From NCBI RefSeq assembly GCF_015707995.1, contig NZ_JAAGRY010000002.1:1-64000 (forward strand): DNA of 64,000 nucleotides, given 5' to 3'. Source of the stretch: Microbacterium paulum (GTDB taxonomy: Bacteria; Actinomycetota; Actinomycetes; Actinomycetales; Microbacteriaceae). Position numbers and translations under genes: made by a program. The number at the start of each line of letters is the position of its first letter. Position 1 is the stretch's first letter. Positions 1 through 64,000 of this stretch are shown piece after piece. Below the pieces are notes generated by a model. The model was not told the DNA's origin. It was given only the letters and a program-made list of their open reading frames with translations, and did no database searches.

Positions 1-1
1 C

Positions 2-754
2 GCGCAGCGCAACACGCGGGCGGCGTCGGCGGGAGTCCGCGCACGACGGGCGAACCTGTCGGCCGACCGCGTCGCGCTGAGCGCGCAGAGCAGCCGCGGC
101 GCCGACCCGGCCCAGCTGCCGCTCGCCCGGCTGATGGCCACCGACGACGCGATCACCGCGCGCTGGATGCAGTACGAGACGGATGCGGCACGCCAGCTCG
201 CCTTCCCCGCCCTCGGCGATGCACGCGTACCGACCACGGCCGCCTTCCTCGCCGAGCTGAAGACGACCCGTGCCCTCCGACCGGCCGCCCCCGACGTGCG
301 GATCACGCCCGCCCAGTTCACCGCCTACCGCGACGGCGTGGCCCGCCTCGGCCGCGCGTTCGACGCCGCCGAAGCCGAGGCCTGGCGCCTCGCGCGCAAG
401 GACCGCTCGGCGCCCGCCGGCCCCGGCCCGGATGCCGCAGCACCCGCGGCGTGGGTCGTCTCGGCTCAGGAGATCGCACAGAACCTCACGCAGAGCGTGC
501 TGGCGCGGGGTGCCGAGGCGCTCGCCCGCGCCACCGCCCCGCGCACGCAGCCCGCGCCGCCCGAGCACCCGGCAAAGTCCGAGCAACCCGCACGGCAGCG
601 GCCGGATGCCACGACGCGCCCGACCCCGCCGAACGCCTCCCCGGGGGGCGACCAGACCACCGGCACGCCTCGCGCCGACCAGGCATCCGATGCCCCACCG
701 GCTCCGCCGGTCTGGCCGATTCCGTCGCGGAGTGCCCGCCCGCCGCGCCCGTGA
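2..754 (+). CDS. Hypothetical protein, 5' end outside the window
   Basis: The reading frame is open from base 2, so the true start lies upstream; an in-frame ATG at 134 would give 206 residues but is probably internal. The product has no domain I can name. Its central part (about residues 40-140 of the visible frame) aligns by eye with the next gene: both have the pattern (D)A(I/V)TARW(M/L)xYExD followed by LTAAFL-like and RP(G/A) blocks. The two genes are therefore tandem paralogues. The last 70 residues are a Pro/Ala/Thr-rich low-complexity tail. The stop at 752-754 lies 19 bases before the next start, consistent with an operon. Function unknown. Confidence 0.6.
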   Translation, partial: AQRNTRAASAGVRARRANLSADRVALSAQSSRGADPAQLPLARLMATDDAITARWMQYETDAARQLAFPALGDARVPTTAAFLAELKTTRALRPAAPDVRITPAQFTAYRDGVARLGRAFDAAEAEAWRLARKDRSAPAGPGPDAAAPAAWVVSAQEIAQNLTQSVLARGAEALARATAPRTQPAPPEHPAKSEQPARQRPDATTRPTPPNASPGGDQTTGTPRADQASDAPPAPPVWPIPSRSARPPRP

Positions 755-773
755 GGGCGCACGCACGTAAGGT

Positions 774-1590
774 GTGACGGTGGACTTCTGGCAGTTTCTG
801 GCCGGCTATTGGTGGCTCGCGTTCCCGGTCCTCGGCGTGCTCGGCGGCCTCGGCCAGCGGTGGGAGCGCGGCGCGCGCTCGCGGCACAGGCGGCGTCTCG
901 AGATCCTGCAGGCCAAGGCGGCGCTGAAGGCCGCCGAGCCGCCCAAGCAGGTCGCGCACGCGACCGAGCCGAAGCCCCTCACGAAGGCGTCGCCCACCCA
1001 GCCGCAGCTCGAGAAGCTCTTCGCCGAGCACGACGCGGTCACCGCGCGCTGGCTGGAGTACGAGCTGGACGTCGCGAAGCTCATCGCCTACCCGACGATC
1101 AGTGACGGGCGACAGCCGCTCACCGCCGCGTTCCTCCGCGCCAAGAAGACCGCCGACCGCCTGCGGCCGGGCTCACCCAAGGCCCACCTGACCGACGGGG
1201 AGCTCGCCGCCTACGCGAGCGCGGTCACCGACTACGAGGTCGCCTTCGACGTCGCCGAGCGCGAAGCGCGGGCGGCTCAAGGACTCGGACTTCTCCGAGA
1301 CCGAGCGCAAGCGCCTGCAGACGGCGCAGCAGCTGCTGTCGGTCGCCGTCGACGGCGGCGCCACCGCGGCGGAGCGCCAGATCGCCTACAAGCGCGTGCG
1401 CGAAGAGCTGGAGGGGCTCATCGTCGTCTCCGACGAGGCGATCACCGTGCTCGAGGAGAAGGTCGCGCTACCCCTCGCCGCGCGGGCCCCGCAGATGCCC
1501 GCGCCGCCGCCGGCGGCCTCGCAGCCACCCGCGAACCCACAGCCCCGGCAGACCCCGCCCGCCGCGGCGTCCTCCGACGACGCGGTCTGA
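774..1590 (+). pseudogene. Membrane-anchored hypothetical protein with a frameshift
   Basis: The gene starts at GTG 774. An N-terminal hydrophobic segment (about residues 6-25, with a WWLAFPVLG core) is followed by a basic stretch, a charged linker, and a region paralogous to the preceding gene. Around 1269-1273 the reading frame breaks: from 1261 on, the coding-like sequence (KDSDFSETERKRLQ, then EELEGLIVVSDEAI) lies in another frame and ends at 1590. Removing one G from the run at about 1270 restores a continuous protein of about 271 residues. It is therefore either a recent frameshift mutation or a one-base sequence error. The original frame happens to stay open to 2675, but that part is shadow of genes on the other strand. 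Function unknown. Confidence 0.6.
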
Positions 1591-1595
1591 TCCCG

Positions 1596-1895
1596 TCAGG
1601 CGCCTTTGGCGGCGGTGGTGTGGTGGCGGATGACCTCGGCGACCACGAAGTTGAACCACTTCTCGGCGAACTCGGGGTCGAGGTCGGCCTCGGCGGCGAG
1701 GCGGCGCAGGCGCGCGATCTGCTGCTCTTCGCGGGCGGGGTCGGAGGGAGGCATCCCGTGCTCGGCCTTCAGCACGCCGACCTGCTGCGTCGCCTTGAAG
1801 CGTTCGGCCAGCATGTGGATGAGCGCCGCGTCGATGTTGTCGATGCTCCCGCGCAGACGCACGAGAGTCGCGGACGGGTCGGGCTGCTCGCTCAT
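1596..1895 (-). CDS. Chorismate mutase (AroQ type)
   Basis: This is a 99-residue all-helical AroQ-class chorismate mutase, which turns chorismate into prephenate for phenylalanine and tyrosine synthesis. The N-terminal helix has the family pattern LxRLRxSIDNIDAALIHMLAERF with the catalytic Arg, followed by VGxLKA and an Arg-rich segment ending in AEVIRHHTTAAK. The ATG at 1895 is preceded by a GAGGG Shine-Dalgarno. The frame stays open upstream to 2138 only because a truncated permease gene happens to join it in frame, so a fused product could also be made. It converges with the preceding gene, with only 5 bases between the stops. Confidence 0.85.
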   Translation of the reverse strand: MSEQPDPSATLVRLRGSIDNIDAALIHMLAERFKATQQVGVLKAEHGMPPSDPAREEQQIARLRRLAAEADLDPEFAEKWFNFVVAEVIRHHTTAAKGA

Positions 1896-2138
1896 GCCCT
1901 CGACTTTATCGCGAAGCGGGGGCGAGACCGGCCGAAGACCGGGCTCGCCCCCGCGGAGCGCCGCGAAGACGAGCACGATCACCCAGAACGGCGGCGTGCT
2001 CAGCACCGAGTCGAGGCCCTCGTAGACAGCGGCGAGGATCGTCGCGATCGCGTCGAAGAGGCCCCCCGGGGCGTCGCCGAGGAAGTCGACGACCGTCTCG
2101 GCCCACTCGCCGAGGGGAATGCGGAATCCGTCCATCAT
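1896..2138 (-). pseudogene. Truncated glycine-betaine ABC permease (ProW-like)
   Basis: The ATG at 2138 overlaps the stop of the upstream ATPase remnant by 4 bases (ATGA), the usual proV-proW coupling. The first 60 residues (MDGFRIPLGEWAETVVDF, then GGLFDAI, then TPPFWVI) match the start of ProW-type osmoprotectant permeases as I know them. After residue 60 or so the permease stops and runs through about 20 unrelated residues straight into the chorismate mutase gene. Roughly 200 residues, including all the transport core and its EAA loop, are missing. It is a relic and cannot form a transporter on its own. Confidence 0.7.
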
Positions 2139-2968
2139 CGTGCTCCTTCCGTCGCGGGCTCGCCCGGGGTGGGGGCGCCTCCGGCGGCGGCGTCGACGAG
2201 CGGGGTGAACTCGGCGACCATGTCGATCGGGCTCTGGATGATCGCCATTTCGCGGGTCGTCGCCGGCACATTGCCGAGCGCGGCGAGCAGGGTGACGCGC
2301 GGGATGACGCCGTGCAGGCGTCGGTTCTCGTCGACGACCGCGAGGGGCACGGTCGCCTCGACGGCGGTCTCGACGATGTCGGTGAGCAGGTCGTCGGGTC
2401 CGACCGTCGGGAGTGCCCGCGGCGAGGCATCCACCACGCGGCGGAGGTCCGTCTCGCCCGCCTTCACGGCGCGGATGACGGCGCGATCGGTGACGACGCC
2501 CACGAGGCGCCGGTTCTCGACGGCGAACAGCGCCCCGGTCTGCTGCGCGCGCATGGTGCGCAGGGCGCCGCGCACGCCCGCGCTCAGCGGCATGGTGGCG
2601 TGCGGGGGCTCCATGACGGATGCCGCGGTGAGCACGCGTGCGCGGTCGACGTCTTGCACGAACTGGGCGACGTAGTCGTTGGCGGGATCGGCGAGGATCT
2701 CCTCGGGCGTGCCGTTCTGCACAATGCGGCCGTCGCGCATGACGGCGATGCGGTCGCCGAGGAACATCGCCTCGTTGAGGTCGTGCGTGATGAACACGAT
2801 CGTGCGGCCGAGCTTGCGCTGGAGTTCGACGAGCTGCTCCTGCATCTCGCGGCGGATGAGCGGGTCGAGCGCCGAGAACGCCTCGTCCATCAGCAGGTTC
2901 CGCGCCTCGAGAAGCGGCGCGGTCTCGCCAGTCACCTCGCGAGGGGTGGTCTCAGGAGCAAGAGTCAC
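2135..2968 (-). pseudogene. Glycine-betaine ABC ATPase (ProV-like) with internal deletion
   Basis: The GTG at 2968 has a GAGGTG motif just upstream. The N-terminus reads as a normal ProV start up to LLEARNL, then jumps directly to LMDEAFSALDPLIRREM, the Walker B/D-loop segment. The Walker A loop, Q-loop and LSGGQ signature (about 140 residues) are gone, while the H-loop (ITHDLNEA) and the two C-terminal CBS-like domains (about residues 110-250) are intact. Without Walker A it cannot bind ATP. The reading frame has been kept across the deletion, so a 277-residue CBS-rich protein may still be made. Together with the cut permease it marks a collapsed proVW operon. Confidence 0.75.
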
Positions 2969-3170
2969 AGAACACCTCGGCAGCCCGGTGCGCAGGCTGC
3001 ATCGGTCACGCCCGGGTGCCGGCCACGGGCGCTCTGCAGGGCCGGCGTCGGGCCACCTCCCCAACGTTTCAGGCATCGACATGGGCCTGCAAATTGGACA
3101 CTCGGCGCCTCAGTCGCTACGCGCGGGCGCGTGGCGATCGATCGGGGCTTGCGTCGCGCAAGGTTCTGTG

Positions 3171-3188
3171 GTTACTTAGTCAAGTAAC
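3171..3188. promoter_or_regulatory. Likely operator of the GntR/YtrA-type regulator
   Basis: GTTACTTAGTCAAGTAAC is an inverted repeat with two perfect 7-base arms around AGTC. It is strikingly AT-rich for this sequence and lies 28 bases before the GntR start codon, overlapping the expected promoter. YtrA-subfamily regulators usually repress their own ABC operon from such a palindrome, so autoregulation is the likely role. The rest of the gap between 2969 and 3216 shows nothing else I can name. Confidence 0.6.
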
Positions 3189-3216
3189 TAACCCATCAAC
3201 CAGGAACGGCGGCGGA

Positions 3217-3600
3217 GTGATCGAAGAAGGAAAGGCGCTGTTCCTGCAGATCGCCGAGAACGTCGAAGACTCCATCCTCGACGGCAGCCTCGCCGACGAC
3301 GCGCGGGCGCCCTCGACGAACGAACTCGCCGCCTTTTACCGCATCAACCCCGCCACCGCCGCGAAAGGAGTGAACGTGCTCGTCGAAAGAGGCATCCTCG
3401 TCAAACGCCGCGGCATCGGCATGTTCGTCGCTCCCGGCGCCCGCGCGCAGCTGATCGCAGAGCGTCGCGGGGCCTTCGCCGACCGCTACATCGACCCGCT
3501 CCTGGCCGAGGCCTCCGCTCTCGGCCTCGACGCCGACGACCTGGCCCAGCTTCTGCGGGAGCGGGCCGCCGCACACCGTACCGAAGGGAACCGCCCATGA
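3217..3600 (+). CDS. GntR-family regulator, YtrA-like
   Basis: The 127-residue protein has an N-terminal winged HTH (residues 5-75, with PSTNELAAFYRINPATAAKGVNVLVERGIL) and only a short helical tail, the size of the YtrA subfamily. The start chosen is GTG 3217, just after a purine-rich GGCGGA and 28 bases downstream of a palindromic operator; longer readings upstream run through that operator. Its last codons overlap the ATPase start (ATGA at 3597), so it leads a three-gene operon. By family precedent it represses this ABC transporter until a cell-envelope stress or antibiotic signal arrives; the signal is not visible here. Confidence 0.85.
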   Translation: MIEEGKALFLQIAENVEDSILDGSLADDARAPSTNELAAFYRINPATAAKGVNVLVERGILVKRRGIGMFVAPGARAQLIAERRGAFADRYIDPLLAEASALGLDADDLAQLLRERAAAHRTEGNRP

Positions 3601-4493
3601 CCGTCATCGAGGTGCAGCACCTCACCAAGCGCTACAAGGAGACCCTCGCCCTCGACGACGTGTCTCTCGCCTTCGAGGAGAACACGATCTACGGCCTTCT
3701 CGGCCGCAACGGCGCCGGCAAGACGACACTCATGTCGATCCTCACCGCGCAGAACTTCGCCACGTCGGGCACGGCGCGCGTGTTCGGCGCGGACCCGTAT
3801 GAGAACGCCGGCGTGCTCCAGCGCATCTGCTTCGTGCGGGAGAGCCAGAAGTACCCCGAGGACGCCCTCCCGACGCACGCGTTCCGCATGGCGAGCCTGT
3901 TCTTCCCGAACTGGGATCAGGGCTTCGCCGACGAACTCGTCGCGGCGTTCGAGCTGCCGCTGAAGACCCGCGTCAAGAAGCTCTCCCGCGGGCAGCTCTC
4001 GGCGGTGGGCGTCATCATCGGGCTCGCCTCGCGGGCCGAGATCACGTTCTTCGACGAGCCGTACCTCGGGCTTGACGCCGTCGCGCGCCAGCTCTTCTAC
4101 GACCGGCTGATCGAGGACTACGCGGAGCACCCGCGCACCGTCATCCTCTCCAGTCACCTGATCGACGAGGTGTCGAACCTCATCGAGCGGGTCGTCGTCA
4201 TCGACGGCGGTCGCATCCTCCTCGACGAGGAGACCGACGCGGTGCGCTCGCGCGCCGCCACGATCGTCGGCGACGCGGCGGCCGTCGAGGCGTTCGCCGC
4301 CGGCCGCGAGGTCATCCACCGCGAGAGCCTCGGACACGTCACGAGCGTCACGGTGCTCGGCGAGCTCACCGCCGCGGATCGGGCCGCCCTCCAGGCATCC
4401 GGGCTCGACCTCGCGCCCGTGTCACTGCAACAGCTGATCGTCCGCCTCACCCAGCATGCCGCGCGGGGCGCGGCGGAAGGAGCACTCCGATGA
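3597..4493 (+). CDS. ABC transporter ATP-binding protein
   Basis: The 298-residue ATPase has Walker A GRNGAGKTT (residues 36-44), a signature LSRGQ near residue 130, Walker B ITFFDEP, and the H-loop ILSSH. The C-terminal 80 residues form a family-specific tail. It overlaps the regulator before it and the permease after it by 4 bases each, so the three are translationally coupled. Such YtrA-controlled ATPases energize small exporters implicated in resistance to wall-active peptides or in export of an unknown substrate. No substrate can be read from the sequence. Confidence 0.85.
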   Translation: MTVIEVQHLTKRYKETLALDDVSLAFEENTIYGLLGRNGAGKTTLMSILTAQNFATSGTARVFGADPYENAGVLQRICFVRESQKYPEDALPTHAFRMASLFFPNWDQGFADELVAAFELPLKTRVKKLSRGQLSAVGVIIGLASRAEITFFDEPYLGLDAVARQLFYDRLIEDYAEHPRTVILSSHLIDEVSNLIERVVVIDGGRILLDEETDAVRSRAATIVGDAAAVEAFAAGREVIHRESLGHVTSVTVLGELTAADRAALQASGLDLAPVSLQQLIVRLTQHAARGAAEGALR

Positions 4494-5185
4494 GCCGCAC
4501 CCTGAACGTCGTGCGCATGCAGCTGGCGAACCGCGAGACCTACCTGTGGGTGCCGCTGCTGATCCTCGGCAGCTCGTTCGTGATCTCGCTGATCATCTGG
4601 GCGACCCTGGCCGCCGGCGGTGTCACGACAAACATGTACGGCGGGGGCGCGCAGGCGCCGCTGTGGTACTTCGTCGCTGTCGGGGTGCAGGCGCTGACCC
4701 TGACCTTCCCGTTCTCTCAGGCGCTGAGCGTCACCCGCCGCGAGTTCTTCGTCGGCACCATGCTGACGGCGGCGCTGACGTCGGGTGTTCTCGCGCTGAT
4801 CTTCGTCATCGGGGGTCTGATCGAACTCGCCACCGGCGGCTGGGGCATGGGCGGCTACTTCTTCGCGCTCGATTGGCTGTGGGCCGGCGGCGCGTTCATG
4901 GCGGGCGTGTTCTTCTTCACGCTGACGATGATGGTGTTCACCCTCGGCTTCTGGGCGGCGACGATCTACAAGCGGTGGGGTTCGTTCCGGCTCACGCTCG
5001 CCCTCGTTGCGATCGCGCTCGTGCTGCTCGGCGTGATCTGGACGATCACCGTGACGCGCTCGTGGGGTCCGGTGATGGGTGCCATCGTGCAGGCAGGGGT
5101 GTGGGGGCTGACCGGAGCCCTCGCCATCCTCGTGGTGGTCTTCGCCAGCACGGCGGGCCTGGTGCTGCGGCGCACGACCGTCTGA
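4490..5185 (+). CDS. ABC transporter permease, six-helix type
   Basis: The 231-residue protein is almost entirely hydrophobic, with about six membrane segments (for example residues 20-42, 60-80, 90-115, 125-150, 165-190, 200-222). It starts ATGAGC inside the end of the ATPase gene, and no other permease is near, so it is the membrane partner of that ATPase, probably as a dimer. A YLWVPLLILGSSF block follows the first amphipathic stretch. Substrate unknown. Confidence 0.8.
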   Translation: MSRTLNVVRMQLANRETYLWVPLLILGSSFVISLIIWATLAAGGVTTNMYGGGAQAPLWYFVAVGVQALTLTFPFSQALSVTRREFFVGTMLTAALTSGVLALIFVIGGLIELATGGWGMGGYFFALDWLWAGGAFMAGVFFFTLTMMVFTLGFWAATIYKRWGSFRLTLALVAIALVLLGVIWTITVTRSWGPVMGAIVQAGVWGLTGALAILVVVFASTAGLVLRRTTV

Positions 5186-5260
5186 GACGCCCGGGCGCGG
5201 CCGACTCGAGCGGTCCGTGGTGCTCCAGCGCCGCGGGCCGCCTCCCCTAGAGTGTGAGCC

Positions 5261-6409
5261 ATGAGCGAACCGCGTGACTCGACGTCTCCCGAGGCCTCCG
5301 CCGAACCGGCGCCCGACGCGACGACCGTCGCGCTCGAGAACGCCACACCGGGGCGCACGATTTGGGCGAACCTCAACCACCCGTTCGTGATCGGCTTCTT
5401 CTTGACCTTCGGCGGGCTGGTCGCGTTCGCGCTCGGCATGGCGATCACGAGCCTCGTCACCATCTGGATCTACATCGCGTTCGCGATGTTCGCCGCCCTC
5501 GGCCTCGACCCGCTCGTGCGGCGCCTGCAAGCGCGCGGCATGCAGCGGGCGTGGGCGATCACGATCGTCTACTTCGTGTTCGCCCTCGTGCTCATCGCCG
5601 TCGTCTGGCTGATCGTGCCGACGGTGATCTCGCAGATCGCCCAGTTCATCCGCGATGTGCCCGGGATGATCACCGCCTTCCAGCACTCCGACCTCTTTGC
5701 GTGGCTCGTCGTGCAGTTCGGCGACCAGATGCCCGACCTTCTGGCCGAGCTGCAGAAGTTCCTCACCAACCCGAACAACGTCGCCGCGATCGGCGGCGGG
5801 GTGCTCTCGATCGGCTTGAGCATCGGCACGACCATCTCGGGCATCATCATCATCATCGTGCTGAGCCTGTACTTCCTCGCGTCGCTGCCCGAGATCAAGC
5901 AGGCGTTCTACCGGCTGTGGCCCGCGCGTCTGCGGGCGACGACCACCGAGATCACCGAGCAGATCACGGCATCGGTCGGCGGATACCTGGGCGGCATGGT
6001 GATCCTGGCGTTCTTCAACGCGCTCGTCGCGTTCCTGCTGTATCTGTTCCTGGGCCTGCCGTTCCCCGCTCTGATGGCGGTTGTGGCGTTCTCGGTCACC
6101 CTCATCCCGCTCGTCGGTAGCGTGCTGTTCTGGGCGGTCGGCACGGTCGTCGCCCTCATCGCCAGCCCGATCGGCGGCCTGACCTTCGCCATCGCGTACC
6201 TCGTCTACATGCAGATCGAGGCATACGTTCTGACTCCGAAGGTCATGAACAAGGCGATCTCGGTTCCCGGATCGCTCGTGGTCATCGGAGCGCTCGTCGG
6301 CGGCACGCTGATGGGGCTGCTCGGTGCGCTCGTCGCGATTCCCGTGACGGCGTCGATCCTGCTCATCATCAAGAAGGTCTACATCCCGAAGCAGGATGCC
6401 CAGGTCTGA
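5261..6409 (+). CDS. AI-2E family (PerM-like) membrane transporter
   Basis: The 382-residue protein has a polar N-terminal tail of about 45 residues, a pair of helices, an extracytoplasmic-looking amphipathic segment (about residues 120-170), and a run of C-terminal helices with the family blocks GGYLGGM and PLVGSVLFW, ending near KVYIPKQ. This is the AI-2E/PerM (UPF0118) architecture. Members have been linked to autoinducer export and to sodium/proton exchange, so the exact cargo is uncertain. It is monocistronic: its own start is at ATG 5261, and a palindromic terminator follows the stop. Confidence 0.85.
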   Translation: MSEPRDSTSPEASAEPAPDATTVALENATPGRTIWANLNHPFVIGFFLTFGGLVAFALGMAITSLVTIWIYIAFAMFAALGLDPLVRRLQARGMQRAWAITIVYFVFALVLIAVVWLIVPTVISQIAQFIRDVPGMITAFQHSDLFAWLVVQFGDQMPDLLAELQKFLTNPNNVAAIGGGVLSIGLSIGTTISGIIIIIVLSLYFLASLPEIKQAFYRLWPARLRATTTEITEQITASVGGYLGGMVILAFFNALVAFLLYLFLGLPFPALMAVVAFSVTLIPLVGSVLFWAVGTVVALIASPIGGLTFAIAYLVYMQIEAYVLTPKVMNKAISVPGSLVVIGALVGGTLMGLLGALVAIPVTASILLIIKKVYIPKQDAQV

Positions 6410-6444
6410 GCCCCACCCGGGCGCGGGGGCTCCCTCCCGCCCGT

Positions 6445-6500
6445 GAAACGCCATGCAGCGCGTCATACGGTCGCCCGTGTGACGCGCTGCATGCCGTTTC
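6445..6500. terminator. Long palindrome between convergent genes
   Basis: Two 21-base arms (6445-6465 and 6480-6500) pair with one mismatch around a 14-base loop. The arm contains CCATGCAGCGCG. It lies between the AI-2E gene and the lactonase gene, which converge, so it can act as a bidirectional terminator, although it has no U-tract. The same core occurs in the palindrome at 30232-30289. Confidence 0.6.
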
Positions 6501-6516
6501 GGCGAGCGGCGGGGGG

Positions 6517-7749
6517 CTACGGCGCGGCGACGAGGCAGGTCGGGCTCGGCACCTCGACGCGGCGGCGCACGCGACCGACGGCGCCGGTGCGCTCGTCGAG
6601 GCTGAGCGCCGCGACCTCGTTCGACAGCTGCCCGGCGACGAGCACGGTGTCGCGCTCGACGACGTGGTGACGCGGCCAGTCGACGCCCGAGTCGGCGAGC
6701 GCGACGGGCACGACGGCGGCCCCACCGTCACGCACCCGCAGGCTCGCGATCGTGTTGCTGCCGCGGATGCCGACCAGCGCATACTCGGCATCGCGTGTGA
6801 GCGCGATCTCGGCGGCGAAGTCGGAACCGGGCGACGCCTCGTCCGCGAGCGGCGAGGCCGAGATCACCCGCCAGCCTTCACCCGGGCGTGATCCGGGTTC
6901 GGGAGCGAGCACGAACACCTCGAGCGAGAGCTCGGTGACGACGTAGAGGTGTCCGCTCGGATGCCACACGGTGTGGCGGGGCCCGCAGCCGGGCGGCAGG
7001 GTGACCCGCTGCGTCTCGTGCAGGTCGCCGCCGCGCACCGTCCAGAACCGCACGAGGTCGAACCCGAGGTCGGTGGTGGCGATGACCCCACCGGGCAGAA
7101 AGCACGACTGGTGCGACCGAGACACGCGGGTCGGCTCCTCGGTCGCAATCTCGGTGGCGGCCTCGGATGCCTGGGCGCCTGCCGCGGCCTGCGCGTCGGC
7201 CCCGAACAGCGGAAGGTTTCCGATCGCCGCCGCGCCGACCATGCCCGCCAACGACGACAGGTCGGCCAGCGACGACAGGTCGGCCAGCGACGCAACGTCC
7301 GCCGCCCGCGCCTGCCGCGCCGCGTCGCTGTAGGGATCTTCGGCCCCGTCCGCGATTCGGGGTGCACCGAGCGCCCCGCGCGCGTCGAGTGCGAAGCGCA
7401 CGACGCGTCCGTCGCCGTAGCACGAGGCGATCACCGCGTCGCCGCTCGGGGCGACCGCGACGTGGCAGACGGAGTCACCGGCATCCACCGCACCCCCGAG
7501 CGGCGCGAAGGTCTCCTCACCCGTGCGGGTGAACGCCTGCACGGTGCCGGCGGCCTCTTGCGCGACGTACAGCACGTCGAGGGTCGGGTGCGCGGCGACC
7601 CACGAGGGCGAGTCGGTGCGGGCGGCGACGCCCGTGAAGGCGAGGTCGCCGCCGGCGAGCGCGCTGTCGGGCGCGCCCGCGTGCAGCACACCGATGCCCT
7701 CGGCCGACCCCCCGCCGTCGGCGGTGTAGCCGCCGACCCAGAAGCGCAT
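6517..7749 (-). CDS. Lactonase-family beta-propeller protein
   Basis: The 410-residue protein has the seven-bladed propeller pattern of the YbhE/6-phosphogluconolactonase-type lactonase family: MRFWVGGYT at the start, PSWVAAHP, CHVAVAP, then GCGPRHTVWHPSG(H)LYVVTEL and DWPRHHVV with the conserved His and Arg positions. Family members hydrolyse lactones, but many have untested substrates, so I do not assign 6-phosphogluconolactone firmly. ATG 7749 lies 8 bases after the purA stop, behind a GAGG motif, suggesting co-transcription with purA. A low-complexity insert near residue 155 contains a duplicated LADLSS unit. Confidence 0.75.
   Translation of the reverse strand: MRFWVGGYTADGGGSAEGIGVLHAGAPDSALAGGDLAFTGVAARTDSPSWVAAHPTLDVLYVAQEAAGTVQAFTRTGEETFAPLGGAVDAGDSVCHVAVAPSGDAVIASCYGDGRVVRFALDARGALGAPRIADGAEDPYSDAARQARAADVASLADLSSLADLSSLAGMVGAAAIGNLPLFGADAQAAAGAQASEAATEIATEEPTRVSRSHQSCFLPGGVIATTDLGFDLVRFWTVRGGDLHETQRVTLPPGCGPRHTVWHPSGHLYVVTELSLEVFVLAPEPGSRPGEGWRVISASPLADEASPGSDFAAEIALTRDAEYALVGIRGSNTIASLRVRDGGAAVVPVALADSGVDWPRHHVVERDTVLVAGQLSNEVAALSLDERTGAVGRVRRRVEVPSPTCLVAAP
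7252..7287. repeat. 18-base tandem repeat inside the lactonase gene
   Basis: Two perfect copies of CGACGACAGGTCGGCCAG lie head to tail, followed by a degenerate start of a third. On the minus strand they encode LADLSS twice, in a loop of the propeller. The multiple of three keeps the frame, so repeat number could vary without breaking the gene. Confidence 0.8.
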
Positions 7750-7757
7750 GCCGGGCC

Positions 7758-9044
7758 TCAGTCGACGAGGTCGTGGCGCACGATCACGGCGTCGCGGGCG
7801 GGGCCCACGCCGATGACCGAGATGCGGGTGCCGCTCATCGCCTCGAGCGCGAGCACGTAGTCCTGCGCCTCGACGGGCAGGTCTTCGAACGTGCGGGCGG
7901 TCGAGATGTCGGCCGTCCAGCCCGGGAAGTACTCGAGAATCGGGGTCGCGTGGTGGAAGTCGCTCTGGTTGACCGGCACCTCGTCGAAGCGCTCCCCGTC
8001 GACGTCGTAGGCGACGCACACCGGAATCTGCTCGAGCCCGGTCAGGATGTCGAGCTTGGTCAGCACGAGGTCGGTGATGCCGTTCACGCGCGTGGCGTAG
8101 CGGGTGACCGGCGCGTCGTACCAGCCGACGCGGCGCGGGCGCCCCGTGGTCGTGCCGAACTCGAAGCCGCGCTTGCGCAGCCACTCGCCCTGCTCGTCGA
8201 ACAGCTCGGTCGGGAAGGGGCCCGACCCGACGCGGGTCGTGTAGGCCTTCACGATGCCGACGATGCGGTCGAGCCGGTTCGGCCCCACACCCGAACCGGT
8301 CGAGGCGCCGCCCGCGGTCGCCGACGACGACGTGACGAACGGGTAGGTGCCGTGGTCGACATCGAGCATCGTGGCCTGGCCGCCCTCGAAGACGACCACG
8401 TCCCCGGCATCCAGCGCCTCGTTCAGCAGCAGTCCCGTGTCGCACACCATCGGGCGCAGCCGCTCGACGTACGACAGCAGGTCTTCCACGACCTCGTCGA
8501 CGCTGATCGCGCGGCGGTTGAACACCTTCACCAGCAGGTGGTTCTTCTGGTCGAGCGAGCCCTCGACCTTCTGGCGCAGGATGTTCTCGTCGAACAGGTC
8601 CTGCACGCGGATGCCGAGCCGGTTGATCTTGTCCGCATAGGTCGGGCCGATGCCGCGGCCCGTGGTGCCGATCATGCGCTTGCCGAGGAAGCGCTCGGTC
8701 ACCTTGTCGAGGGTGCGGTGGTACTGGGTGATGACGTGCGCGTTGGCGCTGACCTTCAGGCGCGACGTGTCGACACCGCGTGCCGCAAGCGCCTCGAGCT
8801 CGCCGAAGAGGACCTCGAGGTCGATGACGACGCCGTTGCCGATGACGGCGTTGACGCCGTCGGAGAGGATGCCGGAGGGCAGCAGGTGCAGGGCGTACTT
8901 CTCGTCGCCGATGACGACGGTGTGGCCGGCGTTGTTGCCGCCGTTGAACTTGACGACCCAGTCGGTGCGCTCCCCGAGGAGGTCGGTGGCCTTGCCCTTG
9001 CCCTCGTCTCCCCACTGGACGCCGACGATCACAATGCCTGGCAT
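7758..9044 (-). CDS. purA: Adenylosuccinate synthetase
   Basis: The 428-residue enzyme joins IMP and aspartate using GTP, the first committed step from IMP to AMP. The N-terminal loop [11 protein letters not shown] (residues 8-18) carries the catalytic Asp, and NNAGHTVV carries the catalytic His. Further family blocks are [24 protein letters not shown] and the C-terminal [13 protein letters not shown] 9044 has a GGGGGAGAAGG ribosome site. The length is normal. A second copy of codons 1-90 with a different leader lies 1.26 kb upstream, so the promoter now driving this gene may not be its ancestral one. Confidence 0.97.
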
Positions 9045-9080
9045 GGGCCTTCTCCCCCGCTTGTCGGACGGTTACACCCC

Positions 9081-9086
9081 ATCCTA
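9081..9086 (-). promoter_or_regulatory. purA -10 box
   Basis: On the minus strand this reads TAGGAT, followed by GGGGTGTAACCGTCCGA and the ribosome site. The duplicated purA leader at 10372 begins with the same TAGGATGGGGTGTA, which supports it as a real shared promoter element. Confidence 0.55.
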
Positions 9087-9199
9087 CCGACCTGGGCTCC
9101 GCGACCCGCGAGCGGATAGTGTTCCGACGTGCGCACTCGGACATGGACGACGGCGTGGTCGGTTTGGATCGGTCGCCGCCGCCGTGCGAAGCTGGGGCG

Positions 9200-9655
9200 A
9201 TGAAGCTCGCCGAAGCACTCGCGGAGCGCGCCGCCCTCGCCACCCGGCTCTCCCAGCTCGCCCAGCGCGCAGCGCAGCACGCGCGCGTGCAGGAGGGGGA
9301 GCCGCCCGTCGAAGACCCCACCGCGCTGCTGTCCGAGCACGACCGTGTCGCCGAACGCCTCGCCGACCTCATCACGCGGATCAACCGCACGAACCTCGAG
9401 GCGACCCTCGCCGACGGCGCGACGCTCACCGATGCATTGGCCCGCCGCGACGTTCTCCGCCTGCGGGTGCAGGCCTACACGCAGGCGGCGGATGCCGGGG
9501 CCGCCCGCGGCGACCGCTACAGCCAGTCCGAGATCCGCTACGTCGCGGCGATCGACGTCGCCGCCGTCCGCGCGCGCGCCGACGCCCTCGCGAAGGAATG
9601 GCGAGAGCTCGACATCCGCATCCAGGAGGCCAACTGGCAGAGCGAACTGATCTGA
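9200..9655 (+). CDS. DIP1984 family protein
   Basis: The 151-residue protein begins MKLAEALAERA and continues with two helices containing ARVQEGEPPVEDP and LITRINRTN, then ADGATLTDALARRDVLRLR. I recognise this as the DIP1984 (septicolysin-like) family, small helical proteins of unknown biochemical role. The start ATG 9200 was preferred over readings that begin at 9119 because MKLAEAL is the family N-terminus. It lies in the segment bounded by the two copies of the purA 5' end, pointing away from purA, so it is probably accessory cargo. Confidence 0.75.
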   Translation: MKLAEALAERAALATRLSQLAQRAAQHARVQEGEPPVEDPTALLSEHDRVAERLADLITRINRTNLEATLADGATLTDALARRDVLRLRVQAYTQAADAGAARGDRYSQSEIRYVAAIDVAAVRARADALAKEWRELDIRIQEANWQSELI

Positions 9656-9892
9656 CGCCGGCGTGCAGTCGGTAGTCCGAGAGTGCGAGCGCACACCCCA
9701 CGCCGCCGGGGGCAATCGGCGGCTCTGCAGGACCGACGAGCCGGTCCACCGGAAGATCCCGGTCACGGCGCATGCTCGGCACGGCGCACACACGCACGCG
9801 GCATCCTGCACATCTCATCACCACGCGCTGGCTCACGGACGAGGGTGGGACAGGGGACCCGCCGGCGTCGGATCCGTCTCGCAGGCGGACCG

Positions 9893-9898
9893 TAGGCT
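9893..9898 (+). promoter_or_regulatory. -10 box of the cut lipoprotein gene
   Basis: TAGGCT ends 6 bases before ATG 9905, the spacing expected for a leaderless transcript. The gap from 9656 to 9892 holds nothing else I can identify. Confidence 0.5.
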
Positions 9899-9904
9899 GT
9901 CGGC

Positions 9905-10031
9905 ATGCGCTCACGATTGCTCTCCGTCGCGGCTGCGGTCGGTCTTCTGCTCACCCTGACCGCCTGCGCGGGACAGCCGGCGTCCGAGGAGTCGGCGCCC
10001 GGAGCCCGAGGGTGCGAGTACACCGAAGCCC
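9905..10031 (+). pseudogene. Lipoprotein gene cut after 42 codons
   Basis: The start encodes a clear lipoprotein signal peptide: MRSRLL, a hydrophobic core, then LTAC at residues 18-21 with Cys21 as the lipidation site. It continues AGQPASEES and GCEYTEAP. At 10032 the sequence changes abruptly into the antisense of the duplicated purA 5' end, so the rest of the gene is missing. The protein family cannot be told from 42 residues. Promoter and start are intact, so a short nonsense-tailed lipoprotein (frame open to 10621) could still be made. Confidence 0.6.
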
Positions 10032-10302
10032 CACCGCGTGCCGCGAGCGCCTCGAGCTCGCCGAAGAGGACCTCGAGGTCGATGACGACGCCGTTGCCGA
10101 TGACGGCGTTGACGCCGTCGGAGAGGATGCCGGAGGGCAGCAGGTGCAGGGCGTACTTCTCGTCGCCGATGACGACGGTGTGGCCGGCGTTGTTGCCGCC
10201 GTTGAACTTGACGACCCAGTCGGTGCGCTCCCCGAGGAGGTCGGTGGCCTTGCCCTTGCCCTCGTCTCCCCACTGGACGCCGACGATCACAATGCCTGGC
10301 AT
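10032..10302 (-). pseudogene. Second copy of the purA 5' end
   Basis: These 271 bases match 8774-9044 with a single silent difference (at 10045 versus 8787), covering purA codons 1 to about 90, from ATG 10302 through LEALAARG. The frame then runs into the antisense of the cut lipoprotein gene. It has its own ribosome site (GGAGCAGTCC before ATG) and its own leader. That leader shares TAGGATGGGGTGTA and ACCGTCCGA with the real purA leader but carries an extra 17 bases forming a small hairpin, and otherwise differs. No active enzyme can result. Confidence 0.9.
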
Positions 10303-10371
10303 GGACTGCTCCGCCGTTTTCGGCCCTCTGGCGCATATCGGACGGTTGCACCGGAAATGCCGGTACACCCC

Positions 10372-10377
10372 ATCCTA
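10372..10377 (-). promoter_or_regulatory. -10 box of the duplicated purA leader
   Basis: On the minus strand this reads TAGGAT followed by GGGGTGTA, as in the intact purA promoter. The following leader contains ACCGG-CATTT-CCGGT, a hairpin absent from the other copy. Confidence 0.5.
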
Positions 10378-10408
10378 TCGAGCGGTCCGTGCCGCGATCC
10401 GACGCGGT

Positions 10409-10442
10409 GGAGCGGACGGGCGCCGTGACGCCCGCCCGCTCC
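10409..10442. terminator. Hairpin after the giant surface-protein gene
   Basis: GGAGCGGACGGGCG (10409-10422) pairs with CGCCCGCCCGCTCC (10429-10442) with one mismatch and a 6-base loop. It lies 10 bases beyond the stop of the surface-protein gene. No U-tract is present. Confidence 0.55.
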
Positions 10443-10451
10443 GACGCGTCA

Positions 10452-13400
10452 TCAGACCTCGCGGCGGCGACGACGGGTCAGCAGCACGATGCCGACGATC
10501 AGGCCCGCGATTCCGAAGCCGGACACCGCCAGCACGAGGGCCGAGCTGCCACCGGTGGCCGGCAACGGCTTGTCGAAGCGGTTGTCGACGCCGATCGCGA
10601 TCGTCGTGTCGGTGCCGATGACGACACTCGCCGGGTTGGCGGAGTGGCCGCCGTCGACGGTCATGGTGACCTGCTTCGCATCGCCGGTGCGCGTCTCGGT
10701 GAGCACGCACGCGGCGTCCGTCGGCAGGTCGGTGTAGACGACCGGCGTTCCCACGGTGAGATCACGCACGGCGCCGCCGGGGATCGGCAGATCCTCGCCG
10801 TACCAGGTGCACACGAGCGTCACGCCGAAGGTGTCGCCGGTGTGAGCGGATGCCGCGGTGCCGCTGACCGTCTTCGTCACCGAGATCTGACCGGCGGTGA
10901 AGGTGTTGGCGATGGTCATGAGCTGCGGCTCGTCGCCCCCCTGAAGGTCGATCGTGGCCGTGGTGCCCACGACCGGATCGGACGTGTCCACGGTGATGGT
11001 CGTGGAGGCCGCGTGTCCGGTGACCGTCTCCGTGACCTCGCACGTTGCGCCGACCGGAAGGTCGGTGTAGGCCGCCCGGTAGTCGTTCGCAGCGGTGAGC
11101 TGGCGCTCCGCGCCGCCGGGCACGGCGATGTCGGTGACGGTGCCGTCGACGACGTAGGTGCAGACCGCGCTGACGGTGAACGGTCCCGCCGCACCGGGGT
11201 TGAGCATGTTGCCCTCGCGCTCCTTGACGACGTCGAACGAGGCGAGGTCGAAGCGGTTGGTCGCCGTGACCTTCACGTCGCCGATGCCCGCCGGGTCGGT
11301 CGGCGCGACGATCGTGACGTTGCCGTCTGCGGGATCGAGAGTCGCGTCGGTGGCGCCTCCGGTCGTGAGCTCCTTCACGGCACACAGCGTGCCGGTGGGG
11401 TAGACGCCGAAGGTCTCGGTGTCGCCGTTGCGCAGCGAGAAGCGCTGGTCGAGCAGATTCTGGCCCTGGTAGGTGCAGACCGCGGAGAAGTCGAACGATC
11501 CGCCGCCGTACAGATCGGCGCCCGAACCGGTGACGACCTTGCCGACGGTCAGCCGGCCCGCGTCGTAGCCGTTGGTCACGGTGACCGCCGCGGCATCCAC
11601 CCCGGGCGTGACCGTCGCCGAGCCGTCTCCGGCGTCCACGACGTTCGTGCCGGTGAAGACGATGTGGTTCGCGAAGAACGAGTCCGTCTCGGTCACCGTG
11701 CAGCTGGCTCGGGCGGGGATGCGGTCGGCCGGAGCGGTCCAGGTCTGGCCCGCCTCGAGCGTGAAGGTGAGCTCCTTGGTGCCCTGATCGTCGAACACCA
11801 CCGGCGTTCCCGTCGCACTCGTGCAGGTCAGCGAGAACGTGAACGGACCGAACTGACCCGCCGTCGCATCCGTCTGCACCTGCTTGGTGACCGAGAGACC
11901 GGTGAACTGGTAGTCGTTCGTCAGCGTCGCGATCTGGGACGCCGGCACGTCGCCCGCGCCGCCTTCCTGCGGCGCGGCCTCGGTGACGGCGATCGTCGTC
12001 GGCGATCCGCTACGGGACGTCTCGCCGAACGTGCCGACGGCGCCCTGCTCGGTGACGGTGCAGACGGTGCCCGCCGAGCTCAGCGGGATGCCGTCGATAC
12101 GCGCCGTGTAGTCGTTCGCCGCACTCAGGGTGACGGTGGACGCCGCCCCGAGGTCGAGCGCGGACCCGCCGGCGGTGCAGACCACGTCGGCGAGGAAGCT
12201 CGCCGGCGCGTACGTCGCCGCCGGACCGGTGATCTTCTTGGTCACCGCGATCGAGCCGAACCGCAGGTGGCTGCCGACCGCGGCCGGTGCGATCTTGCGG
12301 AAGGTGCTCTCGGTGGTGAGCTCGTACTTGACGCCGTACTGGTTCCAGGCGAACTGCTCGGCGGCCGGAACGGTGGCCGACGCGCCGTCGGGGCGGTCGG
12401 CGCCCGCCAGCCGGTTCACGGTGGAGAACGTCACGTCGGCGGCCTGACCCGGGGTGAGGGCCTTCGCCGGAGTCGTGCGGAAGTCGAGGTGCACGCGGAT
12501 GCCGGTGACCTTCGACCAGTCGGTACTGTCGGACACGGCGGCCCAGCTCTCACCGTTCTGCTCGCAGACCGGTGCAGTCGTCAGCGTCGACCACGTGTTC
12601 ACGCACACGCCGGTACTGGTCGTGACCTCCACGGTCTGGGTCGTGCCCGCCGGCGCCGCGACCTTGAGCGAGTCGGCGACGAGCTCGGGACGCAGGGTCG
12701 AACCGCGGCCCGAGCCGGAGATCAGCAGCGTGTCGCCCGACGTCGGCAGCTGGTCGAACACCGTCATCTCGGCGACCGGGACGGTGCCCGCGTTGACGTT
12801 GCGCAGCACCCAGTCGTCGGTGCCGTCGACCTCGGAGTTGGCGACGCACGGCGCGCGGAAGTAGCCCTTGCTGCCGACGACGAGGTTCTGCTGGCAGATG
12901 GCGTCGGACGAGCCCGGCTGGTAGGCGCCGGGCAACGAGCCCGCGACGCCCTTCACCGTGTACAGGTTCGAGCCCGCGACGACGCCGACGTAGTCGGTGG
13001 TGCCACAGGTCGTGGGGTCGTTCGCGAACGCGCTGGTCGTCGAGCCGCCCTGCACGGTGTTGCGGCAGTCGGTGAGCTGCTCCGCCGTCTTCACCGTCAT
13101 CGTGTTGGTGGCACGGTCACCCTGCGACAGCCCGGGCTGAAGCTCGAGATACAGGCGCACCTTGAACACTTCGCCGGGCTTCATGCGGTTGCCGTCCGAC
13201 GGCCACGTGAACGTGACGGTCCGGCCATCGGGGCTGAGACCGACGGTGATCTTGTCGGAGAGCAGCCCGTCGGCCTGCTTGGTGAACACGGGAGCCGGCG
13301 TCGCCAGGTAGTTCAGCTGGGCCGGGAGCGTGTCGGTCAGCTCCGAGACGGTGAGGAAGCCCGTGCCGGTGTTCTGGAACGTGAGGTCGAACGGCACGGG

Positions 13401-16400
13401 AGAGCCGACCGAGACGAGACGGTCGCCGTTGTTGCTCAGCTTGTTCACCGCGATCTGGTGCGTGCCCTGCGTGAGCACGATCTGCGCGGACGCCTGCTTC
13501 GGCGCGGAGTCGTTGCCGTCGACGCGCGTCGACTGCGACGACTGGGTGTTGGTCACCGTGTGGTCGAAGGTCACGGGACCGCTCGCGTCGCGGTAGGTGT
13601 CGCGCACCTTCACGGTGAACGCGGCCGAGGCCGACCAGTTGGCGGCGGGAAGCGTGTTCGAGAACAGCCCGTCGTCGGCGCGCGAGAAGGTGAAGCGGAT
13701 GCCGTCGACGGCGCCGACGTCGGTTCCCGCCGGCAGGGCGGCCGTGGCCGCGGCCGTGCCGAGCGTCCAGCTCCCGCTCGCGCCGCCGGTGTGCACGTCG
13801 ACGCGCACCCGGTCGGCACCCGCGGGAAGCGTGACCGCGCCGAGGCCGGTGAGATCGAACGTGTTCCAGAACGCGGTGGCGTCGGCCTGGTCCTCGATCA
13901 CGACGACGTTCGGCGAGAGCGTGCTCCGCGGGTTGGAGCCCTGGTTGGCCCCGAGCGTCACCGTGACGGGCGTCGTCTTGGCAGGCTCCGCGATCGACGC
14001 GGGGTTCACCGACTTCGTCGGGGTGATGTTGACGACACCGCCCGTGAGCACGACCTTGGCGTCGGCGACGTCACCGGTCTTCGTGGTCGGCGAGAGCACC
14101 GGGTCGTACGACTGTGCGAAGACCCGGTTGGAGACGTCGGCCGTCTTGCCCGCCGGCAGCACCTGGGTCTTGCCGGTGGAGCGCAGCGTCGGGCGCAGTC
14201 GGCTGTCGATGGTGACCGTGAACACGTTGCTCTGATCGATCGTGCCGGTGTTCGCCGCGCTCACTCCGCGGAAGGTGACGCTCACGCCGACGACGTCGGC
14301 GAGCTCACCCGCGGTGAGCGCATTGACCTGCGCGATCGTGTGCGAGGTGGTCGCGTACGCGCCACCCGCGTAGTGCAGGAGCCAGACCACCGAGCCGGTG
14401 GCATCGATCTGCGCGGGGATGCTCGCGGCGATCGTGATCTTGGTGGCGTCGAAGCGATCGAAGGGCGTCGGAGTACCGGCATCCGTGAGGTAGTTCTTCG
14501 TCGTGTCGAAGGGGTCGCTGTACGCGGCCGAGACGTCGGACTGGCAGCCGGCGAGCGCCGTCTGGCTGCAGGTGGCCGGGTCGGTCATACGCAGCGCGCT
14601 CGCCTTGGCGGTCGCGTCGTTGTGCGCCGTCATCGTCCACTGCGCCGTCGGGTAGTTCTGCGCGGACGTACCGGCGACGGGCGTGAAGATCTGCGTGGTC
14701 GGCGTGGCCGACTTGGTGACCTTCACCCCCGGGGGCTGGTTGAGGATCTGGATGGTGTCGTGGTCGCCGTCGACGACGTCGGCACCGCCCGCGAGGGGAC
14801 GCGAGCTGATCTGCACGGCGTTGTCGACGATGCCCTTGGTGGACGTGTTCAGCAACGAGTCGGCCGTGATCGGCGTTCCCGTGGAGCGCGTCATGTCGCG
14901 CAGCTGCCACGTGAGGTCGAACTCGCGCTGCACGCTGCCCGAGCCGACACCCGAGCCGGGCGCCGGAGCGAACGGATCGAAGGCGGGACCGGTCTGGCGG
15001 GCGGCCTGACGGGCGGCGGTGTCGGTCCCGGTCTCGTCGAGGACGAGACGGATGCCGGTGGTCTTCGCCGACTCGTCGGCCGTGAGCGTGTATCCGGCGA
15101 AGCCGCGGTTCGCCGTCATCCAGCTGCCGCCGGGCGCGGCGACAGTGTGCCAGGTGCCGTCGAAGAAGAGCTCGACCGCGGTCACGGTCTCGTACTTGAG
15201 GTACCAGCCGTTGCTGTACGGCTCGGAGCTGGGGGCGATCGGGGCGACCGAGACGAGATCGAACGCGTCGTAGGCCGTCGACTTCGGGGTGCCGGCGTCG
15301 GTGGCGGGGTCGGTGATGGTCACCGGCGCGAAGCCCGAGGAGACGTTCCAGCGCAGCGTCGTGTCCGCACGCTGTCCGGACTGGGCGTCGAGGAAGTCAC
15401 GTGTCCAGCGCTTCTGGATGTCGGGGCCCGGTCCGGGCGGGTTCTGTTCGGACTGGATCGTGCCCGGCGCCGTGTCGGTCGCGTCGTCGACGAGGGTCTT
15501 GCCGCCGTCGCTCTTGCCCGTGACGCTCGACACGGCGGTGTTCGTGTAGGTCGTCGGCACGTCAAGTCCCGGCGTGGTCGCGCCGCCGGTGCGGCGGTCG
15601 GCCCGCGCGTCGAAGACGACGTTCGGGGTGACGTTCGTGGTGTCGGCGAAACCGGCGTCGCTGTGGAAGGTGAAACGGATGCCTTCCACGTCGGCGGGAG
15701 ACAGCGGCGCGAGGGCGGCCGCGGTGGCCGCGGCATCCATCTGGAAGACGAATGCCTGCGACTGGGCGGGCGCGGTCGCCAGCGTCACCCACGTGCCGTC
15801 GTGCGTGCGGACCTGCGCGGTCAGCGTGGCGTTGGCCGGTACCTGCGTGGGCGCGACGGAGGTGAAGGTGAAGGCGTTCCAGAAGGCGCCTTGCGCGCCG
15901 TTCCACGCGTCCTCGACGACGATGTCGTTGATGCGGGCGCCGTCGCCGGTGGCCGACGCGACGGTCTGCAGCGATGCGATCACGCTGTCGCCGGGCGCCA
16001 CCGGGGCGCCGGGCCGCACGGTCTTGTCGATCGTGACGGAGACGGACGGGTCGATGATCGCCAGCGTGGCGTCGTCCGTCGCCTTCGCGGTGAGCCCGTT
16101 GGGGGCGGTGACCGTGGAGACGACGGTGTTCGTGAGGGTGACGCTCGGCGTGCCGCCGGTCGCGTTCTCGGTGGTGTCGATGGAGAAGACGGCGTTCGCG
16201 GTGGCGTTGGCCTGGATCAGCGAGCCGGTGAAGACGAGCTCGAATCCGGTGACGGGTGCGCCGGGCGCCGCGGGCACGTCGCCATCCGCGAAGGGCACCT
16301 CGTGCGTCCCGCCGGCGGCGAGGTGGTAGACGACCTTCGCCGCGCCGGCGCCGGCCGGCCAGAGGGGAGCGCTGGTGAAGCCGCCGAAGGCGACGTCGGT

Positions 16401-17681
16401 CGTGAAGAAGTCCAGATCGGCGAGTCGCAGCTCGCTCACGGGAACCGCGCCGTTGGTGGCGGAGAGCGACGACGAGGCCTTCTGCCCGGCCGTGATCTGG
16501 CCGGGCTCGATGTTCTTGGCGGTCTGCACCGTCGGCATCGACGGCGCCACGGTGTAGCTGGCTGCGGCATCCTTCGTGGCCGTGCGGGAGCCCGCGGTCG
16601 CGGTGCCGTTGGCGACGTTGTCGACGCGGTGCTCGGCGGTGGAGAGGTCGGCGCCGGTGTCGCGCTGCGTGGAGCGCTGGGCGAGCCCGAGGCCGAAGCT
16701 CACGGTGTCGCCCGGCGTGATGGTGCCGACGCAGGTGAGCCGGATGCCGCCGACCTGCGCGTTCGTGACGCCGTTCGGCAGCGTCGGGGTCGCGGCGGGG
16801 GGTCCGGTCTTCCACGCCCACGAACCGCCCTCGAACACGTACGCGTCGACCTGCACGGAGGTGCAGCTCGACGGAAGCGAGACGTTCTGGAACCCGGTGA
16901 AGTCCGTGATGGTGAAGGGGTTGCTCGCGTCCAGCGCGGAGGAGCCGTCGACGGCGGTCTTCGGCTCCTGGATGACGAGCTTGTCGACGTTGACGTTGGA
17001 GGCGTTGGAGACGCCGAGCGCGATGGAGGACGCGGTGCCCGGCGCGTACGACTGACGGTTGGGCGACCACGCCTTCGTCACGCCGACGCCGATGTTCTCG
17101 GGGACGGTGATGTTGATCTTCGCGGAGCTGTCGACGGGGTTCGCGTTGGTCGCGGTGACCTTCGCCGTGTTGACGATGTCGCCGCTCTGACCGGGCGGGT
17201 AGTTGTCGGGCACCCGCAGGCTGACCAGCATCGAGAACGTGGTTCCGGCCGACATGCCGACGCCGACGGGGGTGTCGGTGGTCTCCTTGATGTCGACCGC
17301 CACCGCGGTGCCGGCGGCGATCTTCGCCGGCGGCGTGCTCGATCCTCCCGTCCACGTCACGGCGTAGGGCGTCGTGTCGGGGGTGAACCGCACGGACTCG
17401 ACGTCGAAGCCGACCAGGCCCGCCGGGAACGCGTCGGTGAGCTGCGCGTCGAGACAGTCCTGCTCCGAGCAGGTGACCTTGACCTGGTAGGTGAAGGTCT
17501 CGCCCGGCTGCGGCGTCGGCTTGTCAACGCTCTTGTCGATCTGCAGATAGTCGCCCGGTCCTCCGGCGGCGAGGGCCGCGGGGGCCACCCCGACGACGCC
17601 TCCCAGCGCGAGAAGCACGACGAGAAGGCCCGCGACGATCGGACGCTTCGCGGACACGACGGAAAGGCGCGTAGCGCGCAT
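10452..17681 (-). CDS. Giant LPATG cell-wall-anchored surface protein
   Basis: About 2,409 residues. ATG 17681 has GGGGGTA upstream; a TTG 15 bases earlier is the alternative. A signal peptide (hydrophobic core LLVVLLALGGVVGV, cleavage near ALA) is followed by a very long extracellular region. The N-terminal two thirds contain divergent repeats ending in the motif GIR(F/L)TF or similar, with FWNxF blocks. The C-terminal third contains several DUF5979/SpaA-like beta modules, each with VTKxV, C(T/V)...Y...GxxLxxG and CxVTE(T). The end is a sorting signal: LPATGG, a hydrophobic helix, then RRRRREV. The product should be covalently attached to peptidoglycan by a sortase and act as an adhesin or surface stalk. 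It stands alone with its own promoter region. Confidence 0.85.
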   Translation of the reverse strand: MRATRLSVVSAKRPIVAGLLVVLLALGGVVGVAPAALAAGGPGDYLQIDKSVDKPTPQPGETFTYQVKVTCSEQDCLDAQLTDAFPAGLVGFDVESVRFTPDTTPYAVTWTGGSSTPPAKIAAGTAVAVDIKETTDTPVGVGMSAGTTFSMLVSLRVPDNYPPGQSGDIVNTAKVTATNANPVDSSAKINITVPENIGVGVTKAWSPNRQSYAPGTASSIALGVSNASNVNVDKLVIQEPKTAVDGSSALDASNPFTITDFTGFQNVSLPSSCTSVQVDAYVFEGGSWAWKTGPPAATPTLPNGVTNAQVGGIRLTCVGTITPGDTVSFGLGLAQRSTQRDTGADLSTAEHRVDNVANGTATAGSRTATKDAAASYTVAPSMPTVQTAKNIEPGQITAGQKASSSLSATNGAVPVSELRLADLDFFTTDVAFGGFTSAPLWPAGAGAAKVVYHLAAGGTHEVPFADGDVPAAPGAPVTGFELVFTGSLIQANATANAVFSIDTTENATGGTPSVTLTNTVVSTVTAPNGLTAKATDDATLAIIDPSVSVTIDKTVRPGAPVAPGDSVIASLQTVASATGDGARINDIVVEDAWNGAQGAFWNAFTFTSVAPTQVPANATLTAQVRTHDGTWVTLATAPAQSQAFVFQMDAAATAAALAPLSPADVEGIRFTFHSDAGFADTTNVTPNVVFDARADRRTGGATTPGLDVPTTYTNTAVSSVTGKSDGGKTLVDDATDTAPGTIQSEQNPPGPGPDIQKRWTRDFLDAQSGQRADTTLRWNVSSGFAPVTITDPATDAGTPKSTAYDAFDLVSVAPIAPSSEPYSNGWYLKYETVTAVELFFDGTWHTVAAPGGSWMTANRGFAGYTLTADESAKTTGIRLVLDETGTDTAARQAARQTGPAFDPFAPAPGSGVGSGSVQREFDLTWQLRDMTRSTGTPITADSLLNTSTKGIVDNAVQISSRPLAGGADVVDGDHDTIQILNQPPGVKVTKSATPTTQIFTPVAGTSAQNYPTAQWTMTAHNDATAKASALRMTDPATCSQTALAGCQSDVSAAYSDPFDTTKNYLTDAGTPTPFDRFDATKITIAASIPAQIDATGSVVWLLHYAGGAYATTSHTIAQVNALTAGELADVVGVSVTFRGVSAANTGTIDQSNVFTVTIDSRLRPTLRSTGKTQVLPAGKTADVSNRVFAQSYDPVLSPTTKTGDVADAKVVLTGGVVNITPTKSVNPASIAEPAKTTPVTVTLGANQGSNPRSTLSPNVVVIEDQADATAFWNTFDLTGLGAVTLPAGADRVRVDVHTGGASGSWTLGTAAATAALPAGTDVGAVDGIRFTFSRADDGLFSNTLPAANWSASAAFTVKVRDTYRDASGPVTFDHTVTNTQSSQSTRVDGNDSAPKQASAQIVLTQGTHQIAVNKLSNNGDRLVSVGSPVPFDLTFQNTGTGFLTVSELTDTLPAQLNYLATPAPVFTKQADGLLSDKITVGLSPDGRTVTFTWPSDGNRMKPGEVFKVRLYLELQPGLSQGDRATNTMTVKTAEQLTDCRNTVQGGSTTSAFANDPTTCGTTDYVGVVAGSNLYTVKGVAGSLPGAYQPGSSDAICQQNLVVGSKGYFRAPCVANSEVDGTDDWVLRNVNAGTVPVAEMTVFDQLPTSGDTLLISGSGRGSTLRPELVADSLKVAAPAGTTQTVEVTTSTGVCVNTWSTLTTAPVCEQNGESWAAVSDSTDWSKVTGIRVHLDFRTTPAKALTPGQAADVTFSTVNRLAGADRPDGASATVPAAEQFAWNQYGVKYELTTESTFRKIAPAAVGSHLRFGSIAVTKKITGPAATYAPASFLADVVCTAGGSALDLGAASTVTLSAANDYTARIDGIPLSSAGTVCTVTEQGAVGTFGETSRSGSPTTIAVTEAAPQEGGAGDVPASQIATLTNDYQFTGLSVTKQVQTDATAGQFGPFTFSLTCTSATGTPVVFDDQGTKELTFTLEAGQTWTAPADRIPARASCTVTETDSFFANHIVFTGTNVVDAGDGSATVTPGVDAAAVTVTNGYDAGRLTVGKVVTGSGADLYGGGSFDFSAVCTYQGQNLLDQRFSLRNGDTETFGVYPTGTLCAVKELTTGGATDATLDPADGNVTIVAPTDPAGIGDVKVTATNRFDLASFDVVKEREGNMLNPGAAGPFTVSAVCTYVVDGTVTDIAVPGGAERQLTAANDYRAAYTDLPVGATCEVTETVTGHAASTTITVDTSDPVVGTTATIDLQGGDEPQLMTIANTFTAGQISVTKTVSGTAASAHTGDTFGVTLVCTWYGEDLPIPGGAVRDLTVGTPVVYTDLPTDAACVLTETRTGDAKQVTMTVDGGHSANPASVVIGTDTTIAIGVDNRFDKPLPATGGSSALVLAVSGFGIAGLIVGIVLLTRRRRREV

Positions 17682-17856
17682 GCCAGCTACCCCCAAGGTA
17701 GAGCACCCCTACAGCCGACCCTACGCCGGCGGCCCCGATCCACATCGGAGGGCGCACGTTGGCTCGACCTTAGGGCATACATGGGCATCTATACGAATCC
17801 TTCGACCTCCTGACGGACCGGACCCCGCCGCCGGCGGCCGCACCGCCGCCCCTCAG

Positions 17857-17862
17857 TAGACT
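17857..17862 (+). promoter_or_regulatory. argG -10 box within a palindrome
   Basis: TAGACT lies 8 bases before the argG start codon and sits inside CCTCAGTAGACTGAGG (17851-17866), an inverted repeat with 6-base arms. A regulator bound there would block the promoter. I see no convincing ArgR box. The 17682-17850 gap must also hold the surface-protein promoter on the other strand. Confidence 0.5.
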
Positions 17863-17864
17863 GA

Positions 17865-19313
<1,449 letters not shown>

Positions 19314-19375
19314 CACCGCTCCGCGCCGCGCGACCTCGCCTCGCGCCGCCCGTGTCGCCCCGCCCAGACGCTAAG

Positions 19376-19393
19376 TTGCACACCGATGTGCAA
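19376..19393. promoter_or_regulatory. Likely TetR operator before the YhgE pair
   Basis: TTGCACACCGATGTGCAA is an inverted repeat with perfect 7-base arms and a 4-base centre. It lies immediately upstream of the first YhgE/Pip gene, whose operon ends in a TetR gene, so it is the obvious candidate operator. A TACGAT -10-like box follows at 19402-19407, exactly 6 bases before GTG 19414. Confidence 0.6.
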
Positions 19394-19413
19394 ACTAGAT
19401 GTACGATGTACTG

Positions 19414-22308
19414 GTGCGAAAGAGTGTGCAGGTCTTCCGGCGAGACGTCACGCGGATCCTCCGCGCCCGCCGCACGTGGGTCATCGTCCTCGGCGTGCTG
19501 CTGACCCCGGCGCTCTACGCGTGGTTCAACATCACCGCGTTCTGGGACCCCTACGCGAACACCGGCAACATCCGCGTCGCCGTCGTCAACCTCGACGAGG
19601 GGGCGACGTCGGAGCTCACCGGCCCGATCGACGTCGGCTCCCAGGTCGTGGATCAACTGCACGACGACCATCAGCTCGGCTGGCAGTTCATGGGCGCCGA
19701 CGAGGCGCAGGCTGCGGTGCGCTCCGGCGAGGTCTATGCCGCGATCGTCATCCCGAAGGACTTCAGCTCCGACCTCCTGAGCATCACGACCGGGACCTTC
19801 ACCCAGCCCGCGCTGACCTACGACGTCAACGAGAAGGCGAGCGCGATCGCGCCGAAGATCACCGATGTGGGCGCCGCGGGCATCGACAGCAAGATCAGCA
19901 GCGCGTTCATCGAGCAGGTCGCCGAAGCCGCGACAGCCGAGCTGAAGGATGCCGGCGACTCGGTCGAGCTGAAGCTCCTGAACGCCAAGAACGACGGCCT
20001 GAACGCGTTCGACGAAGCATCCACCTCGGTCGCCTCGGCTCGGCAGGGCGTCGCCGACATGAAGGCCGGCATCGAACGCTCGCGCGGCTCGCTGAACGGG
20101 GCGCAGACGACCCTCGGCGACGTCGACCGCACCCTCGGCGACGTGCAGACGGCGCTCGGGCAGGCGCAGCAGATCGTCGCGCAGGCGCAGACCGACGTGC
20201 TGTCGTTCACCGACGCCGCGACGAACGCCTACGTGCAGGGCGCGACCCTGCTGGCGGATGCCTCGGCGCAGGCCCACGTGTCGATCACCCAGGTGACCCA
20301 GACGCTCGGCCAGGCCGGCACCCGCATCGACACCGCAATCGCCGACATCACCGCCGTCGCCGAGGCGAACGCCGCCGCCATCGCGCAGCTGCAGGCCCTG
20401 CTCGACCAGGGCGGGCTCGACCCCGCCGTCGCCGCGCAGCTGCAGCAGGTGCTCACCGCCCTCGAGCAGCAGAACCAGGCCGACCAGCAGCTGCTCGCCG
20501 ATCTCGCGACCCTGAACACCGACACGACCGGTGCGGTGCAGGCCGTCCAAGCGACCGCCGACGCGCTCAACAACGCCGTGCAGGGCGCGCAGGCCTCGGC
20601 CGGAACCCTGCGCGACGCGCTCACCGGCTCGCTCCCCGCGCTCACGAGCGCCATGGCGACCCTGTCGACGAGCGCCGGCGGCTTCTCGGCGGCGATCGAC
20701 GCGCAGCGCGCGCAGCTCACCCAGGCCGGCACGCTGCTCACGGGGCTCGACGCCCAGCTCGTGAGCACGTCGGCGGCGCTCGACAGCCTCGACGGCAACC
20801 TCGCCGGCATCGAGACCGGGCTCGGCAACGCGCGCACCGACGTGCTGGCCCTCGGTTCGGCCTCGTCGTGGAAGACGCTCGGCACCGTCACCGGGCTCGA
20901 CCCGCAGCAGATCGCGCAGTTCATCGCGACGCCGGTCGACGTCGCCGAGCACGCCGTGTTCCCCGTCGACTCGTACGGCTCCGCGATGGCGGCGCTGTTC
21001 ACGAACCTGTCGCTGTGGATCGGCGCGTTCGTCATGATGGTGATCTTCAAGGTCGAGGTCGACACCGAGGGGGTCGCGCCGATCCGCGTGCGCGAGGCGT
21101 ACGTGGGCCGCTTCCTGCTGTTCGGCACGCTCGGCGTGCTGCAGGCGATCGTCGTCACGGTCGGCGACCTCATCATCGGGGTGCAGACGGCGAACGCCGT
21201 GGCGTTCGTGGGCACCGGCATCCTCATCTCGCTCGCCTACGTCAGCATCATCTACGCGCTCTGCGTCTCGTTCGGGCACGTCGGCCGGGGCTTGTGCGTG
21301 CTGCTCGTGATCATGCAGATCCCGGGAGCCTCGGGCCTGTACCCGATCGAGCTCATGCCGCAGTTCTTCCGCAACATCTACCCCTTCCTGCCGTTCACCT
21401 ACGGCATCGACGCGATGCGCGAGACGATCGCCGGCTTCTACGGCGCGCACTGGTGGCGCTTCATGGGCGTGCTCGGCATCTTCGTCGTGCTCGCCTGGGT
21501 GCTCGGCCTCGTGCTGCGCCGGCGCCTCGCGAACCTCAACCGCCTCTTCAACCGCGAGATCGTCGCCACCGACCTGCTCATCGGCGAAGACGTGCAGGTC
21601 ATCGGGCGCGGCTATCGCCTGAGCGACGTCATCCACGCGCTCTCCGATCGCAGCGACTTTCGCAGCCGTCTCGACCGGCGCTCGCGCCACTTCACCGAGC
21701 GCTACCCGACGCTGCTGCGGGTCGCCCTGCTCACGGGCCTCGGCGGCATGGTCGTGCTGGGTCTCATCGCCTGGCTCGTGCACGAGCAGAGCGCGACGCT
21801 GCTCTTCCTCTGGATGCTCTGGTGCCTCGTCGTCATCGCGTTCCTCGTCGTGCTCGAGTACGTCAACCACAGCTTCGAGGCGGCCGCCGAGCTCGCCGGC
21901 ATGGGCGACGCCGACCTCCGCCGCGCGATGCACGGCGTCGACACGGTCTCCTCCGGCGGAGCCGCGGAGGCATCAGGCGGAGCCCAGCGCCTCGTCGGCG
22001 ACGACCTGACCACCCCCGACCCCACCGAGTCGGGGCCCGGTGCCGCGACGGCGGCGGGTGAGCCGGATGCCGGGGCGGCGAGCGCACCGGATGCCTCCGA
22101 CGCGGGCGCCGACCCGGACACCGTCGACAGCGACACCGACGAGCTCACGCGCCTGTTCGCCGACGACCCCGCGCCCGCTCCCGCTGCGGGATCCGCGGTT
22201 CCCCCCGAACCGGAACCCGAACCCGCCGGTGCGACCGAGGGTGAGCCCGACGCCGAGGCATCCGACGACGATCCCGACGCGCCCCGCGAAGGAGGTGAAC
22301 GAGCGTGA
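19414..22308 (+). CDS. YhgE/Pip-family membrane protein
   Basis: The 964-residue protein has one N-terminal membrane helix (VIVLGVLLTPALYAWFN), a very long extracytoplasmic region rich in Gln, Ala and Thr that looks coiled-coil (about residues 180-480), and five or six C-terminal helices. This is the YhgE/Pip (phage infection protein, ABC-2-like) layout. After the last helix comes an acidic, Pro/Glu-rich cytoplasmic tail of about 130 residues. I chose GTG 19414, 6 bases after a TACGAT box; ATG 19399 in the same frame is the alternative. Relatives act in ESX/type VII-linked export or as phage receptors; the role here is not known. Confidence 0.75.
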   Translation: MRKSVQVFRRDVTRILRARRTWVIVLGVLLTPALYAWFNITAFWDPYANTGNIRVAVVNLDEGATSELTGPIDVGSQVVDQLHDDHQLGWQFMGADEAQAAVRSGEVYAAIVIPKDFSSDLLSITTGTFTQPALTYDVNEKASAIAPKITDVGAAGIDSKISSAFIEQVAEAATAELKDAGDSVELKLLNAKNDGLNAFDEASTSVASARQGVADMKAGIERSRGSLNGAQTTLGDVDRTLGDVQTALGQAQQIVAQAQTDVLSFTDAATNAYVQGATLLADASAQAHVSITQVTQTLGQAGTRIDTAIADITAVAEANAAAIAQLQALLDQGGLDPAVAAQLQQVLTALEQQNQADQQLLADLATLNTDTTGAVQAVQATADALNNAVQGAQASAGTLRDALTGSLPALTSAMATLSTSAGGFSAAIDAQRAQLTQAGTLLTGLDAQLVSTSAALDSLDGNLAGIETGLGNARTDVLALGSASSWKTLGTVTGLDPQQIAQFIATPVDVAEHAVFPVDSYGSAMAALFTNLSLWIGAFVMMVIFKVEVDTEGVAPIRVREAYVGRFLLFGTLGVLQAIVVTVGDLIIGVQTANAVAFVGTGILISLAYVSIIYALCVSFGHVGRGLCVLLVIMQIPGASGLYPIELMPQFFRNIYPFLPFTYGIDAMRETIAGFYGAHWWRFMGVLGIFVVLAWVLGLVLRRRLANLNRLFNREIVATDLLIGEDVQVIGRGYRLSDVIHALSDRSDFRSRLDRRSRHFTERYPTLLRVALLTGLGGMVVLGLIAWLVHEQSATLLFLWMLWCLVVIAFLVVLEYVNHSFEAAAELAGMGDADLRRAMHGVDTVSSGGAAEASGGAQRLVGDDLTTPDPTESGPGAATAAGEPDAGAASAPDASDAGADPDTVDSDTDELTRLFADDPAPAPAAGSAVPPEPEPEPAGATEGEPDAEASDDDPDAPREGGERA

Positions 22309-24491
22309 GAGGCATCCTGCACCTCATCCGCCGCGACCTGCGGCACTCGGTCATGAACGTCATGGCGATCATCGTGATGTTCGGCCTCGTCGTCATCCCG
22401 TCGCTGTTCACCTGGTTCAACGTGCTCGCCAGCTGGAACCCGTTCGACAACACGAAGAACCTCACCGTCGCCGTCGCCTCAACCGACGAGGGCTACCAGA
22501 GCGACCTCGTTCCGATCCGGGTGAACGTGGGCGAGCAGGTGCTGTCGCAGTTGCGCGCGAACGACCAGCTCAACTGGGTGATCACCTCGGAAGACGACGC
22601 GATCGACGGCACGAAGGCCGGCCGCTACTATGCAGCGATCGTGTTGCCGAAGAGCTTCAGCGCCGACATGCTCACGTTCTACGCCGACGGGGCCGAGCGC
22701 ACCGAGCTCGCCTATTACACGAACGAGAAGAAGAACGCCCTCGCCCCGAAGATCACCGGTCAGGGCGCCGAGGGTGTGTCGGCGCAGATCAGCGAGGTGT
22801 TCACCGAGACGCTGAGCGACGTCGCGCTGAGCCTCATCTCGTCGCTGTCCGACTATCTCACCGACGCCGATACGCAGGCCGCACTCGCGCGTGTCGAGAG
22901 CCGGGTCGGCTCGCTCGCCGCACAGCTACGCTCGGGCGCGCAGACCGCGGACATGTTCGGCGCCCTGGTGCAGGGCACGATCCCGCTCGCGCAGAGCGCG
23001 TCGGCTCTCGTCTCGGGAGCGGGCTCGGCGTTCGGCGACGCCGCGGACGCCGCCGGCGGCGGCGCCGGTGCGGTGCAGCAGCTCGCCGGCACGCTGCAGC
23101 AGGCGACCGGCGCGATCGCCGACGCGATCGCCCAGACGGCGGCCGGGTACGAGGCGGTCGGCACGAGCATCGACGACCAGTACGCGCAGGTCGGCACGGT
23201 GTCGGGCGACCAGTCCGCCGCGCTCACCACCCTCGCGGCACGCGTGCAGCAGCAGATCGACGGGGCGACGACTCTCCGCACCACCCTCGTCGACGACGTG
23301 CGCCCGCAGCTGCCGCCCGCCGGTCAGCAGGCGCTCGATGACGTCGTCGCGCAGCTCGACCGCGCGATCCTGCGCCAGCAGGCCGTCCACGATTCGCTCG
23401 TACAGGCAGGGCAGGACATCACCGCGGGAAACGCCGCCGCCGAGGCTACCCATCAGCAAGTGAAGGACCTCATCGCTCAGGCGAAGGACGCGATCGCGCA
23501 GGCGCAGAGCTCGTACTCCGGCACCCTGAAGCCGCAGTTGGATGCCCTGGGCTCGACCCTCGCCACGATCGACGACGACGTCTCGGCGGTGCGCGGCGAC
23601 CTGTCGCAGGCGGCCGCGGGGCTGTCGGGGGCGTCCGACTCGGTCGTCGCAACCCTGCAGGGTGCGCAGGGCGTCACCGCCCGCCTCAGCACGGCGCTCA
23701 CCGACGCGGCCGGCCGGTTCGACGGCGTGCAGCAGGCGATCGCCCGGGCTGTGCAGACCGGCGACCTCGCCGGACTGAGCGAGGTGATCGGATCCGACCC
23801 GAGCGTGCTCGCCACCTCGCTCGCCGAGCCCGTGCGGGTCGACCGTGTGGCGGTGTTCCCCGTCGTCAGCTTCGGTGCGGGCATGGCACCGCTGTACATC
23901 GTGCTCGCCCTGTGGGTCGGGGCGCTCCTCATGACCGTCGCGATCCGCGTCGACGTCGGCCGGGACACCCTGCCCGGCGACCCCGACCTGACGCCGACGC
24001 AGAAGTACCTCGGCCGCTACGGCATCTTCGCCCTGACGGGGCTCGCGCAGAGCACCCTCCTCATCGGCGGTCTCATCCTGTTCGTGCGCATCGCTCCGGC
24101 GCACCCCTTCCTGCTGCTCCTGGCCGGGTGGGTCACCTCGCTCGTCTTCACCCTGATCATCTACACGTTCGTCGTCGCGTTCGGCAACGCGGGCAAGGCG
24201 CTCGCTGTGCTCCTGCTCGTGATCCAGATCTCCGGGTCGGGCGGTGCCTACCCGCTGCAGCTGCTGCCCGCGTGGTTCCAGAACATCAGCCCGTTCCTCC
24301 CCGCCACGCACGCGATCTCAGCGATCCGCTCGGCGATCGCGGGCACCTACGGGGCGGACTTCTGGGTGTCGCTGGGGCTCCTGCTCGCCTTCACGCTGCC
24401 GACGCTGCTGCTGGGTCTCGTGCTGCGCCGCCCGCTGATCTCGTTCAACCGAGGGCTCGTCGACGCCATGGCCTCGACGAAGCTCATGTGA
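22305..24491 (+). CDS. YhgE/Pip-family membrane protein, second copy
   Basis: The 728-residue paralogue of the preceding gene has the same order: N-terminal helix (VVIPSLFTWFNVLASWNPF), YYAAIVLPKSFSADML block, Gln/Ala-rich coiled-coil region, then about six C-terminal helices ending LRRPLISFNRGL. It lacks the acidic tail. GTG 22305 overlaps the upstream stop (GTGA) and has a strong GAAGGAGG ribosome site, so the two are made in matched amounts, which suggests a heteromeric complex. The gene overlaps the TetR gene by 4 bases. Confidence 0.8.
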   Translation: MRGILHLIRRDLRHSVMNVMAIIVMFGLVVIPSLFTWFNVLASWNPFDNTKNLTVAVASTDEGYQSDLVPIRVNVGEQVLSQLRANDQLNWVITSEDDAIDGTKAGRYYAAIVLPKSFSADMLTFYADGAERTELAYYTNEKKNALAPKITGQGAEGVSAQISEVFTETLSDVALSLISSLSDYLTDADTQAALARVESRVGSLAAQLRSGAQTADMFGALVQGTIPLAQSASALVSGAGSAFGDAADAAGGGAGAVQQLAGTLQQATGAIADAIAQTAAGYEAVGTSIDDQYAQVGTVSGDQSAALTTLAARVQQQIDGATTLRTTLVDDVRPQLPPAGQQALDDVVAQLDRAILRQQAVHDSLVQAGQDITAGNAAAEATHQQVKDLIAQAKDAIAQAQSSYSGTLKPQLDALGSTLATIDDDVSAVRGDLSQAAAGLSGASDSVVATLQGAQGVTARLSTALTDAAGRFDGVQQAIARAVQTGDLAGLSEVIGSDPSVLATSLAEPVRVDRVAVFPVVSFGAGMAPLYIVLALWVGALLMTVAIRVDVGRDTLPGDPDLTPTQKYLGRYGIFALTGLAQSTLLIGGLILFVRIAPAHPFLLLLAGWVTSLVFTLIIYTFVVAFGNAGKALAVLLLVIQISGSGGAYPLQLLPAWFQNISPFLPATHAISAIRSAIAGTYGADFWVSLGLLLAFTLPTLLLGLVLRRPLISFNRGLVDAMASTKLM

Positions 24492-25174
24492 CCGGTATCC
24501 CACTCGCCCGAACGACCACTCCCGTGACCCGCACCGCCGCCTCCCCCGCCTCAGCCGCCCCCGCGCGCGCGGCCGGTCGTCGCCGCGACGCCACGGCGAA
24601 CCGCGCGGCTCTTCTCGCGGCGGCGCAACGCGTGCTCGCGCGCGACCCGCACGCCTCTCTCGACGCGATCGCCCAGTCCGCGGGCCTATCGCGCCGCGCG
24701 CTGTACGGTCACTTCTCCGACCGCGAAGAGCTGCTGCGCGAGGTCATCGCCATCGGGGCCGGCCGGTTCAACGCCATCGCCGAAGAGACGTCCGACCCCG
24801 ACCCGCGCGTCGCGCTCGCCCATATGGCGGCGCGGCTGTGGCGCGAGGCATCCGCCGTGCGCGCGTCGGCGAACATCGCCCTCGACGACGCGCACGTCGC
24901 GGGTACCGTGCGCTCGCTCGCGCCGCTGCGCCGCCGCGTGCGCGAACTGACCCGGCAGGGCGTCGAGTCGGGGGCCTTCCGCGGCGACGTCGCCCCCGAC
25001 CTGCTCGCGTTCCTGATCGAAGAGACGGCGCGGGCGACGCTTCGCGAACTGCGGCTGTCGACGAGAGACGCCGACGCGGCGGTCGTGCGGGTCGTGCTCA
25101 GCATCGCGGGACTGTCGTGGCGCGAGCAGGTCGAACTGCTCGACGAGCACCCCGAAATCCTCGCCGCCGGCTGA
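24488..25174 (+). CDS. TetR-family regulator of the YhgE operon
   Basis: The 228-residue protein has a disordered Ala/Thr/Arg-rich start of about 30 residues, then a TetR HTH (about residues 38-85, with SLDAIAQSAGLSRRALYGHFSDREELL) and a helical ligand domain. GTG 24488 overlaps the stop of the second YhgE gene (GTGA), so regulator and membrane pair are one operon. It most likely binds the TTGCACA-N4-TGTGCAA palindrome at the operon start and is therefore autoregulated. Ligand unknown. Confidence 0.85.
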   Translation: MTGIPLARTTTPVTRTAASPASAAPARAAGRRRDATANRAALLAAAQRVLARDPHASLDAIAQSAGLSRRALYGHFSDREELLREVIAIGAGRFNAIAEETSDPDPRVALAHMAARLWREASAVRASANIALDDAHVAGTVRSLAPLRRRVRELTRQGVESGAFRGDVAPDLLAFLIEETARATLRELRLSTRDADAAVVRVVLSIAGLSWREQVELLDEHPEILAAG

Positions 25175-25336
25175 GCGGCGCGGCATCGGCACTCGCCCCG
25201 TGTCGCGGGCGGCGCATAGGATGCCAGGACGGCTCGCTCCTCTGGGGGCGCGGGCCGAGACGCCGCGGGCCCCGAAACCTGCGCGGCGCGACGCCCTGCC
25301 GCCCCCGGATCCCAGCTGGAAAGCGCTCTGACGACG

Positions 25337-28027
25337 ATGTCCGACCTCCCCTCCCTGACCGGTGCGAACCGCACGGTCGCCCACTCCGCAGACCCCGAGC
25401 CCGCCCGCACGCGGAGCATCGGCCGACGCATCGGCATCATCGCCTATTCGGTGGTCGCCGGGCTCACGGTCATCGCCCTGATCGCGGCGGGGTTCGTCGT
25501 CTGGACGATCCAGCGCTCGTTCCCGCAGCTCGACGGCACCGTTTCGGCCGCGGGCCTCGAGGCCGACGTCTCGGTGTACCGCGACGACCTCGGCATCCCC
25601 ACGATCGTCGCCGACTCGACGCACGACCTCTTCTACGCGCAGGGGTACGTGCAGGCGCAAGACCGGTTCTGGGAGATGGACTTCCGCCGGCACGTCACGA
25701 GCGGGCGCCTCGCCGAGCTCTTCGGCGCGTCGCAGCTGCCGACCGACGAGTTCTTGCGCACGCTCGGCTGGCGGCGCGTCGCCGAGCAAGAGGTGCAGGC
25801 GCTGGATGCCACGACCCGCGGCTACTACGAGGCCTACGCCGACGGGGTCAACGCCTACCTCGCCGACCATCAGGGCGCCGATGCGTCGCTCGAATACGCG
25901 GTGCTCGGTCTGCAGAACGCCGACTACGAGATCGAACCGTGGACCCCGGCCGACTCGGTCGCGTGGCTCAAGGCGATGGCGTGGGACCTGCGCAGCAACA
26001 TCGAAGAAGAGACCGATCGCGCGCTGCTCGCCGCGGACTTCACCCCCGCCCAGATCGCCGACCTCTACCCCGCGTACCCCTACGCCGACCACCCCGTGAT
26101 CGTGCCGACGATCACGACCGACGCGCCGGCGGCGGCGGGGTCGGATGCCTCGGCGAGCGCCGCGGCGGCGGGCACCCGCGTCGGCAGCGGCGTCAGCACC
26201 GGGAGCGCCGGCGCGGCGACGGGCGTGTCGTGGCGTGAGGTCGGCTCGGTCGTCGAGGCGGCGTCGGCTCTGCTCGGCGGCGCCGGCGAGGGCGTCGGGT
26301 CGAACTCGTGGGTCGTGTCGGGTGCGCTCACCGCGAGCGGCATGCCGCTGCTCAGCAACGACCCGCACCTGGGCGCGTCGCTGCCGAGCGTGTGGCACCA
26401 GATCGGCCTGCGCTGCCGCACGGTCAGCGACGCGTGCGCGTTCGACGTGGCCGGCTTCGGGTTCTCGGGCGTTCCGGGCGTCGTCATCGGACACAACGCC
26501 GACATCGCGTGGGGCTTCACGAACCTGACCGCCGACGTCACCGACCTCTACCTCGAACGCGTCGAGGGCGACTCGTACTGGCGCGACGGCGCGCTCGTGC
26601 CGCTCGAGACCCGCACCGAGACCTTCCGGGTGGCGGGCGGCGACGACGTCACGATCGACGTGCGCTCGACGGTGCACGGGCCGATCGTGTCGGGCCTGAC
26701 CGACGACTTCACCGCGATCGCCGATGATCCGGCGACCGGGTCGACCGACGCCGTCGTGCCGCTCGGCACGGGCGACGGCGCGAGCATTCCGCGCGGGGAA
26801 TATGCCGTCTCGCTGCGCTGGACCGCGCTCGATGTCGGCACGACCGCGAGCGCGATCTTCGCGCTGAACACGGCGACCGACTTCGCGGGGTTCCGAGCCG
26901 CGGCATCCCTCTTCGATGTTCCCGCGCAGAACCTCATCTACGCCGACCGCGCGGGCAACATCGGCTACCAGTCGCCGGGCAAGCTGCCGATCCGCGGCGC
27001 CGGCGACGGCACCATGCCCCAACCCGGCTGGGACTCGGCGTACGACTGGCAGGGCTTCATCCCGTTCGCCGAACTGCCCGTCGTCTACAACCCCGAGTCG
27101 GGCTACATCGTCACCGCCAACAACCCCGTGATCCCCGAGAGCTACCCCTACTTCCTCGGCTCGGACTGGAATTACGGCTGGCGGGCGGCCCGCATCGTCG
27201 ACCTGATCGAGCGCGCCGCGGCGCGCGGCCCACTGACGGCCGACGACATGAGCGCCATTCAGGCCGACCAGCAGTTCGCGATGGGCAAACGCCTGATCGG
27301 CGCCTACGCCGACATCACGCTCGACGATGCGAAGGCGCAGCGCGGCCTCGACCTGCTCGCCGGGTGGGATGCCCAGAACGCCCCCGACTCGTCGGCCGCC
27401 GCCTTCGCGAACGTGCTGTGGGACGAACTCGCGCAAGACCTCTTCTCGCGCCGCGCGCACCCCGCGAGCCTGTCGGGTCAGGGTCGCCTGTTCGTCGTGG
27501 TCGACCGGCTGCTCGACGACCCCGACTCGGCGTGGTGGACCAACGACACCCTCGGCGTCGACGGGCAGCGCGCCCTGCTCGAACGCGCCGCGACCGACGC
27601 GTATGCGCGGCTCGTGTCCCTGCAGGGCGACGACCCGGATGCCTGGAACTGGGGCTCGCTGCACGCGATCACGCTGACGAGCGGCACGTTCGGCGAGAGC
27701 GGCATCGCGCCGATCGAGGCCCTCTTCAACCGAGGCCCGTTCCCCGTCGGCGGCGGATCGTCGGTCGTCGATGCGACCGGCTGGACGCTCGGCAGCGGTT
27801 CGTTCGCGACCACGACGGTGCCCTCGATGCGCATGACGATCGACCTGGCCGATCTCGACGCCTCGCGGTGGAACCACCTCACCGGCACGAGCGGGCACGC
27901 CTTCCACCCGAATTACTACGACCAGTTCGACGCGTGGCAGCACCAGCGCCAGACGCCGTGGCTGTTCACGCGCGAGCGCCTCGAGGCATCCGCCTCCGAC
28001 ACCCTCGTGCTCACCCCCGCCGGGTGA
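25337..28027 (+). CDS. Penicillin acylase family N-terminal nucleophile hydrolase
   Basis: The 896-residue protein has an N-terminal membrane anchor (about residues 32-55), an alpha-chain region with YRDDLGIPTIVADSTHDLFYAQGYVQAQDRFWEMD, and a predicted self-cleavage site before Ser322 in GVGSNSWVVSG; Ser322 would be the catalytic beta-chain N-terminus. Further blocks are LSNDPHL, HGPIV and the AL-W pattern. Family members hydrolyse amide bonds of penicillins, N-acyl-homoserine lactones or other acylated amines, so acyl-lactone quenching is possible but unproven. A Gly/Ser/Ala-rich linker just before the cleavage site is the excised spacer. It stands alone; a TAGGAT box lies at 25216-25221. 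Confidence 0.85.
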   Translation: MSDLPSLTGANRTVAHSADPEPARTRSIGRRIGIIAYSVVAGLTVIALIAAGFVVWTIQRSFPQLDGTVSAAGLEADVSVYRDDLGIPTIVADSTHDLFYAQGYVQAQDRFWEMDFRRHVTSGRLAELFGASQLPTDEFLRTLGWRRVAEQEVQALDATTRGYYEAYADGVNAYLADHQGADASLEYAVLGLQNADYEIEPWTPADSVAWLKAMAWDLRSNIEEETDRALLAADFTPAQIADLYPAYPYADHPVIVPTITTDAPAAAGSDASASAAAAGTRVGSGVSTGSAGAATGVSWREVGSVVEAASALLGGAGEGVGSNSWVVSGALTASGMPLLSNDPHLGASLPSVWHQIGLRCRTVSDACAFDVAGFGFSGVPGVVIGHNADIAWGFTNLTADVTDLYLERVEGDSYWRDGALVPLETRTETFRVAGGDDVTIDVRSTVHGPIVSGLTDDFTAIADDPATGSTDAVVPLGTGDGASIPRGEYAVSLRWTALDVGTTASAIFALNTATDFAGFRAAASLFDVPAQNLIYADRAGNIGYQSPGKLPIRGAGDGTMPQPGWDSAYDWQGFIPFAELPVVYNPESGYIVTANNPVIPESYPYFLGSDWNYGWRAARIVDLIERAAARGPLTADDMSAIQADQQFAMGKRLIGAYADITLDDAKAQRGLDLLAGWDAQNAPDSSAAAFANVLWDELAQDLFSRRAHPASLSGQGRLFVVVDRLLDDPDSAWWTNDTLGVDGQRALLERAATDAYARLVSLQGDDPDAWNWGSLHAITLTSGTFGESGIAPIEALFNRGPFPVGGGSSVVDATGWTLGSGSFATTTVPSMRMTIDLADLDASRWNHLTGTSGHAFHPNYYDQFDAWQHQRQTPWLFTRERLEASASDTLVLTPAG

Positions 28028-28163
28028 GGGTTCCGGGCTGAGGCAGTGGGTGCGGACCCGCCCGCGCCCGCCGGTCGAGGCCGCGCGCACGCCGCGTCAA
28101 GCCCCCGCGGGGGTGCTGCGGCGGCCCGTAGCATCGAGAAGGACCCCGCCCGAGGAGGCCCCG

Positions 28164-28748
28164 ATGGCGACCGCCAGTGTGAGAGTGTTCGACTGCACCC
28201 CCGATGACGTGTTCGCCGTGCTCGGCGACGGCTGGCTGTACCCGGTGTGGGTCGTGGGGGCCGCGCGCATGCGCGATGTCGATCCCGAGTGGCCCGCCGA
28301 GGGCGCGCACTTGCACCACTCGCTCGGGGCGTGGCCGATCCTGCTCGACGACGACACCCAGATCGTCGAGTGGTCGCCGCCGCACCGCCTGAAACTGCGG
28401 GCCAAGGCGGGCCCGCTCGGCAGGGCCGTCGTGGTGATCGAGGTCAAGCCGCGCGGCGCCGGGTGCGTCGTGCGCATCGGTGAAGAGCCCGTGTCGGGCC
28501 TCGCCGCGCGGCTCCCCCGCCTCACGTGGGCGCCGCTGCTGCATCTGCGCAATGAAGAGGCGATCCGCCGCCTCGCCTTTCTCAGCGAGGGCCGCCGGCG
28601 CGAGCGCGAGGCCGGTGTGGACACGGCTCGCACGGCGGTGCCCGATCCTGCGTCGTCGTCGGCGCCTCGGAGTGGCCCCGACCCGCAAGCCGAGGCCGAC
28701 GTCGCCGAGGCGACGGATGCCGCGGCTGCCGCAGCGGGAGAGCGATGA
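28164..28748 (+). CDS. SRPBCC-fold protein
   Basis: The 194-residue protein begins TASVRVFDCTPDDVFAVLGDGWLYPVWVVGAARMRDVD, the typical start of the SRPBCC (START-like) ligand-binding fold, with WSPPHRLKLRAKAGPLGRAVVVIEVKP in the middle. The last 45 residues are acidic and disordered. ATG 28164 has a GAGGAGG ribosome site. The stop overlaps the start of the FAD oxidoreductase (ATGA), so the two are coupled and probably act on the same hydrophobic compound. No specific ligand can be named. Confidence 0.75.
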   Translation: MATASVRVFDCTPDDVFAVLGDGWLYPVWVVGAARMRDVDPEWPAEGAHLHHSLGAWPILLDDDTQIVEWSPPHRLKLRAKAGPLGRAVVVIEVKPRGAGCVVRIGEEPVSGLAARLPRLTWAPLLHLRNEEAIRRLAFLSEGRRREREAGVDTARTAVPDPASSSAPRSGPDPQAEADVAEATDAAAAAAGER

Positions 28749-30190
28749 CCGACATCGAGATCGTCGGGTCGGGGCCGAACGGCCTCGCCGCCGCGGTGAC
28801 CCTGGCGCGCGCCGGACTCTCGGTGCGCGTGTACGAGCGCATGGCGGGGATCGGCGGCGGTGCGAGCACGCGCGAGAGCGTGGCATCCGGCTACTGGCAC
28901 GACTCGTGCTCGGCGGTGCATCCCCTCGCGGTGGCCTCACCGTTCTTCCGCGCGTTCGGGCTCGCCGCACGCGTCTCGTTCGTCACGCCCGAGATCTCGT
29001 TCGCCCACCCGCTGCCCGCCGCCGACGGCGGATCGGGCATCGCCTACCGCGACCTCGAGCGCACGGTCGACGCGCTCGGCGCCGACGGCCCCGCATACCG
29101 CCGGCTGCTGCAACCCCTCGCCGCCCACGCGCGCGAGGTCGCGCGGTTCACCGGGTCTTCGCTGCTGCGCGTGCCGCCGCACCCCATCGTCGAGGCGCGG
29201 TTCGGCGCTCGCGCGCTGGCGCAGGGCAGCGCCCTCTGGAACGCCGGATTCTCGGGCCGCGTGGCCCCCGCCATGATCACGGGCGTGGCGGCGCACGCGA
29301 TCGTGCCGCAGCCGAGCCTGGTCGCCGCCGCTGCGGGGCTCGCCCTGCAGACCCACGCGCACGCGGGCGGGTGGCCGATCCCCGTCGGCGGATCGCAGGC
29401 GATCTCGAACGCCCTCGCCGACGACCTGCGCGCGCACGGTGGCGAGATCGTCACGGACCACGAGATCGGTTCGCTCGACGAGCTCACCGCGCGGGCCGTC
29501 GTGCTCGACGTGACCCCGCGGGCGCTCGTCAGGCTGGCGGGCGAACGGATGCCGGGGCGCTATCGGCAGCGCCTCGCACGCTTTCACTACGGCAGCGGTG
29601 CGGCCACGGTGCAGTTCGCCCTGTCGGGACCGGTGCCGTGGAGCGACGAGCGCATCGCGCGCGCCGGCACGGTGCACATCGGCGGCAGGCGTGAGCAGAT
29701 CGCCGCCGGCGAGCGCGACGTGCTCGCCGGCCGGCACGCGTCGTCGCCCTACGTGCTCGTCTCGCAGCCCTCGATGTTCGACCCGAGCCGCGCCCCGGCC
29801 GGGGGCCACGCACTGTGGACCTACACGCACGTGCCGACGGGGTCGACCCTCGACCAGACCGAGGCCGTGATCGCGGCGATCGAGCAGCACGCGCCCGGAT
29901 TCCGCGACCTGATCGTGGCGAGCAGCGCGCGCACCGCCGCCCAGCTCGCCGAGCACAACCCGAACTACATCGGCGGCGACATCGCCGCCGGGGCCGCAAC
30001 CCTGCCGCAACTGCTCGCACGGCCCGTGCTGAGCCTCGACCCCTGGCGCACTCCGATGCCGGGGGTGTACCTCACGGGCGCCTCGACCGTGCCCGGCCCC
30101 GGCGTGCACGGCCAGTCGGGCTGGTTCGCCGCGCGCAGCGTGCTGCGGCACGAGTTCGGCGTGCGCCGCATGCCCTCCCTCGCTCCCTGA
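28745..30190 (+). CDS. FAD-dependent oxidoreductase, phytoene-desaturase-like
   Basis: The 481-residue flavoprotein has the N-terminal dinucleotide-binding motif GSGPNGLAAAVTLARAGL (residues 7-24) followed by an acidic strand end and the GGGAST loop. The C-terminal FAD block is PGVYLTGASTVPGPGVHGQSGWFAA. This is the amine-oxidase/phytoene-desaturase (NAD(P)/FAD-dependent) superfamily. No carotenoid synthesis gene is nearby, so a carotenoid role is not supported. The substrate is unknown. It forms a two-gene operon with the SRPBCC protein. Confidence 0.8.
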   Translation: MTDIEIVGSGPNGLAAAVTLARAGLSVRVYERMAGIGGGASTRESVASGYWHDSCSAVHPLAVASPFFRAFGLAARVSFVTPEISFAHPLPAADGGSGIAYRDLERTVDALGADGPAYRRLLQPLAAHAREVARFTGSSLLRVPPHPIVEARFGARALAQGSALWNAGFSGRVAPAMITGVAAHAIVPQPSLVAAAAGLALQTHAHAGGWPIPVGGSQAISNALADDLRAHGGEIVTDHEIGSLDELTARAVVLDVTPRALVRLAGERMPGRYRQRLARFHYGSGAATVQFALSGPVPWSDERIARAGTVHIGGRREQIAAGERDVLAGRHASSPYVLVSQPSMFDPSRAPAGGHALWTYTHVPTGSTLDQTEAVIAAIEQHAPGFRDLIVASSARTAAQLAEHNPNYIGGDIAAGAATLPQLLARPVLSLDPWRTPMPGVYLTGASTVPGPGVHGQSGWFAARSVLRHEFGVRRMPSLAP

Positions 30191-30231
30191 CCCTCGCCCG
30201 CCCCGAGTCCCCGCGCCGCCCCCGTCCTTAT

Positions 30232-30289
30232 CGAGACGGCATGCAGCGCGGGAGACGGCGGCGCGTATGCCGCGCTGCATGCCGTCTCG
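30232..30289. terminator. Long palindrome between convergent genes, shared core
   Basis: Arms 30232-30250 and 30271-30289 (CGAGACGGCATGCAGCGCG and its complement) pair perfectly around a 20-base loop. It separates the FAD oxidoreductase from mrpG, which converge. The arm core GGCATGCAGCGCG is nearly the same as in the palindrome at 6445-6500, so this may be a dispersed element rather than an ordinary terminator. Confidence 0.6.
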
Positions 30290-30362
30290 CGGGATAGGAC
30301 GGGCGTAGCCGGGCCAGCCGAAACCGGGCCGGGCGTGCGCGCGACCGGACGCGCGCGGGCGC

Positions 30363-30719
30363 TCAGCCGCCGGCGGCGGGCGGGGTGGCGCGCGCTTCGG
30401 CGAGCTCGTCGGCGTAGAGCGAGCGCTCGTCGATCGTGCCGTTGCGATACGCCTGGCGGCCGACCATGTGCGCCGACAGGGGGGCGGATGCCAGTTGGAT
30501 CAGCACGATCGGCACGAGAAAGGCCACCACGGGCCACGACCGCAGCGCGAGGGCGATCGCGACGCAGATGAGGATCAGCCCGAGCACCTGCGGCTTGGTC
30601 GCCGCGTGCAGGCGGGTGGGCACGTCGTGAAAGCGCAGCAGCCCGATCGCGGCCGTGACGCACAGCAGCCCGCCGATCAGCACGAGAACCAGTGCGACGG
30701 TGTCGAGAATCTCGTTCAT
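30363..30719 (-). CDS. mrpG: Mrp antiporter subunit G
   Basis: The 118-residue subunit has three membrane helices and the family block GLLRFHDVPTRLHAATKPQVLG. It is the last gene of the six-gene operon read from mrpA, its start (ATG 30719) overlapping the mrpF stop by 4 bases. MrpG is a small essential subunit of the multi-subunit Na+/H+ antiporter in the cytoplasmic membrane. The C-terminal 30 residues are polar. Confidence 0.9.
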   Translation of the reverse strand: MNEILDTVALVLVLIGGLLCVTAAIGLLRFHDVPTRLHAATKPQVLGLILICVAIALALRSWPVVAFLVPIVLIQLASAPLSAHMVGRQAYRNGTIDERSLYADELAEARATPPAAGG

Positions 30720-30985
30720 CGGTCGGTGTTGTCCCTTCTCGCGACGAAGCGCGCGATCGCGATCGAACCGAAGACGCCCACGGCGGCGATGATCAGCAGC
30801 GCGGGCAGTGACCTCGTGTGATGGTTCATCACCATGTCGGCGCCGAGCGTGCACATGACGAGGGTCAGCAGCACGTCGGACGCGACCGCCCGGTCGAGGA
30901 TCGACGGGCCGACGATGATGCGCCACAGGGTCAGCAGCGCAGCGACGGCGAAGGCGACGTAGATGACGACGACCAGCGGGTTCAT
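30716..30985 (-). CDS. mrpF: Mrp antiporter subunit F
   Basis: This 89-residue subunit has three helices, with the family motif GPSILDRAVASDVL between the first and second. It overlaps mrpE and mrpG by 4 bases each. It contributes to the cation path of the Mrp complex. Confidence 0.9.
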   Translation of the reverse strand: MNPLVVVIYVAFAVAALLTLWRIIVGPSILDRAVASDVLLTLVMCTLGADMVMNHHTRSLPALLIIAAVGVFGSIAIARFVARRDNTDR

Positions 30986-31593
30986 CGGCCCTCTCCCCTC
31001 CGCCGCGAGCCGGCGCTGCGCCCCGCAGCCACAGCCGCACGCTCCGCCTCGTCGGCGCGGATCGCCCGCAGTTGCGCACGCGAGCCGACGGCCCGCACGA
31101 TCCGCGCTTCCCACAGCTGCACCGCGCGGCGTTGCTTCTCGACGTCGGCGTCGGACGACACCCCCAGCACGTGCAGGTACAGGATGCGCCGGTCCCGATC
31201 GATGTCGATGATGAGCGACCCGGGGATGAGCGACGCGGTCACGCCCACGTGCGCGAGGATCAGGTCGTCGTCGGTGCGCAGGGGAACGGCGACGATCGCA
31301 GTGCCCGGGTATCGGCGCGGGTCGAGGGTCTGCCACGCCACGATCAGCGAGCCGCGCACGAGCGCGAAGACGAACGTCACCACGAACACGAGGCTGTACC
31401 AGAGGTTCACGCGGCCCGAGAGCTCCACCGGGGGCAGCCGGAAGATGCGCGTGACGAACACGGCGACGATGAGCCCCGTAAGGGCGGCGAGCACCGTGAA
31501 CTGGCCCCACAGCAGCATCCACAGCGCGATCAACCACACGAAGAACGGCAGCTGGCGCCAGACGGCGACGGCGAAAGAGGTGGCGGGGCTCAT
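30982..31593 (-). CDS. mrpE: Mrp antiporter subunit E
   Basis: The 203-residue subunit has N-terminal helices (FFVWLIALWMLLWGQF, then VNLWYSLVFVVTFVFAL) and the cytoplasmic domain pattern TLDPRRYPGTAIVAVPLRTDDDLILAHVGVTASLIPGS. The C-terminal 25 residues are Arg/Ala-rich. Start ATG 31593 overlaps the mrpD stop. Confidence 0.9.
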   Translation of the reverse strand: MSPATSFAVAVWRQLPFFVWLIALWMLLWGQFTVLAALTGLIVAVFVTRIFRLPPVELSGRVNLWYSLVFVVTFVFALVRGSLIVAWQTLDPRRYPGTAIVAVPLRTDDDLILAHVGVTASLIPGSLIIDIDRDRRILYLHVLGVSSDADVEKQRRAVQLWEARIVRAVGSRAQLRAIRADEAERAAVAAGRSAGSRRRGEGR

Positions 31594-33155
31594 TGCTGGG
31601 CCTCCTGCTCGAGCTGCACGAGGGTGACGGGGGTCAGCAGCGCGTCGCCGATCGATGCGCACAGTTGGTAGAGCGGGCCGGCGAACACCGTCAGGGCGAT
31701 CGTGACGGCGACCATGCCGGCGGTCGTTGCCGTCATGATGCGCGGGATGACCCGGCGGTCGCCCTGCTCGTCGGCGGCGGGGGCGTCGCCGAGGTACTCG
31801 ATCCGCTCGACGACGGCCGGCTCGTCGGCGTGGTCGTCGTCTTCGCGCCAGAACGCCAGGTTCCACGCGCGCATGAGCGTGTAAAGGGTGAGGAGCGAGG
31901 TGACCACGCCGCCCACGATCAGCACGTACATGAGCGGGGTGCCCACGGTCGCCGCGGCGTTGAAGAGCGCGAACTTGCCGATGAAGCCCGAGAACGGCGG
32001 GATGCCTCCCAGGTTGATCGCCGGGATGAAGTAGAGCACCGCGATCACCGGCGCCGCGCGCATGAGCCCCTTGACCTTGAGGATCGACGTCGATCCGGCG
32101 CGGCGCTCGATGAGCCCCACCGCGAGGAAGAGGGTCGTCTGCACGATGATGTGGTGCACCATGTAGTAGATCGTGGCGCCGAGGGCGAGCGGGGTCGCGA
32201 TCGCGAGACCGAACACCAGGTAGCCGACATGGCTGACGAGCGTGAACGACAGGATGCGTTTGAGCTCGGCCTGTGCGAGCGCGCCGAGCACGCCGACGAT
32301 CATCGTCGCGAGCGCCACGATCAGCAGCAGCGTGTTGACGTCGTTGTCGCGGAAGATCTGCGTCTCGGTGCGGATCATCGCGTACACGCCGACCTTTGTC
32401 AGCAGGCCCGCGAAGACCGCCGTGACCGGGGCGGGAGCGGTCGGGTACGAGTCGGGCAGCCAGAACGACAGCGGGAAGACGGCGGCCTTGATGCTGAAGG
32501 CGAGCAGCAGCATGAGGTGCAGCACCAGCTGGATGGACTGCGGCAGCTCGGTCATCCGCTCGGCCAACTGCGCGATGTTCACGGTGCCGAGCGCGCCGTA
32601 GATCGCGGCGATCGCGGCGAGGAAGAGGATCGACGACACGAGCGACACGACGATGTAGACGACGCCCGTGCGGATGCGCGACTCGGTCGAGCCGAGCGTG
32701 ATGAGCACGTACGAGGCGACCAGCAGGATCTCGAACCCGACGTACAGGTTGAACAGGTCGCCCGCGATGAACGCGTTGAAGATGCCCGCCGCGAGGATCA
32801 GGTAGGTCGGGTGGAAGATCGTCACCGGGGTGTCGTCGTCGCCGTCGGCGGCGCCCTGGCCGACCGAGAAGAGCAGCACCGCGAGAAGCACGATCGCCGA
32901 GATCACGACGAGCAGCGCCGCCAGCCGGTCGACGTAGAGCACGATGCCGAACGGCACCGGCCACCCACCCACCGACACGGCGAGCGCCTGCCCCGACGAG
33001 TCGACGGCATAGAGCAGCACCGCCGCGATCACCATCACAAGGGTGAGGGTCACGATCGAGACGCCCACCTGCACCCGGCGGCGGCGCCCGAAGATCAGGG
33101 CGACGCCCGCGCCGAGCAGCGGGAGCGTGACGAGCAGGGGAACGAGCGCGCTCAT
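31590..33155 (-). CDS. mrpD: Mrp antiporter subunit D
   Basis: The 521-residue subunit is homologous to the proton-pumping NuoM/N-type subunits of complex I, with about 14 helices. Blocks include FNLYVGFEILLVASY with the key Glu in the fifth helix, FSIKAAVFPLSFWLPDSYPTAPAPVTA with the functional Lys, and GIPPFSGFIGKF. It is one of the two proton-translocating channels of the Mrp complex. Start ATG 33155 overlaps mrpC by 4 bases. Confidence 0.93.
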   Translation of the reverse strand: MSALVPLLVTLPLLGAGVALIFGRRRRVQVGVSIVTLTLVMVIAAVLLYAVDSSGQALAVSVGGWPVPFGIVLYVDRLAALLVVISAIVLLAVLLFSVGQGAADGDDDTPVTIFHPTYLILAAGIFNAFIAGDLFNLYVGFEILLVASYVLITLGSTESRIRTGVVYIVVSLVSSILFLAAIAAIYGALGTVNIAQLAERMTELPQSIQLVLHLMLLLAFSIKAAVFPLSFWLPDSYPTAPAPVTAVFAGLLTKVGVYAMIRTETQIFRDNDVNTLLLIVALATMIVGVLGALAQAELKRILSFTLVSHVGYLVFGLAIATPLALGATIYYMVHHIIVQTTLFLAVGLIERRAGSTSILKVKGLMRAAPVIAVLYFIPAINLGGIPPFSGFIGKFALFNAAATVGTPLMYVLIVGGVVTSLLTLYTLMRAWNLAFWREDDDHADEPAVVERIEYLGDAPAADEQGDRRVIPRIMTATTAGMVAVTIALTVFAGPLYQLCASIGDALLTPVTLVQLEQEAQQ

Positions 33156-33712
33156 CGGGCCTCACCCCCGTCGCGGTCGCGTGACTCGCCGGCGCTCGCG
33201 CCCGGGCGGTCGGTGGGGGCGTCGTCGCGGATGCCCTCGAGGTCGCGGTGGTGCAGCACGGTGATGGGGGCGGTGTCCGTTCCGATGAAGTCGGTCGTGG
33301 CGTCGTCGTCTTCGTCTTCGATCGACGTCTCGTCATCCATCTGCTCTTCGTCGACCTCGGTGCGCGCGCGCACGGCGAGGTCGGCCTCGTCGTCGTGCAC
33401 CGTATCGGCCTGGCCGAGCTGCCAGGAGCGGTAGATGAGGGCGAGCAGGAACGCCGAGACGGCGAACGTGATGACAATCGCCGTGAGGGTGAGCGCCTGC
33501 GGCAGCGGGTCGCTCATCTCGGAGGGATCGGCGGCGCCGTAGAACGGCGCGACGCCCGGGCGGCCCATCACGATCAGGAGGAACAGGTTGGCCGCGTTGC
33601 CAAGCAGCAAGAATCCGATGAGCACGCGGGTGAGGCTGCGCTCGAGCATGGCGTAGACGCCTGCGGCGAAGAGCACGCCCATGATGATGACGAGCACGAG
33701 AGAGACCGTCAC
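33152..33712 (-). CDS. mrpC: Mrp antiporter subunit C with acidic tail
   Basis: The NuoK-like subunit has three helices (VLVIIMGVLFAAGVYAML, LIGFLLLGNAANLFLLIVMG, and ALTLTAIVITFAVSAFLLAL). GTG 33712 overlaps the mrpA stop. The protein is 186 residues, longer than the usual 110-130: the extra part is a strongly acidic cytoplasmic tail (DEEQMDDETSIEDEDDD and more) of about 75 residues. Such acidic tails occur in actinobacterial homologues; the role is not known. Confidence 0.9.
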   Translation of the reverse strand: MTVSLVLVIIMGVLFAAGVYAMLERSLTRVLIGFLLLGNAANLFLLIVMGRPGVAPFYGAADPSEMSDPLPQALTLTAIVITFAVSAFLLALIYRSWQLGQADTVHDDEADLAVRARTEVDEEQMDDETSIEDEDDDATTDFIGTDTAPITVLHHRDLEGIRDDAPTDRPGASAGESRDRDGGEAR

Positions 33713-36700
33713 GATGCGCTCACCCCCGGCATGCCGTGGGCGCCCTGCACCGCTTCGGGTGCCTGACCGGCGGCCGGCGGCTGGGCCTGGCGGAGCGCCT
33801 GCGTCTGCCGGTCGACCTCGCCGCCGAGCGAGCGCAGCACGTCGAGCACGAGCCCGATGACCACGAGGTACACACCGATGTCGAACAGGGTCGACGTGAC
33901 GAACTCGACGTGCCCGATGACGGGCAGGTCGGCCTCCCAGAACCAGCTCGTGAGCGGCGCCGCACCGAACAGCAGCGGCACGACGGCGCACGCGATGGCG
34001 AGCGTCATTCCGGCGCCGAGCAAGCGCCCGGCATCCGTCGGCGCCGCGGCGCCCAGCTCGTAGCGCCCGCCGGCGATGTAACGCATGACGAGGGCCATGC
34101 CGGCGACGAGGCCGCCCGCGAAACCGCCGCCGGGCAGGTTGTGGCCCGCGAAGAGCAGGTAGATCGACACGACGATGATCGTGTGGAAGAGCACGCGCAC
34201 GATCACCTCGAGCATGATCGAGCGGTTCTCGGGTCGCATGCGCTGACCGCCGACGAGCCATGCCTGCCTCGTGCTGCTCGACCCGGCGGTGCGTGCGCGC
34301 AGGCCTTCGGAGGTCTCGACGAGGGGGCGGCGGGTGCGGGTCGCCCCGGTGGGGAGCGCCGAGATCGACTGCGAGATCAGATCGGAGCGGTGCGTCACGA
34401 ACACGAGTGAGGCGACACCAGTGGCGGCGAGGATGAGCACCGACAGCTCGCCCATCGTGTCCCACCCGCGCAGGTCGACGAGGGCGACATTCACGACGTT
34501 CTTGCCGTGGCCGAGGTTATAGGCGAGGTCGGGGAAGGCGGTCGAGATGGGTTCGGCCACGCGTGCGCCGGTCGCCACGAGCGCCACCATCGCCATCGTC
34601 GCGCCGACCGCGACGGCGAGCACCATGCGGGCCACCGGCCACACCGACGCGTTGTGCTCGCCCATACGCGCCGGAATGCGCCGCAGCACGAGCGCGAACG
34701 TCACGAGCGTCACCGTCTCGACGAGAATCTGCGTGAGCGCCAGGTCGGGCGCGCCGCTCGTCGCGAACAGGGCCACCATGCCGAGCCCCGTGACCGAGAC
34801 GAGCACGACCCCTGTGTACCGCTTCTGCGCGCGCACGGCGACGAGGCCCGCGATGATCATGATGGGCGCCGCCATGAGCTGCATGGGCGTCTGCCACAGG
34901 TCGAACGACACGCGCCACTCCGGGCTGGCGAGCAGCGCCGTGCCCTCGGCCGCGACGAACACGACGAAGATCGTGCCGACATAGACGGGCAGCGATCCGC
35001 GCTGCGTGAGCGTCGTCGTCCAGACGGCGACGCGCGCGATGCCGCGCAGCGTGCCGTTGTAGACGTCGGCCGCGGTGAACGGCAGAAGGCGGCGCGGCAC
35101 GCGGCGCGTGCGCTGCGCGACCCAGAACAGGCCCGCGCCGAGAGCGATGCTCGCGAGCGAGAGGAAGAGCGCCGGCTCCCACCCGTGCCAGAGCGCGAGG
35201 TGGTACGGATGCCCCTCACCGCCCGCGCTCGGCAGCGTGTCGGCGTAGCCCGAGAAGGCCACATCGAGCAGCGGGGCGGCGAAGCCCGCGATGAGCGTGA
35301 GGGCCGCGAGGACGACCGGCGAGGCCAAGAAGCCGATCGGCGGGTCGGGCCACACCGTGGTCGGCAGCTTCTCGCCCGACGCGTCGCGCTTCGTCCAGAA
35401 CGCGCCCCAGATGAAGCGCAGACCGTAGGCGGTGGTCAGCACAGACCCGAGCACGATGCCGACGAGCGGGATCACGGCATCCGGTCGCGAACCCCCCTCG
35501 AGCAGCGACGTCAGCACCGCCTCTTTCGCGACGAAGCCGACGGTGGGAGCGAGGCCGACCATCGACCCGACGGCCACCATCGACGCGATCGCGAGGGTCG
35601 GCGCCTGGCGCCCGACGCCCGAGAGCTCGCCGATGTCGCGGGTCGAGAGCTGACGGTCGATCACGCCGACGACGAGGAACAGCGCCGACTTGAAGAGGGC
35701 GTGCCCGAGCAGCAGCGCGAGCCCCGCGAGAGCGGAGTTGCGTTCGCCGTAGCCGAGCACGACGGTGAGCATGCCGAGCTGGCTGACCGTGCCGAAGGCG
35801 AGGATGCGCTTGAGGTCGGATTCGCGCAGCGCCTGCAGCCCGCCGAGGAGCATCGTGAACAGGCCGAGGCCGATCACGATCGGTCGCCACGGCTCGCTGT
35901 GCGCGAAGGCGGGCGCGAGGCGCGCGATGAGGTAGATGCCCGCCTTCACCATCGCGGCGGCGTGCAGGTAGGCGCTCACCGGGGTGGGCGCGGCCATCGC
36001 GCCGGGCAGCCAGAAGTGGAAGGGGAAGATCGCCGACTTGCTGAGGGCACCGACCAGCAGCAGCACGATGGCGGTGTTGATGAGCGCGTTGCCGGCGAGC
36101 GCCGACCCGGCGGCGGTGTAGGCGGCGAGAATCGCCGACAGGCTCGTGGTGCCGGCCTGCACGACGAGGATCACGGCGCCGACGAACATGACGAGCCCGC
36201 CGAGCGTGGTCACCAGCAGCGCCTGCAGGGCGGCACGACGGCTCGCGCCGCGCGCGTGATAGAAGCCGATGAGCAGGTACGAGAGGATGCTCGTGATCTC
36301 CCAGAACATCACGAGCACGATCAGGTCGTCGGTGAGCACGAGACCGTACATGGCGCCGGCGAAGGCGAGCAGGCTCGCGCTGAACATGCCGACGCCGGGC
36401 TTGACCTTCTTGCCGGGCTTGCGATCCGTGGTTCCCGCGTTCGCTGACGGACCGGCGAAGTACCAGCGGCAGTAGATCATCACGAGCGCGCCGACGCCGG
36501 TGACGATGAGCGCCATCAGCCAGCCGAGCGTGTCCATGCGCATCGACAGCGACAGTCCGAGCGACGGAATCCAGTCGTACGACTCGGTCAGCACCTCACC
36601 CGCGACGATGCGCGGCGTCTGCAGCGCGGTGTGCACGAACGCGATGATCGGCACGAGCGCGGCGACGAAGAAACCGCGGGGTCCGAGCCTGCCCATGAGC

Positions 36701-36750
36701 CACGGCAGCGCCAGCGGCAGAACCGCGAACGCAACCAGAAGCACCAGCAA
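33709..36750 (-). CDS. mrpA: Mrp antiporter subunit A fused with B
   Basis: The 1013-residue protein is the largest Mrp subunit. The first 500 residues form a NuoL-like channel with MFWEITSILSYLLIGF (key Glu) and KSAIFPFHFWLPGAMAAPTPVSAYLHAA (key Lys). A middle MrpA-specific part follows, and the last 170 residues (SIMLEVIVRVLFHTII, NLPGGGFAGGLVAG) are the MrpB domain, here fused. No separate mrpB exists. The start is TTG 36750 (GGAGG upstream), with GTG 36744 as the alternative. The operon order A(B)-C-D-E-F-G with all genes overlapping is the six-gene type, used in Na+ and pH homeostasis. Confidence 0.93.
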   Translation of the reverse strand: MLVLLVAFAVLPLALPWLMGRLGPRGFFVAALVPIIAFVHTALQTPRIVAGEVLTESYDWIPSLGLSLSMRMDTLGWLMALIVTGVGALVMIYCRWYFAGPSANAGTTDRKPGKKVKPGVGMFSASLLAFAGAMYGLVLTDDLIVLVMFWEITSILSYLLIGFYHARGASRRAALQALLVTTLGGLVMFVGAVILVVQAGTTSLSAILAAYTAAGSALAGNALINTAIVLLLVGALSKSAIFPFHFWLPGAMAAPTPVSAYLHAAAMVKAGIYLIARLAPAFAHSEPWRPIVIGLGLFTMLLGGLQALRESDLKRILAFGTVSQLGMLTVVLGYGERNSALAGLALLLGHALFKSALFLVVGVIDRQLSTRDIGELSGVGRQAPTLAIASMVAVGSMVGLAPTVGFVAKEAVLTSLLEGGSRPDAVIPLVGIVLGSVLTTAYGLRFIWGAFWTKRDASGEKLPTTVWPDPPIGFLASPVVLAALTLIAGFAAPLLDVAFSGYADTLPSAGGEGHPYHLALWHGWEPALFLSLASIALGAGLFWVAQRTRRVPRRLLPFTAADVYNGTLRGIARVAVWTTTLTQRGSLPVYVGTIFVVFVAAEGTALLASPEWRVSFDLWQTPMQLMAAPIMIIAGLVAVRAQKRYTGVVLVSVTGLGMVALFATSGAPDLALTQILVETVTLVTFALVLRRIPARMGEHNASVWPVARMVLAVAVGATMAMVALVATGARVAEPISTAFPDLAYNLGHGKNVVNVALVDLRGWDTMGELSVLILAATGVASLVFVTHRSDLISQSISALPTGATRTRRPLVETSEGLRARTAGSSSTRQAWLVGGQRMRPENRSIMLEVIVRVLFHTIIVVSIYLLFAGHNLPGGGFAGGLVAGMALVMRYIAGGRYELGAAAPTDAGRLLGAGMTLAIACAVVPLLFGAAPLTSWFWEADLPVIGHVEFVTSTLFDIGVYLVVIGLVLDVLRSLGGEVDRQTQALRQAQPPAAGQAPEAVQGAHGMPGVSAS

Positions 36751-36786
36751 GCGGGCCTCCTGACTGTCGCGGGGGGTCGGGCTCTC

Positions 36787-36792
36787 AGTCTA
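36787..36792 (-). promoter_or_regulatory. -10 box of the mrp operon
   Basis: On the minus strand this reads TAGACT, and its first three bases are the TAG stop of the LacI gene. It lies 36 bases before the mrpA start and is the only promoter-like word in the short gap. Confidence 0.4.
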
Positions 36793-37842
36793 CCGGCGCT
36801 CGGGTACCGCTGCGGTCGTGTTCCCCTCGCGGAAGGTGCAGGTGAGCAGGACGGATGCCGGGGGCACCCCCTCGAGCATCGCCGCCACGGCCGCACCGGC
36901 GGCCCGACCCTTGTCGGTCGCCTGCTGCACGAGCGTCGTCAGCTCGTAGGGCGAGAGGCCGTCGACGGGAACGCCGTCGAAGCCCGTCACGCTGACGTCG
37001 CCCGGCACCGACAGTCCCGCCTCTTCGGCGGCGCGGATGACCCCCGCGGCGAGCAGGTCGCTCTGCGCGATCACGGCGGTGGGTCGGCGCGCGGGGTCGG
37101 CGAACAGCACGCGGCCGGCCGAGAGCCCCTCGTCGATCGAGCTGCCCGCCGTGGTGATCGCGGGCACGTCGGGGTACACGTCGCGGGCGCCCGCGAGGCG
37201 CTCGCGCGTGACGTCGATCGAGATGTCCGCCTCCGCGTCGAGCCAGCCGGCCGCCCCGTCGGCCGCGGTGCGCAGGGTCACGATCGCGACGTCGGTGTGC
37301 CCGAGGGCCCGCAGGTGTTCGGCCGCGGTGCGCTGGGCTTCGCGGTTGTCGAGCAGGATCCGCGGAACATCGTCGCCCGCGTCGCCCTCGATCACGACGA
37401 TGGGCAGGCCCCGCAGATGCGCGGTCTCGAGCGATGCCCGCAGCGGCGCGTCGCAGCCGATCAGCACGGCTGCGTCGACGGGTGCGGTGAGAAGGGTGGG
37501 CGCGTTCTCGATGTCGGTCGCGGTGCGCAAGAGCAGCAGGCCCGCACCGAACGGCGCGACCTCTTCGGCGAGCCCGTCCATCATGAGCCGCTGCACGGGA
37601 TCGAGGAACATGTAGTTCAGGCTCGACCCCACGACGACGCCGACGATGCCGCTGCGTCCGCGGCGCAGCGACGCGGCGCGCGGGTCCGGACCGGTGTAGC
37701 CGAGGGATGCCGCGGCGTCGAGCACCCGCTGACGGGTGGCATCCGACACCGGCGTCTTGCCGCTGAAGACGACGGACGCGGTCGACGGCGACACCGCTGC
37801 TTCGCGGGCGACGTCGGAGATGGTGGCGCGTCGGCTCGTCAC
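36790..37842 (-). CDS. LacI-family transcriptional regulator
   Basis: The 350-residue protein has an N-terminal HTH (TISDVAREAAVSPSTASVVFSGK, residues 7-29, then the hinge helix) and a periplasmic-binding-protein-like effector domain from about residue 62, with GFDG and DLLAAG blocks near the C-terminus. It is divergent to an MFS transporter gene with only 59 bases between them, containing a perfect LacI-type palindrome. It very probably controls both genes. The inducer is unknown; the family usually senses sugars or nucleosides. Confidence 0.88.
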   Translation of the reverse strand: MTSRRATISDVAREAAVSPSTASVVFSGKTPVSDATRQRVLDAAASLGYTGPDPRAASLRRGRSGIVGVVVGSSLNYMFLDPVQRLMMDGLAEEVAPFGAGLLLLRTATDIENAPTLLTAPVDAAVLIGCDAPLRASLETAHLRGLPIVVIEGDAGDDVPRILLDNREAQRTAAEHLRALGHTDVAIVTLRTAADGAAGWLDAEADISIDVTRERLAGARDVYPDVPAITTAGSSIDEGLSAGRVLFADPARRPTAVIAQSDLLAAGVIRAAEEAGLSVPGDVSVTGFDGVPVDGLSPYELTTLVQQATDKGRAAGAAVAAMLEGVPPASVLLTCTFREGNTTAAVPERR

Positions 37843-37876
37843 CCTTGAATGGTAGCCCGCGGGGACCGCGGCGGGT

Positions 37877-37888
37877 CGAATCGATTCG
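37877..37888. promoter_or_regulatory. LacI-type operator
   Basis: CGAATCGATTCG is a perfect 12-base palindrome in the 59-base gap between the LacI gene and the MFS gene. The size, symmetry and central CG fit LacI-family operators. It lies directly upstream of the MFS -10 box (TAGACT at 37890-37895), where binding would block transcription. Confidence 0.7.
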
Positions 37889-37889
37889 G

Positions 37890-37895
37890 TAGACT
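37890..37895 (+). promoter_or_regulatory. -10 box of the MFS gene
   Basis: TAGACT ends 6 bases before GTG 37902, so the transcript is probably leaderless. Confidence 0.5.
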
Positions 37896-37901
37896 GCTCT
37901 G

Positions 37902-39134
37902 GTGACCGCCCCCTCCGCTCTCGATCGCGCCCGCCTCGTCCACTGGCGCACGGCGGTGTTCACCCTGTTCCTGCTGTGCGGCGTGACCTTCGCGTCGTGG
38001 GCGTCGCGGCTGCCGGCCGTGAAGCAGAACCTCGCGATCGACGACTTCGAGGTCGGCGTGCTGCTGTTCGCCATGGGCGCCGGTTCGCTCGCGGGCGTGA
38101 TGTCGGCGAACGTGATCGTGGCGCGCTGGGGCGCGAAGCGCGGCCTGTCGGTCACGGTGGTCGGCGTGGGGGCGGGACTGTTCATCGCCGCGCTCGGCGT
38201 CGACGCACTCGGCTCGTATCCCGTGGCGGTGGTGGGCCTCGCGCTGATGGGGCTGTGCTTCGGCGCGACCGACGTCATGATCAACGTCGAAGCGGCCTCG
38301 GTCGAGCAGGCGTTCGGCCGCACGCTCATGCCGCTCTTCCACGCCTTCTTCAGCCTGGGCACGGTCGCGGGCGCCGGCATCGGCGTCGCGGTCGTGGGGT
38401 GGGGCGTCGGGGTCACGTGGCACCTCGGGGTCGTTGCGCTCGTCTGGTTCGTCATCACCGGTTTCGCGCTGCAGTACCTGCCGACGAGCGAACGCGTCGC
38501 CGCAGAGGCGACGGGGACGGTGCCCTCGCGGCGCGAACGGATGCACGCCGCTCTCGCGGTGTGGCGCGATCCGCGCACCTACGCGATCGGCGCGATCATC
38601 CTCGGCATGGCGTTCGCCGAGGGCAGCGCCAACGACTGGCTCACGATCGCCGTCGTCGACGGACACGGCGAGTCCGAGGCGACCGGCGCGATCTTCCTCA
38701 CCGTCTTCTCGGTGTCGATGACGGTGTTCCGCGCGCTCGGCGGCCCGCTCGTCGACCGGATCGGGCGCGTGTGGACGCTCCGGGCGCTGTCGATCGCCGC
38801 GGCGCTCGGGCTCGTGGTCTTCATCCTCGCGCCGAACCTGCCGATCGCCTTCCTGGGCGTCGCGCTCTGGGGCGCGGGCGCCTCGCTCGGCTTCCCGCTC
38901 GGCATGTCGGCCGCGGCCGACGACCCGACCAAAGCCGCGGCATCCGTCTCGGCGGCCGCCACGATCGGTTACGTCGCCTTCTTGTGCGGCCCGCCCGTGC
39001 TCGGCTGGATCAGCCACCAGATCGGCATCCTGAACACCCTCTGGATCATCGTCGGCCTCATCGTCATGAGCGGGCTCGCCTCGGGCGCCGCGAAGCCGAT
39101 CGCCGGCTCGAAGGTCGGCGCCGGCCACCACTGA
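37902..39134 (+). CDS. MFS transporter
   Basis: The 410-residue protein has 12 predicted helices and the YbjJ/FucP-like start [23 protein letters not shown], with [20 protein letters not shown] in the fifth helix region. [14 protein letters not shown] and the second-half motif [15 protein letters not shown] are present. It is probably a proton-coupled sugar or metabolite transporter under the divergent LacI regulator. The start is GTG 37902. The last codons lie in a 21-base tandem duplication that extends past the stop. Confidence 0.82.
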
Positions 39135-39162
39135 GGCACGCCCGGCCACCACTGCGGCACGC
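39121..39162. repeat. 21-base tandem repeat across the MFS stop codon
   Basis: CCGGCCACCACTGAGGCACG and its near-identical follower are two 21-base units with one difference (A/C at the position that makes the first copy's TGA stop). The first copy contains the end of the MFS gene; the second is non-coding. Confidence 0.75.
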
Positions 39163-39258
39163 CCCGGCCTTCGCCGGCGCCGATGTGCGGGTCACCCGGA
39201 TGCGCACCCGCCATTCGGCGCCGCCGAACCGCGCGCCGGACCCACGTACACTCGACGG

Positions 39259-39411
39259 GTGCGCCTCATCATCGCCCGCTGTTCCGTCGACTATTCCGGG
39301 CGGTTGAACACCCACCTCCCCTTGGCGACGCGCCTGATCATGATCAAGGCCGACGGCACGGTGGCCTTCCACCGCGACGTGCAGCACGCGCCGCTCAACT
39401 GGATGAGCTGA
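39259..39411 (+). pseudogene. Partial nucS 5' end left upstream of nucS
   Basis: The 50-codon open frame from GTG 39259 encodes NucS residues 1-50 ([15 protein letters not shown] at the start, HAPLNWMS at the end) and then stops. It aligns with the first 150 bases of the intact nucS at 39788 with about 24 base differences by my count; all but one codon (Val/Ile) keep the same amino acid. The two copies are identical in the final 18 bases (CCGCTCAACTGGATGAGC), after which they diverge. It has its own -10 box (TACACT, 39247-39252) 6 bases before the start. No functional nuclease can result. Confidence 0.85.
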
Positions 39412-39435
39412 CTGCACACAGCCGTGCTTGCCCGA

Positions 39436-39708
39436 TTATTCGGCGAGGTACCCCGTCAAGGGGTCGATACCGGCCAAGAAACCTCGGATTGCGGTGACGT
39501 GACGTTCCTGCGGGACAGGCTCGAAGCCGCCGAACACGCTGAACCCGTAGCCATCGTTCGGCCCGGACACCCAGTCATAGTGAGTCGAACCGTCGTCGAC
39601 CACCCGTCGCCGCAGGACGAACGACTCGCCGTCGACGGTCAGCTCCCCGACGACGATCATCGGGTCGGCGTCGGGAGGCAGCGGGACGTACCGCCATACT
39701 TCGTCCAC
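39436..39708 (-). CDS. Small hypothetical protein between the two nucS 5' ends
   Basis: This 90-residue protein starts at GTG 39708 with no clear ribosome site. It is acidic and beta-rich, with [29 protein letters not shown] and [16 protein letters not shown] blocks, and no signal peptide or membrane segment. I do not recognise the family; its size and look are compatible with an immunity or accessory cargo protein, but this is only a guess. It is the only gene in the inserted segment, and codon choice there is less GC-biased than in the neighbouring genes. Confidence 0.5.
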
Positions 39709-39787
39709 CGGTTACTGCTGCTCCACACACTCCAACGTACATCCGACGGTTTCCCGATCACCCTCGATCACACGGGAAGATAGACAT

Positions 39788-40480
39788 GTGCGTCTCATCA
39801 TTGCCCGTTGCTCCGTTGACTACTCCGGTCGACTGAACACGCATCTTCCCCTCGCGACGCGTCTCATCATGATCAAGGCGGACGGCACGGTCGCGTTCCA
39901 CCGAGACATACAACACGCACCGCTCAACTGGATGAGCCCGCCCTGCACCCTCACGGTCGAGCAGCCCGACGACGAGTCCGCGTCTGCGGGAGTGGTCGAG
40001 CACTGGCGCGTGACGCACGCGAAGACGGGGGACGCCCTGCTCGTGCGCATCTACGAGGTGTTGCACGACTCGGCGCACGAGCTCGGGATGGACCCCGGCC
40101 TGCAGAAGGACGGCGTCGAAGCCGACCTGCAGCGCCTGCTCGCCGAGCAGGTCGACGTCATCGACCCGCGCGCGACACTCGTGCGGCGCGAGTTCCCGAC
40201 CGCCATCGGCCCGGTCGACCTGCTGCTTCGCAACCCCGCGGGCGGCACGATCGCCGTCGAGGTGAAGCGTCGCGGCGACATCGACGGCGTGGAACAGCTG
40301 ACGCGCTACCTCGAACTCCTCAACCGCGACCCGCACCTGGCGCCGGTCGCGGGCGTGTTCGCCGCCCAAGAGATCAAGCCGCAGGCGAAGGTGCTCGCCG
40401 GCGACCGTGGCATCCGGTGCGTCACCCTCGACTACGAGGGCATGAAGGGCACCGAGTCGGGTGCCCCGCGCCTGTTCTGA
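39788..40480 (+). CDS. nucS: Endonuclease NucS (EndoMS)
   Basis: The 230-residue enzyme cuts mismatched DNA and takes the place of MutS/MutL repair in Actinobacteria and some archaea. The N-terminal DNA-binding domain runs to about residue 105; the C-terminal RecB-like nuclease domain has [16 protein letters not shown] and IAVEVKRRG with the conserved Asp, Glu and Lys. GTG 39788 starts the gene. The first 150 bases use more A/T-ending codons than the remainder and differ from the upstream partial copy, so this gene looks like a mosaic with a foreign 5' end. Confidence 0.93.
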
Positions 40481-40501
40481 TCCGGGCACCGCGGGGCTGG
40501 A

Positions 40502-40507
40502 TAGGCT
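40502..40507 (+). promoter_or_regulatory. -10 box of the HAD gene
   Basis: TAGGCT lies 7 bases before ATG 40515, suggesting a leaderless transcript. Confidence 0.5.
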
Positions 40508-40514
40508 GGATGCC

Positions 40515-41189
40515 ATGACGTTGCGATCGCCCTGGACCTGTGTGCTGTGGGATGTCGACGGCACGGTGGTGGATGCCTCGGAGGGAATCCTGCGCCGCCT
40601 CGCGATCGCGCTCGAGCACTTCGGCAAGCCGGCCGCGACCCGTGAGGAGCTCGTGCACTGGATCGGGCCGCCGATGTTCGAGTCGTTTCAGACGAACGTC
40701 GGCATGACCCCCGACGAGGCCTCGGAGGCGGTGGCCTACTACCGGATGATCGGCAAGGCCGACGGATACACGACCGGCGCGAAGCTGTACCCGGGCATCG
40801 GCGAGCTGATCTCCGATCTCGATGCGGCCGGCGTCGCGCAGGCGACGGCGAGCTCGAAGCCCGAGAACCAGGTGTCGGCGCTCGTCGATCACTTCGACCT
40901 CGCGCCGCATCTGCAGGCCGTGGTCGGGGCGACGCCCGACGAGAAGACGTTGGCCTCGAAGTCCGACATCGTGGCCGAGGCGCTGCGGCGGCTGCAGGCC
41001 GCCGGCGCCGACACCTCGCGCCCGGTCCTGATCGGTGATCGCCACCACGATGTCGAGGGCGGGGCGACGCAGGGCGTTCCGGTGATCTTCGTGCGCTGGG
41101 GATTCAGCTGGCCGCACGAGAGCGAGGGCGCCGCGGCGGCCGTCGACACGATCGACGAGTTGCGGGCGCTGCTGCTCATCGACGACTGA
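40515..41189 (+). CDS. HAD-family phosphatase (Gph-like)
   Basis: The 224-residue hydrolase has motif I DVDGTVVD (the two Asp nucleophile/acid), an alpha-helical cap, motif II TASSK, and motif III/IV in KSDIVAEAL and GDRHHDVEGG. The cap position and length match the phosphoglycolate phosphatase/PPase-like group. The exact substrate is not determined. Start ATG 40515 was chosen because a -10 box ends 7 bases before it and motif I is then at residues 14-21. Confidence 0.82.
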   Translation: MTLRSPWTCVLWDVDGTVVDASEGILRRLAIALEHFGKPAATREELVHWIGPPMFESFQTNVGMTPDEASEAVAYYRMIGKADGYTTGAKLYPGIGELISDLDAAGVAQATASSKPENQVSALVDHFDLAPHLQAVVGATPDEKTLASKSDIVAEALRRLQAAGADTSRPVLIGDRHHDVEGGATQGVPVIFVRWGFSWPHESEGAAAAVDTIDELRALLLIDD

Positions 41190-41205
41190 TCCGACCGCGC
41201 GGACG

Positions 41206-41246
41206 CAGAAGGCGCCGTGGTCCCGGGGACCACGGCGCCTTCTGCG
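41206..41246. terminator. Terminator between the HAD and cold-shock genes
   Basis: GCAGAAGGCGCCGTGGTCCC and its complement form a near-perfect 20-base stem with almost no loop, between two convergent genes. It can serve both strands. Confidence 0.75.
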
Positions 41247-41256
41247 ATCCAGAACG

Positions 41257-41282
41257 ATGCTCCGCGCTCGCGCGGAGCATCG
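41257..41282. terminator. Second hairpin after the cold-shock gene
   Basis: GATGCTCCGCG pairs with CGCGGAGCATC across a CTCG loop, 5 bases beyond the cold-shock stop codon. Confidence 0.6.
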
Positions 41283-41287
41283 CAAGA

Positions 41288-41494
41288 TCAGAGGGGTCGG
41301 ATGTTCTCCGCCTGCAGGCCCTTGGGGCCCTGGGCGATCTCGAACTCGACGCGCTGGTTTTCCTCGAGGGAGCGGTAGCCGCTCGACTCGATGGCGGAGT
41401 AGTGAGCGAAGACGTCTGCGCCGCCCTCATCGGGAGCGATGAACCCGAAGCCCTTCTCCGAGTTGAACCACTTGACGGTGCCCTGCGTTGCCAT
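41288..41494 (-). CDS. Cold-shock protein
   Basis: The 68-residue OB-fold protein begins [34 protein letters not shown], containing both RNA-binding motifs (KGFGFI and VFAHY). It acts as an RNA chaperone. The ATG at 41494 is chosen because it is the universal CspA start, although the frame is open to 41545. A TAGGTT box (minus strand, about 41544-41549) would give a leader of about 45 bases. Confidence 0.93.
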
Positions 41495-41649
41495 GAACTG
41501 CCTTACTGACGTGCGATGACGACGCGAGTGCGCCGACACCGACAAACCTACCCGTGACGAGCACTTTCCGCGTCATCCTTTTGTCGACAGTGACACAAAC
41601 GTTGCAACACGCGGTCACACAGCGGTCGACGGCCGCGCCCGAAACCATT

Positions 41650-41692
41650 CGACGCCCGGGCGCATCGCGCTCAGCGCGTCGCCCGGGCGTCG
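41650..41692. other. Hairpin in a divergent intergenic gap
   Basis: CGACGCCCGGGCG (41650-41662) pairs with CGCCCGGGCGTCG (41680-41692) around a 17-base loop. It lies in the 352-base gap between the cold-shock gene and a GntR regulator, which point away from each other, so it is not in a normal terminator position. The rest of the gap holds the two promoters and a smaller hairpin near 41769-41783 (GTGGAT/ATCCAC). Confidence 0.5.
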
Positions 41693-41832
41693 ACGGATCC
41701 CCCCGGATAGGTCACGCTCAGCGTGACAGGGCCCACACTACTGATATATCGGCTCTCTCGGCAGATCCTGTGGATGAGAATCCACCCAGAGACCGCCGTG
41801 CATCCGGCTCGGCGTGTCGCACCCCGCCCTCG

Positions 41833-41838
41833 TAAACT
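41833..41838 (+). promoter_or_regulatory. -10 box of the GntR/FadR-type gene
   Basis: TAAACT lies 8 bases before ATG 41847, consistent with a leaderless transcript and supporting that start over the upstream ATG 41814. Confidence 0.5.
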
Positions 41839-41846
41839 GGGCGGTG

Positions 41847-42488
41847 ATGTCCGCCACCCTCCCCCCAATCCGCCTCGAGGGCGGAACGATCCTCAGCGAC
41901 GAGGTCCACGCCCGGATCGGCGCCGCGATCCTCGACGGCAGCCTGCCCGCCGGTGCCCGCCTGCGCGATGTCCAACTGGCGGAGCAGCTCGGTGTGTCGC
42001 GCACGCCCGTGCGAGAGGCCCTGCAGCGGCTCGAGCGCTTCGGCCTCGTCGAGGTCGCCGTCGGTCGGTACACGCGCGTCTCCGAGCCGACCGAGCAGCT
42101 GCGCGCCGACACGGGGGAGTTCACCGCCTACTTCATGGGCAACGCGTTGCGCATCGCCCTGCGGCGCGCCAGCGACGCTGAGCTCGCACGCGTCGTCGAG
42201 GCGGCGGATGCCGTGGTCGCGGCGGTCCGGAGCGGGGACGGGCTGTCGGTGTTCGAGGCATCCACCGTCATGTTCGAGCGGGTGACGAAGTCGACCGGGA
42301 ACGTCGTGTTCATCAGCTTCATCCGCGAGGCGGCGCTGGCCATCCAAAGGAACCTGCGGGGATGGCGACCCTTCATGGCGCGCCCCGTGACGCGCGCCGA
42401 GGGATATCAGAACCTCCGCGACCGCATCGCGGCGCGCGACGCCGACGAGGCGGAGCGGCTGATCCGGAGGCTGTACGGCGTGGACTGA
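41847..42488 (+). CDS. GntR-family regulator, FadR/FCD type
   Basis: The 213-residue protein has a winged HTH (about residues 18-80: AAILDGSLPAGARLRD, then SRTPVREALQRLERFGLVEV) and a C-terminal all-helical FCD-like ligand domain with ARDADEAERLIRRL at the end. It belongs to the FadR subfamily. No metabolic gene is adjacent, so the target cannot be inferred. The start ATG 41847 is preferred over 41814 because a -10 box lies between the two. Confidence 0.82.
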   Translation: MSATLPPIRLEGGTILSDEVHARIGAAILDGSLPAGARLRDVQLAEQLGVSRTPVREALQRLERFGLVEVAVGRYTRVSEPTEQLRADTGEFTAYFMGNALRIALRRASDAELARVVEAADAVVAAVRSGDGLSVFEASTVMFERVTKSTGNVVFISFIREAALAIQRNLRGWRPFMARPVTRAEGYQNLRDRIAARDADEAERLIRRLYGVD

Positions 42489-42954
42489 GCAGCGCCCTCC
42501 GCGCCGACGCCGCCGGCGAAGCGCGGGGCCGTCGCGGCCGTGCGCTCAGGGCGCGTACACCGGCGAGCAGGGCGTCGAGCGCAGCGTGCGACCGCACACG
42601 AGCGGTCTGCGCGTCGTCCTGCCGAGAGATCCAGAGGGCGGCCTCGTTCATCGCGCCGGAGCGTTGCGCGGTCGTGGGGCGAGCAGCTCCTCCGCCACAC
42701 CGACCTCGCGGATAACCGGTTTCCTGTCGAATCCTCACCCGATTCGCGCGAATCGCGAGGTGATTCGCGCGCGGAGTGGTGATTCGGAGGAAGAGCGGCC
42801 GTCCGCGCACCCGATATCGCCCCAGACGGCGGATGCCTCGGTCGAACTCGTCGAGATCGACCGGCCCGAACCGCAGTTATGCGAGGGCCGCACTCAGCGC
42901 GGCTCACGGCGGCCGGCACGTGGGCGCGCCTGCTGCGCCCGCACCCGGAAAACA
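42489..42954. other. Gene-poor stretch with GATTC-type palindromes
   Basis: I find no convincing gene here. A minus-strand frame beginning MNEAALWISRQDDAQTARV (about 42653) looks protein-like for 38 residues and then degenerates over the GntR gene, so it may be a relic. Between 42728 and 42788 there are several GATTC/GAATC words, including the perfect 16-base palindrome CGATTCGCGCGAATCG (42740-42755). The stretch from 42820 to 42950 shows no clear signal. Confidence 0.4.
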
Positions 42955-42989
42955 CAACCCCCGACCCGGAAAACCCAGGTCGGGGGTTG
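42955..42989 (-). terminator. Terminator of tRNA-Leu
   Basis: CAACCCCCGACC (42955-42966) pairs with GGTCGGGGGTTG (42978-42989) across an A-rich loop. It lies 11 bases past the tRNA 3' end on the minus strand, and the sequence following is AT-containing. Confidence 0.75.
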
Positions 42990-43000
42990 AAAATTCGCTG

Positions 43001-43084
43001 TGCGCGAGGGGGGACTTGAACCCCCACGCCCTTGCGGGCACTGGCACCTGAAGCCAGCGCGTCTACCTATTCCGCCACTCGCGC
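43001..43084 (-). tRNA. tRNA-Leu (anticodon CAG)
   Basis: On the minus strand the sequence folds as a class II tRNA of 84 bases: acceptor GCGCGAG paired with its complement, D-arm GGCGGAATAGGTAGACGC, anticodon loop TTCAGGT with anticodon CAG, a long variable arm (TGCCCGCAAGGGCG) and T-loop GGTTCAAGTC. The discriminator base is A. CCA is not encoded. Confidence 0.97.
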
Positions 43085-43188
43085 GGATCGGTGCGAACAC
43101 CGAGCCAACTTCCCGAGAATATCACGTCGTCACGGGGCCGCCGAACCCGTCACCCGGGCGCTTGCCGCGTGCGCTCAGACTCTGCAAC

Positions 43189-43194
43189 TAGCAT
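43189..43194 (+). promoter_or_regulatory. -10 box of the fhaA-pknB operon
   Basis: TAGCAT lies 31 bases before the fhaA start codon. A TGAGGAG ribosome site follows, so this transcript has a normal leader. Confidence 0.45.
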
Positions 43195-43225
43195 GTACGC
43201 ACCGGTCGTCAGCCTGAGGAGCCCC

Positions 43226-43957
43226 GTGGGACTACTTGACAGCTTCGAGAAGGGACTCGAGCGCGCTGTGAACAGCGCGTTCGCCAAGTCCTTCCGCAGC
43301 GGCATCCAACCGGTCGAGATCGCTGCGGCGCTGCGCACCGAACTGGATGCCAAAGCCGCCGTCGTCAGCCGCGACCGCATCCTCGTGCCGAACGCGTTCG
43401 AGGTGCGCATGTCACCCGCCGACGCTGAGCGCATGCGCTCCCTCGGCAGCACCCTCGAGGGCGAGCTGCACAACCTCGTCGAGAAGCACGCGAAAACGCA
43501 GGGCTTCAGCTTCGCCGGTCCCGTGACGATCGCCCTCTCGGCCGACGAGCAACTCCCCACCGGCACGCTGCGGGTCGCGTCGCAGACTGCGGCCGGAACC
43601 GTGTCGTGGCGCGGCGTCGTCGAGATCGAAGGCAAGAGGCATCCGCTCACCAAGGGCCGCACCGTCATCGGTCGCGGCACCGATGCCGACATCACCATCT
43701 CCGACGCGGGCACGAGCCGCCGGCACGTCGAGATCCTGTGGGACGGCGAGCGCGCGATGGTCCGCGACCTGAACTCGACCAACGGCACACAGCTCGACGG
43801 ACGCAAGATCTCCGAGGCGCCACTCCCGCAAGACAGTGTGGTGACGATCGGCCGCACCGACATCGTCTTCCGCGTGATCGCGCAGGCGACCCCGCCGCGG
43901 CCGACGACCTCGGCATCCGACGCCACTCGCGCGTTCGGGATCGGCGGGCTGTCGTGA
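43226..43957 (+). CDS. fhaA: FhaA: DUF3662 and FHA domain protein
   Basis: The 243-residue protein has an N-terminal DUF3662 domain (GLLDSFEKGLERAVNSAFAKSFRSGIQPVEIA) and a C-terminal FHA domain (about residues 150-235: VIGRGTDADI, SRRHVEI, NSTNGTQLDG). FHA domains bind phosphothreonine, here from PknA/PknB. In mycobacteria FhaA binds the phosphorylated MviN and helps control peptidoglycan synthesis. GTG 43226 has a TGAGGAG ribosome site. It leads the operon, overlapping fhaB (GTGA). Confidence 0.9.
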   Translation: MGLLDSFEKGLERAVNSAFAKSFRSGIQPVEIAAALRTELDAKAAVVSRDRILVPNAFEVRMSPADAERMRSLGSTLEGELHNLVEKHAKTQGFSFAGPVTIALSADEQLPTGTLRVASQTAAGTVSWRGVVEIEGKRHPLTKGRTVIGRGTDADITISDAGTSRRHVEILWDGERAMVRDLNSTNGTQLDGRKISEAPLPQDSVVTIGRTDIVFRVIAQATPPRPTTSASDATRAFGIGGLS

Positions 43958-44529
43958 GCGAACTGACCCTGCTGCTCTTGCAGGTGGGCTTTCTGATCCT
44001 GCTCTGGTTCTTCGTGTTCGCGCTCGTCTATTCGCTGCGGGCCGATCTGTTCGGCGTGAAGGTGCGAAAGCTCCCCGAGCCGGCGGCCGCAGCAGCGCCC
44101 GTCGCCTCCGCAGCGGCGGCCAGCGATCTGACGGCGCCCGTGGTCGCACGGCCGCCTCGCGCGCCCGAGCCTGCGCCGCGCGACTCGGCGCAGCGCAGCA
44201 GCGCACAGCAGAGCGGACCGCAGCAGGCGACGCGCGACAGTGTGACCCGCATCGTCATCACGAGCGGACCCAAAGCCGGCCTCGAACTGCCCCTCACGGG
44301 CGAGCCGCTCACGATCGGCCGCTCGAGCGAATCGGGCCTCGTCATCCGCGACGACTACACCTCGAGCCATCACGCCCGGCTGCTGCTGTGGGGCGAGCAG
44401 TGGATGCTGCAAGACCTCGACTCGACCAACGGCACGTGGCACGACGGTTCGCGCGTCGCGACGCCCGTTCCGGTGCGGGTCGGAGCGCCGATCAAAGTCG
44501 GCGCGACGACGTTCGAGCTGCGGAAGTAA
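43954..44529 (+). CDS. fhaB: FhaB/FipA: membrane-linked FHA protein
   Basis: The 191-residue protein has an N-terminal helix (LTLLLLQVGFLILLWFFVFALVYSL), a Pro/Ala-rich linker (residues 45-90) and a C-terminal FHA domain (LTIGRSSESGLVIRDDYTSSHHARL, DSTNGTWHDG). In mycobacteria it is a kinase substrate and division partner. GTG 43954 overlaps the fhaA stop. Confidence 0.9.
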   Translation: MSELTLLLLQVGFLILLWFFVFALVYSLRADLFGVKVRKLPEPAAAAAPVASAAAASDLTAPVVARPPRAPEPAPRDSAQRSSAQQSGPQQATRDSVTRIVITSGPKAGLELPLTGEPLTIGRSSESGLVIRDDYTSSHHARLLLWGEQWMLQDLDSTNGTWHDGSRVATPVPVRVGAPIKVGATTFELRK

Positions 44530-44541
44530 GCGAGCGCCGCC

Positions 44542-45780
44542 ATGGTCTTCGAGGGGTCGAGCGCCGCCATCTCCCATACGGGCAAGGTGCGCTCCAACAA
44601 CCAGGATTCGGGGTACGCCGGCTCGAACCTGTTCGTCGTGGCCGACGGTATGGGTGGTCACGCGGGCGGTGACGTCGCCTCGAGCATCGCCGTCCACCGC
44701 CTCAAAGAGCTCGACACCGCTTTCGCGACCCCCACCGAGGCCGAGGTCGCGCTGCAGCAGGCGATCTCGGCGACGGCGACCGTGCTGATCGACACGGTCT
44801 CGGAGCGCCCCGAGCTGGCCGGCATGGGCACCACCGTCAGCGCGCTCGATTTCGTCGACGACTACGCCGTGATCGCGCACATCGGCGACTCGCGTATCTA
44901 CCTCTACCGCGACGACGCGCTCACCCAGATCACCACCGACCACACCTTCGTGCAGCGCTTGGTCGACTCGGGCCGCATCACCCCCGAAGAGGCGCGCTAC
45001 CACCCGCGCCGCTCGGTGCTCATGCGCGTGCTCGGCGACATGGACCCCGATCCCGAGATCGACACGTTCATCATGCCCACCCAGCCGGGCGACCGATGGC
45101 TGCTGTGCTCCGACGGCCTGTGCGGCGTCGTCGACGACGCGCACACCTCGAAGGCGCTGGGTCAGGGCCTGCCCCCCGGGCGCACCGCCGACGTGCTGCT
45201 CAAGCAGGCGCTCGATGCCGGCGCCCCCGACAACGTCACCGTCGTCATCGTCGACGTGGGCGGCAGCCACCCCATGTTCAGCGGCACCGGCACCATCGTC
45301 GGCTCGGCGTCGAACCCGCGCGGCGTCGAAGTGCCCGCCGCGCGCACCGGCCGCACCAGCTGGCTGCACCCGGCCCGTCAAGCCGCCAACGAGCCCACCC
45401 ACTTCGAGCCGGCGGCCGAGTTCCTCGAAGAGCTCATCGAAGAAGACCGCCGCCGCTCGCGCCGCCGCCGCATCTGGTGGATCGTCGGCCTCGTGGTGTT
45501 CCTCGCGATCCTCACGGCGGCGACCGTGGGCGCCTACACCTGGACGCAGTCGCGCTACTTCGTGGGCGGCGACCAAGACACCGTCGTGATCTTCCGAGGC
45601 ATCCAGCAAGACCTCGGGCCCATCTCGCTCTCGTCGCCCTACGAAGACACCGGCATCGAGCTCGCCGACCTGCCGTTCTATCAGCGCCTCGCGGTGCAGC
45701 AGACGATCTCGGCGCGCTCGCTCGCCGACGCCGAGGCGATTGTCGAGACGATACGCAAATCGCTGGAGAGTGCCCCGTGA
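44542..45780 (+). CDS. pstP: PP2C-family Ser/Thr phosphatase PstP
   Basis: The 412-residue protein has an N-terminal cytoplasmic PP2C domain (about residues 5-240: VRSNNQDS, VVADGMGGHAGG, IGDSRIYLYRD, LCSDGL, DNVTVVIV) with metal-binding Asp residues, then one membrane helix (IWWIVGLVVFLAILTAATVGAY, about residues 310-332) and an outer tail. It reverses PknA/PknB phosphorylation. Gap to fhaB is 12 bases; it overlaps rodA. Confidence 0.94.
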   Translation: MVFEGSSAAISHTGKVRSNNQDSGYAGSNLFVVADGMGGHAGGDVASSIAVHRLKELDTAFATPTEAEVALQQAISATATVLIDTVSERPELAGMGTTVSALDFVDDYAVIAHIGDSRIYLYRDDALTQITTDHTFVQRLVDSGRITPEEARYHPRRSVLMRVLGDMDPDPEIDTFIMPTQPGDRWLLCSDGLCGVVDDAHTSKALGQGLPPGRTADVLLKQALDAGAPDNVTVVIVDVGGSHPMFSGTGTIVGSASNPRGVEVPAARTGRTSWLHPARQAANEPTHFEPAAEFLEELIEEDRRRSRRRRIWWIVGLVVFLAILTAATVGAYTWTQSRYFVGGDQDTVVIFRGIQQDLGPISLSSPYEDTGIELADLPFYQRLAVQQTISARSLADAEAIVETIRKSLESAP

Positions 45781-47162
45781 CCGGGGTCGTCGGCGAGGTG
45801 ACGACCGACACGACGGTCGTCAAGGCACTGCGCAAGATCCGGATGCCGCAGACGCAGCGCAACCGCGAGCTCGGCCTGCTGGTGTTCGCGTTCCTCATCA
45901 ACGGCGCGGCGGTCGCGCTCGTGCAGCTGGGCGCCACCGGGCAGATCGACTGGACGTTCCTGTACTACTGCGGCGGCCTGACGGTGCTCGTGCTGGGCCT
46001 GCACATCGTGCTGCGCTACCGCGCCCCGCAGGCCGACCCGTTCGTCGTGCCGATCGCGACGGTGCTCTCGGGCCTCGGCCTCGCGATGATCTACCGCATC
46101 GACATCGAAGACGGAGACAGCGGCTGGGCGGCACTGTCGACCCGGCAGCTCGCCTGGCTGGTGATCGCGATCGCCGCGGCCGTCGCGATCGTCGTGATGC
46201 TCCGCAACTACCGGGTGCTGCTGCGCTACACCTACGTCTTCGGCCTGGCCGGCATCGTGCTGCTGCTGCTGCCGTTCATCCCGGGCCTCGGCACCGACGC
46301 GGGCGCGGACGTCTGGATCTCCATCGGCGGCATCTTCTCGTTCCAGCCGGGCGAGCTCGCCAAGATCTGCCTCGCGATCTTCTTCGCCGGCTACCTCGTG
46401 CGCACCCGCGAGTCGCTGACCTCGGTCGGCACCCGGTTCCTCGGCATCACGTGGCCGCGCGCCCGCGAGCTCGGCCCGCTGCTGCTGCTGTGGGCCGGCG
46501 CCATGGCGATCATCGTGCTGCAGCGCGACCTCGGCACCGGAATGCTCATCTTCGGCATGTTCGTCGCGATGCTCTACGTCGCCACGGGCAAGACCAGCTG
46601 GGTCGTGATCGGCCTGTCGCTCGTCGCCGTCGGTGTCGCGCTCGCCACCCTGGTGCTGCCCTACGTGCAGGCGCGCTTCACGAACTGGCTGCACCCGTTC
46701 GACCCCGACACGATCAACGACTCGAGCTACCAGCTCGCCAGCGGCATCTTCGGGCTCGCCCACGGCGGCCTCATCGGCACCGGTCTCGGCCGCGGCCGCC
46801 CCGGTCTCACCCCGCTCGCGCAGAGCGACTACATCTTCCCGAGTCTCGGCGAAGAGCTGGGGCTCGTCGGGGTGTTCGCGATCCTGTGCCTCTACATGGT
46901 GTTCACGAGCCGTGGCATCCGGATCGGCATGGCAGGCCAAGACGATTTCGGCAAGCTGCTCGCCACGGGCCTGTCGTTCACCCTGGCGCTGCAGGTGTTC
47001 ATCATGGTCGGCGGTGTGACGGGCCTCATTCCACTCACCGGACTCACGACCCCCTTCCTCGCCGCGGGTGGTTCGTCGCTGATCGCGAACTGGATCATCG
47101 TCGCGCTGCTGCTGCGCATCTCCGACGCCGTGCGCTCCCGACCCCGCGTGGTGATCGGATGA
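45777..47162 (+). CDS. rodA: FtsW/RodA/SpoVE-type peptidoglycan polymerase
   Basis: The 461-residue SEDS protein has about ten helices. The family blocks are QPGELAKI near the middle, the catalytic-region HPFDPD with SSYQLASGIFGLAHGGLIGTGLG, and GEELGLVG. It polymerizes lipid II together with the adjacent class B PBP. GTG 45777 overlaps the pstP stop. Confidence 0.93.
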   Translation: MTGVVGEVTTDTTVVKALRKIRMPQTQRNRELGLLVFAFLINGAAVALVQLGATGQIDWTFLYYCGGLTVLVLGLHIVLRYRAPQADPFVVPIATVLSGLGLAMIYRIDIEDGDSGWAALSTRQLAWLVIAIAAAVAIVVMLRNYRVLLRYTYVFGLAGIVLLLLPFIPGLGTDAGADVWISIGGIFSFQPGELAKICLAIFFAGYLVRTRESLTSVGTRFLGITWPRARELGPLLLLWAGAMAIIVLQRDLGTGMLIFGMFVAMLYVATGKTSWVVIGLSLVAVGVALATLVLPYVQARFTNWLHPFDPDTINDSSYQLASGIFGLAHGGLIGTGLGRGRPGLTPLAQSDYIFPSLGEELGLVGVFAILCLYMVFTSRGIRIGMAGQDDFGKLLATGLSFTLALQVFIMVGGVTGLIPLTGLTTPFLAAGGSSLIANWIIVALLLRISDAVRSRPRVVIG

Positions 47163-47174
47163 GGTGGTGATCGC

Positions 47175-48632
47175 ATGACCAAAGAGCTCAAACGCCTCAG
47201 CCTCATCATGGTGCTGATGTTCTTCGGCCTGTTCGCCGCGAACAGCTGGATCCAGGTGGTGCAGGCGCAGAGCCTCGCCGAGAACCCCGAGAACCGCCGC
47301 ACGCTGTACGACTCGTTCGAGGTGCAGCGCGGCTCGATCATCGCGGGCGACGAGGTCATCGCCTCGTCGGTGCCCACCGACGACATCTACAGCTGGCAGC
47401 GGCAGTACGCGGATGCCCCGATGTGGGCCCCCGTCACCGGCTACATCAACCCGGTGCTGCAGTCGGCCACCGGCATCGAGCAGGCGATGAACCGGGAGCT
47501 GTCCGGCACGGCGAGCTCGCAGTTCCTCTCCCGCGTCGACCAGATCATCACGGGCCAGCCCCAGCGCGGATCGAACGTGCTGCTCACCCTCGATCCCGAC
47601 CTGCAGCGCGTCGCGGCCGAAGCCCTCGGGTCGTACCAGGGCGCCGTCGTCGCTATCGAACCCTCGACCGGGCGCGTGCTCGCGATGGCGACGAGCCCGA
47701 GCTTCGACACCAACGCCCTCGCCGTGCACGACTCGGTCGCGGTGAACAACACCTACGACGAGCTGCTGAACGCGGCGGTCGACCCGCTCACCAACCGCGC
47801 GATCGACGAGCTCAACCCCCCGGGGTCGACGTTCAAACTCGTGGTCGCCTCGGCCGCCCTCTCGTCTGGCCAGTTCACCCCCGATTCGACGTTTGCGAAC
47901 CCCTCGAGCTACGTGCTGCCGGGCACCTCCACGACGATCCACAACTTCGACGGCAACGCCTGCGGCTCGGGCGACCAGGTCACGCTCGCGACGGCGCTGC
48001 GCCTCAGCTGCAACATTCCGATGGCCCAGCTGGCCGTGGCGCTCGGCGACGACGCGATCCGCGCCGAGGCGAAGAAGTACGGGTTCGAGACGCGGTTTGA
48101 CATTCCGCTCGCCGTCACCGCGTCGAACTACCCCGACGGCCCGCTCTCCGACGACCAGACCGCGCAGACCGGTTACGGCCAGCTCGATGTGACCGCGACG
48201 CCCCTGCAGATCGCGATGGTCTCGGCAGGCATCGCCAACAAGGGGATCGTCATGAACCCGCGCATGGTCGATCGAGTCGTCGCGCCCGACCTGACCGTGC
48301 AGCAGACCTTCGAGAACACCCAGTTCGGCCGCGCCCTCTCCGAGCAGGACGCCGCCACCATGACGAGCCTCATGATCGCCAATGTCAGCAACGGCGCAGC
48401 GAGCGGTGCAAGAATAGAGGGCGTCGACGTGGCCGGAAAGACCGGCACGGCCGAGCACGGTCCCGGTGATCCGTACACCCTCTGGTTCACCGGCTTCGCT
48501 CCGGCCGACGACCCCACAGTGGCCGTCGCGGTGATGATCGAGGACGGCGGAGGGCTCGGGCAGTCCGGGACGAGCAACGGGATCGCGGCCCCCATCGCGA
48601 AGAAAGTCATAGAGGCGGTGCTGAGCAGATGA
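47175..48632 (+). CDS. pbpA: Class B penicillin-binding protein PbpA
   Basis: The 485-residue transpeptidase has an N-terminal membrane helix (SLIMVLMFFGLFAANSWIQ), a dimerisation part with RGSIIAGDEVIASS, and the transpeptidase domain with the SxxK motif PGSTFKLV (catalytic Ser), SCN in RLSCNIPMAQ, and KTGTAE. It crosslinks peptidoglycan, working with the adjacent SEDS polymerase, and is needed for septation in mycobacteria. Gap to rodA is 12 bases. Confidence 0.94.
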   Translation: MTKELKRLSLIMVLMFFGLFAANSWIQVVQAQSLAENPENRRTLYDSFEVQRGSIIAGDEVIASSVPTDDIYSWQRQYADAPMWAPVTGYINPVLQSATGIEQAMNRELSGTASSQFLSRVDQIITGQPQRGSNVLLTLDPDLQRVAAEALGSYQGAVVAIEPSTGRVLAMATSPSFDTNALAVHDSVAVNNTYDELLNAAVDPLTNRAIDELNPPGSTFKLVVASAALSSGQFTPDSTFANPSSYVLPGTSTTIHNFDGNACGSGDQVTLATALRLSCNIPMAQLAVALGDDAIRAEAKKYGFETRFDIPLAVTASNYPDGPLSDDQTAQTGYGQLDVTATPLQIAMVSAGIANKGIVMNPRMVDRVVAPDLTVQQTFENTQFGRALSEQDAATMTSLMIANVSNGAASGARIEGVDVAGKTGTAEHGPGDPYTLWFTGFAPADDPTVAVAVMIEDGGGLGQSGTSNGIAAPIAKKVIEAVLSR

Positions 48633-50353
48633 GACCGACGCAGGGTGTGAGCTTCGGCGGGCGCTACGAGCTGGTTTCGCGGATCGCGATCGGCGGCATG
48701 GGCGAGGTCTGGGAGGCGACCGACCACGTCATCGGACGTACGGTCGCGATCAAGATCCTCAAAGACGAGTACATGGGCGACCCCGGGTTCCTCGAGCGCT
48801 TCCGCGCCGAGGCGCGTCACGCCGCGCTCGTCAACCACGAGGGCATCGCGAGCGTGTTCGACTACGGCGAGGAGAACGGCTCCGCCTTCCTCGTGATGGA
48901 GCTCGTGCCCGGTGAGGCGCTGTCGACCATCCTCGAGCGCGAGGGGTCGCTGTCGACCGACAAGACCCTCGACATCGTCGCCCAGACCGCCTCGGCCCTG
49001 CAGGCTGCGCACGCGGCGGGCCTCGTGCACCGCGACATCAAGCCCGGGAATCTCCTGATCACCCCCGACGGCCGGGTGAAGATCACCGACTTCGGCATCG
49101 CCCGCATCGCCGACCAGGTTCCGCTGACCGCGACCGGTCAGGTGATGGGCACCGTGCAGTACCTCTCGCCCGAGCAGGCGTCGGGCCACCCGGCATCCCC
49201 GGCGACCGACATCTACTCGCTCGGCATCGTCGCCTACGAGTGCCTCGCCGGAAAGCGTCCCTTCACCGGCGAGTCGCAGGTGGCGATCGCGATGGCGCAG
49301 ATCAACGACGCGCCGCCGCCGCTGCCGGCGACGATCGCCGAGCCGGTGCGCAACTTCGTGATGTCGATGATCGCCAAGAAGCCCGAGGACCGTCCCGCGA
49401 CGGCATCGGCGGTCGCCCGTGCGGCCACGGCGCTTCGCCGCGGCGACGTCGCCGGCGCGGTGGCGATCGTGCCCGCGATCGCCGGGTCGGGATCGGACGA
49501 CGCGACGCGTCTGCTCACCTCGACGGGCGACGACGGCACGACCCGGATCATGGAGACCACGACGGCCGTCGGCCCCGCCGACGAGGTCGAGGCGCTCGTG
49601 GGCGACAAGCCGAAGAAGAAGCAGAGCCCGTGGACGTGGCCGCTGATCGCGCTGATCGTGCTGCTGCTGCTCGTGCTCGGCGGCACGCTGTTCGCCCTGT
49701 TCGCGAACCAGGGCGCGAGCCCCGCGCCGACCTCGAGCAGCGCGACCGCGGCCCCCACGCGCACGACCGCGCCGCCCTCCCCGACGCCGTCGGCCACGAC
49801 GGTCGCACTCGCCGACCTCGGCTTCGTCGGCAAGACGTGCGACGAGGCGCTGCAGATCGCGAACGACCACGAGCTGACCGGCGTGACCTGCGAACGCGGC
49901 ACGGCCGCCCCGTCGGCCGACCAGGTGGGCCTGATCTACCAGACCAACCCGACCGCCGGAAACGTGCGACTCGACCAGCAGATCGTGCTGACGTTCTACG
50001 ACGAGCAGACGCCTTTGGAGACGCCTGCCGCGCCGACCGTCACGAACGACCCGGCCGGTTCGCAGAGCTTCACGGTCACGTGGGAGGCGTTCTCGTGCCC
50101 CGCCGGATCGTCGGTGTCGGCCTACAACTTCACCGTGATCAACGGCACGTTCGACGCGAACCACTCGACGACCTACCAGTCGCCGACGAGCCCGCGCAGC
50201 CTCAAGGTCACCGCCGACTCCACCGCACAGCCGGGGTCGCTCATCCTCGTCAAGTACACCGCCCAGTGCGGCGACCGCGAGAGCGGAGCGTCGAACGAGG
50301 GACAGGCGGCGATCCCCAGCCAGAGCACGCCCACGCCTGCCACCACGCCCTAA
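48629..50353 (+). CDS. pknA: Ser/Thr protein kinase PknA-like with one PASTA domain
   Basis: The 574-residue kinase has GGMGEVWEATD, the catalytic Lys in VAIKIL, HRDIKPGNLL, DFGIA and a GTVQYLSPEQA activation segment in the first 270 residues. A membrane helix (WPLIALIVLLLLVLGGTLFALFA, about residues 335-357) is followed by a Thr/Pro linker, one PASTA domain (ADLGFVGKTCDEALQIAN to LTFYD) and a C-terminal beta domain of about 100 residues. Mycobacterial PknA has no PASTA, so this one is unusual. ATG 48629 overlaps pbpA. Confidence 0.88.
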   Translation: MRPTQGVSFGGRYELVSRIAIGGMGEVWEATDHVIGRTVAIKILKDEYMGDPGFLERFRAEARHAALVNHEGIASVFDYGEENGSAFLVMELVPGEALSTILEREGSLSTDKTLDIVAQTASALQAAHAAGLVHRDIKPGNLLITPDGRVKITDFGIARIADQVPLTATGQVMGTVQYLSPEQASGHPASPATDIYSLGIVAYECLAGKRPFTGESQVAIAMAQINDAPPPLPATIAEPVRNFVMSMIAKKPEDRPATASAVARAATALRRGDVAGAVAIVPAIAGSGSDDATRLLTSTGDDGTTRIMETTTAVGPADEVEALVGDKPKKKQSPWTWPLIALIVLLLLVLGGTLFALFANQGASPAPTSSSATAAPTRTTAPPSPTPSATTVALADLGFVGKTCDEALQIANDHELTGVTCERGTAAPSADQVGLIYQTNPTAGNVRLDQQIVLTFYDEQTPLETPAAPTVTNDPAGSQSFTVTWEAFSCPAGSSVSAYNFTVINGTFDANHSTTYQSPTSPRSLKVTADSTAQPGSLILVKYTAQCGDRESGASNEGQAAIPSQSTPTPATTP

Positions 50354-50366
50354 CACGACCGTCGGT

Positions 50367-50372
50367 TAGGCT
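50367..50372 (+). promoter_or_regulatory. -10 box before pknB
   Basis: TAGGCT lies in the 46-base gap between pknA and pknB, 27 bases before GTG 50400, and a GGGAGAGAAG ribosome site follows. It may give pknB its own promoter within the operon. Confidence 0.45.
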
Positions 50373-50399
50373 GGCTGTCGAGTCGGTCCAGGGAGAGAA

Positions 50400-52103
50400 G
50401 TGTCTGCAGAGCGCCGTGTGCTGTCCGATCGCTACGAGGTCGGCGAGCTGATCGGGCGCGGGGGCATGGCATCCGTCTACCGCGGCCGCGACCTGACGCT
50501 CGGGCGCGAGGTCGCGATCAAGATCCTCGAGAGCGACCTGGCCGCCGACGCGACGTTCCGCACCCGGTTCCGCCTCGAGGCGCAGGCCGCCTCGCGCATG
50601 TCGCACCCGACGATCGTGCGCGTGTACGATGCGGGCGAAGACACCGAGACCGACGCCGACGGCAACACGCGCGCCGTGCCGTACATCGTCATGGAGCTCG
50701 TCTCGGGCCAGACGCTGAAAGACATCATCGCGGCGGGCCCCGTGACGATCGACGACGCGATCCGCTACACCGATGGCATCCTCGAAGCCCTCGAATACTC
50801 GCACCGCGCGGGCGTCGTGCACCGCGACATCAAGCCCGGCAACGTCATGGTCACCTCGGCGGGGCAGGTGAAGGTGATGGATTTCGGCATCGCGCGCGCG
50901 GTGTCGGACTCGTCGTCGACGGTCGCCGAGACGACCGCGATCCTCGGCACCGCCGCCTACTTCTCGCCCGAGCAGGCGAAGGGCGAACCGGTCGACTCGC
51001 GCGCCGACGTCTACTCGGCCGGCGTCGTGCTGTACGAGCTGCTCACCGGGCGGCCGCCGTTCCGCGGTGAGTCGCCCGTCGCGGTCGCCTACCAGCACGT
51101 GAGCGAGACGCCGCTCGCGCCGTCGGAGCTCGTCGAGACCGTGCCGCGGTCATTGGATGCCGTGGCCCTGCGCGCTCTCGCCAAAGACCCGTTCCAGCGG
51201 TATCAAGACGCCGCGTCGTTCCGTGCCGCGCTCGATGCCACCCGCGACGGGCGCGACCCGTCCCGCAAGCAGGTCGGCGCCCTCACGAGCGAGCTGTACG
51301 GCGCCAACCCGCGCCAGGCCGCCGAGACGGCCCGGTCGCTGCGTCAGCTCTCGACCGACACGACGATGCGCCGCACCCAGGCCGGCCCACCCGCCGCGTG
51401 GATCTGGGCCGGCATCGCCGTGATCGCCGTCGTGCTCATCTCGGTGCTCTTCTGGGTGCTCACGAACCGGCCCGGCACCACGGTGCCCGACAACGCCCGT
51501 GTCGTGCCCGACGTCGTGACGATGACGTGGGACCGCGCGAACGAGCTGATGGCCGCTCAAGACCTCGAGACCAAGCGCTTCGACGAGAGCAACGATCAGA
51601 TCGCCGAGGGCAACGTGATCCGCACCGAGCCGGCCGCGGGGACGACGGTCGCGCCCGGTCAACTGGTGAAGGTATACGTCTCGACAGGGCAGGAGATGAG
51701 CACCGTGCCCACGCTGACGGGCCTCGGGTTGGAGGCGGCTACGAACGCGCTGACGAGCGCCGGTCTTGCGCTCGGATCGGTCACGACGCGCAACGACCCC
51801 GATCTGAGCGCCGGAACGGTGATCTCGGCCGACCAGGCCGAGGGGTCGAAGGTGCCGGTCGGCACGGCTGTGAACCTCGTCGTCGCCAGCGGCAAGGTCA
51901 CGCTCGTCGACGTGGTCGGCTACACCACCGAGGCTGCGGAGCGCGCCCTGTCGGCCGACACGCTGAAGCTCACCCCGACGATCGTCGAAGACCCCGGATG
52001 CCCCGCGAACCCGGGCGGTCCCACCGTCGCCGCCCAGTCACTCGCCCCGGGCGACGTGCCGATCCACTCGACCGTCGAGCTCAAGGTCTGCACCGGGCGC
52101 TGA
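50400..52103 (+). CDS. pknB: Ser/Thr protein kinase PknB with three PASTA domains
   Basis: The 567-residue kinase has GRGGMASVYRG, VAIKIL, HRDIKPGNVM, DFGIARA and GTAAYFSPEQA in residues 10-280. A membrane helix (WIWAGIAVIAVVLISVLFWVLT, about residues 338-359) leads to three outer PASTA repeats starting at VVPDVVTMTWDRAN, TVPTLTGLGLEAA and LVDVVGYTTEAA. PASTA domains sense muropeptides or lipid II and localize the kinase to septum and poles. The family's usual four PASTA are here three. Confidence 0.93.
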   Translation: MSAERRVLSDRYEVGELIGRGGMASVYRGRDLTLGREVAIKILESDLAADATFRTRFRLEAQAASRMSHPTIVRVYDAGEDTETDADGNTRAVPYIVMELVSGQTLKDIIAAGPVTIDDAIRYTDGILEALEYSHRAGVVHRDIKPGNVMVTSAGQVKVMDFGIARAVSDSSSTVAETTAILGTAAYFSPEQAKGEPVDSRADVYSAGVVLYELLTGRPPFRGESPVAVAYQHVSETPLAPSELVETVPRSLDAVALRALAKDPFQRYQDAASFRAALDATRDGRDPSRKQVGALTSELYGANPRQAAETARSLRQLSTDTTMRRTQAGPPAAWIWAGIAVIAVVLISVLFWVLTNRPGTTVPDNARVVPDVVTMTWDRANELMAAQDLETKRFDESNDQIAEGNVIRTEPAAGTTVAPGQLVKVYVSTGQEMSTVPTLTGLGLEAATNALTSAGLALGSVTTRNDPDLSAGTVISADQAEGSKVPVGTAVNLVVASGKVTLVDVVGYTTEAAERALSADTLKLTPTIVEDPGCPANPGGPTVAAQSLAPGDVPIHSTVELKVCTGR

Positions 52104-52116
52104 CCCTCCGGCGCGG

Positions 52117-52758
52117 TCAGCCGCGATGCGGTGAGAGCTCGGCGCCGCGCGCGGCGGCACCGCGGCATCCGACCTGCTCGAGCCAGTTGCCGAGCAGACG
52201 GTAGCCGCCCTCGGTGAGCACCGCTTCGGGGTGGAACTGCACGCCCGCGAGCGGCAGGCTGCGGTGCGCGAGCCCCATGACGACGCCCGACGCGGTCCAC
52301 GCTGTGGCGACGAGGGGAGAGCCGGGCACGGCCTCGAGAGAGGCGGGCTCTACCGCGAGCGAGTGGTAGCGAGTCGCCGTGAACGGCGAGGGGAGACCCG
52401 CGAACAGCGGGTCGCCGGTGTGGTGCACCTCGCTCGTGAGCCCGTGCATCAGCTCAGGAGCCTGCGTCACCCGTGCGCCGAAGGCGGCGGCGAGGGCCTG
52501 GTGGCCGAGACACACACCCAGCAGAGGCGTCTGCGTGCGCGCGGCCGCGCGTACGACGTCGATCGACGCGCCCGCGTCTTCGGGGGTACCCGGGCCGGGC
52601 GAGACGAGCACGCCCGAGAAGCCGGCGATCGCGGCGGGGGCATCGTCGATGGCATCCGCTTCGATCATCGACGCCGTAGCGCCGAGCTCGTGCAGATACC
52701 CCACGAGGGTGTGCACGAAGCTGTCGTGGTTGTCGACGACGAGGATCCGGTCAGCCAC
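52117..52758 (-). CDS. Glutamine amidotransferase (TrpG/PabA type)
   Basis: The 213-residue class I amidotransferase has the oxyanion strand LVSPGPGTPEDAG, nucleophile Cys in LLGVCLGHQALA, and the His-Glu pair in VQFHPEAVLTE. It gives ammonia to anthranilate synthase (TrpE) or aminodeoxychorismate synthase (PabB). The partner is not in the window, so tryptophan versus folate cannot be decided. This position near pknB is conserved in Actinobacteria. GTG 52758 overlaps the small membrane gene by 8 bases. Confidence 0.85.
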   Translation of the reverse strand: MADRILVVDNHDSFVHTLVGYLHELGATASMIEADAIDDAPAAIAGFSGVLVSPGPGTPEDAGASIDVVRAAARTQTPLLGVCLGHQALAAAFGARVTQAPELMHGLTSEVHHTGDPLFAGLPSPFTATRYHSLAVEPASLEAVPGSPLVATAWTASGVVMGLAHRSLPLAGVQFHPEAVLTEGGYRLLGNWLEQVGCRGAAARGAELSPHRG

Positions 52759-52909
52759 CGACGGTGGACTGCTGCGGGTTGACGAACTGAGACACCCACG
52801 GGAAGACGTACCAGAACAGCCCGTAGAGGATCGCGGCGACGAGAGCGACGAGGATCAGCACGCGCAGCCACGCGGGGCCGGGCAGAACGCGCCAGAGAGC
52901 GGCGTACAT
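52751..52909 (-). CDS. Small single-helix membrane protein
   Basis: This 52-residue protein, YAALWRVLPGPAWLRVLILVALVAAILYGLFWYVF, has one long helix and a short polar tail. ATG 52909 shares one base with the sortase stop (TGATG), and its end overlaps the TrpG/PabA-type gene. Tight coupling and conserved placement make it a real gene. Its function is unknown; possibly a sortase or division accessory. Confidence 0.65.
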   Translation of the reverse strand: MYAALWRVLPGPAWLRVLILVALVAAILYGLFWYVFPWVSQFVNPQQSTVGG

Positions 52910-53730
52910 CAGGAAGAGGCTCCTTGCGTGGGCGCCGCGAGCGAGGCGGGGGGTGCGGATGCCGCGGGCGTGAAACTCTCGAACACGGCATAGGCGATGA
53001 TCCGCTCGAGCATGTTGAGCTTCGGCGCGCAGCTGGTGAGCGTCAGATAGCGCCCGTTCGCGGCGACCCCGACCTGCTGCGGCACCGGCAGCAGCACCTC
53101 GACCTGGGTGTCTTGCACGTATTCGAGCGTGCGGAACCGGTAGGTGTACCAGCCGTCCTGGGTCTGGATGACGATCGCGTCGCCGATGACGAGCTTGTCG
53201 ATCGGGTCGAACGGCGCGCCCGACGTCCACCGGTGCGCGGCGTAGACCGTGTTGCCCACACCGCCCGGCATGGCCGTGTCGGTGTAGTGGCCGATCTCTC
53301 CCTGATCGAGGATGTCGGTGCGTGAGGTGCCCGACGCGATCGTGAACTGCCACTGCGGCCCGAAGCGCGGAACGAACATCACCCCGAACTGCGTGCCGTG
53401 GTCATGCTGATCCTGCACGGGCACGACGGCTTCGGCCGACGCGGTGGGCGTCGGCGACGGGGTGGCGTCGGGGGAGTCGGAGGCGCTGGGGGAGGGCGCG
53501 GGCGTCATCCAGCTCTGCGAGAGGGCGCTGGCCTCTTTGCGCTTCTCGGCCCCGATGATCCAGTCACCGATCCACATCTGCCACGCGACGTAAAGGAGCG
53601 CGACGACGCCGATGGTGATGAGGATCTCGCCGAACACGCCGACGATCGAGACGCGGCGGCGCGGCGCGGTCGCCTCGCTACCGCGGGCCTCGCGGTGCGC
53701 GCGTCGAGTGCTCGGCTCGCTGTCCCCCAT
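52909..53730 (-). CDS. Class E sortase
   Basis: The 273-residue transpeptidase has an N-terminal cytoplasmic part, a membrane helix (GEILITIGVVALLYVAWQMWI), a Pro/Ser/Thr linker, and the sortase domain with catalytic His in NTVYAAHR, Cys in TLTSCAPKLN and Arg in MLERIIAY. This is the SrtE layout, which often prefers LAxTG-type motifs. It is the only sortase in the window, and the only visible candidate substrate is the LPATG surface protein at 10.5-17.7 kb. ATG 53730 (MGDSEPSTRR) is chosen over 53751. Confidence 0.88.
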   Translation of the reverse strand: MGDSEPSTRRAHREARGSEATAPRRRVSIVGVFGEILITIGVVALLYVAWQMWIGDWIIGAEKRKEASALSQSWMTPAPSPSASDSPDATPSPTPTASAEAVVPVQDQHDHGTQFGVMFVPRFGPQWQFTIASGTSRTDILDQGEIGHYTDTAMPGGVGNTVYAAHRWTSGAPFDPIDKLVIGDAIVIQTQDGWYTYRFRTLEYVQDTQVEVLLPVPQQVGVAANGRYLTLTSCAPKLNMLERIIAYAVFESFTPAASAPPASLAAPTQGASS

Positions 53731-53772
53731 AGTCGGATTCTCGCACAGCACGGCTGGGGCGCGGCTGGCAGG

Positions 53773-53778
53773 TAGAAT
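53773..53778 (+). promoter_or_regulatory. -10 box of crgA
   Basis: TAGAAT ends 6 bases before ATG 53785, indicating a leaderless transcript. Confidence 0.55.
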
Positions 53779-53784
53779 CGCCGC

Positions 53785-54024
53785 ATGGCACGTTCTGGCA
53801 ACGACGACGAGCAGCTCACCGAGCGCAGCGAGGGCGATGCGACCCCCAACCCGGTGTGGTTCAAGCCCATCATGCTGGGCCTCATGGTTCTGGGGCTGGT
53901 CTGGGTCATCGTCTTCTACCTCAGCGGCCAGGCGCTGCCCATTCCGGGCATCGGCGGCTGGAACCTCGTGATCGGCTTCGGCATCGCGTTCGTCGGGTTC
54001 CTCATGACCACGCGCTGGCGCTGA
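53785..54024 (+). CDS. crgA: Cell division protein CrgA
   Basis: The 79-residue protein has two helices (PVWFKPIMLGLMVLGLVWVIVFYL and WNLVIGFGIAFVGFLMTT) joined by SGQALPIPGIGG, the exact CrgA pattern. In mycobacteria CrgA links FtsZ, FtsI and PbpA at the septum; in Streptomyces it times septation. Its place near pknB is conserved. Confidence 0.93.
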   Translation: MARSGNDDEQLTERSEGDATPNPVWFKPIMLGLMVLGLVWVIVFYLSGQALPIPGIGGWNLVIGFGIAFVGFLMTTRWR

Positions 54025-54027
54025 CGA

Positions 54028-54104
54028 CTGTCCACAACCCCCTCCAGAGGGTGTGAATTACACCGGTGTGATTCATCCCCATCTGTGGATGGGCCTGTGG
54101 ATAA
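54028..54104. promoter_or_regulatory. Cluster of DnaA-box-like sites with a palindrome
   Basis: The 80-base gap between the convergent crgA and rhomboid genes holds TGTGGATAA (54096-54104, an exact complement of TTATCCACA), TGTGGATGG (54084-54092) and CTGTCCACA (54028-54036), all close to the actinobacterial DnaA box. Between them lies a 22-base palindrome (54054-54075; TGAAT(T)ACACC facing GGTGT(G)ATTCA, one mismatch, no loop). It could bind DnaA as a titration site near oriC. No terminator is visible. Confidence 0.5.
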
Positions 54105-54971
54105 CTAGCGGTACAGGAACAGCGGCACCGCCAGCAGGCCGAAAAGCCCCACGGCCACGGCGATGAGCAACCACACCTGCGTGCGGCGCTGTCGCACGGC
54201 GCGGGTGCGGGCGAAGATGAACCCGATGAGCGCGCCGACGAGGCCGCCGCCGATGTGCGCCTGCCACGCGATGTTCGAGCCGGGCAGGAACGTGATCACG
54301 AGGTTCAGACCGAGGATCACCGCGATCGCGGTGACGTTCGCCCCCAGGTGCCGCCCGATCACGAACATCGCACCCAGCAGGCCCCACACCGCGCCCGATG
54401 CGCCGGCGACGACCGCCGTCGGCGCGATCAGTGCGGTGAGCACCGACCCGCCGAGCGCGCTGAGCAGATACAGCGAGAGGAAGCGCCACCGCCCGAGCAA
54501 GGGCTCGAGGCTGCGGCCGAGCGCCCACAGCGCCAGCATGTTCAGCGCGACATGCCAGATGCCCTGGTGCACGAGCGTCACCGTCACGAGCCGCCACGGC
54601 TGCGTGTAGGTCAGGGGCAGATAGAAGACCAACATGCTGCGCAGCATGTCGCCGAACCCCGGAATGAGGCCCAGCAGGTAGAAGAAGATCGTCACGCCCA
54701 TGATCGAGTAGGTGACGACCGGCGTGCTGCTGCTGACCCGCGCCGCCGCGCCGCCGCGCGAGAACGCGTGGCGGCGAGGCATCCGCGTGACCGTCGCCTG
54801 CTGCTTCTGCTGCTCGGCGAGACACTCGGGGCAGATCACCCCGACCGGCATCTGCGTCTGGCACTCAGGGCAGATGGTGCGCAGGCACCGCTGGCAGAGC
54901 ACGAAGCTCTGACGAGTCGGATGCCGGTAGCAGTAGTTGTCGGGGTTCGCCTGGAACGCGGTGTCGGTCAC
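54105..54971 (-). CDS. Rhomboid-family intramembrane protease
   Basis: The 288-residue protein has an N-terminal Cys/His zinc-binding segment (CYRHPTRQSFVLCQRCLRTICPECQTQ, then CPECLAEQ) and a six-helix rhomboid domain: the catalytic Ser in VAGASGAVWGLLGA, and the His in AWQAHIGGGLVGALIGF. GTG 54971 starts it. It cleaves membrane proteins within the bilayer; substrates are unknown. The cyclophilin gene ends 18 bases before its start. Confidence 0.9.
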   Translation of the reverse strand: MTDTAFQANPDNYCYRHPTRQSFVLCQRCLRTICPECQTQMPVGVICPECLAEQQKQQATVTRMPRRHAFSRGGAAARVSSSTPVVTYSIMGVTIFFYLLGLIPGFGDMLRSMLVFYLPLTYTQPWRLVTVTLVHQGIWHVALNMLALWALGRSLEPLLGRWRFLSLYLLSALGGSVLTALIAPTAVVAGASGAVWGLLGAMFVIGRHLGANVTAIAVILGLNLVITFLPGSNIAWQAHIGGGLVGALIGFIFARTRAVRQRRTQVWLLIAVAVGLFGLLAVPLFLYR

Positions 54972-54989
54972 GGGGCGCGGTGGCGTGCG

Positions 54990-55547
54990 TCAGGCCTGCG
55001 CGATGTCGATCGAGCTGATGACGACGGGCTCGACGGGACGGTCGCCCGCGCCCGTGCGAACGGCGGCGATCTCGTCGACGACGGCCTTCGAGGCGTCGTC
55101 GGCGACGGCGCCGAAGATCGTGTGCTTGCCCTGCAGCCACGGGGTCGGGTCGGTCGTGATGAAGAACTGCGACCCGTTCGTACCCTCGGCCTTGCCGGTG
55201 ATGGCGTTGCGGCGCAGACCCGCGTTGGCCATCGCGAGGATGTAGGGCTCGTTGAAGTTCAGCTCGGGGCTGATCTCGTCGTCGAAGTTGTAACCGGGGC
55301 CGCCGACGCCCTGACCGAGCGGGTCGCCGCCCTGGATCATGAAGTTCGGGATGATCCGGTGGAAGATGACGTCGGTGTAAAGGGGGCCCTCGCCGGGCTT
55401 TCCGGTGGCCGGGTCGGTCCACGCCTGCGAGCCGTCGGCGAGACCGGTGAAGTTCGCGACGGTGCGGGGGGCCTGGTCTCCGAAGAGGTTGACGACGATG
55501 TCGCCGTGGTTCGTGTGGATGGTCGCTACGGCGGTGTGGATCGTCAT
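54990..55547 (-). CDS. ppiA: Peptidyl-prolyl isomerase (cyclophilin type)
   Basis: The 185-residue cyclophilin begins TIHTAVATIHTNHGDIVVNLFGDQAPRTVANF and has the active-site blocks FHRIIPNFMIQGGDP, GTNGSQFFIT and HTIFGAV. It is cytoplasmic, with no signal peptide. ATG 55547 is chosen by family alignment; ATG 55556 in the same frame is equally well placed for the AGGTGG ribosome site. Confidence 0.92.
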   Translation of the reverse strand: MTIHTAVATIHTNHGDIVVNLFGDQAPRTVANFTGLADGSQAWTDPATGKPGEGPLYTDVIFHRIIPNFMIQGGDPLGQGVGGPGYNFDDEISPELNFNEPYILAMANAGLRRNAITGKAEGTNGSQFFITTDPTPWLQGKHTIFGAVADDASKAVVDEIAAVRTGAGDRPVEPVVISSIDIAQA

Positions 55548-55635
55548 GCTGAACATTCTCCCACCTGTCAAGGCCTTTCGTGCCCTGCGTGGTCTGGCAA
55601 GATGGTGACAAACGACCCGGATCAGGGAGGGCCCC

Positions 55636-56211
55636 GTGAGCCTCAGCCGCAAGCGCAAGAAGGAACTCCGCAAGCTTCAGGACCAGGCGACCACGCTGTG
55701 GGAGTCTCAGCAGGTTCTGCTCGGTCAGGCGGGTAACGTCGCCCGCGAGGCCGGACGCCAGCTCGGCAACTACAACCGCGAGCAGGTCGTGCCGACCGTG
55801 CAGCACACGTATGAGAAGTACGCGGCGCCGTATGTCGACGAGGGGGTCAAGACCTCGAAGAAGGTCTACAACGACAAGATCGTCCCCGCCGCCGGCGCTG
55901 TCATCGGCTCCGCGCTCTCGGTGTGGGATGCCGCCAACGAGAAGCGCAAAGACCTCGCCGCAGGCCGCGGGTTCACCTCGCTCGACGTGGGCAAATACCA
56001 GAAGAAGGCCGAGAAGTACGGCAAGAAGGCGGCTCGCCAGCTGACCGTGAGCAACACGCCGAAGAAGAAGAGCATGGGCGCGGGTGGCGTGATCGCCATC
56101 CTCCTCGGTGTCGCCGCCGCGGCGGGCGTCCTCTATGCCGCCTGGCAGACCCTGCGTGCCGACGACGAGCTGTGGGTGGCCGACGACCCGCTGCGCGCGC
56201 CGGATGCCTGA
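55636..56211 (+). CDS. Conserved hypothetical membrane-bound protein
   Basis: The 191-residue protein starts at GTG 55636 behind a GGGAGGG ribosome site. It has a basic N-terminus (SLSRKRKKELRKLQDQ), a long amphipathic/coiled-coil part (residues 20-110, with YEKYAAPYVDEGVKTSKKVYNDKI), and a C-terminal membrane helix (GGVIAILLGVAAAAGVLYAAW). The acidic tail is cytoplasmic or outer. I recognise it only as a protein often found near the cyclophilin in actinobacteria; function unknown. It overlaps the next gene by 8 bases. Confidence 0.7.
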   Translation: MSLSRKRKKELRKLQDQATTLWESQQVLLGQAGNVAREAGRQLGNYNREQVVPTVQHTYEKYAAPYVDEGVKTSKKVYNDKIVPAAGAVIGSALSVWDAANEKRKDLAAGRGFTSLDVGKYQKKAEKYGKKAARQLTVSNTPKKKSMGAGGVIAILLGVAAAAGVLYAAWQTLRADDELWVADDPLRAPDA

Positions 56212-56683
56212 TCCGCTCGATCGCGTTCGCACCGCCGCGGCCGCCCGTGGGCTCGACATCGAGCTGCGCGAGCGGCCGCAGGCGTCGAACCTGGCGGAGG
56301 CCGCGGCGTTGCTCGGCCTGCAACCGGCCGATATCGTCAAGACGCTCGTGGTCAAACGCGCCGACGACTCCTACCTGTTCGCCCTGATCCCGGGCGATCT
56401 GGCCATCTCATGGCCGAAGCTGCGCGCCGTCGTCGGGGTGAACAAGCTGCGCCTGCCCGAGCCCGAACTGGCACTCGCCGCGACCGGCTACGAGCGCGGC
56501 ACGATCACCGCCATCGGCAGTTCGACCGACTGGCCGGTCTATGCCGACGCGTCGATCACGGGTCGGCGCATCGCGATGGGCGCGGGCGCCCACGGGTACA
56601 GCTTGTTCGTCGACGCCGATGATCTCATCGCCGCGTACGGTGCAACGGTCGCCGACATCTCGCAGCCCGCCACACCCCGCTGA
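56204..56683 (+). CDS. YbaK/EbsC-family aminoacyl-tRNA deacylase
   Basis: The 159-residue protein has the family strand/helix order with ADIVKTLVVKRADDSYLFALIPGD, the GVNKLRLPEPELALAATGYERGTITAIG block and a C-terminal GAGAHGYSLFVD. The Lys in VKT is the catalytic or binding residue. Family members clear mischarged Cys-tRNA(Pro) or Ala-tRNA(Pro). ATG 56204 overlaps the upstream gene, so the two form a pair. Confidence 0.82.
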   Translation: MPDPLDRVRTAAAARGLDIELRERPQASNLAEAAALLGLQPADIVKTLVVKRADDSYLFALIPGDLAISWPKLRAVVGVNKLRLPEPELALAATGYERGTITAIGSSTDWPVYADASITGRRIAMGAGAHGYSLFVDADDLIAAYGATVADISQPATPR

Positions 56684-56700
56684 CGCGTGCGCCTGGGGGC

Positions 56701-57123
56701 TCAGAGCCCCGCCATCTCGATCCCGACGTCGACGAGCTGGGTGTGCTGGACCGCCGGCAGCTCGCCGAGCGCGAACCAGTCCGCTTCGTCGGTCGATCCG
56801 CCGACCTCGTTGCGCAGTCGACCGCCCGTGATGTGCGCGCGGTACACGATGCGCAGGGTGTGCAGCGGGGCATCCGCACCGGGTGTGATGCGCTGACGAG
56901 CGGGGATCACGCGCGAATGGATGCCGAGGAGCTCGTCGATCTCGATGCGGAACCCGGTCTCTTCGCGCAGCTCTCGCCGCACCGCGTCGGCCGGGTCTTC
57001 ACCGTCTTCGAGCCCACCACCGGGGAGGGTCCACGCCGCTCGACGGCCTTCGTGCCAGTGGGCGAGCAAAATACCCCGCTCCTCATCGAAGACGACGGCG
57101 TAGGCCGCGACACGCAGATCCAT
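56701..57123 (-). CDS. NUDIX hydrolase
   Basis: The 140-residue protein has the Nudix box GGLEDGEDPADAVRRELREETGF with REL and EExG metal ligands (residues 36-58). It cleaves a nucleoside-diphosphate-linked compound; the substrate is not visible. The ATG at 57123 is the natural start (DLRVAAYAVVFDEERG). The neighbours show no operon. Confidence 0.85.
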   Translation of the reverse strand: MDLRVAAYAVVFDEERGILLAHWHEGRRAAWTLPGGGLEDGEDPADAVRRELREETGFRIEIDELLGIHSRVIPARQRITPGADAPLHTLRIVYRAHITGGRLRNEVGGSTDEADWFALGELPAVQHTQLVDVGIEMAGL

Positions 57124-57281
57124 TTCCCGAGCCTACCGAACCGTGCCGACACGGCGACGTCTGCGCGTGTACCCCGAACTACATATAGGGAAACAAGAAG
57201 CCCGTCGATACGCTCGATCGGGTGGCAGATCTGCGCGTGGATGGGGACCATGGCTCGTGGCCGCAGGGATACGCCCTGGCG

Positions 57282-57731
57282 TCAGCGGTAATCGTCGGGC
57301 TCGCCGGGCACGCAAAGGGAGGTGCCAGAAACGTCGTACATCCCTGGGCCCGTGGAGAAGCTGATGCTCTGAATGGGGCCGCCGCTTCCGAAGACGACCG
57401 GGTCATTCTCGGAGTTGACCCGAGTTTCCATGCCGAGTGACCGCCAGTACTCCGCAACCTTCCGTGCCTCGGCGAGGCGGACGGAATCAGCGGGCGGGGC
57501 AGCGTAGGTATAGCCGAACTCCACACCGGCGCTGCAGCCCTGAGCCAACGAGACTTCGTCCTTCCACCCGTCGATATCGAGCAACGCGGCCGTGTCTTCG
57601 GCGATCTTGATCAGCGAGTCGCGTACTTGCTCCGGGGTCATCTGGCTCTCCCTTGCTCCACATCCCGTCAACGCAAGCGCGAAGGTCAGCAGGAAGACGG
57701 CAATCGCGCGAGACCGAGGGGTAGTTGACAC
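57282..57731 (-). CDS. Small lipoprotein of unknown function
   Basis: The 149-residue protein starts at GTG 57731 (GGAG seven bases upstream) with a lipoprotein signal: AVFLLTFALALTGC, lipid Cys at about residue 23. The mature part has EQVRDSLIKIAEDTAALLD, one C-terminal Cys that may pair with Cys in AQGCSAG, and no domain I recognise. The gene is chromosomal in style but lies at the edge of the mobile element. Confidence 0.7.
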   Translation of the reverse strand: MSTTPRSRAIAVFLLTFALALTGCGARESQMTPEQVRDSLIKIAEDTAALLDIDGWKDEVSLAQGCSAGVEFGYTYAAPPADSVRLAEARKVAEYWRSLGMETRVNSENDPVVFGSGGPIQSISFSTGPGMYDVSGTSLCVPGEPDDYR

Positions 57732-57867
57732 CTGATGCTCCGATGATCGCTTGCTGGAACGGGGTGAACCCGGCAGCATGCAGGTCCCACGTCATAGGCG
57801 TCGAGGCGGCGCGAGCGTGCGAAGCAATGCCATCGAGCGCGCCGGCATCCACCACCACGTCAGCCAC
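57730..57867 (-). pseudogene. Short coding fragment upstream of the lipoprotein
   Basis: From GTG 57867, 6 bases after a TAGGCT box, a protein-like start MADVVVDAGALDGIASHARAA followed by DLHAAGFTPFQQ is read for about 46 codons; the frame then overlaps the lipoprotein gene and loses coding character. It may be a truncated helical protein or a short leader gene. Confidence is low. Confidence 0.35.
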
Positions 57868-58045
57868 CCGATGAGCCTAGCCAGGCAGCGGCGCGTCGCG
57901 CGTCCACCAAACGCGGACATCGAGCACGACACGGGTCGGTCGGGATCGATCTCGACCCCCGATGACGTGACGTTGTAAGCCAGCCCGAACATGCTCGCGT
58001 GAATCCTGCTCGAACAGGCATCCATGGCACGGCAAGCTCCAACAA
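57868..58045. other. Junction region with no gene
   Basis: Between the last chromosomal fragment and the first hairpin of the mobile element I see no gene. No tRNA or obvious direct-repeat attachment site is visible. The integration boundary must lie here or slightly to the right. Confidence 0.4.
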
Positions 58046-58072
58046 AAAAATCCCCGCCGAACGGGGATTTTT
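58046..58072. terminator. Strong intrinsic terminator, bidirectional
   Basis: AAAAATCCCCG pairs with CGGGGATTTTT across CCGAA, giving A and T runs on both sides. It is the only classic rho-independent terminator with U-tracts in the window, and it marks the element edge. Confidence 0.8.
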
Positions 58073-58513
58073 GTGGAGGTAGCGCGACAGTGCTCTAACC
58101 TTGCCCCGACCCTCCAGTTGGCGGTCACGTTGCATCGAGCGATCCGACGTCGCCGCAGGCCAACGGTGGGGCCGGCCTCCTCTCGGCCGCTGCCGCGTCC
58201 GGTTCCGCGGTTGACGGCGGCGATGCTGGATGAGGCGGAGCGCCGCTACAAGTGCGGCGAGATTCTGCGGGTGATCGCTGACGATCTGGGCGTGAGTCGG
58301 CAGCGCCTCGCTGACCGGTTGCGGGATCGAGGCGTGCGACTGCGCCGCGAGAAGCCATCATCGGGAGAGGTTCTCGAAATGTGCCGCCGTTACGAGCAGG
58401 GCGAGTCGCTGGCCAGGGTCGGCGAGCGGCTGGGTTTCAACGCGAGCACGGTCCGGACGAACCTGCTTCGTGCGGGTGTCTCGCTTCGTGATCCGCACGG
58501 GCGGGAACGGTAG
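58073..58513 (+). CDS. Recombinase-like helix-turn-helix protein
   Basis: The protein is up to 146 residues from GTG 58073, but a start downstream (for example ATG 58223, giving 96 residues) is possible. It carries two HTH units: MLDEAERRYKCGEILRVIADDLGVSRQRLADRLRDRG and VLEMCRRYEQGESLARVGERLGFNASTVRTNLLRAG. Both are the type found at the C-terminus of serine resolvases/invertases, yet no catalytic domain is attached. It ends convergent to a gene for a resolvase catalytic domain. Confidence 0.6.
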   Translation: MEVARQCSNLAPTLQLAVTLHRAIRRRRRPTVGPASSRPLPRPVPRLTAAMLDEAERRYKCGEILRVIADDLGVSRQRLADRLRDRGVRLRREKPSSGEVLEMCRRYEQGESLARVGERLGFNASTVRTNLLRAGVSLRDPHGRER

Positions 58514-58525
58514 GCGAACAAGCAG

Positions 58526-58561
58526 AAGGATCCGCTCTCTTCCAGTCGAGAGCGGATCCTT
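58526..58561. terminator. Hairpin between convergent recombinase-type genes
   Basis: AAGGATCCGCTCTC (58526-58539) pairs perfectly with GAGAGCGGATCCTT (58548-58561), loop of 8. It can end transcription from both sides. Confidence 0.75.
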
Positions 58562-58579
58562 GGCGGTGGCGGTAACGGA

Positions 58580-58982
58580 TCAGTCCGTGGGGTCGCTACC
58601 ACCGGAGGGGAACGACCGCGGGGCCTCGGCATCGAGGTGTGCCTGCTTGACGGCGATCAGGTTTCTCCTCGACGGAGCTTGTCGTGCGGTCTTTGGTGAC
58701 GTGGATGTCGACTCCAGCGTCGTGGAGCTGCTGGACGACGGCGACGTGATCGGCGTACTTAGAGCCGAGCCGTGCAAGGTCGGTGACGATGAGCCCGGTC
58801 ACGTCCTGCCGCTCGACGGCATCGAGCATGTGACGCAGGCCGTGGCGACTGTGCCCGACGTCGGTGAAGACCTCGGTGACGGTCAGGCCGTGCTCGTCGG
58901 CGTAGCTGCGGCAGTCGGCTTCTTGCTGGTTCAGCCAGGCAGGGTTCTCCGCCGCGCTGTACCGGTAGGTGACTGCGTTCAT
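58580..58982 (-). pseudogene. Serine recombinase catalytic-domain protein, frameshifted
   Basis: From ATG 58982 the protein reads TYRYSAAENPAWLNQQEADCRSYADEHGLTV, DVGHSRHGLRHMLDAVERQDVTGLIVTDLARLGSKYADHVAVVQQL and DIHVTKD. This is a small-serine-recombinase N-terminal domain, with the candidate Ser in RYS and the Arg of DLARLG. At 58662-58664 a run of three A (minus strand) has one base too many: with two, the frame continues to SVEENLIAVKQAHLDAEAPRSF and stops at 58580, giving about 133 residues. As read, it instead runs to 58596 with a nonsense tail. There is no DNA-binding domain. Confidence 0.6.
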
Positions 58983-59386
58983 GATGCACCGCCGACCATG
59001 ACCGGAGCATCGTCCGGCGTGCCGCGCCCCTCGGCTTCACCGCGGACAGCGCGGCGTTGGGCGTGCTCGCGGTGCCGGGCACCGGCGAGGGCGATGAGGC
59101 TCATCGGGCCGAGCCAGAGCATCTTGAGCGCGTTCCACGCGCACAGCAGCACGACCAGGTGGAGCCAGCCGGGACTGCCCTGCTCGATGTGATCGCTCAG
59201 CAGCTTCACCGCTGCGATGTAGGGGGCGGCGAGCAGCATCGCCGGGACGCCCCATTTGAGTCCGCGGCGACTGTAGACGGCATCGCGGATGCGGTTCGTC
59301 GGGAAGAGCCGGCGGACCGGCTCCAGGTTCTGGGCGGTGTTCTCGCTCTGGCGCCAGCGGCGCCGCACGCGGTCGCTGAAGAACAT
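58979..59386 (-). CDS. Small two-helix membrane protein of the element
   Basis: This 135-residue protein starts at ATG 59386 with GGAG eight bases upstream. It has a basic cytoplasmic start (FFSDRVRRRWRQSENTAQNLEPVRRLFPTNRIRD), two helices (KWGVPAMLLAAPYIAAVKLL and GWLHLVVLLCAWNALKMLWLGPMSLIALA) and a charged tail. The stop overlaps the recombinase start by 4 bases. It resembles small membrane proteins of conjugative elements; function not known. Confidence 0.6.
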   Translation of the reverse strand: MFFSDRVRRRWRQSENTAQNLEPVRRLFPTNRIRDAVYSRRGLKWGVPAMLLAAPYIAAVKLLSDHIEQGSPGWLHLVVLLCAWNALKMLWLGPMSLIALAGARHREHAQRRAVRGEAEGRGTPDDAPVMVGGAS

Positions 59387-59647
59387 CGGTGGGTCTCCAT
59401 TCAACACGGTTCGAATGTTAGGAAGCGGCGTGTTGGTGGTGGCCCCGCGAAAGGGGTGGTCCCGGAGAACCCGACAGATTGGAAGCCTCCGCTTCGCCTT
59501 CCACTCTACGCCGGCGTGCGGACAAGAGGAACCCCCGACCCGGGAGGCCAGTCCGGTCCCATCGGCGCCAGGTGGCGTAGATTGACCGTCAGGAGCTCCT
59601 TGCTTCCCGTCAAGATGACCTTCACCCACGACTCGGCTCCCCGCAAG
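59387..59647. other. Gap with no gene
   Basis: About 260 bases between the minus-strand membrane-protein gene and the plus-strand promoter. No reading frame here looks coding. It probably holds the minus-strand promoter; a weak hairpin is possible near 59520-59560, but I see nothing firm. Confidence 0.4.
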
Positions 59648-59655
59648 TTGACGGA

Positions 59656-59688
59656 TTCTTGATAAGAACTGAAGTATCGTGCTACGCT
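59656..59688 (+). promoter_or_regulatory. Promoter of the unknown protein/ImmA operon
   Basis: TTGATA (59659-59664) and TACGCT (59683-59688), spacer 18, lie 10 bases before ATG 59699. A small perfect inverted repeat, TTCTT-GAT-AAGAA (59656-59668), overlaps the -35 and is a likely operator for the XRE protein of this operon. TTGACG at 59648 is another possible -35. Confidence 0.55.
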
Positions 59689-59698
59689 TCCACTGACG

Positions 59699-60463
59699 AT
59701 GGGAGACGACATGCGCGATGACGACCACCTTGACTGGCGTTCGGAGTTCACTCAGGAGGAGATCCAGACTCTGCGGTCTGCGATCCCGCAAGCCATTCAT
59801 CTCAGCCAGCAACGTTCGGCCCGAGCGCACACCGAGTACCAGGACCCGGACGGAGACCAGGATGTTTACGGCGTCGGGATGGCTCGTGGGGCTCAGAAGG
59901 AACTTCAGGCGCTCATCAATGCCCTGCCCTCCTACCATGAACAACGGGTTCCCGGTACGCGTCGGACGCTGACGTATGTCGGCAACAGCCTCGTCTTCCT
60001 TCAGCGCGTGGGCAAGAAGATGCCGCGCAATCATCGTCGCTACCGTCCGAGCTATCTCCCCGAGAAGCGGCGAGAGATGTTCGCTGCGGCCAGCAACACG
60101 AAGTACACCGAGCCTGGCGGCCTGTTCGAACTCCCGCCCAGCCACATCAATGAGGAAGACGACGTGGCCCGCCTGTCCGATGCGCTCGACATCGTCTCAG
60201 ATCCGAACGGCAAGGTGACGCTGTTCGTGCCGTATTACAGCAGCACGCCGTTCGGCGTCGGCACAATCTATTGGGCGCCAGCACGGCTCAACGGTCGACA
60301 CCTCGAATTCACCGATCCTGAGCGTCTGACCTACACGAAGGAACCGGCAGAAGCTCCGTCGGTACAGCAGAAGCCTCGTCTGGTCGGCGGCTTCGCCGAG
60401 GGAGATCGGCCTCGTACTCGGGCCAAGCTGCGCTCGCGTTCCGAGGAGAAGGAGGGTAGCTGA
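59699..60463 (+). CDS. Unknown protein paired with XRE-ImmA
   Basis: This 254-residue cytoplasmic protein is highly charged. Visible blocks are WRSEFTQEEIQTLRSAIPQAIHL, RTLTYVGNSLVFLQRVGKKMPRNHRRYRPSYLPEKRRE, and a C-terminal beta-rich part KVTLFVPYYSSTPFGVGTIYWAPARLNGRHLEF. The last 35 residues are basic and disordered. I do not recognise the family. The stop shares a base with the ImmA start (TGATG), so the two are made together. By analogy to operons where an XRE-ImmA protein neutralizes or regulates a partner, this could be a toxin, a repressor target or a sensor; there is no catalytic motif I can point to. Confidence 0.6.
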   Translation: MGDDMRDDDHLDWRSEFTQEEIQTLRSAIPQAIHLSQQRSARAHTEYQDPDGDQDVYGVGMARGAQKELQALINALPSYHEQRVPGTRRTLTYVGNSLVFLQRVGKKMPRNHRRYRPSYLPEKRREMFAAASNTKYTEPGGLFELPPSHINEEDDVARLSDALDIVSDPNGKVTLFVPYYSSTPFGVGTIYWAPARLNGRHLEFTDPERLTYTKEPAEAPSVQQKPRLVGGFAEGDRPRTRAKLRSRSEEKEGS

Positions 60464-61851
60464 TGCCAGAGCAAAGCCTGACCGATATTGCGCGCCTTTT
60501 TGATCCTGCCCGCCTGACTCAGGCGCGACGCATCTGCAAGATGAGTAAGACCGAACTCCATCGAGCGGTTGGAGTCTCTGCCGCCGCGATTGGTCAGTAC
60601 GAGCGTGGCGAAGTCAGACCGCGTGCAGAGACAATCGCAGCGCTGGCCGACGCCCTCAAAGTTCCAGCAGGTTTTTTCGCACATGGCCGTCCTCGCGCAC
60701 AAGTCGAGATCGCAGAAGCTTCATTCCGAAGGCTCCGATCGACCACTGTCAGTCAGCAGCAACAGGCCACTGCCTATGTCGAACAGGCGTGGGAGCTTAG
60801 CTGCTATCTCGAAGAGAGTGTCGAGTTCCCTGATATCGATCTGCCGGGCTGGGCGCAACCCGACTCGTTCGACGTGCCCGACCCGGTCACCGCGGCACGC
60901 GCTATGCGCGAGCATTGGCGGCTCGGTTTCGGCCCGATCCCTCATCTCGTTTATCAGCTAGAGCAGCACGGCATTCTCACGGTGTTCTTCTCAATGAAAG
61001 AAGAGGAGCTGGACGACAAGAGCCGTATCGATGCGTTCTCAACGATCGCCCTGCCGCGTCCTATGATCGTGCTCACACCGGATAAGGCCAATGATGTTAT
61101 GCGCCACCGATTCTCCGCGGCTCACGAACTGGGACACATCGTGCTGCATCACGGGCGTCAAGGAACTGACACCCAAATGGAGCGTCAAGCCGACGAGTTC
61201 GCGGCCGAGTTCCTCACGCCCCGTGATGTCATCTGCAACGAGCTTCCGAAGCGGGTTAACTTCAACCGGATCGAGGAGATCAGCGAATGGTGGGGCGTCT
61301 CGGTTCACTCATTGCTGTATCGCATGCGCGAGCTCGAAATCATTTCCGAGTCAACCACCAGGCGAGCCTACATAACGCTCAATAGCTTGCCGCGACGCTC
61401 ACGACCAATCCGAGACTTCCCTGGGGAGCAACCAGAGCTCCTCAAGAACGCCATCGAGCTTCTCGAAACTGTCGACGTGACCGTTGTCGATATCGCGCGC
61501 GACCTACAGTTCACCCCCAGACGTGTTCGGCAACTCGCGGGCATCGAGGATCCTCGGCCGAAGCTCTCGCTGGTGCCAACCCCAGACGACCGTCGAACCA
61601 CGACGGCGCCCCCCGACGACATAGGGGGGAACTCCGAGGAGGAAGGAGCCGACATGGCTCATCGCTCTGCAATCACAGGCCGCTACATCTCGAATGCCGC
61701 GGCCGCTCGTCATCCGAAGACGAGCGTTACCGAAACCGGAGGGAACAAGTCGAGCGGCACGCACAACCGCTCGGCGATCTCCGGCCGGTACATCTCGGGC
61801 GCTGCCGCTGCCCGTCACCCCAACACGAGCGTGACGGAGAAGGGAAAGTAG
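60463..61851 (+). CDS. XRE-ImmA/IrrE metallopeptidase with repeat tail
   Basis: The 462-residue protein has an XRE HTH (about residues 14-68: LTQARRICKMSKTELHRAVGVSAAAIGQYERGEVRP), an ImmA/IrrE zinc-peptidase domain with HELGH at residues 221-225 and a downstream MERQADEFAAEFLTP block giving the third ligand, and a winged region (VDIARDLQFTPRRVRQLAG). From residue 398 a separate-looking tail carries two 35-residue repeats: HRSAITGRYISNAAAARHPKTSVTE and NRSAISGRYISGAAAARHPNTSVTE. ImmA/IrrE proteins cleave a partner regulator on damage or induction in mobile elements and toxin-antitoxin systems. The target is unknown; the adjacent 254-residue protein is the first candidate. Confidence 0.8.
   Translation: MPEQSLTDIARLFDPARLTQARRICKMSKTELHRAVGVSAAAIGQYERGEVRPRAETIAALADALKVPAGFFAHGRPRAQVEIAEASFRRLRSTTVSQQQQATAYVEQAWELSCYLEESVEFPDIDLPGWAQPDSFDVPDPVTAARAMREHWRLGFGPIPHLVYQLEQHGILTVFFSMKEEELDDKSRIDAFSTIALPRPMIVLTPDKANDVMRHRFSAAHELGHIVLHHGRQGTDTQMERQADEFAAEFLTPRDVICNELPKRVNFNRIEEISEWWGVSVHSLLYRMRELEIISESTTRRAYITLNSLPRRSRPIRDFPGEQPELLKNAIELLETVDVTVVDIARDLQFTPRRVRQLAGIEDPRPKLSLVPTPDDRRTTTAPPDDIGGNSEEEGADMAHRSAITGRYISNAAAARHPKTSVTETGGNKSSGTHNRSAISGRYISGAAAARHPNTSVTEKGK
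61654..61851 (+). CDS. Possible nested small protein: RSA(I)TGRYIS repeat tail
   Basis: An in-frame ATG (61654) inside the ImmA gene follows a very strong ribosome site, GAGGAGGAAGGAG (61636-61648), at normal spacing. It would make a 65-residue protein that is exactly the two-repeat tail. I recall stand-alone small proteins of this RSAxTGRYV...TVTE type in actinobacteria and their phages, which would support an independent product; I have not been able to check. It is therefore either a fusion of a formerly separate gene or a truly nested one. Confidence 0.5.
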   Translation: MAHRSAITGRYISNAAAARHPKTSVTETGGNKSSGTHNRSAISGRYISGAAAARHPNTSVTEKGK

Positions 61852-61862
61852 GGCCGAACGAG

Positions 61863-61905
61863 AGAGGGCGGTCGATCTCCCTGGGACTGAGATCGACCGC
61901 CCTCT
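61863..61905. terminator. Terminator after the ImmA gene
   Basis: A perfect 17-base stem, 61863-61879 (AGAGGGCGGTCGATCTC) with 61889-61905, loop of 9. It separates the plus-strand ImmA operon from the minus-strand relaxase gene. Confidence 0.8.
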
Positions 61906-61963
61906 TCTCGTGCCACCCTAGCGTCAACTTCTTCGGCAACGACACAAGAACTCCAGAGACCTG

Positions 61964-62007
61964 CACCCCTCCTTCTCGCTTTCAACACCCCTCCTTCTCG
62001 CTTTCAA
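61964..62007. repeat. 22-base tandem repeat holding a ribosome site and the relaxase stop
   Basis: Two perfect 22-base copies (each with CACCCCTCCTTCTCGC). On the minus strand each reads TTGAAAGCGAGAAGGAGGGG, i.e. a strong ribosome site, and the upstream copy overlaps the TGA stop of the relaxase. A GTG at 61966 follows the second copy and opens a frame of 79 codons, but this runs through the terminator and the antisense of ImmA, so I do not accept it as a gene. A real gene beginning here was probably lost. Confidence 0.6.
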
Positions 62008-63998
62008 AGAGTGCGGCCCTGCCGGGCCTCCACCGTGAGGTCCGGCTGTTCGGAGTCCCGGGTCTGACGGCTGAGCTGCTGCGCCCGCGTGAGCGCGGCA
62101 GTCGCGCGGGCGGCGTCGAGCTTCTGCGCATCCGATCCCGCATCGCGGCCAAGCGGGGTGTCATCGGTGATCTGGTACCGGTCGCGGTACGCGGCGACAA
62201 CCCGGCCGGCCTGCCGCCACCGCTGCGCCGTCCGTGCGTCCGCGGGCGGCTTGCCCAGCGCGGCCGTCCACGGCTTCCCCTGATCCCGGTCGCGGCCGAG
62301 GACCGCCGCTGCGCGGTGTTCGATCAGCTCTTCGCGTTCAGCGAGGGCGTGGTGCATCTCAGGGTCGGTCACGCCCGAGGCATACGGGATGAGCCCTGCG
62401 ATCAGCCGCGGCGACCGGCGGGCGCGCCCGGACCCGGCGGGGCGGGCGGTGGCGCGGGCGAGGCGGTGATGCAGGACCGAGGCGAGGTCGTCGGCATCGG
62501 TAAAGCCGCGCGCCGCCACCAGCCGCGGAAACAGGGCGTCGAGGTCGTGATGATTCGCCTCGGCGCGGCGCAACTCCGCGGACAGGGCACCGTAGGCGTC
62601 CGAGCCGAGCACCACATCGACCTGCCCCTCGGTCAGACCGGAGGTTTCCAGGAGGGTGGCCCAGCGGTCGTGCTGGGCGGCTTGGGCGATGGTCTCGTAC
62701 TCCGCCGCCAACTGGGCGATGGACCCCCAGCGTTCGTGTTCGGCGGTGATGGTCTCGTGTGCGGACAGCTCGGCGCCGACGTGCTGGAGCACCCCGTACA
62801 GGACGGATCGGGCGGTGGCGTCGGGGTTGTCGGAGGGGTGCGGGGCGACATGCGCGTCGTCTGTGGTGTCGGTGGCGACGTAGGCGTAGTTCCCGTGCCG
62901 GCCGCGGGTCATCGCGACGTAGAAGTTCTCCCGCGTGGTCGTGGCCGTCACGACCGCGTGCGCGGTATCGACAGTGATCCCTTGGGCGCGGTGCCCGGTG
63001 ATCGCATACCCGAGTTCGACCTGTTCGGCGACATAGGCGGCGGGGAGCACGAGCGATCCGCCGAAGCGTCGCCCGGCGGGGCGGACGGTGATCGACCCGT
63101 CGCTGGAGATGTCGGTGATGGTCCAGCGGTCGCCGTTGCGCACCCAGTTCTTGCCGTTCTTCGACCGCAGGCGCCGGTCGTTCTCCCTTGTGATGACCCG
63201 GTCACCCTTGGATGCCTGGGTGCCGTCGTGCAAGGTGACTTCTCGGCTGGGGGTGATGGTGCCGTCGAGGATGAGGTCGGCGCGGGCACGCTCGTTGAGC
63301 TGGGTGACGCTCTCGCGGGTTTCGGCGACGAGGATCGACGCCCGCCCCGCCTGGACGTCGTGTCGCCAGGCGGTGTAGGCGGCATCGATCATCGCCTCCT
63401 GGTCACCGCCGCGCACCCGGTCGTGCTTGATGAGCGTGTCGATCGCCGGGGTACGGCCGTGCCGCAGGGCCAGCGAGTTGGCCTTCTCCCATTGATGGGT
63501 GAACCGGTGTACGTCGACCAGTTCGGGGGCGTCGTCGCGGTCGTGGACGAGCATCCCGAACGCCCCGCCCGCATCCACGGCCTGGAGCTGCGACCAGTCA
63601 CCCACGAGCAGGACTTTCGCGCCAGCTTGTTCGGCGAGGCCGGTGATGCGATCGAGGGAGCCGGTGCCGGCCAGGGATGCCTCGTCGAGGATCACGAGCT
63701 GGTCCTTGTCGAACGTGGTCCCGTGGAGGAGGTGCATCTGCCACCAGCGGGCCGTGTTCTCCGTCTCGATGCCCAGTTCCTCGCCGAGCACCTGCGCCGC
63801 GTTCTCCGACGGCGCCAAACCGACCACGCTGCCGGCGCCGTGTTGCTTCTCCCACGCCCGTTTCAACGCGCTCATCGCCGTCGTCTTCCCCGCACCTGCG
63901 GGCCCGACGAGCACGTCCACGACCCGGCCCGACACCGCGATCCGCTGCAGGGCATCGGCCTGATCGGGGCCGAGCCGGCGCCCTTCCGAGTCGGGCCT
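62004..63998 (-). CDS. MobF-type relaxase/helicase, C-terminal part
   Basis: The frame is open from the window end, so only the C-terminal 664 residues are seen; the relaxase domain with its Tyr and His motif lies outside. Visible is a TraI/TraA-like superfamily 1 helicase: Walker A GPAGAGKTTA, Walker B VILDEAS, motif III LVGDWSQLQAV, motif V-VI YAITGHRAQGITVDTAH and FYVAMTRGR. The last 280 residues are helical and basic. It nicks at oriT and unwinds the strand for conjugative transfer. It supports calling the element mobilizable or conjugative. Confidence 0.88.
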   Translation of the reverse strand, partial: RPDSEGRRLGPDQADALQRIAVSGRVVDVLVGPAGAGKTTAMSALKRAWEKQHGAGSVVGLAPSENAAQVLGEELGIETENTARWWQMHLLHGTTFDKDQLVILDEASLAGTGSLDRITGLAEQAGAKVLLVGDWSQLQAVDAGGAFGMLVHDRDDAPELVDVHRFTHQWEKANSLALRHGRTPAIDTLIKHDRVRGGDQEAMIDAAYTAWRHDVQAGRASILVAETRESVTQLNERARADLILDGTITPSREVTLHDGTQASKGDRVITRENDRRLRSKNGKNWVRNGDRWTITDISSDGSITVRPAGRRFGGSLVLPAAYVAEQVELGYAITGHRAQGITVDTAHAVVTATTTRENFYVAMTRGRHGNYAYVATDTTDDAHVAPHPSDNPDATARSVLYGVLQHVGAELSAHETITAEHERWGSIAQLAAEYETIAQAAQHDRWATLLETSGLTEGQVDVVLGSDAYGALSAELRRAEANHHDLDALFPRLVAARGFTDADDLASVLHHRLARATARPAGSGRARRSPRLIAGLIPYASGVTDPEMHHALAEREELIEHRAAAVLGRDRDQGKPWTAALGKPPADARTAQRWRQAGRVVAAYRDRYQITDDTPLGRDAGSDAQKLDAARATAALTRAQQLSRQTRDSEQPDLTVEARQGRTL

Positions 63999-64000
63999 GC

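Follow-up and report, generated by a model that had tools for sequence, protein, structure and literature searches.

The window, a 64,000-nucleotide stretch of Microbacterium paulum DNA, carries nucS, the mismatch-specific endonuclease gene of Actinobacteria, between genes for an MFS transporter and a HAD-family hydrolase (HAD_2). The intact gene encodes a 230-residue protein in which both NucS/EndoMS domains were found by Pfam in a single full-length frame (NucS_N, 4.9e-25, residues 2-103; NucS_C, 1.4e-33, residues 110-229), which would make it a complete NucS. Two small repeats lie close by: two 21-bp tandem copies (95% identical) span the MFS stop codon beside the insertion locus (39121-39162), and a perfect 21-bp inverted repeat with 1 base between its arms, probably a transcription terminator, lies just 3' of the HAD-family gene (41204-41246). 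A sequence-only reading had proposed that the first 150 bases of nucS are present twice, and this was indeed the case, with one copy (39259-39408) ending in a stop and the other (39788-39937) opening the intact gene (Table 1). A repeat search paired 39254-39408 with 39783-39937 (155 nt, 83% identical, spacing 529). Where about 24 differences in 150 positions had been claimed, we counted exactly 24, the last at position 132, and the divergence is nearly all silent as stated, with the 50-codon translations differing at residue 41 alone (V or I). Aligning both copies further confirmed that their last 18 bases, CCGCTCAACTGGATGAGC, are identical where the stranded copy stops, with a TGA directly after its codon 50. 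Such a duplicated 150-bp coding start is far beyond chance, and an assembly artefact is unlikely as its source, since the same arrangement was found in three genomes assembled as one contig (G007, G021 and G136).

Table 1. Features of the nucS locus, in window coordinates.
Feature	Position	Strand	Remarks
MFS transporter gene, 5' neighbour of nucS	37902..39134	+	Pfam MFS_1 1.6e-30
TACACT, -10-like hexamer 6 bases 5' of the stranded GTG	39247..39252	+	putative leaderless type
Stranded nucS 5' end, codons 1-50 then TGA; taken as resident	39259..39411	+	GC3 0.96, neighbour-like
Left junction block CCGCTCAACTGGATGAGC, exactly as at 39920-39937; crossover would lie within it or at its end	39391..39408	+	same position in other genomes
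Putative inserted cassette of 529 bp, made up of a left end, the gene for 90 residues, a promoter and a new nucS 5' end	39409..39937	+	
Cargo gene for a 90-residue protein of an orphan family, with SGPNDGYGF invariant	39436..39708	-	
GAAGAT, cassette-borne -10-like hexamer, 6 bases 5' of GTG	39776..39781	+	
Replacement nucS 5' end, codons 1-50, cassette-borne	39788..39937	+	GC3 0.74
Resident rest of nucS, codon 51 to stop	39938..40480	+	GC3 0.94

With the first 50 NucS residues as the query, we searched two sets of genomes, 295 from the window's genus and 398 from its family (9 in both, hence 684 distinct genomes), and read the match tables by eye. This query also detects insertions past codon 50 and may miss those near the start codon. 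More than one nucS-start match was present in 14 of the 684 genomes (7/295 in the genus and 8/398 in the family, the window's genome counting in both), and for 12 of these 14 the copies were tandem, in the same orientation and on one contig within approximately 12.2 kb. The two outside this group were G096, whose second match is degraded and more than 100 kb away, and G132, with 21 codons at a contig end; within it, the upstream copies of G434 and G654 are badly degraded. At the level of the order we searched 396 genomes, 362 of them outside the family, with a different query (E <= 1e-5); a second match was found in 0 of these 362, five of which had no nucS-start match at all. It appears that similar pieces of DNA have used the same spot in nucS in related bacteria of several genera.

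The boundary of the duplication is nearly constant. Ten genomes provided 12 stub/intact pairs, which were anchored by hand at the LNWMS codons and scored without the degraded copies in G377, G434, G654, G096, G097 and G507; in these pairs identity ends 0-7 bases past codon 50/51, in the context AACTGGATGAGC/CC. With full-length NucS as the query and short degraded matches left aside, 13 stub matches end at residues 50-63, 11 of them at 50-52 and the others at 56 and 63. The two copies differ until the last 18 bases in the window, 15 in G007 and 12 in G507, where the run shared at the junction is AACTGGATGAGCCCGCC only. The identical bases at the junction lie over CC only in G021 and reach only up to AGC in the window, so that the crossover was not at the same two bases everywhere, and later mutation or a spread of a few bases must be assumed. 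In 8 of the 12 pairs the stub reaches a stop no more than three codons past the site; base composition predicts a stop within four codons in 11% of cases, giving a probability of 7e-6 for 8/12 (a post hoc value, with pairs that are partly dependent), which suggests that the left ends of the cassettes close the reading frame of the stub.

Which of the two starts is native was addressed in five genomes with stubs by comparison with congeners, G361 being left out because no nucS start was matched in it, and two of the five gave a clear contrast. For G507, identity to three congeners was 91.5-92.8% in the stub, 88.0-89.3% in the body and 68.0-70.7% in the new start; for G602, compared with six congeners (including G484 and G568, which themselves have cassette-type right ends), the values were 87.6-98.0%, 89.8-95.4% and 64.7-75.0%, respectively. 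Because the congeners match both stub and body and the new start far less, stub and body are resident and the new start foreign in both genomes; stub and new start are 68-70% identical to each other in G507 and G602. For G432, G377 and G476, congeners did not set a native stub apart from a foreign new start. Identity between the two starts is 100% in G136 (153 bp plus 6) and 98.7% in G432, which requires a near-identical donor or gene conversion. Equal divergence along the whole of nucS, named beforehand as the pattern that speaks against a mosaic, was not seen in G507 or G602. As for G021 and G097, where codon 50 is CAG and TCG, respectively, these may carry whole foreign nucS genes. At locus L099 of G097, a stub, a complete diverged nucS, a BglII-type R-M pair and a second nucS body without a proper start follow each other (3348-6974), this further body lying 2.7 kb on, and this species may have swapped the whole of nucS instead of its 5' end alone. 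A decayed nucS-like start (48% over 29 residues) was also seen approximately 200 bp upstream of nucS in genome G150 (locus L124, 3935-4135), perhaps an ancient insertion.

In the window itself, the codon-usage breakpoint that had been suggested as a check was present: when GC3 is taken in steps of 50 codons, the first step of nucS gives 0.74 and those beyond codon 50 give 0.92-0.98, and it is 0.86-1.00 in both genes neighbouring nucS. The 379 bp between the copies have a GC content of 0.625, which 50 of 1273 segments of this size reach, versus 0.697 for the window. Among 20 genomes compared, the closest nucS body (90.6%) was that of G037, which has an empty site, with the MFS gene (89.5% identical protein) followed by approximately 240 bp and a single insert-free nucS; both window starts are 90.7% identical to its nucS start. 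Across the 20 genomes the new start was the closer one in 17 and the stranded one in 2, with one tie. An argument from affinity to element-type genomes had to be dropped, given that the new start is closer to 9/9 of them, yet also to 8/11 of the others; since the pattern is the same in genomes with and without signs of insertion, identity cannot name the resident copy of the window. In single comparisons, some starts resemble the new start significantly more than the corresponding bodies resemble each other, namely those of G054 (10/150 differences versus 101/540 in the body, Fisher p = 0.0002) and G507 (Fisher p = 0.0001; 13 genomes tested, uncorrected, in both cases), which fits a shared foreign origin. 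From GC3, the topology (the stub lies beside the MFS gene) and the parallel with G507 and G602, we infer that the stranded copy is the resident start. These data support the earlier proposal of a mosaic nucS, made when a foreign segment that brought the 90-residue gene and a nucS 5' end of its own recombined with the resident gene in the conserved block; its further claim that the native start was left behind agrees with GC3, topology and the two parallel genomes, while identity does not settle which window copy that is.

In leaderless actinobacterial genes, promoters can lie directly against the start codon. Consistent with this arrangement, a NANNNT hexamer occupies positions -12 to -7, 6 bases before GTG or ATG, at 12/12 native and 16/16 cassette-borne or presumed cassette-borne starts, both hand-chosen sets; a third, overlapping set gave 16/20. 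As this promoter-like hexamer adjoins the start, a cassette would need only some tens of bases in addition to the 150 coding bases to restore nucS. The right end GCCGACCCCGTACTCTGG was found exactly at four places in 398 genomes, each 4 bases before a nucS start, in three genera. Allowing one mismatch gave 12 places in 11/398 genomes, of which five lie at nucS, the four exact ones and an inexact one in G377; the seven remaining inexact matches are probably due to chance, because a reversed control matched in four genomes. Two loci, L186 in G484 and L187 in G568, have a right end of the G377/G432 type before nucS, and no nucS stub is visible in either. They have in common the 33 bp directly before nucS (97%) and, at a greater distance upstream, a stretch of 715 bp (88%), and are probable insertions whose stub is gone. 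Shared cargo was considered for this pair and rejected, as the 0.5-0.75 kb upstream of the right end is not common to both. On the other side, the left end CTTAGGTGTGTATTTC follows the junction in two units of G377 and, with one change, in G432, and a looser likeness was seen in G507 (12/15 by hand count). Most other left ends, including that of the window, share no obvious sequence, so that either the site may have come to be used by several recombinases through convergence, or the ends may have decayed.

The cargo is diverse, and units measure approximately 0.25-7.5 kb from start to start. A BglII-like restriction enzyme with an MT-A70-type methyltransferase is carried in G097, and an Mrr-type nuclease, a SIR2-like protein and an AAA ATPase (PADLOC candidate PDC-S06) in G602. 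G377 and G476 hold arrays, that is, successive nucS starts with cargo between them: an HNH protein with DUF1643 and then a PD-Lambda-5 A and B pair in the former, a type II methyltransferase with a restriction enzyme and then a PDC-S46 ATPase in the latter. The cargo of G136 (a GAF-domain protein and an LPO_1073-family protein) is not recognisably related to defence, and the unit of G021 consists of 401 bp without a clear gene. Among the ORFs scanned, PADLOC recognised defence cargo in 4/12 tandem genomes, for which we claim no enrichment; only two ORFs of G507 were scanned, and a weak FtsK-like PADLOC match there was not counted as defence. Loci L104 (G432) and L112 (G654), from two genera, have a similar gene after the stub that starts MKRIIQ.REV.ES (translated by eye), perhaps a toxin-antitoxin-like cassette common to both; an 84-residue ORF beside the small gene of G432 gave no family match.

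As for the single gene in the window's cassette, nine loci of other Actinobacteria encode relatives of the 90-residue protein with 41-65% identity, from Microbacterium, Mycetocola, Nocardia, Aeromicrobium, Rhodococcus, Prescottella and Nocardioides, and on account of these the ORF is very probably a real gene. After removal of L008, whose frame contains a stop, and L010, whose frame is broken, from the nine relatives, an alignment of eight sequences has 20 invariant positions, including SGPNDGYGF. The protein matched no family in PADLOC (0 families, hence no known anti-phage defence gene there), NCBIfam or PHROGs, and its sole Pfam match was to SUKH-4 at 0.081, below the cut-off. It had matches in 3 of 72,556 plasmid records and none in the phage collection. 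The predicted fold has four strands and a helix (mean pLDDT 72.5, moderate confidence) and found no match in the PDB at E <= 0.001, the best being 0.8. When the nine relative loci were each compared with themselves at the nucleotide level, the one repeat found was of 58 bp, on one side of the gene in L009. As this comparison showed no duplicated gene start around the nine relatives, the gene looks like cargo, not machinery. Its location at a site that holds defence genes elsewhere is only a hint that it might have a role in defence.

Taken together, we propose that integrative cassettes use codon 50 of nucS as a chromosomal attachment site in the window's family (probably the Microbacteriaceae), a reading to which we assign a probability of roughly 0.77. 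A cassette would exist as a circle in which the left end and the cargo are followed by a short promoter of the leaderless type and by codons 1-50 of a nucS, and a recombinase would join it site-specifically to the conserved block AACTGGATGAGC/CC of the resident gene. The resident promoter and start would stay behind as a stub, usually stopping soon after, and the promoter and 50 codons of the cassette would be fused in frame to resident codon 51 onwards, so that a full NucS is still encoded. The window's cassette is either a remnant or a passenger moved in trans, because it measures 529 bp and has one orphan gene and no recombinase.

The best-surviving alternative, which we nevertheless consider improbable, is homologous integration of the Campbell type, in which the nucS fragment of the circle simply ends at codon 50, and the stub therefore ends there without any cut by a recombinase. 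The fixed left boundary would then follow from the structure of the element, the 18 identical bases at the end of the window copies would be accounted for, and the nearly identical copies in G136 and G432 are what homologous exchange would leave. Against this, differences between the copies persist until 12-18 bases from the end in the window as well as in G007 and G507, and the switch would have to fall within that remainder each time; moreover, the native stub and foreign new start of G507 and G602 are, at their level of mutual identity, poor substrates for RecA. Even less probable is a single ancestral stub locus that spread as a block by homologous recombination between the flanking genes and had its cargo replaced later. 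Related strains could inherit a stub in this way, and G484 and G568 have their 33-bp right end in common, but these two differ upstream of it, the stub is native to the host genus in G507 and G602, and the several starts present in G377 and in G476 are separated by differing cargo. Finally, a local tandem duplication of the nucS start with neutral divergence afterwards, which G136 and G432 taken alone would resemble, is contradicted for the diverged cases by the foreign new starts of G507 and G602, the GC3 jump in the window, the other genes between the copies and the unrelated sequence before the second start, and is the least probable of all.

Site-specific integration at codon 50 would call for an enzyme, and the best lead to it is in G507, where a truncated serine recombinase lies beside the nucS stub (locus L106, 3018-4258 of the reverse-complemented locus). 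Its frame starts 56 bp past the junction (Resolvase 3.9e-11; PHROG integrase 6.8e-19), homology stops after approximately 105 residues, and the match to the CcrB model (0.0023) is far below the cut-off; further on in the element lies an FtsK/SpoIIIE-like gene. It was the only recombinase, and a truncated one, among 20 cargo ORFs scanned with Pfam, and the window's cassette holds the 90-residue gene as its sole gene and no recombinase. Relatives of the N-terminus of the G507 protein (27-58% identity) were present in 9/18 other genomes, including the window's, and a nucS start upstream, sought at nine matched recombinase loci, was found only at G507. In four genomes of the genus of G507, a relative with 45% identity was found in G327. 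No complete nucS-targeting integrase was identified in these searches. We infer that G507 carries the decayed remains of a conjugative element whose large serine integrase acted at nucS, and the smaller units would then be derived from, or parasitic on, elements of this kind. A large serine integrase is our first choice for the enzyme that acts at nucS, with odds slightly short of even. The junction block of the window also contains a short dyad, GCTCA-ACTGGA-TGAGC, in view of which a tyrosine recombinase may be responsible. We also considered and rejected a phage origin: the first 50 NucS residues matched five phage records, of which three are 'Bacteriophage sp.' stool scaffolds with full-length nucS, probably host DNA, and the other two are one haloarchaeal virus, and two scans of viral_contigs, of a kind that finds close relatives only, returned no relative.

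Insertion into the 5' part of a core gene has a precedent in the dusA islands. In these islands the integrase gene lies at the 5' end of dusA, the island supplies the 5' sequence of the gene, and excision joins the original 5' end to it again (PMC4482086, Nucleic Acids Res 2015). The nucS cassettes resemble these islands (PMC4482086) in using one conserved site in the 5' part of a core gene with varied cargo, and in that the 5' end is element-derived with the original left at the far side, here in G507 and G602. In contrast to those islands, which are described with a dusA-type integrase and excision (PMC4482086), the nucS cassettes are known from sequence, and they can form arrays. The truncated serine recombinase apart, no dusA-family integrase was found in the window's cassette or the 20 cargo ORFs scanned, and for this reason we do not file the nucS cassettes as dusA islands, even though they would work like them. 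The SCC/ECC cassette chromosomes at rlmH, which use large serine recombinases (PMC6222049, mSphere 2018), are likewise chromosomal cassettes at one core gene with variable cargo and known remnants, but their target is the 3' region of rlmH (PMC6222049), whereas that of the nucS cassettes is the 5' part of nucS. The ccr large serine recombinase genes of SCC are absent from the window's cassette, and a truncated serine recombinase was found in G507 only.

Other parallels are more partial. The serine recombinase and FtsK/SpoIIIE-type gene of G507 recall actinomycete integrative and conjugative elements, although a complete element of this type at nucS was not found in the genomes examined. Integron cassette arrays similarly consist of small cassettes in series at one place, some with defence genes, but each nucS unit, unlike an integron cassette, brings a promoter and a gene start. 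R-M systems inserted with long target duplication, as far as they are outlined in the reports, likewise place R-M cargo between two copies of the target; unlike there, the second copy is foreign in G507 and G602, and the boundary is nearly constant. By title and the beginning of the abstract, nothing relevant to nucS as an integration site came up in the open-licence literature.

A broader reading, which we regard as doubtful, would make nucS the platform of an actinobacterial cassette system with interchangeable units, each combining cargo, often for defence, with a promoter of the leaderless kind and with a 5' end of nucS that is itself the attachment site. Such units would be moved in trans by a recombinase from another locus and stack into arrays, and would at every insertion swap the promoter and the first fifty residues of NucS, so that immunity genes and mutation rate change in one step. 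If the attachment-site reading is correct, a gene of mutation avoidance would be a recurrent docking site for mobile cassettes, some of them with restriction-modification or other defence genes, and the nucS promoter and the N-terminal 50 residues would be replaced at insertion. The effect of such insertions on the level or activity of NucS, and hence on mutation and recombination rates, would become testable, as would the use of nucS junctions as a guide to new defence genes, among which the orphan 90-residue family may perhaps be counted.
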